Part shown: piece by piece, positions 1-41,559 of the stretch
Position numbering within the stretch: position 1 is the stretch's first letter
Layout: each line of letters opens with the position of its first letter
From: a virus
Strand: one strand, 5' to 3'
Length of the DNA stretch: 41,559 nt
Virus record (IMG/VR): IMGVR_UViG_3300009419_000030
Location: 1 to 41,559 of that record
Notes under the pieces: generated by a model
What the model was told of the DNA's origin: nothing
The model's input: the letters and a program-made list of their open reading frames with translations, nothing else
Databases searched by the model: none
Position numbers and translations under genes: made by a program

Positions 1-1045
1 ATTCATATGAATCATCCTGCTCAAGATAGCTAAGAACCCTTCTATCTCTTATTAAAGATTTATTTAGTCTGAACTCTTCCTTTTTTAAATAGTCAGGCTC
101 TTGAAAATCCGCACCCTTATATTTATATCCATATTCATCAAGGAATTTAGAAAATACATCGGAAACAAATGAAATGTATCTCTCGTCTTCAGAATCACCT
201 TCGATCCTAAAAGAATCAACTCCAGATTCTAATATAAAATTCATAACATCAAGAACGGTAAGACCTAAAAAATCACTAGGTTTATTTTCAATCTTTAATT
301 TGGTTTTATTTTTTGCCATTTCGGTAAATACCGGATCCACCATCTTTGAAACAACAGTCTCGCCTTCACCTTTCTCGTCGCCAAATTTAAAAACTATACC
401 TTCTATTGCCTTATCAAGATCGTCGTTTAATGCGCTTTCCTTAGCCTCAGGATTTAGTACACCTATAATATACCTAACAAAACTTTTAGTCTTATATTCA
501 GATACAAGATCTTCAAATGGTGTTCTTAAGAAATCTAATATTTTTTCTTTCTGCTCATCATCAAGATATCCCTGAAAAATAATCGGTGGTCTTTCAACCC
601 CCAGTAGATCTGCCCAGGTATCTAATTTCTCCTTGTCGTTTATAAAATTATTGGGTTGTTTAGTATCCTTAGGACTAACATAAGATAATATAAGATTGTT
701 CTTTGGCATTCTATCGTAAGCAATCTCGACCGGCTTATTATTAGCAAAATATTCCAATCCAAATTTCCAACCTCTTGGTATTTTACTTATTGTATGTGGA
801 CTTAAAGATTCTATATACTGGATAGGTTTCTCATAATATTTCATAAGAGTTCTATCAACCATCGTTATCGGATTTCTCTGATCTCTCTTATAGAATACAA
901 ATTTACCGTCATTAGAATCTCTTTCGAAAACAAAAGCAGATCCATCCATTTTTTCATTAACAGTTACATAAGTGCTGAAAAGATTATCTATAAACTCTTT
1001 TCCTTTCTTATGGTAAATATCATATAAGTGGCTAATTCCAGACAT
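1..1045 (-). CDS. KxDG-type nucleic-acid ligase / nucleotidyltransferase (partial, C-terminus beyond window)
   Basis: An uninterrupted minus-strand frame opens with ATG at 1045 and runs off the left edge after 348 codons, so the C-terminus is missing. I read EKMDGS at residues 31-36, the ligase motif I KxDG with Lys32 as the expected adenylated lysine. GLEYF at about 96-100 fits motif III and EGIVFKF at about 215-221 fits motif IV of the covalent nucleotidyltransferase superfamily (ATP-dependent DNA and RNA ligases). Only about 30 residues precede motif I, so there is no N-terminal DNA-binding domain. This favours an RNA-ligase-like or minimal DNA ligase. It follows the nucleotidyltransferase gene by 36 bp with an A-rich leader and no Shine-Dalgarno. 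Whether the substrate is RNA or DNA cannot be settled here. Confidence 0.75.
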   Translation of the reverse strand, partial: MSGISHLYDIYHKKGKEFIDNLFSTYVTVNEKMDGSAFVFERDSNDGKFVFYKRDQRNPITMVDRTLMKYYEKPIQYIESLSPHTISKIPRGWKFGLEYFANNKPVEIAYDRMPKNNLILSYVSPKDTKQPNNFINDKEKLDTWADLLGVERPPIIFQGYLDDEQKEKILDFLRTPFEDLVSEYKTKSFVRYIIGVLNPEAKESALNDDLDKAIEGIVFKFGDEKGEGETVVSKMVDPVFTEMAKNKTKLKIENKPSDFLGLTVLDVMNFILESGVDSFRIEGDSEDERYISFVSDVFSKFLDEYGYKYKGADFQEPDYLKKEEFRLNKSLIRDRRVLSYLEQDDSYE

Positions 1046-1068
1046 ATTTAATTTTAATTTTATCTTTA

Positions 1069-1076
1069 TATTTATA
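1069..1076 (-). promoter_or_regulatory. TATAAATA motif, possible T4-type late promoter
   Basis: The minus strand reads TATAAATA 23 nt before the ligase start codon, in the 36-bp gap after the nucleotidyltransferase gene. This octamer is the T4 late-promoter consensus. In DNA this AT-rich it also occurs by chance: the same octamer lies inside the ligase gene at 120-127. The call rests on position only. Confidence 0.2.
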
Positions 1077-1081
1077 TAATA

Positions 1082-2005
1082 TTAAGCTCTTTTTATTTCG
1101 GAGGGCCTCTCTAAATTTGCTCTAGTAATATATTCGAGGAACTTTTCCTCTATTTCATCAACCTTATCATACAGTTCAAAATTAGGTGAACTTATAATCT
1201 GGTGTAATTTTTCAAATGTCTTAACATCATTAATAGTATATCCTGAACCTAGAGCAAAATCTATAAATTCTTGAGGATCTCTAGTAACAAATCTCTCACT
1301 TCCACTTATTTTGGCTGCATTTTTTAATCTAGGTTTCAATTTACCTCTATATGATTTAGTATGCCAATATAGTCCGTCGCTTAATATTAATACCGGTGAA
1401 TCATAATCCATAACTTCACCTGCATCATTAACATCCAATACCATTCTACGTATTGCTAATATAGCAGCAAGTAGCCAGTTTCTGTGTGCAGATTTATATT
1501 TGCTTTCGGAAGTTTTATAATCAGGAGAGTAATAGATGAACTTTGCCCATTCTATATCAGCAACCGGAATTAAATCTAGCTGTACGATGCCATTATTTTG
1601 GTCACCGTTGATAGGCCAACCTATGCTAACTATATTTAGACCTTTCAGGTGATTTATTTCTGGCTCAAATCCTAGTTTGGTTATCATTTCATCAGATCCA
1701 CTTAATAGTGAATAAATATACCCGGATACTTCCTTCATCGGAACATTAAATAAATTCGAATCTATACCAAGATCAAGATCACCAGAGGTATCATCTGGGT
1801 TTTTCTTTTTTCCTATGCTTCCAATAACGATGTATTCAGAAGAATTTGGATTCGGATCCACCCCAATAATAGGCAATAACACATCCTTTATCGAAGCTAA
1901 TGTTCCCTCGAATTCGTCCTCCCTTATTCTCCTGGAAGTTTTGATAGCAGCGCCGCCTTCCAATAAAATTACAAAGTTGTTAAATGATACCGCTTTATTG
2001 TGCAT
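1082..2005 (-). CDS. Pol-beta-superfamily nucleotidyltransferase
   Basis: 307 residues, ATG at 2005, overlapping the stop of the upstream gene by 11 bp, so the two are probably translationally coupled. GS at residues 62-63 followed by DLDLGI (Asp76 and Asp78) is the nucleotidyltransferase signature, and Asp144 in VQLDLIP fits the third metal-binding carboxylate. Such enzymes transfer an NMP to RNA, protein or small molecules; the substrate cannot be told from sequence. The N-terminus, FNNFVILLEGGA at residues 8-19, resembles a T4 capsid-targeting peptide with a possible gp21-type cleavage site after Glu16 (LLE/G). The ligase gene directly downstream suggests joint action on nucleic-acid ends, which is inference. 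Confidence 0.75.
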   Translation of the reverse strand: MHNKAVSFNNFVILLEGGAAIKTSRRIREDEFEGTLASIKDVLLPIIGVDPNPNSSEYIVIGSIGKKKNPDDTSGDLDLGIDSNLFNVPMKEVSGYIYSLLSGSDEMITKLGFEPEINHLKGLNIVSIGWPINGDQNNGIVQLDLIPVADIEWAKFIYYSPDYKTSESKYKSAHRNWLLAAILAIRRMVLDVNDAGEVMDYDSPVLILSDGLYWHTKSYRGKLKPRLKNAAKISGSERFVTRDPQEFIDFALGSGYTINDVKTFEKLHQIISSPNFELYDKVDEIEEKFLEYITRANLERPSEIKRA

Positions 2006-2549
2006 TAGTTGTCTTTTTATAATACCTCTCCATTATACCATTCATATAATCAGTGTACATTTCTTCTTCCTTATTCTTAGGGTTTGCTGGATCAAAATCC
2101 TTACCAAAATATTTTTTACCCTTAATAACACCAGATTTATAGAACTTTTCAGCATCAGAGTCAGTAACTTTTTTATCGCCAATATGATCTCTTTCCCATT
2201 TATTAAGAATTTCTGTCTTTTTGGCTCTTAATTCGTCCTTAGTAAATTTATTTGAGTTCTTCTCCTCCTTGCTTGATCCCTTAGGTGTTAAAAAATCTGC
2301 AACAGCAGCTCCAGCTCCAGTGATCAATCTAAATGCATTAGGTATTAAATTAGTTGCTCTTCTTGCTGCTTGATATTTGTCATCGGAGTCATAATAACTA
2401 GAATAGTAATTGGAATCTTTCATATCATCAGCAACTCTCGTGTTCATATCTCTAAGCCATCTACTAAAAGTTGTCTTACCAGCACTTCCTTCATAGCTAG
2501 CTTCCGATATGCTATTATTGGTAAATTCAGAAAATGATTTCATTATCAT
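1995..2549 (-). CDS. Small basic protein with capsid-targeting-like N-terminus (possible internal head protein)
   Basis: 184 residues from ATG at 2549; a second ATG two codons later (2543) gives the start MKSFSEF. The N-terminus MKSFSEFTNNSISEA closely follows the pattern of T4 internal-protein capsid-targeting sequences (MKTYQEFIAEA type), with ISE/A matching the prohead-protease consensus (I/L-x-E before a small residue). The rest is polar and rich in Lys and Asp, with a short Ala/Gly-rich hydrophobic stretch (FRLITGAGAAVADFL, about residues 73-87). I recognise no enzymatic domain. Packaging into the head and cleavage by a gp21-like protease are inference; the protease and head genes are outside this window. 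Confidence 0.6.
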   Translation of the reverse strand: MIMKSFSEFTNNSISEASYEGSAGKTTFSRWLRDMNTRVADDMKDSNYYSSYYDSDDKYQAARRATNLIPNAFRLITGAGAAVADFLTPKGSSKEEKNSNKFTKDELRAKKTEILNKWERDHIGDKKVTDSDAEKFYKSGVIKGKKYFGKDFDPANPKNKEEEMYTDYMNGIMERYYKKTTNAQ

Positions 2550-2584
2550 AATTAAAATGTTTTCTGTATATATCCTAATGAAAA

Positions 2585-4141
2585 CTAAAGTTTAACTTTG
2601 TATATTTTGTAATCAAAAGATTCCTTCTTGTATATCTCCATTCTTTCCAGACTGTGCTTCATTAAGTAATTCAAATAATTCTTCGTACTAAAGTCATCTA
2701 CAAAATCTATAATGTTTACTTTGTCCTTCCCGTCCATCTTACGCATACCCCTACCCAAACTTTGTTTGATTAGAACCTCACTCTTATATGATTCAACCAG
2801 AAATATATTATGCAGATTGTTGATAGAAATACCAGTTGAGAATGTTCCATAGGTTGCTATAAGAACTTTATTTTCACCAGAGCTCATTCTAGTTTTATAT
2901 TCCTCTCTTAGTGCTTCGTTTGTTCCACCCTCGACATAAAAAACCTCCTTATCCGAGTTTTTCTCTCTTAATAAATTCCATATCTGCTTACCATATTCGT
3001 CTTTAACAGATTGGAACAATACCAGTGAATTCTTGGAACTCTTGCTGATAAAATCAACTATATAATTAAGTCTTTTTCTACTCTCTATAACTAGCTTCCT
3101 CTCTATATTATAAAACTCATTTCCCTCAATTTTTTTATCCGAAAATTTATTGGAATTATTAAGCTTTATATCCGCAAGTTTCTGTTTATATTCATCATCA
3201 AGCCAATCCATAATAACAACTTTTATAGAAACCGGGGTCGCATAATTATTATCGAAAAGATAGCTAGGAGGTATTTCGACAACCAATGGGCCCAGAAACT
3301 GCTGTATTGTCATATAATCAGCTGTTCCTTTCTTTGTTAATGTTCCAGTTAGACCAAATCTCCATTTAGAGTGCATACAATTTGCAACTATTTTCTTGAT
3401 GGACATTGAGTTCGTATGGTGTGCTTCATCGACAAAAACAACATCAACATCAGCAAAAAATTCTGGCTCCTTCTTCACTAATGATTGGAATGTACCCATA
3501 ATGACATCACATCCTTCCCTAAGCTTACTTCCACCTCCGATTTGTTGTATTTTAACACCTAGTTTTTCTATACCGTAATCCTCAAAATCATCGCTTCCCT
3601 GAAAAACTAGATTATTATTGGGAACTATCATCATATATTTTTTAATAAGTCCCTTGGATTTAAGATAAGCAAATATCATAAATGATATTAATGTCTTACC
3701 CGATGAAGTGGCTACTTCCGAAATTGAGTATCTATATCTTATAATTTTCCAAGCTGTCTCTATTTGATAATCTCTAGGCTTCTTATCAGGATCTCCGCCT
3801 ATACCATCCTCAAAAAATTCATTCACCCATGTAGTAAAATCCTCTAGTGTTATGTCCCTTATAATAATCTCCTCTATGCCTTTTATTTGCATATCGATTT
3901 TATACTTCTCACCTATCTCAAGAACCTCTCTCCATAATCCAATAGGAACCTTCCACATATTTCCTTTCTTCTCTATAAAGCATATGTTACCATCCCATAT
4001 CTTTTTCTTAACCAATGGATGGAAATAGAAGTTATGGATCTTTTGAGTTAGTGATATATCTAATTGTTTTTTCTCGACCTCGTCCAGGGATTCAATTAAT
4101 ATCATCCATTGTTGGTCTTCTGAAACTTGAAATTTTAACAT
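2585..4141 (-). CDS. uvsW: UvsW-like SF2 DNA helicase
   Basis: 518 residues, close to T4 UvsW (503). Superfamily 2 motifs appear in order: RDYQ near 123-126, Walker A ATSSGKT at 144-150, DEAHH at 238-242, GLTGTL at 263-268, and a motif VI-like SLGRGMRK near residue 465. The roughly 110 residues before the helicase core match the place of the small N-terminal domain in UvsW. UvsW unwinds branched DNA and R-loops and helps T4 move from origin- to recombination-dependent replication. It lies 15 bp downstream of the UvsY-like gene; the two are also neighbours in T4, which supports both calls. Confidence 0.88.
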   Translation of the reverse strand: MLKFQVSEDQQWMILIESLDEVEKKQLDISLTQKIHNFYFHPLVKKKIWDGNICFIEKKGNMWKVPIGLWREVLEIGEKYKIDMQIKGIEEIIIRDITLEDFTTWVNEFFEDGIGGDPDKKPRDYQIETAWKIIRYRYSISEVATSSGKTLISFMIFAYLKSKGLIKKYMMIVPNNNLVFQGSDDFEDYGIEKLGVKIQQIGGGSKLREGCDVIMGTFQSLVKKEPEFFADVDVVFVDEAHHTNSMSIKKIVANCMHSKWRFGLTGTLTKKGTADYMTIQQFLGPLVVEIPPSYLFDNNYATPVSIKVVIMDWLDDEYKQKLADIKLNNSNKFSDKKIEGNEFYNIERKLVIESRKRLNYIVDFISKSSKNSLVLFQSVKDEYGKQIWNLLREKNSDKEVFYVEGGTNEALREEYKTRMSSGENKVLIATYGTFSTGISINNLHNIFLVESYKSEVLIKQSLGRGMRKMDGKDKVNIIDFVDDFSTKNYLNYLMKHSLERMEIYKKESFDYKIYKVKL

Positions 4142-4156
4142 ATAAATTAGTTATTT

Positions 4157-4603
4157 CTATTTCACCGTAGACCCTCTTAAGTAGTCTTCCAGTGATATTC
4201 TGCTTTTCACCCCGTATAGCATGTGATCGGTGGTTTGTATTGTTTGGTCTATGAATTTTCTATGTCCTTCAACTAATTCTATCTTTTCTGATATCTCGCT
4301 TAAATCTCCCTCGATCAGAACTGTTTTCTCATTAGATCCGTATCTAACATCACTCCTTTCAGAATAATCCTTCATCTTTCTGGATTTTTCAGTTCTGTAT
4401 TTAGAATTAAGCTTGGATACAATGGATGCCAGTTTATAACTATATTCAAGTAATACCTGTCTCTGACTAAATAGATCAACCTGAGCCTTAGCTAGGGTCT
4501 GTATATCCTTCATTTGTATTGCTATTATCTGGATCTTTTCTCTCCATTCGTTCCTCTCGGTTTCGAAGATTTTATTAAAGTCGCTTTTTTGCTCTGTAGA
4601 CAT
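4157..4603 (-). CDS. uvsY: UvsY-like recombination mediator
   Basis: 148 residues from ATG at 4603, placed right after the upstream stop at 4605. A longer reading from a TTG at 4657 would overlap the previous gene by 53 bp and is not preferred. The protein is largely helical and charged, similar in length to T4 UvsY (137). Its C-terminal half, from KDYSERSD through KTVLIEGD to YGVKSRISLEDYLRG, follows the order of T4 UvsY's DRYEKSEMKTVLSAD and AIKSRG regions. UvsY loads the UvsX recombinase onto gp32-coated ssDNA. The UvsW gene directly downstream is the strongest contextual support. Similarity was judged by eye. Confidence 0.65.
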   Translation of the reverse strand: MSTEQKSDFNKIFETERNEWREKIQIIAIQMKDIQTLAKAQVDLFSQRQVLLEYSYKLASIVSKLNSKYRTEKSRKMKDYSERSDVRYGSNEKTVLIEGDLSEISEKIELVEGHRKFIDQTIQTTDHMLYGVKSRISLEDYLRGSTVK

Positions 4604-4604
4604 A

Positions 4605-4853
4605 TTAGAATAGATTTGTTTTTGTTTTTTGTTTTTTCTTGCCCGATAAATCAACAACTCTTACGTTTTTTGATATTTCGTTTTTACCTTCAGTTTTAGG
4701 ATCCGATATTTTAGGTTCAGAAAATTCAGTATTCACACCATATAGATCAGACTCTATTACCTTTATAGGAAATTTTATCTTGCTAGACGATCTTCGGGTA
4801 ACCTCTTTTTCCCAATCATCTGTGAGATCTATATGTATATTAGAATTATCCAT
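4605..4853 (-). CDS. Small hypothetical protein between primase and UvsY
   Basis: 82 residues, ATG at 4853 overlapping the primase stop by 8 bp; its own stop lies one base before the uvsY start. The sequence is hydrophilic, with an acidic N-terminus (IDLTDDWEKE) and a Lys-rich C-terminus (GKKKQKTKT), and no membrane segment or cysteine. I do not recognise a family. Tight packing inside a replication/recombination operon suggests it is expressed with UvsY and UvsW. Confidence 0.7.
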   Translation of the reverse strand: MDNSNIHIDLTDDWEKEVTRRSSSKIKFPIKVIESDLYGVNTEFSEPKISDPKTEGKNEISKNVRVVDLSGKKKQKTKTNLF

Positions 4854-5910
4854 TTATAAAATATCCAAGATCTAAAATGTCATTGGTAAAATAGTTATCA
4901 AGTCTTTTAATTTTCTTGCCAGTGGTTCTTAAATGTATAACCAAATCATTAAGATCCCATTTTTTATTTTTGTTTATATTATTCTCTTCCAGAAATTTAC
5001 CCCAGTTAAAAACTGTGTGTCCCTTGCTTAATAGATCCATTGTTCTTTCTATACCAGCTTTATCCCAGTCATACCAATATCTGACATTGTCAACCTCAAA
5101 CGGAAATTTATTTTCCAGAGAACATAATCCAACTGAATTGTTCCAAAAGAATGAATCCATCGGGCCTTCAAATACAGTTATATCCGAAGAAAAATCTAAA
5201 TTACCTATCCCAAAAACATGTGATATAGGATCAACGGCTCTTACCCTATCTATGAAATCCTGATCTTTTACCTTAAGTAATTTCTCATATATTCCGCTTA
5301 GCTTATAAGTAAGATATTTAGCTGAACCCTTAATAGAATTCATATTTCTAACTTGGAGGCCTAGTATTTTATCGTCTGGTGTTAAATTAAAGAGGAAAAG
5401 CCTCTCGTATTTACTATCCCAAGCAAACTTTTTATCTAGCTTCTGATGTCTCCTTGTAACATATCTTTGTATATTGGATCCATATACCTCAACTAATCCT
5501 AGTTTAGACATAAAAGTTTCCCTCGAAATTAACAGGTCAGTAATATCATTATCAAAGAAATAGCTTATATCAACCTTACCATATACTGTTCTTCTAGTTC
5601 CTCTAACTTCCTCCAGTACACTTCTTATTTCCTCCCTTTCCGTACCGTTTAATTTGCTATGGACTGAAAAATCCTTGAAGAAGCTAATTGCATCCTTGAA
5701 TATACCGCATCCTCCATTATAGCATTTATATCCGAGAGTATCTAAATAGAAGTTTCCTCTTTTTTTCTTAGAGTCGTGAGAATCGCCACAATATGGGCAA
5801 GAGAAATTAAGTCGGTTACCTCCCTTATAAACTATTTGTTTATTAGGATCACCGGCAAATTCCTTTGCTAATACTGATCTTACTAATTCTTCTATTTTTC
5901 CTTGTTGCAT
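4846..5910 (-). CDS. DNA primase with zinc ribbon and TOPRIM domain (T4 gp61/DnaG-like)
   Basis: 354 residues from ATG at 5910. A TTG eight codons upstream would put translation inside a terminator hairpin and is rejected. A zinc ribbon sits near the N-terminus (Cys38-x2-Cys41 and Cys63-x4-Cys68), as in phage primases. TOPRIM-type motifs follow: VFEGPMDS with the conserved Glu (about 247) and YWYDWDKAG (about 279-287) in place of the usual DxD. It would make RNA primers for lagging-strand synthesis with the replicative helicase, which is not in the window. Its start sits just after the terminator that follows the gp32 gene, so expression may depend on readthrough or a local start. Confidence 0.82.
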   Translation of the reverse strand: MQQGKIEELVRSVLAKEFAGDPNKQIVYKGGNRLNFSCPYCGDSHDSKKKRGNFYLDTLGYKCYNGGCGIFKDAISFFKDFSVHSKLNGTEREEIRSVLEEVRGTRRTVYGKVDISYFFDNDITDLLISRETFMSKLGLVEVYGSNIQRYVTRRHQKLDKKFAWDSKYERLFLFNLTPDDKILGLQVRNMNSIKGSAKYLTYKLSGIYEKLLKVKDQDFIDRVRAVDPISHVFGIGNLDFSSDITVFEGPMDSFFWNNSVGLCSLENKFPFEVDNVRYWYDWDKAGIERTMDLLSKGHTVFNWGKFLEENNINKNKKWDLNDLVIHLRTTGKKIKRLDNYFTNDILDLGYFING

Positions 5911-5947
5911 AATAAAAAGAAGGGAACAACCCAAGAAGGTTGTTCCC
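5911..5947 (-). terminator. Rho-independent terminator between gp32 and primase
   Basis: A perfect 10-bp inverted repeat, GGGAACAACC at 5922-5931 and its complement at 5938-5947, encloses a 6-nt loop. On the minus strand it is followed by a T-rich tract (TTCTTTTTATT) that runs into the primase ATG at 5910. Position and strand fit termination after the gp32 gene, whose stop lies 16 bp upstream. It would keep gp32 expression above that of the primase operon. Confidence 0.85.
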
Positions 5948-5963
5948 TTTTAGTTTTAATTTA

Positions 5964-6950
5964 TTAAAGGTCTGCGTAAAGATCTTCTAATGAAGAGCTA
6001 CTGTTATTTGCAGGAGCAGAAGATTCAGTTCTTTCTACATGTCCTGCAACTTTTGTCTGCGAAACCTCAGCGTATAAATCACCAGAAGTTGACTCTTGTT
6101 CTCTCACTGGAGCCGATTGAGCTGGAGCCGATTGAGCTGGAGCAGTTCTTGCAGGAGATGAAGCAACACTACCAACGATCTCATTAACTAATCTTTGGTC
6201 AGGTACGGTATTGCGTATAACGCTCATAACTTTCTCTGTCATATCATCATCCCAGTCCTTGTAATCGAAACTTGATAGATTTTTAGGTCCCTCGTTTAAA
6301 TAATCAAGGATTTTTGTCATATCTTCTTGAGATTTCTTCATAGAAACTCCATCGATCTTAATTGCATTTTTTTCACCTACAAATGAGCAAAGATCATAGT
6401 TGTTCCATTCACCAACTTTTCTAACACTTAATGCGAATTCTCTACCTTCGAAAAGATCGAAAGGATTACAAGAATCTCCATATTCTGGTTTAAGTTGTGC
6501 CTCGATCATATCATTCAATTTTTTACCAAATTTGAATATCATGATCTTGCCCTCCAATTCAGGCTTATTCTTATCCTGAACGATTTGAACTAACGAATAG
6601 AAATCCTCTTTTCTTGAGAAGCTCTTAGCTAATTCTTGATCTGCAGCAGAATGCGAATTCTTTAGCTTCCAGAACATATCTTTAAGAATTGATTTCTTAC
6701 CAACAGTTGATGGACAATCAGCTGAAAATCCGTCTCCTGATACTGGATCATTCAAATACACATAATATTTGTGAACCTTAGATACTGCTGGATCTGCTGG
6801 ATTAGGTACAAACCTAATTAAAGATTTATAAACACCATCCTTACCGTTTTCAGGATATGGTTTATAGAATTCTGAATCTTTTGATTCTACTGCGTTTGCT
6901 TTCGTTACGAACGCCTCTGCGTCCAAATTGAAAATGTCTAAATTACTCAT
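5964..6950 (-). CDS. 32: gp32-like single-stranded DNA-binding protein
   Basis: 328 residues (T4 gp32 has 301). The central stretch ELEGKIMIFKFGKKLNDMI matches T4 gp32's EGKVFKYRFGKKIWDKI, followed by GREFALSVRKVGEWNNYD matching the T4 ANFVLKVKQVSGFSNYD region. The C-terminus is a linker with APAQS repeats (about residues 270-285) and ends SSSLEDLYADL, the acidic tail that in T4 recruits replication and recombination partners (DLDDLLNDL). The T4 zinc ligands are missing: only three scattered cysteines are present, with no CxxC. Genes for its usual partners (UvsY, UvsW, primase) lie just downstream. Confidence 0.88.
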   Translation of the reverse strand: MSNLDIFNLDAEAFVTKANAVESKDSEFYKPYPENGKDGVYKSLIRFVPNPADPAVSKVHKYYVYLNDPVSGDGFSADCPSTVGKKSILKDMFWKLKNSHSAADQELAKSFSRKEDFYSLVQIVQDKNKPELEGKIMIFKFGKKLNDMIEAQLKPEYGDSCNPFDLFEGREFALSVRKVGEWNNYDLCSFVGEKNAIKIDGVSMKKSQEDMTKILDYLNEGPKNLSSFDYKDWDDDMTEKVMSVIRNTVPDQRLVNEIVGSVASSPARTAPAQSAPAQSAPVREQESTSGDLYAEVSQTKVAGHVERTESSAPANNSSSSLEDLYADL

Positions 6951-7011
6951 AATTTTTCTTTTAATTTTAAATTTTACTTTTTTGTTTGCTTTTTGTTTCT
7001 TTTTATTGATT
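6951..7011 (-). promoter_or_regulatory. A-rich unstructured gp32 mRNA leader, possible autogenous operator
   Basis: The 61 nt before the gp32 start are almost pure A/T on the minus strand, with A-runs broken by single C or G residues and two TTAAA elements just before ATG. In T4, gp32 represses its own translation by cooperative binding to an unstructured A/U-rich leader containing UUAAA repeats. The resemblance is seen directly; the function is inferred. It is one of the longest gaps in this tightly packed block. Confidence 0.4.
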
Positions 7012-7611
7012 TTATTTCATTCCCAATTGGCGCTCTATCATATCAATCAGGGAATGTATTATTTTGATATGTAGTTCTTGCGTACGGTCCGCATATTTAT
7101 TTACTGGTGTTAGTATGGTGTTATCGATAAGGTGGCTAAAAAGCAGTCTTACGTCGCTTTCCGGACGGTCTGAGGTGAGTATAACAACCTTCATTCCTTT
7201 TCTTTTGGCAGTAACTATTGCACGAGTGATATTATCAGAATTTCCTGAAGTCGTTATTCCGAAAAATACATCTCCATCGTTTCCAATAGCATCAAGATAT
7301 CTAGAAAAAATCTGGTCAAATCCATAATCGTTACCAACACAAGTTATGTGGCTAGGGTCAGATATAGAAACAGCAGCTAAAGCTTCTCTGTTATCACGAT
7401 ATCTTCCACTAAGCTCCTCTGCAAAATGCATAGCATCGCACATAGACCCGCCATTTCCTGCAGAAATTATTTTATTACCGTTACTTAATGATGTGATGAT
7501 TGTTTCGGCTGCCTCTGTTACGGAGTTTAGATACTCGTCGTTATTAATGAAGTCATTTAGAATGCTAGAGGCTTCCTGTAGATGTGTTTTTAATATTTCC
7601 TTTAATTCCAT
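7012..7611 (-). CDS. gmhA: GmhA sedoheptulose-7-phosphate isomerase (SIS domain)
   Basis: 199 residues against 192 in E. coli GmhA, with strong similarity along the whole length: AGNGGSMCDAMHFAEELSGR (51-70), SHITCVGNDYGF (87-98), GITTSGNSDN (118-127) and ADRTQELHIKIIH (174-186). Residues equivalent to E. coli His61, Glu65, Asp169, Gln172 and His180 are all present (His62, Glu66, Asp175, Gln178, His186), so an active enzyme is expected. It converts sedoheptulose 7-phosphate to D-glycero-D-manno-heptose 7-phosphate, the first step of ADP/GDP-heptose synthesis. No later heptose gene is seen here. Its start overlaps the end of the RuvC-like gene by 47 bp. Confidence 0.92.
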   Translation of the reverse strand: MELKEILKTHLQEASSILNDFINNDEYLNSVTEAAETIITSLSNGNKIISAGNGGSMCDAMHFAEELSGRYRDNREALAAVSISDPSHITCVGNDYGFDQIFSRYLDAIGNDGDVFFGITTSGNSDNITRAIVTAKRKGMKVVILTSDRPESDVRLLFSHLIDNTILTPVNKYADRTQELHIKIIHSLIDMIERQLGMK

Positions 7612-8272
7612 AAAATTCTTTTAATTCTTCCTTTAAATACAAATTAATCCAAGTTGCGTCAACAATATCGTCGATTGGTTTATTAACAACCTTTTTACCA
7701 GTTATCCATTCCTCCTTATTGCTTTCTAGTATTCTAGAGAAGATAAATAAATTTGTTTCATCTTCAATATAATTACATAACGCATGATAAAGTTCATCCT
7801 TCTTAGCATTTCCCTTTACCGCATATTTTTTAATCGATGTTGGTGAGAATACATGAAAGTTATCAACGCCAATATCATTAATTATTCTTTCTCTTAATAG
7901 TGCGGTTGCCATTGAGATATCAATTAGCGAATTACCATTAGAAGAAAAACTTAAACCCTCCATCGCAACATGGAATGGCTTATCACCCATTATAGATATT
8001 ATTGATTTCCATAAGGTATCAACTATATCAAGGAAATAGGTTATTTTAATTCTTTCCCTCACTGAATAGTTCTCAGGGAGATCTTTTTTATCCAAAAATA
8101 TCAACTCAAAATCATCCTCACAACTTAATATGTGATATGGTTTCTTGGTGTTCTTGGAGAGTGATTCCTCGCTTCTGTCCGATCTTGTTATAGATCCCCA
8201 GGTATATTTACCATCAACTAGGCAACAGAAAGCGGGGGAGTTTATAGAAAAGTCTATTCCGACTAAATTCAT
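7565..8272 (-). CDS. RuvC-like Holliday junction resolvase (RNase H fold)
   Basis: 235 residues. The expected carboxylates are present: Asp7 in GIDFS, Glu105 in VAMEGLSF, and Asp201, Asp202 and Asp205 in IDDIVDATWI. A Lys-rich segment, SPTSIKKYAVKGNAKKDEL (143-161), matches the position of the basic region before the last catalytic helix in RuvC. It is longer than bacterial RuvC (about 170 aa) because of insertions near residues 30-70 and 175-200. T4 resolves junctions with gp49 (endonuclease VII), so this enzyme could replace it in packaging and recombination. It overlaps gmhA by 47 bp and follows the next upstream gene by 4 bp. Confidence 0.78.
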   Translation of the reverse strand: MNLVGIDFSINSPAFCCLVDGKYTWGSITRSDRSEESLSKNTKKPYHILSCEDDFELIFLDKKDLPENYSVRERIKITYFLDIVDTLWKSIISIMGDKPFHVAMEGLSFSSNGNSLIDISMATALLRERIINDIGVDNFHVFSPTSIKKYAVKGNAKKDELYHALCNYIEDETNLFIFSRILESNKEEWITGKKVVNKPIDDIVDATWINLYLKEELKEFYGIKGNIKNTSTGSL

Positions 8273-8276
8273 ATAA

Positions 8277-8513
8277 TTATATACTAGGAGCGATCTTTTG
8301 TCCAGTACTTCCAGTATAATTATAAACTTTAGAAAGTTTATCGAAACACTTTTTCATCTGATCCTCTGTTAAACAATCAACAATATCATTTAAAACTCTC
8401 TGGTCATTTCCAGAAGCTGCAACTAATAAGTTCTTCATGTGGTCCTTTTCACTATAAAGTGGTTGACCGTATTTCATTTCGTTAATCTTTTTTAGATCTG
8501 TGAATGTCTTCAT
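8277..8513 (-). CDS. Small hypothetical protein with MKTF N-terminus
   Basis: 78 residues, polar and probably helical, beginning MKTFTDLKKINEMK. The start resembles the MKTYQEF-type capsid-targeting sequences of T4 internal proteins, and INE/M is a weak fit to a prohead-protease site. No domain is recognised. It lies 4 bp before the RuvC-like gene and 26 bp after the tail-tube-like gene, so it could belong to either group. Confidence 0.65.
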   Translation of the reverse strand: MKTFTDLKKINEMKYGQPLYSEKDHMKNLLVAASGNDQRVLNDIVDCLTEDQMKKCFDKLSKVYNYTGSTGQKIAPSI

Positions 8514-8539
8514 ATCTTGTTTTTATTTATGTATATATC

Positions 8540-9088
8540 TTATTTCGATTCGAAAACTATATCTATAAAGTTAGCTTTGAATCCAACATTAAAGCTTGCA
8601 TCTTGTGCAGCATTTGATGTATAGTTTAATTCGAACTCAGAAAATGAGGTAAGTGTAACTTCCTTAAAAGTAACGGATACCACTATATTTCCCTCGCTAT
8701 CCATGATTCTTATTGGTAAATTCTGTATAAATATTTGTTCATTGGCAAAATTTAAAAAATGCAGAATTGTGTCCATCATTATAAAATAATTAATAAACCC
8801 ATCAACTAACCTAAACTGAACACTAAAATCCTTAGAAAATAGCTCCTGTACGGGGGTTGAACTCTTGTATGTTATTTTTTTACCTAATGGTCTAACTTGT
8901 TCAACCGAATCGATTGACATACCAGGAAATCCTATTGATTGTATTGTACTATTCACATAGTTTTGTATAGTGTCATAAGGAACCGGTTGTTTCTTTATAT
9001 AGGGAAGATACTTGTTAATAACCTTCTCCGGAAAGAATCCCTTTGGGAACACGAAATAAAAACTGTTCTGCTTTGAATTTAATATCAT
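8540..9088 (-). CDS. Putative tail tube-like / baseplate tube protein
   Basis: 182 residues. The layout resembles T4 gp19-type tube folds: an N-terminal strand (NSFYFVFP), a loop with GFPGMSI and RPLGKKITYK, a central strand FSVQFRLVDG, a helical segment, then IRIMDSEGNIVVSVTFKEV and a final strand pair ending FNVGFKANFIDIVFE. Such proteins polymerise as the inner tail tube or form its first ring on the baseplate. The assignment rests on pattern only, without an alignment. It is the last gene of the structural block before the DNA-metabolism genes. Confidence 0.45.
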   Translation of the reverse strand: MILNSKQNSFYFVFPKGFFPEKVINKYLPYIKKQPVPYDTIQNYVNSTIQSIGFPGMSIDSVEQVRPLGKKITYKSSTPVQELFSKDFSVQFRLVDGFINYFIMMDTILHFLNFANEQIFIQNLPIRIMDSEGNIVVSVTFKEVTLTSFSEFELNYTSNAAQDASFNVGFKANFIDIVFESK

Positions 9089-9106
9089 TTCTGGTCTATA
9101 TTTTTA

Positions 9107-11413
9107 TTATTGTACAGAGATCGAAGAAATGCTAGCAGGTGAAAGTATACCATTAGCAGCCTTAACAAAATCAGACTTGGTTAGATTAGGATATTTAATA
9201 TATCCAGGTTTACCCGGATTTAAGAAATATTGCATTATTGTCGAATCAGCCCAACCTATAGCTTTATATCCTGCCATTTCAGCGCTTAGTGCGGAGATAA
9301 GAGTATTACCTTTCAATGACTGAGATGTATTCGTTCCAGGAGAGGTTAAAAGTGAAGCTTGTCCCGATGTAAATGATAAAGGAGGTATAGATTTAACTAT
9401 TGATATAGCAGGAGCCAATGTACCTATTATACCAGTTCCACTTCCGGATGTTGTTATAACAGGAGCAGGAGCAGCAGTTGCACCTGTTACAAAGTCCTCC
9501 TCGCCGTCTTTTTTCCAATATCCCCAATACATAACTGAGCTTGTGTTACCAACAGTGCTAGCCAGTGTAGATCCAGTAATGCTCACACTATTACCCACAC
9601 TTGCTATTGATTGGTTCTCTGCTCTTCTTGTAGCAACTACGCTCTCTATTCTCTTCTCAAGAACGTTATCACTTACCCCGGAAGCAACCCTTATGGTTTC
9701 ACTTCCGGAAACTGATCCTGATGCTGGGTTTATGGTTGTGCCGTTAGTAATAAAAAATCTCCTGTCAGTCACTTGCAATATCTGCATAGATATTGACTCG
9801 TCTATTTTAAATGCTAATTCACCAGATAATGGATTAGCTACACCCCTATCGTCCAATGACGGTATCTGTATTTTATTACCCTTTGGATTAACAAAGGATA
9901 AATTAAATTTACCTGAGCTACTAAGATCTATTGCAACCGGATCTCCGGATGGACCACTTTTAATAAACTTAAATTTATAGAAATTATCAAAAGGTGATAT
10001 TGCTATAGTTAGTTTTCCCGTACCATACGCTGTACTATTTCCCGCTCCGTCAATATTACTCAAAGTATTATCAACGAAAATTAGATTATTTATAGTTGCA
10101 GTAACATAATTTTGATCTATAAAAACATTACTATATTTAACTATTTCTCTTATCTTTCCCTGATTATTGTTACCCAGCTTAATGTCAGCCTGTGAATAAA
10201 TCCTATTATAAATCTTCTGAACCTGCGGGAAGTTGCTAAGTGATATCGGTGTTATATTAGTTCCCCATTGAGAAGGATTAGATGATGTATATGTTGATAT
10301 TCTTATAGTTCTATTTTGATTAACATTATTAACTAATGACATAGTATATCTTAGTGTAAAACTAGCAGCAACACCAGCATTTCTAACTATTGGTCTATAA
10401 TAATTAGGCAGATCGTATGCGGTAGTTTGTATTGATTGAAACTGCGAAGTCTGTATAAAAGCAGCCCCAATTTGTTCAAGAACCTCTATTTCATGACTTA
10501 TATAATATGAATTACCGATCGAATTCTGAAAGAGAATAAAGTCCTCTATAAATCCTTCGTTATCTGTTGCATAATATTCAAAGAATTGCCCCTGATCTGA
10601 TTCTTTTATGGTTGCTCCTATGTTAGAGAATGGATCCTCTTGTTCTAGTGACAAAGTAGATATCAGGGAAGAATTATACCTCTGATATCCATTGAAATCA
10701 ACAGTATTCTGAACTTGCCAAGCACTTATTCTGATAGGAGAGCCGTATATAAATCCCTCGCCACTGGAACTTATTAAAGATGCAAGGGTCTGAGGTTTAA
10801 AAACATTAGATGCAGTTAAATACTTATCCCCCATATCTTTTAAATTCGGTATTTTTATTTCAAAATACTTATCATAGATATTAGAACCTATAGTAACTGG
10901 GCTTGGATTTAGATAATAATCCTGCTCAGTCCCTTTTTTTATTAGAATCTGTGAAACGGTAACAAATTCAAGATTCTGATCCTGATATTCTATTCCCATT
11001 ATGATACCATCTATATTATTTAGATTATATCCCGCTCTAATGTGATATCTAACAGTGTCATAGATAACCTGTATATTCGAAGGAAATGTTATAGGTAGAT
11101 CAATGGTATTAGTTAAATCGTCGCTATAGTCATTAAAGGGTATAATTAGATTTGAATCTAGAGTAACAAATGAGCTCTCGCCTATTCTCACCACACTATT
11201 CTCGGTGGTATTATGTGTTATTGAATAGTCGGATTCGCTATTAAATATCTGTACGTTATTATTCATGTAACCATTTACCAACTTGTCGTACCCCACAGTA
11301 ACAGGTCCGTTATTAACAAAATATGTCTCCGGGGTTGGTTCATCAGCGTACATATACTCCATCAGGAGATATGGTGTTATCTGAACAAATTTAGATGTAG
11401 TTGTAAATGCCAT
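9107..11413 (-). CDS. Large structural protein, unknown (tail/baseplate)
   Basis: 768 residues, rich in Ser, Thr, Asn and Ile, with alternating strand-like patterns and no enzymatic motif, signal peptide or membrane segment. It begins MAFTTTSKFVQITPYLLMEYMY. The C-terminal quarter (from about residue 590) is low in complexity and rich in Gly, Ser, Ala and Thr (for example TTSGSGTGIIGTLAPAIS), then ends in a more regular segment. Neighbours are a tail-tube-like gene and a membrane-anchored protein, so a role in tail or baseplate is likely. I do not recognise the family. Confidence 0.7.
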   Translation of the reverse strand: MAFTTTSKFVQITPYLLMEYMYADEPTPETYFVNNGPVTVGYDKLVNGYMNNNVQIFNSESDYSITHNTTENSVVRIGESSFVTLDSNLIIPFNDYSDDLTNTIDLPITFPSNIQVIYDTVRYHIRAGYNLNNIDGIIMGIEYQDQNLEFVTVSQILIKKGTEQDYYLNPSPVTIGSNIYDKYFEIKIPNLKDMGDKYLTASNVFKPQTLASLISSSGEGFIYGSPIRISAWQVQNTVDFNGYQRYNSSLISTLSLEQEDPFSNIGATIKESDQGQFFEYYATDNEGFIEDFILFQNSIGNSYYISHEIEVLEQIGAAFIQTSQFQSIQTTAYDLPNYYRPIVRNAGVAASFTLRYTMSLVNNVNQNRTIRISTYTSSNPSQWGTNITPISLSNFPQVQKIYNRIYSQADIKLGNNNQGKIREIVKYSNVFIDQNYVTATINNLIFVDNTLSNIDGAGNSTAYGTGKLTIAISPFDNFYKFKFIKSGPSGDPVAIDLSSSGKFNLSFVNPKGNKIQIPSLDDRGVANPLSGELAFKIDESISMQILQVTDRRFFITNGTTINPASGSVSGSETIRVASGVSDNVLEKRIESVVATRRAENQSIASVGNSVSITGSTLASTVGNTSSVMYWGYWKKDGEEDFVTGATAAPAPVITTSGSGTGIIGTLAPAISIVKSIPPLSFTSGQASLLTSPGTNTSQSLKGNTLISALSAEMAGYKAIGWADSTIMQYFLNPGKPGYIKYPNLTKSDFVKAANGILSPASISSISVQ

Positions 11414-11421
11414 TTTTTATA

Positions 11422-12267
11422 TTATTTTCCGAATTGTAAAAACTTAGGTGAATATTGTAAACCGATACCTATATAAAATCCAGGAGTTATTCCCGAATTT
11501 GATCCAGAAAGTCCGTATCCCAATTGGGCACCAAATCCAAATTCCTTTCTAGCAGCTTTTAAAGCTTTTCTAGTATCTGGACTATCTGTTATGTCGAATG
11601 AATTTATATCATTGAAAGTAAGACCTGGATATGTTGTGCTAACTCTCGTCATCATTCTTTTAGTTTTTGGATCTCTATAGATTCCGGTTGTTATATCTAT
11701 ATTCTGCTCCATTATTAATGAAGTAAGACCTGGTATAACGGATGCTATGTACTTGGTAGAATCTGTTGGATCCACACGTATTTCAACAACATATGGTGTC
11801 TTACCATCAATTTTTAATTTATTATTTCCGGGCATTTGTGGATTATGTACAAATGTTATTGATTCATCCCCGTTTGGGTCCTTTACGATTGTTGATTGAA
11901 CGTTAATACTATCTCTAATCTCGGCTATCATATTAATTACTGAGTTTGGAGTATTACCCCTTCCGCTTGATTTAAGACCTAACTGCTCAATCAGATTTCT
12001 TTGTTCCTCTGAAAGCTCCGATGCTTTTAATTCATATGTTGCTTTCTCCTGTATTAAATGACCCATGTCATTCTTAATTGTTCTCACACTATCCAGAGAT
12101 GCCAGATAATTATTATGCTCCCTCAGTGCTTCAGCTTTAGCATTATCTGCCTCACCACATTGTCTAAGTAACAATAGAACCAATATAACTAGCATAGCTA
12201 GCATAAAAAATCTGCTGGTAACTATATTACCAACTTTTGAAATCGTCTCCTTATTAAAGTACTTCAT
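11422..12267 (-). CDS. Membrane-anchored coiled-coil protein (spanin-like candidate)
   Basis: 281 residues. One strong N-terminal membrane segment (FFMLAMLVILVLLLL, about 20-34) is followed at once by Arg, Gln and Cys, then an Ala/Glu/Leu-rich predicted coiled coil (about 40-95), a beta-rich middle, and a C-terminus with repeated amphipathic strands (GFGAQLGYGLSG and GFYIGIGLQYSP) like outer-membrane-type strands. An inner-membrane anchor, periplasmic coil and outer-membrane-like end would suit a spanin that joins the two membranes at lysis. A tail-associated or host-takeover membrane protein is also possible. It overlaps the next upstream gene by 14 bp. Confidence 0.6.
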   Translation of the reverse strand: MKYFNKETISKVGNIVTSRFFMLAMLVILVLLLLRQCGEADNAKAEALREHNNYLASLDSVRTIKNDMGHLIQEKATYELKASELSEEQRNLIEQLGLKSSGRGNTPNSVINMIAEIRDSINVQSTIVKDPNGDESITFVHNPQMPGNNKLKIDGKTPYVVEIRVDPTDSTKYIASVIPGLTSLIMEQNIDITTGIYRDPKTKRMMTRVSTTYPGLTFNDINSFDITDSPDTRKALKAARKEFGFGAQLGYGLSGSNSGITPGFYIGIGLQYSPKFLQFGK

Positions 12268-12517
12268 TTACTAATTCTTCTTTTTTCCATGCCAAATTAA
12301 CAGCGTCTAATGAGCCTTCTCCGTATTTTGCAGATAAGTTATTGGTAAATGTTGATTCTCTTTCCCTACATTCATTCAATCTTGATATTAGTTCGGAAGA
12401 TAGCTCCTCCAATCTTTTAATTTCTTTTTCAACTACAACAATTTCATGGTGTATTGATACGAAATCCCTGGATAGATCAAGTATTTCATTTTTTTCATCA
12501 GATGTTAAATTTTTCAT
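12254..12517 (-). CDS. Small coiled-coil protein
   Basis: 87 residues, with heptad-like Leu/Ile/Val spacing from about residue 8 to 50 (LSRDFVSIHHEIVVVEKEIK and the following LEELSSELISRL). It is acidic and has no membrane segment. Its stop overlaps the start of the membrane-anchored coiled-coil gene by 14 bp, suggesting coupled translation and perhaps a physical pair. Family not recognised. Confidence 0.7.
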   Translation of the reverse strand: MKNLTSDEKNEILDLSRDFVSIHHEIVVVEKEIKRLEELSSELISRLNECRERESTFTNNLSAKYGEGSLDAVNLAWKKEELVNEVL

Positions 12518-12539
12518 ATAGTTTTATTTTTATTTTTTA

Positions 12540-12959
12540 TTATTCAGCTGCCGAGATTGATTGTACTATTTTATTATGTGATATGATACTATCAATAACA
12601 TATGTATGTGCATCCTCGATCTCTATCTTTAGTACCTCCCCATTTCCAATAGCATATACCGATTCAAGTATTGAAGTTCCGTTCATTGTTTTTATTTCGC
12701 TTCCTATCTCAATTTCACTAACAGAAACATAATCACCAGAGCTTAATAAAAATTTATGCGTATCGGAAACGGTTAATATTTTTCCTCCTATATTTACAGA
12801 AACTATAGGCTGTATCGTAGTTTCTATATATGAAACTTTATAATAACCCCATTCGTTACTAATTTCATGTATAGTATATATTTCATTTCCGATTTCAAGA
12901 TCACCAGCTAATATACTTAATTCAGGGCTTATCATAATAGGCATATTAGGGGTTGGACA
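12540..12959 (-). other. Hint (intein/Hedgehog-like) domain region of the fibre protein
   Basis: The 139 residues from Cys568 to the end of the fibre protein carry Hint hallmarks: a cysteine right after the poly-Gly linker, a block B-like TVSDTHKF, and a final HTYVIDSIISHN. The residue after Asn is Lys, not Cys, Ser or Thr, so full protein splicing is not expected. This resembles bacterial intein-like (BIL) domains. The length leaves no room for a homing endonuclease. Confidence 0.75.
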
Positions 12960-14660
12960 TCCTCCACCTCCTCCACCACCAACAGGTGCGGATCCACCAC
13001 CACTCGTAGGAACGGTACCACCTACAGGTCCACTAGAAGGTGGAGGCGTTTCTCCTACTGAATATAAATTAGTTAAATCTAAATGGCCTCCTCTACCGTC
13101 ACATGTCTTCCAGAATATTCTTGTATTACCATTGTTTGCATTAGCATATGCTATCCAATTAAGATCAACATATTGGCATGACGTAGATGCAAAGGGAACA
13201 TATGTTTTTACCACCGTACCTATGCTAGAAACAAATTGGTTAAAATCAATAATGAGGCCAAGTATATTTCTGCCTCCCGGATCGGTATCCCTATTATCCA
13301 ACATTACTCTAAATGTCCTTGATCTATTATAAGAATACACCGGATACATATTTTGAGTATAATTCGAGGGAACATATAAATACACTCCACCGGTTCTAGT
13401 ATACGAAAGTGGAGTAACCACCACAACATCAGATTCCCAGAAGGAAAGATTTCTTAAATCAAAAACATTTCCTAGATTGGCGGTTGCAACAGAATTATAC
13501 AATTTAACATTCGTCTCAGCTATCGTATTTTGCGATATTTGTTGAAGCCTCTTTACATTATATGAATAAGGTCCAGCGGTTCCCCCTGTAGCTCCACCGG
13601 TTGAGCCGAATATCGTTTGCGCAAAATTACCGCTCGAAACTGTTCCTCTAGGCTTAGCTGAAAGAATACTACCTCCACCTATTCCGGTAAATTCGAATAT
13701 TGAATTATTTAAACTTCCTACCTCCAGCTCAATATTGGTTCCAGGGAATGTCGTGGTTGGTGTATTATTTAATAGATAAGATCCAGTTGCAGCAGATATT
13801 ACAATTGAGCCAAGATGATCATAAGCTATTTGATTAAAAACTAAATTGGAGGAATTGACATTAAAGAATGTACCAGCACCAATCGTATTATTCGATGATA
13901 TGTTAAAATCACCTACACCAGATAAGCTATAATTTAGGGAGGTTGAATTTACTCTATTTCCAGACATACTTAATCTTGCACCCGCAGTATTTATTGAGGT
14001 GCTAAGTAATGAGGTTATTCTAAATATGCCTCCGGATCTAAACTCAAGATCTCCAAGAACTCCGGTATTTTTCCAATAAAACGAAGGAGTCAAATTCGAT
14101 ATAGAACCAGATTTAGCAAATCCCATTATGGGTGATGATGTCTGATCGTTCGTAGAAATTAGAACCTTGGAGTTATTCGGATTTATATCAGATATTGGCA
14201 TATCAGAATCACTTATAACTAGATTGGTGTACGCTGCCGATGCACCAACATTATTTAAGCCTATCACATATTTATCAGTGACTCCGGCTGGTCCCTTTAT
14301 AAACTCATACGATTTAAAATATGATGAGCTGAAAAGTCTATATCCGGTGTCTATCCATGAAGCAGTTGGTCCCTTTTGATTAACTACACCATCTGCGGTA
14401 TTTGAATTTATCCATAGATCATATTCTTGGCTTCCCACGGGTTGGGACGATTGGCTATACCATTTTGTTGCTCTATTTCCAGCAACACCTCTAACTCCTT
14501 TAAATCCAGCAGGCCCATATATACCGGTAGCTCCCTTGATACCCTGATGACCATTAGGTCCTACACCAAATGAAACTATCTGATCGAAGTTATAATTGAT
14601 CTTAGCTAAGGCTTCACTTTTGGAATCACCCTGGAAAATATATTTATTATTAAAGTGCAT
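12540..14660 (-). CDS. Collagen-like tail fibre protein with C-terminal Hint domain
   Basis: 706 residues. The N-terminal module GDSKSEALAKINYNFDQIV (11-29), shared with the two genes upstream, probably anchors the fibre. It is followed by ten Gly-X-Y triplets (about 34-63), a small domain with QPVGS and YDLWIN, then a long beta-rich shaft. At about 545-567 a Pro/Ser/Gly linker ends in seven glycines before Cys568. From there a Hint (intein/Hedgehog-type) fold is suggested: N-terminal Cys568, block B-like TVSDTHKFL with His635, and a C-terminal HTYVIDSIISHNK with His695-Asn696, followed by ten more residues. The paralogs lack this extension. Self-cleavage or ligation at Gly-Cys is expected from the family but not shown. 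Confidence 0.8.
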   Translation of the reverse strand: MHFNNKYIFQGDSKSEALAKINYNFDQIVSFGVGPNGHQGIKGATGIYGPAGFKGVRGVAGNRATKWYSQSSQPVGSQEYDLWINSNTADGVVNQKGPTASWIDTGYRLFSSSYFKSYEFIKGPAGVTDKYVIGLNNVGASAAYTNLVISDSDMPISDINPNNSKVLISTNDQTSSPIMGFAKSGSISNLTPSFYWKNTGVLGDLEFRSGGIFRITSLLSTSINTAGARLSMSGNRVNSTSLNYSLSGVGDFNISSNNTIGAGTFFNVNSSNLVFNQIAYDHLGSIVISAATGSYLLNNTPTTTFPGTNIELEVGSLNNSIFEFTGIGGGSILSAKPRGTVSSGNFAQTIFGSTGGATGGTAGPYSYNVKRLQQISQNTIAETNVKLYNSVATANLGNVFDLRNLSFWESDVVVVTPLSYTRTGGVYLYVPSNYTQNMYPVYSYNRSRTFRVMLDNRDTDPGGRNILGLIIDFNQFVSSIGTVVKTYVPFASTSCQYVDLNWIAYANANNGNTRIFWKTCDGRGGHLDLTNLYSVGETPPPSSGPVGGTVPTSGGGSAPVGGGGGGGCPTPNMPIMISPELSILAGDLEIGNEIYTIHEISNEWGYYKVSYIETTIQPIVSVNIGGKILTVSDTHKFLLSSGDYVSVSEIEIGSEIKTMNGTSILESVYAIGNGEVLKIEIEDAHTYVIDSIISHNKIVQSISAAE

Positions 14661-14662
14661 AT

Positions 14663-16333
14663 TTAGACTGTTGCGTTATATGTTGTTAGTACACCACATC
14701 GGTTTGTTGTTAAACCACCTCCCCATGCTGAATAATATACTTTGAACCATCTCCTCGTACCTGCAGTTGATCCAGTTCCTTGAATATTAACTATCGTTAT
14801 ATCTATGGTCGATGCACCAACATCATTTACTGCTGATAAATCGACGTAGGAATAATTGGGCAATGCTGCATTATTGGGTGCTAGTGATTGATCATTTGAA
14901 GTGTTTAATCCAATAAATCTAAAATTATCGGAGCTAGAAATACCGGAGTTATTACTATGTACTCTAAAGTTTATAGCTTCACGATTATCCAATAATTTGA
15001 GCCATCCGCCATTTCCACCAGGTGCACCACCAGTGGCGGGAGTCCATAAACATAGGCCTCTCTGATTTGCGGTCGATGTTGGTTTTGTTACCACAAGATC
15101 CATCCCATTATTTGCCCACACATAATTACCATTTGCCGTTAGCGAAATTGATGGAAGAGCAGTAACCCAATCTATTGTGGTACCTGAAATTACTGATGTT
15201 GTTGTTGCAGTTACTGATTGTGAATTCTGTATCGAATTTACCCTCTTATTAAAATAAAATAATCCGGATCCATCTATATAATTTATAATTGAGCCGGATT
15301 GAGTGCTTCTCAAAAGATTTATTGCATTTGATCCCGTCGAGTTGTAAACATATCTAATATTTCCAGTATTGGCCGACAGTGAGGTTAGACTCATTGTCGG
15401 TATAACAGTTCCATTCGGTGTTGCTGAATATATTGGGGTTTTTAACGAAAATAATCCTCCTGCAAAAGTTATATTGCTGGTTGAAAATATAGCCGAACCT
15501 GTCGAAAAATTAAACGTGATCCTTGATGTTGCATTTATACCGAATGGCAAAGTACTCGGTGTTGATATATTAAGACCCGTTGAATTCAGGTTAACCCCCG
15601 ACGAGGTAGAGGAAATGTATAGATCTGAGGAAGTGTTTATGTCAAATCTATATCCACTAAGAAAGCTAAGTCCATAGTTTGCTCCCACTGCTGTTGCACC
15701 CTGAGTCCAATAAAATCTAGGTGTCTTTTGGGTAAATGTTAAATCCGATGAATATTCGTGCTTACTAAACTCCAATATATTTTTATTCGGATTTGATCCG
15801 TCGGTTGATATAACAAATTTACTATATTGTGGATTTGATATGATATTTGGAGAGATTGCACTCGTACCACTCGCTAATTGAACGTCACTGATTACCGTGG
15901 TATAATTTAAAGGTATGGATGATGATATGTAATATCCTTTTTTTGTGCTATTACCCGAGGATGTTGTTACTGGTTCATCTACATAGAACAGGTCTCTAGA
16001 TCTTACATTTATACCGCTCAATGCCCATGAATTCCCATTAAATTCATATATGTTATTAAATTCATCGGTATTCATCCAATAATCGGAAGTAAATACATTG
16101 CTGCCTTGAGGTTGGGTTGGTCCAATATTCCATATACTACCTCTTTGTCCTATGTCGCCATAGGATCCAATTGGTCCGGTAGCTCCTTTATTACCATCGG
16201 GACCAGGTTTACCCATTTTCCCGTAAGGTCCACCACCAAAATCAATTATACCACTAAAATTATAATTAATTTTATCGATTATATTATTCTGAGAATCCCC
16301 TTCTTCTATTCTAAGTAATTGTAACTCTGTCAT
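14663..16333 (-). CDS. Collagen-like tail fibre protein (paralog 2)
   Basis: 556 residues. EEGDSQNNIIDKINYNFSGI near the N-terminus is the same anchor module as in the flanking fibre genes, followed by ten Gly-X-Y triplets (GPYGKMGKPGPDGNKGATG and onward), then the shared small domain with QPQGS and DYWMN. The remainder is a Ser/Thr/Asn-rich beta shaft. The C-terminal domain (from about residue 440, LLDNREAINFRV) resembles the pre-Hint part of the downstream paralog and ends CGVLTTYNATV, with no Hint domain. It lies 2 bp before the next gene. A role as a tail or receptor-binding fibre is inferred. Confidence 0.78.
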   Translation of the reverse strand: MTELQLLRIEEGDSQNNIIDKINYNFSGIIDFGGGPYGKMGKPGPDGNKGATGPIGSYGDIGQRGSIWNIGPTQPQGSNVFTSDYWMNTDEFNNIYEFNGNSWALSGINVRSRDLFYVDEPVTTSSGNSTKKGYYISSSIPLNYTTVISDVQLASGTSAISPNIISNPQYSKFVISTDGSNPNKNILEFSKHEYSSDLTFTQKTPRFYWTQGATAVGANYGLSFLSGYRFDINTSSDLYISSTSSGVNLNSTGLNISTPSTLPFGINATSRITFNFSTGSAIFSTSNITFAGGLFSLKTPIYSATPNGTVIPTMSLTSLSANTGNIRYVYNSTGSNAINLLRSTQSGSIINYIDGSGLFYFNKRVNSIQNSQSVTATTTSVISGTTIDWVTALPSISLTANGNYVWANNGMDLVVTKPTSTANQRGLCLWTPATGGAPGGNGGWLKLLDNREAINFRVHSNNSGISSSDNFRFIGLNTSNDQSLAPNNAALPNYSYVDLSAVNDVGASTIDITIVNIQGTGSTAGTRRWFKVYYSAWGGGLTTNRCGVLTTYNATV

Positions 16334-16360
16334 ATTATTAAATGGTAATTACACTATATA

Positions 16361-17917
16361 TCAAATAGTAAAAGATCCTCCAGATCCTCCATTTATCCCA
16401 TATGATCTATAAAAAACCGTTGTATTATCCCCGGTAACACCTCTCGCTATAGTGAGATCCAATGATGATGCTATATCCGAAAGCGTGACCCTATTTGTTA
16501 CGTTACCCGAGGTAGTTCCTGCTCCAATAAATGTTATACCATTACTGGGAAAAGACACTGAATTAGGACTAATAAGGATGTTTATATCTATAGATTCACC
16601 TCTATCAATACCACCGGTAGTACCCAGCGAATAGTCGGATCCTGTATAGATACCGATTCCTATGAATCCACTCGTTGGTACAACGGGATTTATGACCATG
16701 GTATTACCATCCTGAAGAACAGATGAATCTATCGGTGTACCAGTTCTTGTTATCATATACCAATTGGTATTTGCGGTGTATGGTGATGTTATAGTGCTGG
16801 TTGCACCTGGTGTGGTATTAGTGTAAGATATACCTGTCTCGGTTTTCTTAGTTCTAATTTTACCTCTAGTATCTATAAAGAAATCTCTCTGACCACCATT
16901 TGATGACTCCAAACTAATATTATAAACATTATTGGATAATGTAGAAAAGGTGTCACCTGATCTGGTAGTTCTTAGAGCTGGAGCGGTTCCACCGCTATAT
17001 AAATAAGTACTATAAACTCCATCAGGTAAACTAGGATTTAATTGAACAGGTGCGGATATTGATGATGTTCCTCCAGTAATACTTATGTTTGTACTTAGTA
17101 TGCTAAATTGCCCACTTGGAGCATTTATCTCAAATCCACCCGTTGAATATATTCCTGATCCTGAAGTAGTACCATAATTAAATTCTATATTTCCCGGTGA
17201 ATTCATTATAAATTCATTAAATCTTATATCAGATCCTCCTGATGCTCCTATAAAAAATGCTCCTCCTGGTATTTCTAATACTATACCATTGTCTGTTGGC
17301 GTAAAATTATTCCATCTAAATATCGGATGTTGAGAATAGTCGGATATATCACCATTCTCAATATCCGTTTTTGAAAATTCCAGAATAGGTGAATCATTTA
17401 CTGTGGTATCGGTCGATAGTAAAAATTTGGATAAATTTTGATTAAGAACCCCAGATCCCGGTGTTTTATCTGCTATTATAACTAGATAATCCGAGGGAAC
17501 CGTCTGGTTTAGAGCTATCGCAGAACCGGTAATACCAGTTGAAAATATGGATTCAGAATTTTTAAATATGGAATCACCGTCAGATAAACTATATCCGGTA
17601 GGCTCCCATCCGGATGAAGTAAATACACTGATGATACCAGAATCTCTATTAACCCAATAGTCTCCCTGTATAACGGTATCACCGGATCCAGCTGGTTGTG
17701 AAATATCTATAAACCATCTATTACCTCTTACCCCAGAATTTCCAGTAGGTCCAGGCTTACCTCTATCGCCAATAGCGCCATCAGCACCAGTAGGTCCGGG
17801 TCTACCCTGAGATCCACCATGTATTTCGATGATCTCATCAAAATTGAGATTTACTTTATCGAACATTTCCGATTGTGAGTCAGAATATTCTAATGATTGT
17901 ATATTTATATTTGGCAT
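16361..17917 (-). CDS. Collagen-like tail fibre protein (paralog 3)
   Basis: 518 residues. SDSQSEMFDKVNLNFDEII forms the shared N-terminal module, followed by about eleven Gly-X-Y triplets (GSQGRPGPTGADGAIGDRG and onward), then QPAGS and DYWVN and a beta-rich shaft. The C-terminus is Gly/Ser-rich (YGINGGSGGSFTI). It is the first of three tandem paralogs in transcription order and starts 2 bp after the giant 1822-aa gene ends. It probably forms a trimeric fibre with a collagen-like N-terminal neck. Confidence 0.78.
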   Translation of the reverse strand: MPNINIQSLEYSDSQSEMFDKVNLNFDEIIEIHGGSQGRPGPTGADGAIGDRGKPGPTGNSGVRGNRWFIDISQPAGSGDTVIQGDYWVNRDSGIISVFTSSGWEPTGYSLSDGDSIFKNSESIFSTGITGSAIALNQTVPSDYLVIIADKTPGSGVLNQNLSKFLLSTDTTVNDSPILEFSKTDIENGDISDYSQHPIFRWNNFTPTDNGIVLEIPGGAFFIGASGGSDIRFNEFIMNSPGNIEFNYGTTSGSGIYSTGGFEINAPSGQFSILSTNISITGGTSSISAPVQLNPSLPDGVYSTYLYSGGTAPALRTTRSGDTFSTLSNNVYNISLESSNGGQRDFFIDTRGKIRTKKTETGISYTNTTPGATSTITSPYTANTNWYMITRTGTPIDSSVLQDGNTMVINPVVPTSGFIGIGIYTGSDYSLGTTGGIDRGESIDINILISPNSVSFPSNGITFIGAGTTSGNVTNRVTLSDIASSLDLTIARGVTGDNTTVFYRSYGINGGSGGSFTI

Positions 17918-17919
17918 AA

Positions 17920-20900
17920 TTAAATTTTAATAATTCCTAGGTTAAATAAGAGCGAATAGTTATAGCTTTTCTCAAGATTATACTCAAAATTATAAATTAA
18001 ATCCGTATTTCTAGTTAATTTATAATCAATCTCCGGATAATAACCAAGCTTAAATCTTTCGGATTGGTCTATATCACCTCTTACATCATATTCTGATATC
18101 TGGGATCCAGTTGATTGTGATGTCTTATTAACAAAAAGATCGAATACATTGCCTTGAAACAGGGTGGAAACATTAAGATCTATATAGTTGTTAACATCAT
18201 CATCGATCGAATCTGGGTTACCCACTCCAAAATCGGATATTATATTGTCGATGAATGTTTGTTTTATCCCTGAATTAAGAAGATACCTTCTCAGCATTCT
18301 ATCCAACCTAATTATACCACTTATCTTATTAACTAATGGTAGATATTGCCATATAATTTCAGCATCCGGAAATATTGATATATCAAGCTTATTATAATCT
18401 ACACCAGATAGATAAGGTCCAACATTACCTATGCCGTTACCCGAATCAGCCGGTGATATATTTTGAATGGGCTTAGTATAGGAAAGTATTTCATTATTTA
18501 TATCGTTTATATTCGTTGATCCTGTTGTTCTTGATATCTCTAATGCTATATAATTCTTAAAATCAAAACTGCCTGGTGTTTTCATAATCTTGGAGGCAAA
18601 GAATGATTTATTTTCCTTCATGCTTCTTGTTCCAGCAACAGGGTCGTATGTCGTCGGGCTATTAAATTGATCATAATATCCAGGATCCCAACTGGAAGAA
18701 AATACATTAAAATTCTTTTTCCATATTGGTGATTGACCAACTAATGGATAAACAGCACCCTCAGGCAGATCCTTACTTAAACTCAGTATATTGTTACCCT
18801 TATCCACCTTGGTAAATGGAAGATTCCTAAGAATTCCGAAATATCTTTTATTTGGTGCAAAATTACAGTTTCTAAATGATAAATCTATAGTAGCATCGCC
18901 ACTTATGGTATCGGTCTTATCATAATCAAAATACATAACTTTTCTAAATAATGGGGAGTATCCTCCGGAATACCTTAATAGAGATGATGGTAAATCCTGG
19001 TTTAATTGCATTATGTATGAAGTCGGAACTGATTCACCTATTGTCTGTGGTCCTCCATAAAATTTGGTTGTTCTTGAGCCATTAGCTTTATAAATTCTGG
19101 ATGGCTTCTCCATATATAACTCAAATGAATTCAAAGACTCCTTTGTTACAAGTAAAACTGGATCCCAATAATAAGTTTTATATTTTACGTAGGATGAGCT
19201 TCCGTTTATTCTTGATAGTATGTCAGCAGCGGATGTCCTTTTTAATATAAATTCGTAATATTTTTCACCTCCCTCAATCTGAAAAACCGGTTGATTTCGG
19301 TAAATAGATGAAGGCCCGACCGGCACAGTAACTGGATTGGATGCTGAAAATGGTATATTAAAAGTATATCCCGGGGCGCCTGTTGCAACCCTACCAAATT
19401 CTATATATGTAGGTCCAACTCCAGTTGGCCAAGGATATGTGGTAGATATGGAGTTTACGTAGAAACTTCCGGCTCCAACGGGGCTTGGTCCAGCTGTTGC
19501 TCCTGGTGTATTTGGTGAAAATATAGTGTTTATCTCCTCTCTAAGATCAGTATCATAATCAGGATTTGGTATTGAATTAATTATACCCGGCGAAGTGGTA
19601 GTATTTACCACACTACCAGAAGATAGTGATAGATCCAAGGAAGAGCTTAATTTAATATCGCTAATCTTATAGAAGGGCTGGTTGTTGATTAGAGGGCTGT
19701 TTAGTTTTTCTTTATTACTAAGAGAATATAGAAGGGTATAGTCCAATATAGGATCACCTCCAGTAGCTCCACTATAACCTAGTGCTTGTGACTTATAGTC
19801 ATTAACAAGAACGTAACATATCAGGAGAACAAATTTTTGTTGCTCATTCTCTATTATCTCATATGATACCGGAGATTGTATTGATGTTGAATTTTCATCA
19901 ACAACTCTAAGAATGGCTGAAAATTTATAATCTTCATAGCCTCGATATAACCTAATATATTTATCCAATGAATCAGAATCTGCATTGGATAGATTTGATC
20001 TCTTCTTTAGAACTACTTTTATTCCTCTGAATAAGGTCTCATAATATCCACTGGACTCATTAAAATTAAATGGTGTAAATAATTCCTTAGTGTATGAATC
20101 AACATCTCTGTATTCAGGAGAATAATCCAGAGGTTCAACGGTAAAAGCGGAGGACAGATACAAGCTATCGGATGGATCTGAACTTCTTGCCCTGTCAAGA
20201 TCTATCTTACCTGGTAAATAGCTGTTCTGATTTTGCATCTCCTCAATAGGGAAATCTCTAGGTGGTTTCTCCAGTATTAAGAATTCATGGGTAAGATATC
20301 TGGAATCAGATTCATTTCTATCTAAACTTGGTGAAAAATTGGTTGGTGAAAAAGCTGGAGTTGAATTTAGTCTATAAAGATTTCCTCTCGCATCTGTTCC
20401 AGATGTATATGCCCATTTATTTATATAAGGAACTATTCGTGAAATATTAGCTCTCGATGTTGTATAATTTTCCTCCAAATAATCATACTCGTTGTCAAGC
20501 TTTCCTCTATTAAATACTTCAAGTTTAGAAGCATTTGAGCTCAGTGTCGATGGTGTTAATGATTGGATACCAATAAATCCATTAAACGCATCTAAATCGA
20601 CATTATAGCCGATGTTTGATCCATAATTAGTAGTGGAAGAATTATAGGTAACATTAGAATATTGTGCAGGGAATACTATAAGGTCCAGTTGGTCCGGATT
20701 GGCAGTATCAAAAAATGTGGTTCCGCTGGTTCCATAAAATATTGACCCTTGATCATATTGTACACCATTATATAATATTTGACCTTTCTTTACCAGATAA
20801 GGTATACCATTATCTATCGATCCCGTTACTCCAGGGGGTATTTGATAATATTTATAAGTTTCTGCGGTTGGTGTATATGAATAGTTAGAACTGAAAAAAT

Positions 20901-23388
20901 CAAAATCAAATTCCTTTATATCAAAGAAGCTAAATACACCAATGTTTAAATCAACCGATTTATATGAGTTGAATGAATTAGAAGAACCAAGATCCACCTC
21001 CGCAAATTCGTCCTCCAATATAGCTACCCTGGTATATGTGAAGTTGTCAAAACCAGTAACTATATTGGTTTGCGGGTCTCTCACAGGGTCATCAGTATAT
21101 TTAGATATCTCAGAAATCTTACTCTTACCTGTCTTAGTTACTACAAAATCCCCGACACTAACAAATCCTTCATAGGAAGATCCAAAGATTAATCTATTAT
21201 TGCCATATCTAGTACCTCCCGTAAAATTAACAGTTCCTGAGATATCATATGCATCCATACCATTAATTTTAACATATCCTGGATAGGTAAATGTATTATA
21301 AGTATTCCAGTTAGCAGATATAGGGTCAGCATTAAAAGATCCGGGTGAAGGAGCATTTATAATTACAGAGGTTGTATAATATGATCTATTGTACATGACT
21401 ATATCATTCGGAGAGTATGAACTGGTATTATCCCACGTTCCCTGATATCTTGTTTCAAAATCATTATAGTCACTAAAAATACTAAATGAATACGTATCAT
21501 TACCAAAAGTTCCAGTATCTCTAAGACGTACAATTGATGAATTAATATTTACTCCACTTTCGACTGTAACTTGGTCTATATTTTTTATTATATTGGAAAA
21601 TGACGATGCAATTTTTGCTAAATCCTCACCATAGGGATTAAAATAATGAGTATTACCGGAGCTATAGAAAGATCCGTCAACCCAAGGTATAATTGCAGAT
21701 AAATCTGCTGACTCTATCAGGTCATATCTTTCAGATCCATCATATAGAGATCCATTCGGCCAATACAATTTAAAATATATTGGATTTACTAGATCCAGTT
21801 TTTTAAGGAATTCTATTTCACAATATGCTCTACCAGGAGAAGTGGCATTCTTTGCAGGTATGCTTGCTATTTTATCACTGGTTCCAGTAAAATTATGTAG
21901 ATCTGTTTTTTTATTTTGTATTACTATATTACCTGATGTTGCTCCGGTTGATCCAGTTGCTGAAAATAATCCCGTTGTGTAACTATATGGACCATATTTA
22001 GGACCAGTTGATACGTCATATACTTCAGATCTACTTAAACTATAGAAATTATTATTTTTGTCCGTAATATAATATAATTTATTACTATCAGATATATTTG
22101 TATCATTAGATCCTGGTAAAAATCCACTACCATTTTCATAGAATAGCATTATTCCAGAATCAGATGTTATCGGATAAGTCGTGCTATCATAATAATAGCC
22201 AAAGCTATTTCTGCTTGGCTTTGGTGTATTATTGTTTCCTGCAATATTTCTATTCTCATAGAAGAAATCACCATTCAATCTAAGGGAAGCTAAATCGTTT
22301 CTTGAAACATAGAAACCCATGTATCTATTTATTGTATATAAATCGGAATCGTCATCATCAAATAGAAATTCAAGATTCAATAGATTGGGCATTATAATGC
22401 CATTCCTTGAAAATCCAGAAGTTATATATGATTCGAAATCTATCATCGAGTCTGAATCGTCACTAGTAAAGTAATCAGATAATATCTCCCCCTTTCTTGA
22501 GTAGATACCATCTTTTAACGAAACACCATTGAAGTATGTATATGAACTAGGACCCCACGCAATATCAATAGGAGATGATCTAAATCTCTTATCATTAAAT
22601 ATTGATCTGATATATTTACCAATCTTGCTATTCTCAGTAAGGTCGAATGTTTTTATTGCGGTAGCATTTGGTAATATCTTATCGGTAAACAGGGTCTCAA
22701 CATCATTTACGAGATCTATATTTGCAAGCTCGTCAAATATAACAACAATACCACTACCCTCTATCACACTATAATTTGTATATAAGCTGGATCCGCTAAA
22801 AATTTCACCGGAGTTATAATATACTGGGTTCCCTGCTGGATCGTTACCATATGATATCCTAAAAGAAGTATCGCTATCATAATTTTGTACGAGCTTATAC
22901 CTAACACCTTCCAATATCGAGGTTTGGTTATCCGAATATGAATAACTCAAAGGACCAGGCACCTTAAATATAACAAAATAGTCCGGAATCTCTCTGTTTA
23001 TCCATAATGGAGCAAAGTAACTGTATGATTCATTATAATTCTTGTCAGCTAAAGCAGAAGCACCAGAACCATAAAAGAAGTCATATTGCTCCTCGAATTG
23101 ATTCACTGCCTGGAATTCACCTCTAGTGAATCTGGCAGTTTGAAAAATTATATCATTCGCTAGTTGACCCTTATCAAAAAAATTATATACATCCAGAGCA
23201 AATGGATTTTCCCCAGTTATATTGAAATTCTTAAATCTATCATTACTTAATATTCTATTAGCATCCATCGAGTTGAAAGAAACAGAACCACCTGATCCAA
23301 CCGTTATTCGTAAATTACCGGTTAATTTGGGATTTGTTCTTACAACAGAAAACGAAGAATTGTAGTCAAAAAGTTTAGCCTCTGCCAT
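17920..23388 (-). CDS. Giant structural protein (1822 aa), unknown
   Basis: The largest gene in the window. The protein begins MAEAKLFDYNSSFSVVRTNP and is rich in Ser, Asn, Asp and Tyr with alternating beta patterns throughout. It has no signal peptide, membrane helix, long coiled coil or enzymatic motif that I can see. The absence of long helical heptads argues against a tape-measure protein despite its size. Between the 1214-aa FN3-like protein and the fibre genes, a baseplate-peripheral or fibre-connector role is the best guess. Its start follows an A-rich leader (TATAAATAGAAT before ATG). Confidence 0.72.
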   Translation of the reverse strand: MAEAKLFDYNSSFSVVRTNPKLTGNLRITVGSGGSVSFNSMDANRILSNDRFKNFNITGENPFALDVYNFFDKGQLANDIIFQTARFTRGEFQAVNQFEEQYDFFYGSGASALADKNYNESYSYFAPLWINREIPDYFVIFKVPGPLSYSYSDNQTSILEGVRYKLVQNYDSDTSFRISYGNDPAGNPVYYNSGEIFSGSSLYTNYSVIEGSGIVVIFDELANIDLVNDVETLFTDKILPNATAIKTFDLTENSKIGKYIRSIFNDKRFRSSPIDIAWGPSSYTYFNGVSLKDGIYSRKGEILSDYFTSDDSDSMIDFESYITSGFSRNGIIMPNLLNLEFLFDDDDSDLYTINRYMGFYVSRNDLASLRLNGDFFYENRNIAGNNNTPKPSRNSFGYYYDSTTYPITSDSGIMLFYENGSGFLPGSNDTNISDSNKLYYITDKNNNFYSLSRSEVYDVSTGPKYGPYSYTTGLFSATGSTGATSGNIVIQNKKTDLHNFTGTSDKIASIPAKNATSPGRAYCEIEFLKKLDLVNPIYFKLYWPNGSLYDGSERYDLIESADLSAIIPWVDGSFYSSGNTHYFNPYGEDLAKIASSFSNIIKNIDQVTVESGVNINSSIVRLRDTGTFGNDTYSFSIFSDYNDFETRYQGTWDNTSSYSPNDIVMYNRSYYTTSVIINAPSPGSFNADPISANWNTYNTFTYPGYVKINGMDAYDISGTVNFTGGTRYGNNRLIFGSSYEGFVSVGDFVVTKTGKSKISEISKYTDDPVRDPQTNIVTGFDNFTYTRVAILEDEFAEVDLGSSNSFNSYKSVDLNIGVFSFFDIKEFDFDFFSSNYSYTPTAETYKYYQIPPGVTGSIDNGIPYLVKKGQILYNGVQYDQGSIFYGTSGTTFFDTANPDQLDLIVFPAQYSNVTYNSSTTNYGSNIGYNVDLDAFNGFIGIQSLTPSTLSSNASKLEVFNRGKLDNEYDYLEENYTTSRANISRIVPYINKWAYTSGTDARGNLYRLNSTPAFSPTNFSPSLDRNESDSRYLTHEFLILEKPPRDFPIEEMQNQNSYLPGKIDLDRARSSDPSDSLYLSSAFTVEPLDYSPEYRDVDSYTKELFTPFNFNESSGYYETLFRGIKVVLKKRSNLSNADSDSLDKYIRLYRGYEDYKFSAILRVVDENSTSIQSPVSYEIIENEQQKFVLLICYVLVNDYKSQALGYSGATGGDPILDYTLLYSLSNKEKLNSPLINNQPFYKISDIKLSSSLDLSLSSGSVVNTTTSPGIINSIPNPDYDTDLREEINTIFSPNTPGATAGPSPVGAGSFYVNSISTTYPWPTGVGPTYIEFGRVATGAPGYTFNIPFSASNPVTVPVGPSSIYRNQPVFQIEGGEKYYEFILKRTSAADILSRINGSSSYVKYKTYYWDPVLLVTKESLNSFELYMEKPSRIYKANGSRTTKFYGGPQTIGESVPTSYIMQLNQDLPSSLLRYSGGYSPLFRKVMYFDYDKTDTISGDATIDLSFRNCNFAPNKRYFGILRNLPFTKVDKGNNILSLSKDLPEGAVYPLVGQSPIWKKNFNVFSSSWDPGYYDQFNSPTTYDPVAGTRSMKENKSFFASKIMKTPGSFDFKNYIALEISRTTGSTNINDINNEILSYTKPIQNISPADSGNGIGNVGPYLSGVDYNKLDISIFPDAEIIWQYLPLVNKISGIIRLDRMLRRYLLNSGIKQTFIDNIISDFGVGNPDSIDDDVNNYIDLNVSTLFQGNVFDLFVNKTSQSTGSQISEYDVRGDIDQSERFKLGYYPEIDYKLTRNTDLIYNFEYNLEKSYNYSLLFNLGIIKI

Positions 23389-23408
23389 ATTCTATTTATA
23401 ATTTATTA

Positions 23409-26400
23409 TTATACTGAGGTTAAACCGCTATCAAAGTTTGGAGCAACCAGTGTGTCATTTTTATAAGATCCAGTGATTTGTACATCAAATGAAAATTGAT
23501 CCTCATTCTTAACTTGTATATCAACGCCTATTTTTTTGGTGTATGTTATATTGGAAAGATTACCGGATTTTCTCCATCCACCAATATAGCCTGCTTTATC
23601 AACGGGTCTGAATTGGAAAATCAAAGGGACATTTATTGCATTAGAATCACCATTCAATAGAGGTTTAACCGAAATTGAGGTTGTACCCTCTACTTGTAGA
23701 GATGATGAATTTGTTGGGCCAAGATATAAATATGCACCACATGAATATTTACCTATTAGAAATTCATCATTAGAATTAAATCCTAATTTATCAGGATACA
23801 TTCTATCGTCTCTTGAAGCAGTTGCTCCAGCTGCAAATGTTATAGGTTCTCTATATGTCTGCTGAACCCAGTAGAAGTCCAAACTTGTATCTCCCCAAAA
23901 TGTTTGAGTGTGTCTAAAAGGAGGATATATCTTATTTGTGGTTGAATATGGTTTAACTAAATTTTCATATGTATCGAAAGCAGACTGTGCTCCTATCGAT
24001 ATTAAATATGGATGTGCAGTAGATATACAGAATTCTGATATATTACCACCACCATTAGGTGTTCCCCCGGTGACAGCCGAGAATGTACCATTCCATACAT
24101 TGGATGCAGTAGCACCAGAAACAGTACTTGGTGTAAGAGCTGGTGAATATGGTATCATTAATGTTCCATTCTGTGGATATGTCGCAGCTATACCGAAGTT
24201 AGTTGTATTTAAACCTCCATCATAAGCATACGAAGCACTAAAGTTGGTAGAGAATGACGATCCCAGTGATCCACCGTTATATAACTGCTGATCATAACCA
24301 ACTGATTTATATCTAGGATAAATGTATTGTGCGTAGGAATTGGCCGAAGCAAAAGGTGGGGCTTGTCTGAAATAAGCATTATTGACTATCGAAGAATCCG
24401 CTATAGTTAGTGATGTTATAGAAATAGGACAATCTCCATATCTAAGATTATCGTCATATCCAGTAGGATATGTTTGAGGTGCTATAGTTGCAGGAGCCTT
24501 CTGTGATAAACCCCCGGGTATAATCGATGCAAGTTCCACTGCGGAAGCTTTGGAATTAAAAAGTTGTATGCTATATGTGAATGATGCTATTTTACCAGCA
24601 TCTGTTGTTAATGGGTTACTGTAAATATCATTAAAGAATCCAGATGTTATTTTAACAACTGATCCTCTAGAAACCTTTATCTTATTGTTTGATGAGTCCA
24701 CTATATAAACCTCCAATGTTCCCTTAGCCTGAGTAATTTGGGCTGATAATAGAGAAACCTGATTTTGTAATTCAACAAGTTTATCGAAAAGATTTATTAT
24801 TCCGCCGGCAGTATTATAAAAGCCACTCGAAATTCCCACCGCATCATGGTAATAAGTTTTGTCACCAGATGTAAACTGTTGAGATAAGTGACTAGGTAAT
24901 CCTTGTGCATCAAGATTTCTTTGAACCTTAACTACAGCAGCATCCTCATTATTGGTTACCAGTGTATCGGAAATACCATTAACACTAAGGTCGTCTGGGA
25001 ATGTTATTATGACAGATTCCGAATAATCTGAAGTCTGAGGATTTTCTGGCCATCCAGCTTCGGATATGGATGATATTTGTATTTCCACTCTTTCACCTTT
25101 GGTTATCGCTATATCTAATTGGTTTATATTTTGTACATCAGAGTCGGATGTTATCTCATCAGCCCAAACATAGACACCTTTAGTCGTATCATATACTTTT
25201 TTTCTAATCTCCGTCTTATACTCAGTCCAATTTGAGAATGCAGCATTTTTTCTTAGTCCATCATTATCTACAAATTCTATCTGATCCGATGGCTGTGCAG
25301 CACCGGAATCACTAAGATATCTATATCTAACTGAAAATTGTATAACCTGCTGATTACCTGTTTGAGGATCACTCTTAGGAGCAGGAATAGGCCAAAATCC
25401 TCTCACCCTATATTTCGGTGGTGTTACTATCTGTGGTACGTCCTTAACAAGAACGCTTACTTCATCAACAAGGGAAGCGTATAATTGAACCTTTTTTGTT
25501 CTTTCGTCAATTAAGCTATTAAGGTTTGCTCTTATTGACTGTACATTAACACCGTTGGGAGCTATATTGGTATTTCTACCTCCTAATAATTCTGAGCCCT
25601 CTCCTCTACCAAAATTACCCGCATCGTCAGCAGATGTTATGAAATTCCTTCCCGAAGCTGAGCTTGATCTAGATAATCCAGTATTTAATTCAAGTCTAGC
25701 ATCATTGATGGCGGCATCCAATGAGTCAATTTCACTTTTAAGTGAAGTTTTAAGATTAAGCTTATCATCAACAACCTTTATGGATGTTGATTGCGTTACT
25801 TGTCTATTTATCTGTACAACTTTAAAGCTGTCTGTGGTAACTAGTGGTGCATCGGGTTTTAATCCTTGTATGGCAGTTATTTTATTTTCTTTAGCAGCAC
25901 CAAGAAAAACTTTACCTAAATCAGCTACCTCATTCAAATAATAATTCTCGAGTGTTACTATTTCACCATCGGAATTTTTAGTTTGTAATTCGCTACTCCA
26001 AAAAACAACACCGGTTGACCATGTTGCACTAACTATATTAAAGTTATCATCTATAGTTTTAAAGAAAATTCCCTGTCTTTCGTTATAGCCTACATTAACC
26101 TGAACCAATCTAGCACCAAAATCGGTGGATGATATGGATAGTGATCTTGCACCTATTTGGATTGGCTGATATCCAGATACTCTCTTAGCTTGTATTGATG
26201 CCTGATCATTATCGATTGAAGTTATCTCATATAAACTTCCATCCTGGGTAGCAATCTTATCCTTAACATTTAACGTTTTACCGTCTATAACATTGGTTAT
26301 GGTATCGGTATAATTTAACTTATCGAGCTTATAATTTCTTCTTATTTGCTGTATAGGATTACCAAATTGATCATTGGTTGTTATAGTATCATCATAATAG

Positions 26401-27053
26401 CTAAGAACCCCAAAATCACCAATATATCTTATTGTTCTTAAGGGTAATTGTACGATATCCTCATCAACGAAATAGCCGATCCCGTTATCATCTAATAACT
26501 GGATGAACGATTCATACGATAAATCATTCCTACCTTTAAGTTGCAGGTCAAAATATTCCTTCTGAGCATCGGTAGTTGTATTAGCAATTATTCTTTTTAC
26601 TACTATTCTATCAGCATTATCTGATATTTGACCAGTTACGTTTATATTTATATAAAGTAATGGACTCAGAAAGCTCTCAAAAAACCAATTATCCTTAACA
26701 GCAAATGTGCTAGGAACAGTAAGATTAACCAGTCTGGATGGTTCTTTCAAAGTATTAACCTTAAATACCTGTGAATATGTTCCATCAGGATTTCTTACCG
26801 TTGCTGAATTTTCGCCTATACCGGCAAGTGATTTTATATTATTGTCTATTCTCTGTATCTCACCTCTTAAATAACCATATGATGGTATATTAGCATTCTT
26901 TGGTAATCCAGCCTCGTCAAGTACCTCTATGCTTACAGTATCGTTTGTTGAAACTGCTGCCTCATTAAGACCATTTAAGATCTCTAATGAATTTTTTTGT
27001 AGTCTCAGAAACTGAGCTAATAAAGAACTTATACTATTTTGTGTTCCTGCCAT
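23409..27053 (-). CDS. Large structural protein with FN3-like and coiled-coil segments (1214 aa)
   Basis: It starts MAGTQNSISSLLAQFLRLQK with a short helical N-terminus. A mixed N-terminal half is followed by a helical, charged region (around 430-540, for example LKSEIDSLDAAINDARLEL), then a segment with fibronectin type III-like rhythm (about 550-700, with RVEIQISSISEAGWPE and a Tyr-Ser-Glu-Ser close). A second short coil (KLVELQNQVSLLSAQITQAK) precedes a beta-rich C-terminal third. FN3-like modules are common in phage tail-tip and baseplate proteins. I do not recognise a specific family. Confidence 0.7.
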   Translation of the reverse strand: MAGTQNSISSLLAQFLRLQKNSLEILNGLNEAAVSTNDTVSIEVLDEAGLPKNANIPSYGYLRGEIQRIDNNIKSLAGIGENSATVRNPDGTYSQVFKVNTLKEPSRLVNLTVPSTFAVKDNWFFESFLSPLLYININVTGQISDNADRIVVKRIIANTTTDAQKEYFDLQLKGRNDLSYESFIQLLDDNGIGYFVDEDIVQLPLRTIRYIGDFGVLSYYDDTITTNDQFGNPIQQIRRNYKLDKLNYTDTITNVIDGKTLNVKDKIATQDGSLYEITSIDNDQASIQAKRVSGYQPIQIGARSLSISSTDFGARLVQVNVGYNERQGIFFKTIDDNFNIVSATWSTGVVFWSSELQTKNSDGEIVTLENYYLNEVADLGKVFLGAAKENKITAIQGLKPDAPLVTTDSFKVVQINRQVTQSTSIKVVDDKLNLKTSLKSEIDSLDAAINDARLELNTGLSRSSSASGRNFITSADDAGNFGRGEGSELLGGRNTNIAPNGVNVQSIRANLNSLIDERTKKVQLYASLVDEVSVLVKDVPQIVTPPKYRVRGFWPIPAPKSDPQTGNQQVIQFSVRYRYLSDSGAAQPSDQIEFVDNDGLRKNAAFSNWTEYKTEIRKKVYDTTKGVYVWADEITSDSDVQNINQLDIAITKGERVEIQISSISEAGWPENPQTSDYSESVIITFPDDLSVNGISDTLVTNNEDAAVVKVQRNLDAQGLPSHLSQQFTSGDKTYYHDAVGISSGFYNTAGGIINLFDKLVELQNQVSLLSAQITQAKGTLEVYIVDSSNNKIKVSRGSVVKITSGFFNDIYSNPLTTDAGKIASFTYSIQLFNSKASAVELASIIPGGLSQKAPATIAPQTYPTGYDDNLRYGDCPISITSLTIADSSIVNNAYFRQAPPFASANSYAQYIYPRYKSVGYDQQLYNGGSLGSSFSTNFSASYAYDGGLNTTNFGIAATYPQNGTLMIPYSPALTPSTVSGATASNVWNGTFSAVTGGTPNGGGNISEFCISTAHPYLISIGAQSAFDTYENLVKPYSTTNKIYPPFRHTQTFWGDTSLDFYWVQQTYREPITFAAGATASRDDRMYPDKLGFNSNDEFLIGKYSCGAYLYLGPTNSSSLQVEGTTSISVKPLLNGDSNAINVPLIFQFRPVDKAGYIGGWRKSGNLSNITYTKKIGVDIQVKNEDQFSFDVQITGSYKNDTLVAPNFDSGLTSV

Positions 27054-27069
27054 TTCTTTAAGTTATTAT

Positions 27070-29271
27070 TTATACGTTGTTAGTTAAGCTTTTACCAACT
27101 AAATCAACTTGGAATTTTAATGTTTTCTCGTCGATACAAACTATATCAAAAACTGGTAAATAATCCTGTGATGCAAATATTGCATCATCGAGAGTAATTA
27201 TATTTGTTGAATATTCAACATTGGTTGGATTTGCTAGAGGATATTTTCCTAGTGAGTTAGTTAATATATTTATATTAAATACACCAGGGTAAACCTCGTC
27301 GCCAAATGATATCCTATATCTTTGTCCAGTTTTCCAGTTTATTAAGGAATCTTTTAACCTTATAGTTAAATCGCCGGTTAATGTTAACGGATTACCGTTA
27401 TTTACGTGCTTAAAGTAATTTGAAAAATCAATTAAAACTAATTCATTAAGACCGCTTTGTGTTAATGTACCCTTACCTAGGTTATCACCAACATTAAAAG
27501 TCTGATTTGAATTTTTTACTGTAACTTCATTCGGAACACTTCTATCCAGAAGTATACCATTACCTTGTTTTAATAAATCAAGATTATATGAAATTTCAAC
27601 ACTTGTATTATTATTTATAATGGATCTAACCAAGTCATAGTTTTGATTGATTAGTCCCATTATCGATTGGGTATTATTAAAAAGAGCCTGATTGGCAGCA
27701 AAAGATTGCTCTAAATTGGCTATCTTCAGACCTAAATCTATAGAAGTTTGCGAGGACAATGTTATATTTTCCAAGTTAGTAACTCTATTACTTAAATCTA
27801 TAAACTGAGCGGATGAGTTATTCAGTGTTGAACTTGCATCTTGTAATACATTCATGGCATCCATAAACATAGATAGTGAGAATGGCGAATAGTCATTTAT
27901 TGCCTGCTCCACTCCAGTTTGATCTATGTCGGTATCGAATTTAACGTTTATTTTAAATCCGTAAGAGTTACCGTTTAATTTGGTAACTGGGTTTGGTCTA
28001 TATTTCTGTAATCTAGGAATAAATATATCACCACTTGAACTATTAACATCATCAAGGAATAAAACACCATATAAATTAGTAGCAGAATCAGCTAGGTTAG
28101 CCGGATCATATACATCATAATATAGCAAAACAGCATTAAACTCAAAATCAGCAGCATCGGATGTTGAATTAAATTCCTCTAATGTACTTATATTTGGGTT
28201 TGTTAATATTTCCTGATATGAATTTGGGTCGAAATCTATACCTATGGAATCAAGTTTACTTCTAACATATGTAAGTGACTGAGAATTATCACTCTTAGTT
28301 AAAATATAATTGGAAGGATCAACAAAGGATGAATCAGTAAAATATGTATTCGCAGTATCTCTAGGAGAATACCAATTACCTGCAACGCTTGATGGTGATA
28401 ATCCGGTGTCTACATAGCTAGCTGAAGGTGATCCTAAGACATCATCATCAAAAATTGCTAAATTTGTCAGTCCACTCGGATTGGTTTCATCATAGTTTCT
28501 TCCAAATAAATATTCATCATTAAGAGGATTAGCTGGGTCATTAGACCATTGATAATCCGGATAATAATTCTGATCTACTAAGTTTTTAAATAAAACATAT
28601 GGCGTATTACCATCTTTAGTGGGAACATATACATAAACTTCGGAATAAGTATTTGTTGAATTCTTTACTGAATTTACTATATCCAGATTGCCGATGTATT
28701 GAACAACTCTATTATAAGCAGCACCAGTCATACCATATGCTCCGGTTGTTCCAGGAGCTGCATTACCCTCGGTGTATCTTTTTTGGGTTACTGGTAGATC
28801 GTTAACAGTAACAACAGAATTCTGATCCAATGAAGCAGAAACTTCGGAGGATGTAGATGGTCTAAATCTAATAGCTCCTATTTCTCTAAGCCACTTAAAG
28901 AAAATTCTCTCGGATATATTCTGTTTAAGATCCGAGTTATACTCATCAGTGCCTGTTATAGTTGACTCCAGATTTAAACAATAACTCTGGAAACTTTGAG
29001 AAAAATCTATATTAGCATTACCCGTTATGATTTGCTGGGTATTATTCGCCCAATCCAAAAATGCACCATCAGGACCATTAAGTCTTATGTAGTTAGTTTC
29101 AGAGCTTGAACTATTGTCTATATCAGGTATATTTAATAGGGCAAATTTAGAGAATCTAAATTTATTAACCGAATTATTAAATGTAAAAGATAAATCCTCA
29201 GCAGATGATGAAAAAGTATAGAAAGTACCACCCTGTATTTGTAGGGGTCTTATAAATGGGGTTTTTGCCAT
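27070..29271 (-). CDS. Structural protein with internal coiled coil (733 aa)
   Basis: It starts MAKTPFIRPLQIQGGTFYTF. The first two thirds are beta-rich. A helical stretch from about residue 460 to 560 (with VTNLENITLSSQTSIDLGLK and IANLEQSFAANQ) looks like a trimeric coiled coil. The last part returns to strand patterns with a possible lectin-like close. This head-coil-tail plan fits a fibre or baseplate component; family not recognised. The start has an A-rich leader carrying TATAAATA 14-21 nt upstream. Confidence 0.7.
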   Translation of the reverse strand: MAKTPFIRPLQIQGGTFYTFSSSAEDLSFTFNNSVNKFRFSKFALLNIPDIDNSSSSETNYIRLNGPDGAFLDWANNTQQIITGNANIDFSQSFQSYCLNLESTITGTDEYNSDLKQNISERIFFKWLREIGAIRFRPSTSSEVSASLDQNSVVTVNDLPVTQKRYTEGNAAPGTTGAYGMTGAAYNRVVQYIGNLDIVNSVKNSTNTYSEVYVYVPTKDGNTPYVLFKNLVDQNYYPDYQWSNDPANPLNDEYLFGRNYDETNPSGLTNLAIFDDDVLGSPSASYVDTGLSPSSVAGNWYSPRDTANTYFTDSSFVDPSNYILTKSDNSQSLTYVRSKLDSIGIDFDPNSYQEILTNPNISTLEEFNSTSDAADFEFNAVLLYYDVYDPANLADSATNLYGVLFLDDVNSSSGDIFIPRLQKYRPNPVTKLNGNSYGFKINVKFDTDIDQTGVEQAINDYSPFSLSMFMDAMNVLQDASSTLNNSSAQFIDLSNRVTNLENITLSSQTSIDLGLKIANLEQSFAANQALFNNTQSIMGLINQNYDLVRSIINNNTSVEISYNLDLLKQGNGILLDRSVPNEVTVKNSNQTFNVGDNLGKGTLTQSGLNELVLIDFSNYFKHVNNGNPLTLTGDLTIRLKDSLINWKTGQRYRISFGDEVYPGVFNINILTNSLGKYPLANPTNVEYSTNIITLDDAIFASQDYLPVFDIVCIDEKTLKFQVDLVGKSLTNNV

Positions 29272-29293
29272 TGTTCTATTTTATTTTATTTAA

Positions 29294-30199
29294 TTATAGC
29301 GTAATGTTAGTGCCACTTATAACTATCCAAGATCCATTTTGCGTTGATTGTCCCTGTCCAACTCTAGGTTCCCACTGAAGAGTCACCGAGGATCTATATG
29401 CTGAATTTTGATTCATTACTATACCTCCTGAAGGATATCCTCCGTATAATGCAGCAGTATTAAATCCTGTATAATATTGTGGTGATCCAGTTACTCCAGT
29501 ATGAATATATCCGGTAGCTGATGTTGTATTAACTATCGTTACTCTTGAACCTTGAGGTAATGAAGGTAAAGTACCACCTACTGGTGAAACACCGTCAACC
29601 ACTTTAATATAAAATCCGGTTGGTCCACACTGGGCATAAATAACATCTTCCAGACCAGTTATAGCATATGGTGAATTTACAGTAGATGTTCTACCTCCAC
29701 CACCAGCTGTATTAGCAGGAAATGCGGTTCCAGCAGTAGCACCACTAGCGTATGTAGTGTTCTGACTTATCACATGGCCCTGAGTTCCTAGATAGACTGC
29801 AGAATTTGCAGTTAATCTACCATTAAATTCCGATGTTCCATTAGAAACAAAAGTTGATAAACTTCCGAATGTGATATTTGATGCTGCCACTACCGATCCA
29901 GATGCAGTGAATGTTGTTGTAGTCACACTAGCAAATGATGATTGTCCTGCGCTGTTAATCGATGCAGTTGCAGTTCCTAAAGCTGGTAATGATATAGTAT
30001 CAAATCTACCAATTTTAGCTTGTACCCTTCCAGTAGATGCTGCTGAAAGATCTAGTATCCCGTTTATAGTGTCGATACCAAACACATTAACATAACCATT
30101 TATCCAGTTTTGTAATGTTAAAAAATTGGAATTTATAGTTATTCTTGAGCCTGATATTGAATCAGAGCCTAAAATTTCGTTGATGTTTACAGTTGCCAT
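29294..30199 (-). CDS. Short tail fibre-like protein
   Basis: 301 residues. The N-terminus, GSDSISGSRITINSNFLTLQ (11-30), is a divergent version of the anchor module (DSxSxxxxKINxNF) of the three collagen-like fibres, but no Gly-X-Y repeat follows. The middle is Ala/Ser/Thr-rich with regular short strands, then a Gly-rich section (TAGGGGRTS) and a C-terminal domain ending GQGSTQNGSWIVISGTNITL. It is the first gene of the large structural operon, which must be transcribed from the gap at 30200-30476. Confidence 0.7.
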   Translation of the reverse strand: MATVNINEILGSDSISGSRITINSNFLTLQNWINGYVNVFGIDTINGILDLSAASTGRVQAKIGRFDTISLPALGTATASINSAGQSSFASVTTTTFTASGSVVAASNITFGSLSTFVSNGTSEFNGRLTANSAVYLGTQGHVISQNTTYASGATAGTAFPANTAGGGGRTSTVNSPYAITGLEDVIYAQCGPTGFYIKVVDGVSPVGGTLPSLPQGSRVTIVNTTSATGYIHTGVTGSPQYYTGFNTAALYGGYPSGGIVMNQNSAYRSSVTLQWEPRVGQGQSTQNGSWIVISGTNITL

Positions 30200-30476
30200 T
30201 TTCTTTTTTTATTTGTTTTTGAACTGAATATATATCATTGTCACAGACAACACTTAAATATGGGAGGACAAAAAATTAAACTCAATAAAAAGGATTTTAA
30301 AGATATATCTTTAAGCGCAAAATCCATAAATTATTCCACCCAATTAAAGCAAAATCCATTAAAATTTATAGATACCCCGGTAATGACTTCTATTTCCAGC
30401 CTTTAGCTGCCAATAGGAGACATTATTATGATATTTATTAATTTATGGAAAATAAAAATAAAATAAAATAAACTCT
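30200..30476. promoter_or_regulatory. Divergent intergenic region between the structural operon and PhoH
   Basis: This 277-bp gap is the largest in the window and separates divergent transcription units, so promoters for both directions should lie here. It holds a possible 48-codon plus-strand gene, an 11-bp direct repeat (GCAAAATCCAT at 30317-30327 and 30349-30359), an AGGAGA at 30415-30420 followed by a 12-codon frame, and an A-rich run just before the PhoH start. I could not identify a confident -10/-35 pair. Confidence 0.5.
30260..30406 (+). CDS. Possible 48-aa plus-strand small protein
   Basis: ATG at 30260 to TAG at 30406. It begins MGGQKIKLNKKDFKDISL and is Lys/Ser-rich, basic and soluble. 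It lies upstream of PhoH on the same strand in an otherwise empty gap. There is no family match and no clear initiation signal, so it may be a chance reading frame. Confidence 0.3.
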   Translation: MGGQKIKLNKKDFKDISLSAKSINYSTQLKQNPLKFIDTPVMTSISSL

Positions 30477-31226
30477 ATGTCTAACAGAAAGAAGAGAATT
30501 TCAGATGACGAATTTTACGATGCATTTCCGGTAACACCAGTTGCAAATCCGTTAAAATTTGATCTACAAAAACTAAGATTGGATTACAAGCATAAAAATG
30601 AGAGTCAGAAAAAACTAATAAGTCTGATAGGCGACAATAAAATAACCATAGCAGCTGGACCAGCAGGGACGGGAAAGACTTATTTAGCATGTGCGCAAGC
30701 ATTGAAATTATTAAAGACAGAACAGAGATTTAAAAAAATTATTTTAGTAAAAAGTGTAACCGTATTAGAGGGTGAAGAAGTTGGATTTCTTAAAGGAGAT
30801 TTGAAGGAGAAAATGTTACCATTTACAATATCATTTCTGGATAACTTTCATAAGTTAATCGGAGAGGGTCTAACTAACATCATGCTAGACCAAAAACTAA
30901 TAGAAGTTCTACCTCTTGCTTTTATTAGAGGAAGATCGATAGACAATGCTATAATCATCGTAGACGAAGCACAAAACATAACTAAGAAGAATATGAGGTC
31001 CACGATGACTCGTATCGGTACGGATACTAAAATGATCATTACGGGGGACACTAAACAAATTGATATGAAAAATCCCAAGCTTTCTTCACTTGATCTTGTT
31101 GTTAAATTATTTGACGGAAAACCGGACATCGGTACAATGAGCTTTGGTGTAAATGATATTGTTAGAGATCCTATAGTGAAAGTTATAGAGGAAACATTCG
31201 ATGAATGGGACGAAAACAATAGTTAA
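30477..31226 (+). CDS. phoH: PhoH-like ATPase
   Basis: 249 residues. Walker A GPAGTGKT at 61-68 and Walker B IIVDEAQN at 160-167 are both clear, followed by TMTRIG and KMIITGDTKQID, the sensor region typical of PhoH. The C-terminus VRDPIVKVIEETFDEW matches the usual end of phage PhoH proteins. PhoH is widespread in marine and other large phages; its role is unsettled, with RNA metabolism or phosphate stress proposed. This is the only clear plus-strand gene in the window and converges on the operon ending at 31256. The leader is an A-rich run (AAATAAAATAAAATAAACTCT) with no Shine-Dalgarno. Confidence 0.92.
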   Translation: MSNRKKRISDDEFYDAFPVTPVANPLKFDLQKLRLDYKHKNESQKKLISLIGDNKITIAAGPAGTGKTYLACAQALKLLKTEQRFKKIILVKSVTVLEGEEVGFLKGDLKEKMLPFTISFLDNFHKLIGEGLTNIMLDQKLIEVLPLAFIRGRSIDNAIIIVDEAQNITKKNMRSTMTRIGTDTKMIITGDTKQIDMKNPKLSSLDLVVKLFDGKPDIGTMSFGVNDIVRDPIVKVIEETFDEWDENNS

Positions 31227-31227
31227 T

Positions 31228-31267
31228 AAAAAAAAGAAATGAATAACACCATGTGTTATTCATTTCT
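31228..31267 (-). terminator. Rho-independent terminator of the adhesin operon
   Basis: A perfect 15-bp inverted repeat, AGAAATGAATAACAC at 31235-31249 and its complement at 31253-31267, has a 3-nt loop. On the minus strand it is followed by eight T residues (A-run at 31228-31235). The stop codon of the 1353-aa gene (31256-31258) lies inside the stem. There is no T-tract on the plus side, so it should act mainly on minus-strand transcription; it may be a weak stop for PhoH mRNA. Confidence 0.9.
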
Positions 31268-34200
31268 AAATGTTGCATCCGGATTATTCTCTATAATAAT
31301 ACCTGTACCGAAACTCTGATTAGAATTATTGGTATCAAAAATTTCTTGCTGTTGTTTTGCCATATCCTTGGCTAATTTAGCAGCCTCGTAGTCTCTTCCA
31401 GCAAAAGGTTCAGGTTCGCCATAGTCGAAAGAATCAACTATATCCGGATTATTATCATCAGGTCTTTTCGCCTTATGATCTATAATTTCAATATATCCAG
31501 GTTTGGTTACAAAATAAACATTGCCTGCTGAATCCTCTACGCTATTGTATATGGTATATTTACCAACTTCACTAAATGTGTATATAAAATATGGGGTTGC
31601 TTTAACATTAAGTAATTCACTACCGGTTATCGCATCACTGAGTATCCAATTATTATTTTGTTTCCCGTAAATATTGGATGCATAGTTACTAAATACCACC
31701 GTGGATAATAAAGGTATTTGCATTCCTTTATCTGTTGAATGTACATCACACCACGTCCAAGATCCCGACCCAGCTCTCGATATAATATTACCAAGGTTTA
31801 TACCTAAACTAGGATTATACTGTGGTGATAATAAAGAAACCCCCGATGTCGATCCTATATTATAATATCCGCTAGCTCCTGTTGCTCCATAATTAAATCC
31901 GGTAAGAAATATATTATCAGATTGATCTACGGAAAATGATATACTATCACTTTTTTGGTTAACTGGTATTAAATTATTTTTATAATCAGCATCCATGGAA
32001 ACACTATCAAGAATCTTATTTTTTCCATTGCTCTTTATCATAAATATATTATCGTCGGATGCAAAAGAGAGTTCGGAATAAGCTATAAAATACTGATCAT
32101 TAGAGAGATTCTCCGAATCTAGTAGTTGTATGGAGTTAGATTCAAATCCACTATAAATTACATCCGTTGAAATAGGAACTCCTTGCTCAGTTATTCTAGC
32201 GGTTAAAAAATAATTACCAGTAGTGCCTGCTACATAGTCATTACCAAAATAGCTTCCGGATGCTCCAAAATTGGTTGTTACGTAGTATGTTGATTCATCA
32301 TTTGATGCTTTAGGATATTGTCTATAACCAGTAGCTCCACCTATAAATCCACCAGTTACCCCGGTACCGTCGCTATTCAATATTATATAATATGGTGTAT
32401 ATACAGAATTTATTCCAGTAAGTCCAATTCCGCCAAAATTAAAATTCTGGTCTGAGTTACCTGTTATTAAAACAGTATTGTTATCAGGGAGAGATTTTAT
32501 ATCTGATATTTTTCTATTTGCTGTAATAGATCCAACTCCAGGATATATGCTATTTGAAGTTGTTGTTGATAGCAGTGACAAATCATCAACAGATAATCTA
32601 ACATACGATAGTACACTATCATTTTGCCAAAATGTTGATATAGGTTGGGTGCTTCCCAATATTGTATCGGAGGTTTCTGGGTAATCGTTTGTTCTCTGCC
32701 ACGTATTCTTAAGTGTCAATAGATCACCAGTTGATGAATTTGGTGTAAAATATATTCCCGATTCAAGACCAAGATTTATCGAATATCTGCTCAGTGATAT
32801 GTTTGAATTTTTAACATCACCAGTGCTTACTTCAGATTCATACTTTGCAGGGAAATTTCTAAATTCTAATCCTCTAAATGAACTTCTTACGTCATATGAA
32901 AAATTACTATTTGTACCAAGATCCGTAAAAGTTGATGTGTTACCTAGATCCCTACCTATCTTAGCAACAAATATAGAATTTGCAGAAACATCGTTGGTAT
33001 TCCAGTATTGTGCTCTACTGTTAACATTTTGTACCAATGGATAAGAAGTCTCAGTATATTCATATGCCTCTATATTAAATAGTGTGGATATACCATATAA
33101 GAAAAGTCCAGTTGTTCCAGGGTAATTATAATCATAACTTACATTAAATTCGAGACCGAATCCACTGGGAAGAACTGTTATCGAATTAACCCTATATCTA
33201 GCATTAACACTTACTGATCTGCTCAAAAATATGGTATTGGATGTTAATATATCATCAATATTCTGTGTAACCGAACCATTGTCAATATCATTAATGCTTA
33301 TTTTATTTATATTCTCCCATTTAGATCCGCCTGGACCAAAAGATACAGCAAATCTACCGGATATTGAATTTGTTGAATATGCCCATATTGAACTAATGAA
33401 AGTTCCAGTTGTTCCATATATCCATGGATAATCTCCAGAAGTCACTCCAGGAACGTTGATGTTAGTTACACCAGCAGGTGATCCAGCAGGACCTCCTCTA
33501 AGTGAATTTTCGGATTCAAGTGAATCCCAGACATAAGGTCCATTCTCAATAAATCTATTAAATATACCAGAAGCAACTATATAATCACCATCCTCAGATG
33601 CCTTGATATCCTGTATTCTAGTTGTATATCCTCTAAAAGGCAATATTGAATCAACATTTCCGGTTTCATTATATGATACAATGAATCCCATTTCACCTTC
33701 ATCCAAGGATGAGCTACCATCAATTAGTGCATCCACTGATCCACCTATGGTTGGATTCTGATTTGTTAATATTGCGGATTCACTGCTATTATAATATCCA
33801 AAATTAGCGCTAACATTACCCTTTAGATAACCTCCAATATAATATTTTATACCAGAGGATGATTTTATTGTTGTTGATGATGTAATCTGGATAGTTCCCG
33901 CAGTTATACCTAGCTGCGTGATTGTGATATCTGAAGCCCAAGATGGCTCAGATATCGATTCAGTTAATATCTCATCGTCATAAGTCGGTATTGGATAATT
34001 ATCCCAATATTGTTGTTCACCAGCTTTACCATTGGCTATGTCGCTCAGTTTAGTGGTAAGAAATAGATTTCTGGGATCCATTCCCGGGAATTTCAGTGAA
34101 GTATAATAATCATCATAGATTCTCCATTCAGGATAAACCCATGTGTACTTGTCCACTTTTGCTAAAGGTGCGGTTCCACCAGTAGCAGTAAAATAGGTAA

Positions 34201-35317
34201 AATTCCATCCTGTTGCACCCTCATATTTGGATGATCCGTATACATGGGGTATATCATAATTAAACGAAACAATCTCATTTAAACATAAAACCCATAATGA
34301 GTTATCATATACTGTTAGATCCTCTTGTGTTACATTTTTACCAACCAATTTAATATCAAGTACATTATCATTAGGTAGATTTGAATTTGAAGTATCGAAT
34401 TGATTATGTGAAGTTCCATTAAAATGCCATAGTCCGCTTCCCTGTCCAAGTTCTCCGTCACCCAGAGAATAGAATACGTGTCCATTAGGTCTTGATATAA
34501 CTCTAGTAACCGGTCCAGAGGTTGGATAATTCCAAAATTGATCGCCATCAAAGAAAGATAGTCCCAAAGATGTACCAATCCAGATATTATCATTCTCATC
34601 CCTATCCAGTGAATATACATAATCCGATATAATGCCGCTGGTTTTTGTGTTATACACCCTAGCCTGTTCTATTATAAGCTCACCACCAGCTAATTCAGTT
34701 GCTTCCAATTCACCCTGCGGAACAGCAAATAATCCCTCTGCCGTAGCGATATAATAAAAATAATCCTTACCGTCAATGCCCTTAGATTTTACATCATATA
34801 CATGAGGCCAAGTGTATCCAGGTACAACCTCAAACCAATTATCAATCCTAGTCTGATAACAGAAGAGTCTACCTCCGGTAACACCATTAATTTCGGTGTA
34901 GCCAGTAGCTCCTGTACCACCTATACCGTTAAGTGGGGTTGAAAAAGCATGTACATAATCACCATATCTACAAGCACATATGGTTGATATTTCCTGTGGC
35001 TCATTAAAAACACCTAGATCGGAGAAATTCCAGCTTTCACCCATCTCAGTATTATCGGAATTTATATAGAACACAGCAACCTCGTTCAATCCTGTAATAG
35101 GACCTTCAGCAACACCCGTCCATATTTTATCATAGGGATCTATCGATATCGATCTTGTATCTAGAAAATATGGGGATCCGCTAGGAACTGCTGAATTCTG
35201 ATAATTGTAATATTCCCAAGATGAACCATTGAATCTTCTTAGATCCTGTCCAGAAGCCCATACGAAAAAATCGCTGTCTGTATCTATTTGATTTATGCTA
35301 ATTCCGTAACTTGCCAT
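31256..35317 (-). CDS. Beta-propeller (Reg_prop-like) adhesin / tail protein (1353 aa)
   Basis: The N-terminal third carries propeller-type repeats, with DPYDKIWTGVAEG and DENDNIWIGTSLGLSFFDG matching the two-component-regulator propeller (Reg_prop) blade pattern common in Bacteroidota glycan sensors. The middle is long and Ser/Asn/Gly-rich with strand patterns and many TGATG-like turns. Near the C-terminus a PKD-like unit (GKYTIYNSVEDSAGNVYFV) precedes a charged, Gln-rich tail. No signal peptide is seen, which fits a virion protein rather than an exported one. A surface-binding tail protein is inferred. It is the last gene of its operon; the terminator stem overlaps its stop. Confidence 0.7.
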   Translation of the reverse strand: MASYGISINQIDTDSDFFVWASGQDLRRFNGSSWEYYNYQNSAVPSGSPYFLDTRSISIDPYDKIWTGVAEGPITGLNEVAVFYINSDNTEMGESWNFSDLGVFNEPQEISTICACRYGDYVHAFSTPLNGIGGTGATGYTEINGVTGGRLFCYQTRIDNWFEVVPGYTWPHVYDVKSKGIDGKDYFYYIATAEGLFAVPQGELEATELAGGELIIEQARVYNTKTSGIISDYVYSLDRDENDNIWIGTSLGLSFFDGDQFWNYPTSGPVTRVISRPNGHVFYSLGDGELGQGSGLWHFNGTSHNQFDTSNSNLPNDNVLDIKLVGKNVTQEDLTVYDNSLWVLCLNEIVSFNYDIPHVYGSSKYEGATGWNFTYFTATGGTAPLAKVDKYTWVYPEWRIYDDYYTSLKFPGMDPRNLFLTTKLSDIANGKAGEQQYWDNYPIPTYDDEILTESISEPSWASDITITQLGITAGTIQITSSTTIKSSSGIKYYIGGYLKGNVSANFGYYNSSESAILTNQNPTIGGSVDALIDGSSSLDEGEMGFIVSYNETGNVDSILPFRGYTTRIQDIKASEDGDYIVASGIFNRFIENGPYVWDSLESENSLRGGPAGSPAGVTNINVPGVTSGDYPWIYGTTGTFISSIWAYSTNSISGRFAVSFGPGGSKWENINKISINDIDNGSVTQNIDDILTSNTIFLSRSVSVNARYRVNSITVLPSGFGLEFNVSYDYNYPGTTGLFLYGISTLFNIEAYEYTETSYPLVQNVNSRAQYWNTNDVSANSIFVAKIGRDLGNTSTFTDLGTNSNFSYDVRSSFRGLEFRNFPAKYESEVSTGDVKNSNISLSRYSINLGLESGIYFTPNSSTGDLLTLKNTWQRTNDYPETSDTILGSTQPISTFWQNDSVLSYVRLSVDDLSLLSTTTSNSIYPGVGSITANRKISDIKSLPDNNTVLITGNSDQNFNFGGIGLTGINSVYTPYYIILNSDGTGVTGGFIGGATGYRQYPKASNDESTYYVTTNFGASGSYFGNDYVAGTTGNYFLTARITEQGVPISTDVIYSGFESNSIQLLDSENLSNDQYFIAYSELSFASDDNIFMIKSNGKNKILDSVSMDADYKNNLIPVNQKSDSISFSVDQSDNIFLTGFNYGATGASGYYNIGSTSGVSLLSPQYNPSLGINLGNIISRAGSGSWTWCDVHSTDKGMQIPLLSTVVFSNYASNIYGKQNNNWILSDAITGSELLNVKATPYFIYTFSEVGKYTIYNSVEDSAGNVYFVTKPGYIEIIDHKAKRPDDNNPDIVDSFDYGEPEPFAGRDYEAAKLAKDMAKQQQEIFDTNNSNQSFGTGIIIENNPDATFRNE

Positions 35318-35333
35318 TTATATTATTTTTTAA

Positions 35334-37079
35334 TTATGCTATCGATCCGCCTATTTCCCATCCCTTTTTATAATTATTATGGTCTACCGAATTATTGATG
35401 TAGCCAATCTTTAGTCTCATGCCAGTAAATGAACTACCAGTCTCGCTTGTAAATGGGTATGTTAGTGGACCTGGTGTTAATCCTAGTCCATTTATGGCAG
35501 ATATATAATTATCACTCCAATTTATTACAACCCTACCTATATAAAGTCCACTTGTCGAATGCAATGGATCAATTATATGAACTGCGATTCCCTCGAAAAT
35601 GGTGCTATCTGTTATATTCTCAAATGGACAATAAAATCTTGATGATTCGAACGCTATATTATTAGCAAATGATGTTAATAATGTAGCATTTAACAATATT
35701 TCAGCAAATCCAAACTGTGATCCATATGCAGTCTTCTGTGAGGTTATTAAAAGATTATCGGGGGTATTACCAGTTCCAGATGCTCCACCTGAACTTATTA
35801 TAACATCATATTGTCCCAGTATAGAATCACTTCCCTCCATATAAACAGTAACGGTAACAGAAACTGACATTGTAACACCAAATTTAGTAAAAAATAATCT
35901 GGATGAAGGTATAGCTATACCCGGTCTATTACCAGGGGATATTGTGTATCCACCGGTCCAATCTATGGCATAATATGCTAATGTGTACAGCTCGGTATTT
36001 GCTACTAGCATACCTATTCCATCGCAATATTTGGACGATCCCGAAAGATAGTATTTATTTTCTAGGAATTTATTAATAGCTCCATTTGTCCAAGATCTTG
36101 AGTTTTTTAAATTATATAAAGACATTCCGCCGGGAGCCGTAGTATAATCAGTCAGATAAAAATTATTATATAAATTTGTACCTATACCTCCAGCCAATAT
36201 ATAGTTTCCTGGATTGAATTGATTGTTTGTAATAACACTAGCCCCAAGTACGGTATATGCACCTGCGTTTATAATCATTCTAAGTCTAATTGGACTTATT
36301 AAGGCATCCTGACTATTTGGTAAAAAATAAACAACCTCACCATCTGCATGGGAATATAAATTATTAACAGGTCCATATAAACTAGATGACTGGTCTATCC
36401 TTACAACTAAGCCATTCCCTCCAAGACCAATGTCATTAGAACTATATGAAGTAACAGTTGGAGTGTAATATAACCCACTAGCAGTTGCTCCATATAAATC
36501 ATTATAATAAAATCCCTCAGCAGGTCCCATTTTACGGAAAGTCATGTTCTTTGTCGAAAGTGCAACGTTTCCAACATTACTAGTAACTGCAAGGGAAGCA
36601 ATAGTTAGATACGATGAGTTCGTCGATCCCGAATAGGTTCCAGTTATGTTATACCAATCCAAATTGGTGTATGTTACATTACTTAAATATACCCCCGAGG
36701 TAGCACCCAGGCCAGGTATATTCCAAACATATCCCGTTATTCCACTTCCTGCGGTAGCCGATGAACCATAGAAAATAGTCTCGTCCATAAGAACATTATC
36801 ATTCGATGCAGTTACTGCTGCAGATATATTTTCAGGGGTTACTACTATTATATTATTCTTAGTAGCGGTAGCAACAACGGTTGCTGCGTCGGTCACAGTT
36901 AAAGTAGTGGAATATCCATTTGTATTAACACCATTATAAGTTACTGCAGGACCATAGGACGTAGCTCCGGTTGGCGTTCCCCCTTGGAAACTCCAATCTC
37001 TCTGCACAACATCACCTATACTTGTATCGTAGTAATAAATGATGTCTCCCTGTTCTATACCTAGTATTACGTCTGCCAT
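35334..37079 (-). CDS. PKD-like fibre or surface protein (581 aa)
   Basis: The N-terminus has two Ig/PKD-like units. The first spans about residues 20-80 (IGDVVQRDWSFQGG through YSTTLTVTDAATVV, the PKD-like WxFxGG and VTDA pattern). The second spans about 84-175 (ITGYVWNIPGLGAT and LDWYNITGTYSG). A larger beta-rich domain follows with no recognised family. Gly, Ser, Tyr and Asn dominate. It sits between the glycosyltransferase and the propeller protein, suggesting a tail or adhesion role. Confidence 0.65.
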   Translation of the reverse strand: MADVILGIEQGDIIYYYDTSIGDVVQRDWSFQGGTPTGATSYGPAVTYNGVNTNGYSTTLTVTDAATVVATATKNNIIVVTPENISAAVTASNDNVLMDETIFYGSSATAGSGITGYVWNIPGLGATSGVYLSNVTYTNLDWYNITGTYSGSTNSSYLTIASLAVTSNVGNVALSTKNMTFRKMGPAEGFYYNDLYGATASGLYYTPTVTSYSSNDIGLGGNGLVVRIDQSSSLYGPVNNLYSHADGEVVYFLPNSQDALISPIRLRMIINAGAYTVLGASVITNNQFNPGNYILAGGIGTNLYNNFYLTDYTTAPGGMSLYNLKNSRSWTNGAINKFLENKYYLSGSSKYCDGIGMLVANTELYTLAYYAIDWTGGYTISPGNRPGIAIPSSRLFFTKFGVTMSVSVTVTVYMEGSDSILGQYDVIISSGGASGTGNTPDNLLITSQKTAYGSQFGFAEILLNATLLTSFANNIAFESSRFYCPFENITDSTIFEGIAVHIIDPLHSTSGLYIGRVVINWSDNYISAINGLGLTPGPLTYPFTSETGSSFTGMRLKIGYINNSVDHNNYKKGWEIGGSIA

Positions 37080-37105
37080 TTTCTAATATCTGATTATACT
37101 ATATA

Positions 37106-38074
37106 TCAATGAAGCTTAGATCTCATTTCTTTGGCATATAGAATGGCCTGGACGTAATTATATGAATTTGAATTTGGGTCTATTGTCGAAAGATCCGCTT
37201 CCCATGGTGAATTATTTATATAATCACCTTTGTAAAATAGCTTTCCTCCTTCATTTCCGGTAACACCGGCATTATGTAGTATTTTATGTTTATTCCATTC
37301 AGTGTGTCCCCAGCTAGATCCCCAACTAAATCCAAGCTCATCGGATAGTCTAACTTGGATGCCTCTTTTAAGACCACACCATAATACCGCCCACATATCT
37401 GCGCACCATTTCTGTATCGGATTGTATCTAGATAACTGATCATCTGATAGAGTTTTTCTCTCCTCGGTTTCAGCATCTAGCATATATTTATACAGATCAA
37501 GCGAAACAGATTTAACGTCTCTCCAGAATAGATGATCTATATTTTTCATAAGATATTGTGCACCTCCAGAATTTGGGTTGTTAATCTCAACCAGGTCTCT
37601 TGAGATACCAGCTATATTGCACATATCATTAAGAATTTTTTCGGATTTGCTTTTGATGTAATCTGAACCTATATAGGAAACTGTGTCGCTAAAATACCAG
37701 ACGTCATCATTAATCAATGAGTTGAAGTCAGGAAGCTCCCTAAATATAATATCTGAATCATGATAGAATATTATATCATCAGAGAGATTCGGATATCTTA
37801 GAAAGTGCTGTTCCAATATATCTGGTCTTAGGATTGGGATATAACCATAGTTTTCCACAGGGGTTTTCTTATAAAAAAAGAACCTAACAAATGGATATTT
37901 TTTAGCCAACTCAGATCCCTCCGGTGATATTGACTCGTCATAGGCAAATAGAATTTCTATCCAATTAGGATTTATTCCTATTTTCATGAAATTATGAATC
38001 AATACCTCCACTTGCCAATGAAAATAAGGAACATCCGGTTGCGCACAAACGAAGGTTATTTTTTTGCTTATCAT
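37106..38074 (-). CDS. GT-A-type glycosyltransferase
   Basis: About 322 residues from ATG at 38074; a GTG eight codons upstream is possible but less likely. The N-terminus KKITFVCAQPDVPYFHWQVE looks like a Rossmann-type nucleotide-sugar domain, and FYHDSDIIF (DSD at about 106-108) is the metal-binding DxD motif of GT-A enzymes. The C-terminal part has WCADMWAVLWCGLKRG and KILHNAGVTG, with a His-Asn that could complete the active site. It may glycosylate one of the adjacent tail proteins or a host glycan; the donor sugar is unknown. Placement inside a fibre operon favours a virion protein as acceptor. Confidence 0.78.
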   Translation of the reverse strand: MISKKITFVCAQPDVPYFHWQVEVLIHNFMKIGINPNWIEILFAYDESISPEGSELAKKYPFVRFFFYKKTPVENYGYIPILRPDILEQHFLRYPNLSDDIIFYHDSDIIFRELPDFNSLINDDVWYFSDTVSYIGSDYIKSKSEKILNDMCNIAGISRDLVEINNPNSGGAQYLMKNIDHLFWRDVKSVSLDLYKYMLDAETEERKTLSDDQLSRYNPIQKWCADMWAVLWCGLKRGIQVRLSDELGFSWGSSWGHTEWNKHKILHNAGVTGNEGGKLFYKGDYINNSPWEADLSTIDPNSNSYNYVQAILYAKEMRSKLH

Positions 38075-38131
38075 ATTCAAATTTTTATAATTATACACCT
38101 ACGGTAGCGATAAATTCCATTGCGTAATTTA

Positions 38132-38587
38132 TTACTTATTATGTGTTAATGTATTATTTGCAAAATATAAATTACTGTTATTCACATCAATATCATATAC
38201 AGTTATTGGTGCATTCATAACAACCAATGATGTAATTTCAAATTCGTTATTATCTATATCTAATAACACATCGCCAACATTTAATTCGAATGTTGTTCTA
38301 ATGTACCACACGTCATCTTGTTTAACCACATGGTTATGTGTGTAGGTTGCAATTAATTTACCGTCATTAATGTTTATCACGGAATCAAATTCATGCACTG
38401 ATACGCCAATCACAGTTGATATGGAATCCACATAATCTAATGTATCACTGCTCCAATGGTACCATTGGTCAGGTGTCAGAGGCATTCCTGCAACATCAAT
38501 GGATTTCAATACATCACCAACTTGTACATCCTGTATCAATTTAGTTGTCCCATCAGATATCGTTATTAATGTGTCAGCAACTAAACA
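38132..38587 (-). other. Second Hint domain region
   Basis: 151 residues from Cys254 to the C-terminus. It has an N-terminal Cys followed by LVADTLITISDG, GDVL turns, a THNH block B, and a terminal YDIDV...THNK. There is no room for a homing endonuclease and no downstream extein beyond one lysine. Its sequence differs greatly from the Hint domain at 12540-12959, so a recent local duplication is unlikely. Confidence 0.8.
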
Positions 38588-39346
38588 TCCACTACAAACA
38601 CTACATAAAGTAGTAAATGCTCCCCCGTTCCAATATCTTTGGTTTGTTCCATCCCCATAATATCCTGAAGGTGCAGGAGTGGTAGAACAATTCATGCTAA
38701 AATCAGAATTTGTTAATGTTGTTGCGGTACATATATCATTTGTATCAGCACAAACAGACACAAGAGTTGGAGAGTTACAAACTTCGAAAAGACTCGAGCC
38801 ATAACTAAGATCCATTGGATTACTAGTACAGCAATTAAACAGTGACTCGTCCCAGCTAGCTAGATTGTCACCACCGGTTATCGTAATACTAGATTCACTT
38901 TGAGTACAAATATCACGAGAGGATGGTATAAATCCATCATCTCCTACACTAGAATTCACTGTAGCACCTGAACAATCAATATATGAGAAAGATGTAGACT
39001 GAACAGTCGGCGCAGGAAATGGTGGGGGACCAGTATAATAAACTGTATAACATACACATGTCGGTGGAGGAATTGTCGTTGTTGTCGTGGTTGATGTTGT
39101 TGTCGTGGTTGTGGTAGTTATACCGGATACTGGCAAATCTATATAATTTGTACACTGTATACTCGTGGACTGAACTCTAATTATAGTCGTTCCATTATAA
39201 ACCAATGATGTTGTATATCCAGAAACCAATAATGATTTATCAACACCTGTTTCGAATGGTGTAACGTATCCATCAAAATCGGAATACAGATCAAATGGTC
39301 CTGTTCCTGTTCCCGCAGTGGTTAAAGTTATAGTAGCTGTAGCCAT
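38132..39346 (-). CDS. Cys-rich protein with polythreonine linker and C-terminal Hint domain
   Basis: 404 residues. An N-terminal beta domain (about 1-75) is followed by a Thr-rich linker (77-91), a Cys-rich region with more than a dozen cysteines (about 97-253), and a Hint domain from Cys254 to the last residue. Hint marks are LCSVCSGC before LVADTLITISDG, a block B THNH at 336-339, and the C-terminal LYFANNTLTHNK with His402-Asn403. Lys404 is the final residue, so Asn cyclisation would release a single lysine. The domain could cleave or re-link the protein at Gly253-Cys254. A virion surface or adhesin role is inferred from the operon. Confidence 0.78.
   Translation of the reverse strand: MATATITLTTAGTGTGPFDLYSDFDGYVTPFETGVDKSLLVSGYTTSLVYNGTTIIRVQSTSIQCTNYIDLPVSGITTTTTTTTSTTTTTTIPPPTCVCYTVYYTGPPPFPAPTVQSTSFSYIDCSGATVNSSVGDDGFIPSSRDICTQSESSITITGGDNLASWDESLFNCCTSNPMDLSYGSSLFEVCNSPTLVSVCADTNDICTATTLTNSDFSMNCSTTPAPSGYYGDGTNQRYWNGGAFTTLCSVCSGCLVADTLITISDGTTKLIQDVQVGDVLKSIDVAGMPLTPDQWYHWSSDTLDYVDSISTVIGVSVHEFDSVININDGKLIATYTHNHVVKQDDVWYIRTTFELNVGDVLLDIDNNEFEITSLVVMNAPITVYDIDVNNSNLYFANNTLTHNK
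39068..39117 (-). repeat. Thr-codon repeat (linker of the Cys-rich Hint protein)
   Basis: An imperfect GTT/GTC/GTG trinucleotide run on the plus strand encodes 15 residues of Thr with one Ser. Codon choice is mixed, so it is not a perfect microsatellite. Confidence 0.8.
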
Positions 39347-39393
39347 TTTTGTATTTTATATTTTTTAAACATTATTAAATTCTTAGGGTATTA

Positions 39394-41559
39394 TTATACA
39401 CACGCAGATCCCTCCGGCTGTAATGTTATTGTTATGTCTGCATTTGATGATAAGTCAACCCCAGTAAATTCCGCATATCCAGTAAGAGCCGAAGCTTCAA
39501 CACAATCGGTATATCCTGTACTTAATGAAAGATTTACAGCAGTATCTGCTGATATCGTAACAAATACTCTCACCGTAGAAAGGCCAGGTATCGCAAGTCC
39601 ATAACTTCCTGATGCAACTCCTCCGCCCGGTACTGGGAATGATCCTACGTTTATAAGGATGGGGCTCGAATTCACCTCCACGTCATCAATAGTTCCGGTA
39701 AGGTCATTATTGATAATAGCAACTTGTCCTGTACCAGGTGGTTCAGTCGTTGTGGTTGTTGTCGTTGTAGGTGCCGCTGTTGTTGTTGTTGTGGTTGTTG
39801 TCGGATAAATCATTACTGCGTTACCTGCAAGTAAACAAGGATCTATGGTAGTCGTTGTTGTCGTTGTAGGTGACGCTGTGGTTGTTGTCGTTGTCGAAGT
39901 CGTGGTTGTCGAAGTCGTGGTTGTCGTTGTGGAAGGGGCTATTGTTGTTGTCGTTGTTGTTGACGTTGTTGTTATAGGTGTACCTCCAGTGTAACCGAAA
40001 TTAGGTATCAATACATTACTACCTCCTATTAGTGAAGGTGGAGCTGGATATGTACTAACAGGGACCGACACATTAGTAAGATCCAGATTAATAGGTCCAG
40101 TTATTGTGCTTAATGATCCAGTATCACTAGGTATAGGTCTATAATAAAAATTAGTTATGTGTGTTTCGTTTGAATTATTTAATTGATCGGCAACATCCTG
40201 TATAGTCATGGAACTTCCAGCACTGGTTAGAGTAACACCTACCGGGAATGGATATGTTGAGTTTCCAGTGCTTACTTTTACATGGTCACCAGGTAATATA
40301 GTATGCAATTCATATCCACCTAACCAATCATTATTAAATTCAAAATCATACCAACTATGCGCATAGCCATCATTCCAACTAGCTTCATTAAATATCTGCC
40401 AGTCTAGATTTTTAGTTCCCCAAAATCTTAAATTATCATTAGGATATATCTCCGAATTTTCCGACCAATAAACATATGTTTCCGATGGGCTTACCCCATT
40501 TTCAAGAGTGCTTGATATAAAATTTATCGACAGTGTTCCGCTAACATCAGCAGATAAAGAAACACCATTCTGATCGGATCCTAATTCGTCGGGAGCATAT
40601 ATTATAATGGAAACTGGATCTGTACTAGGATTTAGACAAGATGCAAAATAGTCAGGGTATGTTCTTAGTGAGTTTATCGAAGAAGTTATTGCATTTGCGG
40701 TGTGATATAAAGTATCACCAGCATCAGCACTACCAATTTCCCTATTATTTACATAGACCTTTATTAATCCAGCTCCGGTAATTTTTTGTGCCGTGTATAT
40801 TGTTGGGTCTATAACATATCTATTTACCGGGGTTGTCTCAAGAACAACACCGTTCCATGAATTTGAAATTATAGAAGGTATAGTAAATACAGTAGGTGAA
40901 ACTATATTTGCTGTCCATCTTCCATCTATTTCGGGTATACTTCCTATTATTGTTAATTCATCACCATCATTTAAACCATGCGGGGTTAAAGTGGCTATGG
41001 TGGCAGATCCATATTGACCCGTAAATATCTGAAGTGCATATATCTCGTCTATAGCTATAATATTCTGCGTCAATAATATCTCCCCCGTTGCTCCAACTGG
41101 ATCAAGATTTGTTTTAACTAATAAACTCTGTCCCTCTTCGGCTTTATTACCATAAGTAGCAAACTTAAGGATCTCCGAAGGTATTGTTTTTTCCAGAACC
41201 TCCACGCTATCTCCCTCGGCAGGATATTCCCATATTGATTTATATGAGTCCCATCCTCGATCAACATTATCCCATATATAATTTTCAACCTCTCTATATC
41301 TAGTCCAGGAATCAATATCAATAGTTTTTGGCTGAACCTTTATTATCGAATTCTTAATAACTGTGCTTTTAGCATTAAAGGCATCATATACATTGCACGT
41401 AATCTTATATTCTCCACTATATGGTAAGAAATGTGCCATTTTATAAAAGTCCGCTATTGGTCCTCTAAAATTAAAATTATAAGGGGATCCTGATTGGGTA
41501 GTAGTTTTATCAACTATCCATTCTATCTCCATAGCATTAGAAAAATCTATATTACCCCA
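39394..41559 (-). CDS. PKD-like protein with polythreonine linkers (partial, N-terminus beyond window)
   Basis: The frame is open from the right edge; an internal ATG at 41532 is not needed as a start because no stop precedes it, so the 5' end is probably outside the window. Near the edge a PKD/Ig-like unit is seen (GEYKITCNVYDAFNAKSTVI). Beta-rich domains follow, with Trp-rich NDGYAHSWYDFEF in the middle. Toward the C-terminus two Thr-rich segments flank DPCLLAGNAVMIYP, and a final small beta domain ends TLQPEGSACV. Thr-rich linkers of this kind are flexible stalks and likely glycosylation sites, and a glycosyltransferase gene lies two genes downstream. Surface or tail-fibre role inferred. 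Confidence 0.68.
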   Translation of the reverse strand, partial: WGNIDFSNAMEIEWIVDKTTTQSGSPYNFNFRGPIADFYKMAHFLPYSGEYKITCNVYDAFNAKSTVIKNSIIKVQPKTIDIDSWTRYREVENYIWDNVDRGWDSYKSIWEYPAEGDSVEVLEKTIPSEILKFATYGNKAEEGQSLLVKTNLDPVGATGEILLTQNIIAIDEIYALQIFTGQYGSATIATLTPHGLNDGDELTIIGSIPEIDGRWTANIVSPTVFTIPSIISNSWNGVVLETTPVNRYVIDPTIYTAQKITGAGLIKVYVNNREIGSADAGDTLYHTANAITSSINSLRTYPDYFASCLNPSTDPVSIIIYAPDELGSDQNGVSLSADVSGTLSINFISSTLENGVSPSETYVYWSENSEIYPNDNLRFWGTKNLDWQIFNEASWNDGYAHSWYDFEFNNDWLGGYELHTILPGDHVKVSTGNSTYPFPVGVTLTSAGSSMTIQDVADQLNNSNETHITNFYYRPIPSDTGSLSTITGPINLDLTNVSVPVSTYPAPPSLIGGSNVLIPNFGYTGGTPITTTSTTTTTTIAPSTTTTTTSTTTTSTTTTTTASPTTTTTTTIDPCLLAGNAVMIYPTTTTTTTTAAPTTTTTTTTEPPGTGQVAIINNDLTGTIDDVEVNSSPILINVGSFPVPGGGVASGSYGLAIPGLSTVRVFVTISADTAVNLSLSTGYTDCVEASALTGYAEFTGVDLSSNADITITLQPEGSACV
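39740..39975 (-). repeat. Two Thr-codon repeat tracts in the PKD-like protein
   Basis: Imperfect GTT/GTC/GTG tracts at about 39744-39810 and 39847-39975 encode runs of Thr broken by Ser, Ala and Pro. A perfect tandem 15-bp duplication, GTCGAAGTCGTGGTT, occupies 39893-39907 and 39908-39922. A longer similar block beginning GTTGTTGTCGTTGTAGGTG occurs in both tracts. Such repeats can change length by slippage or recombination. Confidence 0.85.

Follow-up and report, generated by a model that had tools for sequence, protein, structure and literature searches.

A C-terminal Hint domain on a collagen-like phage tail fibre and the lysine that may serve as its acyl acceptor

Type-A bacterial intein-like domains (BILs), such as that of Clostridium thermocellum (PDB 2lwy), are described in bacterial proteins and are defined by a C-terminal His-Asn (HN) followed by a non-nucleophilic +1 residue, that is, one other than Cys, Ser or Thr (PMC4031507); a signature of Lys at +1 or +2 goes unmentioned in the available part of the review. 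BIL2, from the polyubiquitin-like locus BUBL1 of Tetrahymena thermophila (PDB 6y75, 6tmm), is described as forming an isopeptide bond to lysine and as transferring to substrates, with no need for ATP, the ubiquitin-like domain that precedes it (PMC8616854). Polymorphic-toxin HINT domains (PT-HINT, PF07591) sit near the C-terminus of long surface or secreted proteins and precede a toxin domain. A functional parallel is the clip-and-link reaction of Neisseria FrpC, in which autocleavage leaves a new C-terminus linked to a lysine, but through Asp-Pro chemistry and not a Hint domain (PMC5472700). For Hint domains in phage fibres, a literature search that covered few subscription journals found no paper.

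The DNA analysed here, called the window, is the 41,559-nucleotide virus record IMGVR_UViG_3300009419_000030; its source is probably a jumbo phage, with close relatives of the fibre locus on contigs of up to 373 kb. On the minus strand it encodes three tandem paralogous fibres with short N-terminal Gly-X-Y repeats in common. Fibre 1 (16361..17917) and fibre 2 (14663..16333), recognised from their ORFs and by sequence comparison, lack a Hint; fibre 3 (12540..14660) shares 35% identity with the former over 199 columns (E 9e-19) and 31% with the latter over 294 columns (E 4e-17). An earlier note on this DNA had described a C-terminal extension on the last of the three fibres only, and comparison of the window with related loci bears this out. 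Fibre 3 is a 706-residue collagen-like tail fibre, identified from its ORF, its paralogy and PHROG tail-fibre matches to its N-terminal part. Its sequence comprises ten Gly-X-Y triplets near the N-terminus (residues 34-63; 14472..14561), a body that extends roughly to residue 543, a Gly-rich linker (residues 544-567; 12960..13031) that differs in length between aligned relatives, and the C-terminal Hint module, all on the minus strand. The linker ends in GGGGGGG, with Gly561-567 directly before Cys568, and the Hint ends in HTYVIDSIISHN (residues 685-696) before Lys697, both as the earlier note had read them. The interval 12540-12959 that it had assigned to the domain is trimmed slightly: the Hint proper (residues 568-696) occupies 12573..12959, and the rest is a ten-residue tail, KIVQSISAAE (12543..12572), plus the stop codon.

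Within the domain, Cys568 (12957..12959) is the predicted nucleophile for an N-S acyl shift at the Gly567-Cys568 bond, and His695-Asn696 of block G (12573..12578) forms the predicted site of Asn cyclisation. Both are invariant in a ten-member alignment (A2), as is the block-B His635 (12756..12758) of the SxxH motif Ser632-His635; the broader motif [STC]xxH is present in 40/40 clusters of the subfamily. Lys697 (12570..12572), at +1, is the proposed acyl acceptor.

Searched as a single sequence, fibre 3 reached no Pfam cut-off, and its Hint scored 14.4 bits against TIGR01443 (intein_Cterm), just under the cut-off of 15.6. A ten-member profile of the Hint matched the Clostridium BIL 2lwy (2e-5) and many inteins. 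AlphaFold2 returned a confident Hint fold for the 139 residues (pLDDT 91.7), and the top Foldseek matches, at TM about 0.8, were BIL2 of Tetrahymena BUBL1, DnaB inteins, the Clostridium BIL and Hedgehog; BIL2 was the best of them (TM 0.83-0.86), at about 12% identity only. PDB matches to Tako8 were discarded as a repeat artefact (about 6 bits per repeat). Because the domain is encoded at 8 loci with 69-100% identity, and because C1, the block-B His, an AHTY motif and HN are invariant in A2 at identities down to 46%, it is not a product of chance. Its dN/dS of 0.06-0.11 shows that it is under purifying selection. Structure prediction and profile search thus agree with the earlier proposal of a Hint domain, and its assignment to the BIL type holds as well, with C1, block-B His and HN present and Cys, Ser or Thr at +1 absent. 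The C-terminal domain of fibre 3 is almost certainly of the Hint/BIL type and is likely to be catalytically active.

Compared with described families, the fibre 3 Hint shares every type-A BIL feature tested, namely the fold, the N-terminal Cys, the block-B His, and HN followed by a non-nucleophilic residue, and it is similar to these domains in size. A class 1 intein has Cys, Ser or Thr at +1 and interrupts a conserved host protein with a C-extein, whereas fibre 3 has Lys697 and ten residues after HN, and many of its relatives simply lack the C-terminal extension. The same ten residues are all that stands where Hedgehog proteins have a sterol-recognition region and polymorphic toxins a C-terminal toxin domain. 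PT-HINT resembles the fibre 3 Hint in its place in a long protein and weakly in Pfam comparison, but among the cellular sequences sampled it mostly carries a Cys at one of the positions +1 to +3. BIL2 lies between ciliate ubiquitin-like domains and has its reactive lysine in the next domain, whereas the phage Hints sit on virion-type proteins, mostly with Lys at +1 or +2.

Collagen-like tail proteins in which a Hint lies at the C-terminus, followed by only 7-10 more residues, are likewise encoded by Erwinia phage Alexandra (gp112), Dickeya phage AD1 (AD1_108) and Phage NCTB (BN7874_136). No similarity of their bodies to that of fibre 3 was detected, their Hints are very divergent, and the +1 residue is Thr in Alexandra and AD1 and Ala in NCTB, where fibre 3 has Lys. 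In NCTB, the neighbouring BN7874_135 (L206, 1744-2205), a short 153-residue ORF ending FMNGILVHN-KVD, is apparently a separate Hint-like gene beside the collagen-like fibre with its own Hint. Apart from these Alexandravirus and NCTB fibres, a Hint is also found on the DUF4815 protein of L108, on a long tail fibre of L118 that has an S74 chaperone end, and on proteins with two or three tandem Hints. Carriers were called virion proteins on the basis of gene neighbourhood, the annotation of their records and matches to known families, which several of them lack. In the tandem phage proteins of L303 (2579-5353), L321 (2594-5308), L325, L317 and L311, one to a dozen residues separate the Hints, and the last Hint ends HN-Lys-stop or HN-Lys-Leu-stop. 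Matches in Lak phages, which are thought to recode TAG, fell on a short ORF and were set aside as intein for the Ser after HN.

Near the fibre genes of the window lies a tail-tube-like gene (phrog_45 match), adjoined by a 768-residue protein without a Hint (9107..11413, minus strand) whose orthologues elsewhere carry one at the C-terminus. This neighbour is kept in nearly all related loci; it has no convincing PHROG or Pfam match, and its AlphaFold2 model is poor (pLDDT 50.4). A reading as tail sheath is unsupported, since its convincing PDB profile matches fall only on the Hint of its relatives. A second, divergent Hint in the window, of the type-2 subfamily described below, ends a 404-residue Thr-rich protein (38132..39346, minus strand). 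It was recognised by profile match, with Pfam Hint and PT-HINT below cut-off, spans 38135..38587 and terminates in HN-Lys-stop (Lys codon 38135-38137), an ending also seen in proteins of L182 and L194.

The Hint module varies in presence and type among related loci. Fibre relatives are encoded at 42 loci, and across the related loci a Hint is found on fibre 3, on the 768-residue neighbour or on both; none was seen on fibre 1 or 2 in the loci examined. Two subfamilies are involved, type 1, to which the Hint of window fibre 3 belongs, and type 2, which share about 15% identity (hhalign probability 97.5). Type 2 occurs on fibre 3 in L024, L026, L034, L040 and L045, and on the 768-residue neighbour in L030 and L031; orthologues of that neighbour carry type 1 in L017, L018, L020, L024, L026 and L040. 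A terminal Hint is also present in L071 on a relative of a 1214-residue window protein (shared phrog_29329). A Hint confined to window fibre 3 is thus rejected, as the module recurs on several virion-type proteins; it is also missing in many close relatives and is therefore not essential to the fibre family. BIL2 is nearest to the type-2 phage Hints by profile (E 1e-25). In profile comparison the type-2 Hints (alignment A3) also strongly resemble the AXH domain found in ataxin-1 and HBP1 (PDB 1oa8, E 9e-13; Pfam AXH, 1e-14).

Comparison of the window with L004 shows 94% DNA identity over one stretch of 200 bases in the Hint core; immediately upstream the identity is about 77-81%, and downstream it is 74%. 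The dS is 0.37 in the Hint and 1.1 in the fibre body. Both contrasts are consistent with exchange of the Hint cassette by recombination. In L051 (7998-10049), the place of the Hint on the fibre 3 orthologue is taken by another C-terminal domain, which is charged (GKIICNLLYRQGYLPKEIWEADEKFG...); this suggests that the C-terminus of fibre 3 is a general swap site. A cellular source of the A2 family was rejected, the family being nearly absent from the 84,980 species genomes searched, with 4 distant loci.

What sets the phage Hints apart is the residue after HN. Four collection scans, combined with the loci already known, yielded 228 unique Hint cores in which C1 and HN are present; the scan patterns took in no residues after HN. 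At 60% identity the phage Hints formed 111 clusters, 98 of them without Cys, Ser or Thr at +1. Lys occupies +1 in 65 of these 98 and +1 or +2 in 77; in the subfamily of the window fibre the figures are 28/40 and 39/40. Elsewhere in the phage clusters it is scarce (13/91 at +2, 1-8 of 66-89 at each of +3 to +12, 4.9% of residues overall). The binomial P is about 7e-60, a value that ignores shared ancestry and so overstates independence. Cellular Hints behave differently, with Lys at +1 in 1/33, Cys, Ser or Thr there in 25/33 and Cys within +1 to +3 in 22/33. The +3 to +12 frequencies, the overall Lys content and the cellular control rule out composition or position bias as the source of the enrichment.

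The lysine also follows the state of the active site, since it is found at +1 in 65/112 Hints with C1 and HN intact, compared with 1/14 in which either is lost. In the tandem-Hint proteins of L127, L128 and L141, the first Hint lacks C1 and has Leu or Ile, not Lys, after HN, which is consistent with a tie between the lysine and catalysis. Tails of 1-25 residues follow HN in 41/98 phage clusters, and HN-Lys-stop is the exact end of several proteins, including the second Hint protein of the window; the lysine is therefore kept even where nothing comes after it. Lys and Arg are destabilising residues under the N-end rule. As several proteins have Lys alone after HN, a degron exposed by Asn cyclisation was rejected as the general reason. 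Parsimony requires 20 changes between Lys and non-Lys on the tree of 111 clusters, so the residue has changed repeatedly, and yet Lys is still what the majority have. Roughly one cluster in five has no Lys at +1 or +2. Arg occupies +1 in 8 clusters; in the eighth, Lys comes next, and the other seven are type-2 proteins in which a Cys, in most cases C1 of the next Hint, lies 2-12 residues past HN.

The simplest reading of this signature is that Lys beside HN replaces the +1 nucleophile of inteins. After folding, Cys568 would attack the Gly567-Cys568 bond in an N-S acyl shift, activating Gly567 of the fibre as a thioester. The side-chain amine of Lys697, which could belong to that chain or to an adjacent protomer, would then accept the acyl group at the position where inteins use Cys, Ser or Thr, and cyclisation of Asn696 would cut the Hint off. 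The expected product is a fibre that ends at Gly567, to which an amide or isopeptide bond attaches either Lys697 with its short tail or a neighbouring chain; in a side reaction, hydrolysis would leave Gly567 free. Transfer of the Gly-Cys thioester to another nucleophile, with covalent linkage as the outcome, was the proposal of the earlier note and is plausible by analogy with BIL2 and in view of the conserved lysine. That the fibre 3 Hint is a mobile, autoprocessing, type-A BIL-like virion module with Lys taking the acyl group is an evenly balanced proposition; that Lys is a true acyl acceptor falls slightly short of even.

In favour of Lys as acceptor are the intact fold and active-site residues in alignment, profile, AlphaFold2 and Foldseek comparisons, the Lys enrichment coupled to intact C1 and HN, and the isopeptide bond to lysine reported for BIL2, the nearest solved relative (PMC8616854). 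Against it, the reactive lysine of BIL2 lies in the downstream ubiquitin-like domain and the crystallised construct has Met at +1, the isolated Alexandraviruses have Thr at +1, about a fifth of clusters do without Lys at +1 or +2, parsimony calls for 20 changes of state, and Arg, found in 8 clusters, is not a plausible nucleophile. Where a protein ends HN-Lys-stop, a transfer purely in cis would add a single residue of no obvious use. The main rival is plain cleavage with Lys as a helper, in which the Hint is a removable C-terminal pro-domain and the fibre is left ending at Gly567. The thioester would hydrolyse or join the alpha-amine of the released tail, Asn would cyclise, and Lys would tune Asn cyclisation or the pocket without accepting the acyl group. 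This is what type-A BILs mainly do, splicing through the alpha-amine being within their reach (PMC4031507); Arg at +1 would fit a requirement for charge, and the L118 fibre pairs its internal Hint with the S74 chaperone end, another maturation module. Such a route leaves unexplained why Lys dominates over other basic residues, why it shifts between +1 and +2 and why it stands as the lone residue in HN-Lys-stop proteins, and it is judged unlikely, though far from negligible.

Close to the proposal of the earlier note is transfer in trans, in which activated Gly567 would be handed to a different virion protein, at one of its lysines, or to an amine on the host surface, fixing the fibre covalently in the manner of FrpC. 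BIL2 does conjugate its upstream domain to other substrates (PMC8616854), tail-fibre-type proteins are among the carriers, and Gly-rich linkers would give reach, at least three Gly in the last five residues being present in 29/98 clusters compared with 1/13 of those with Cys, Ser or Thr at +1. The conserved Lys in cis, however, adjoins the active site and could quench the thioester before another target is reached, and the module is missing in many close relatives; this outcome is distinctly improbable. Retention of the Hint as an unprocessed surface domain for binding, decoy or metal binding would suit a module that comes and goes in virion-type genes as an adhesin domain does, and BIL2 binds zinc (PMC8616854). 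It is very unlikely, given that C1, the block-B His and HN persist in subfamilies that share only about 15% identity, and that the presence of Lys goes with an intact active site. The intein-like fold and motifs would also suit an intein in decay after loss of its +1 nucleophile, but the Hint ends ten residues before the stop codon and so leaves no C-extein to restore, an endonuclease is absent, dN/dS is low and the same architecture occurs on several genes; the chance of this is minute.

The new element is the lysine that mostly stands just after the cut site in phage virion-type Hints, which suggests that a protein end is joined to a lysine. Tentatively, and on the unlikely side of the balance, many tailed phages may carry a Hint class in which Lys stands in for the intein +1 nucleophile and forms amide or isopeptide bonds on virion proteins. 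Such bonds might connect protomers, and fibres would become covalently closed or cross-linked with no need for enzymes or ATP. If Lys accepts the acyl group, one self-contained domain would be enough for phage particles to make isopeptide bonds, a route that the literature surveyed describes for the ciliate ubiquitin-like locus. Cultured Alexandraviruses carry a related architecture, so the question of processing can be put to real virions. If true, the reaction would account for a widespread, largely unannotated group of phage Hint domains, and would supply natural Lys-directed ligation domains and, for tail fibres, a step of maturation or cross-linking that can be tested.
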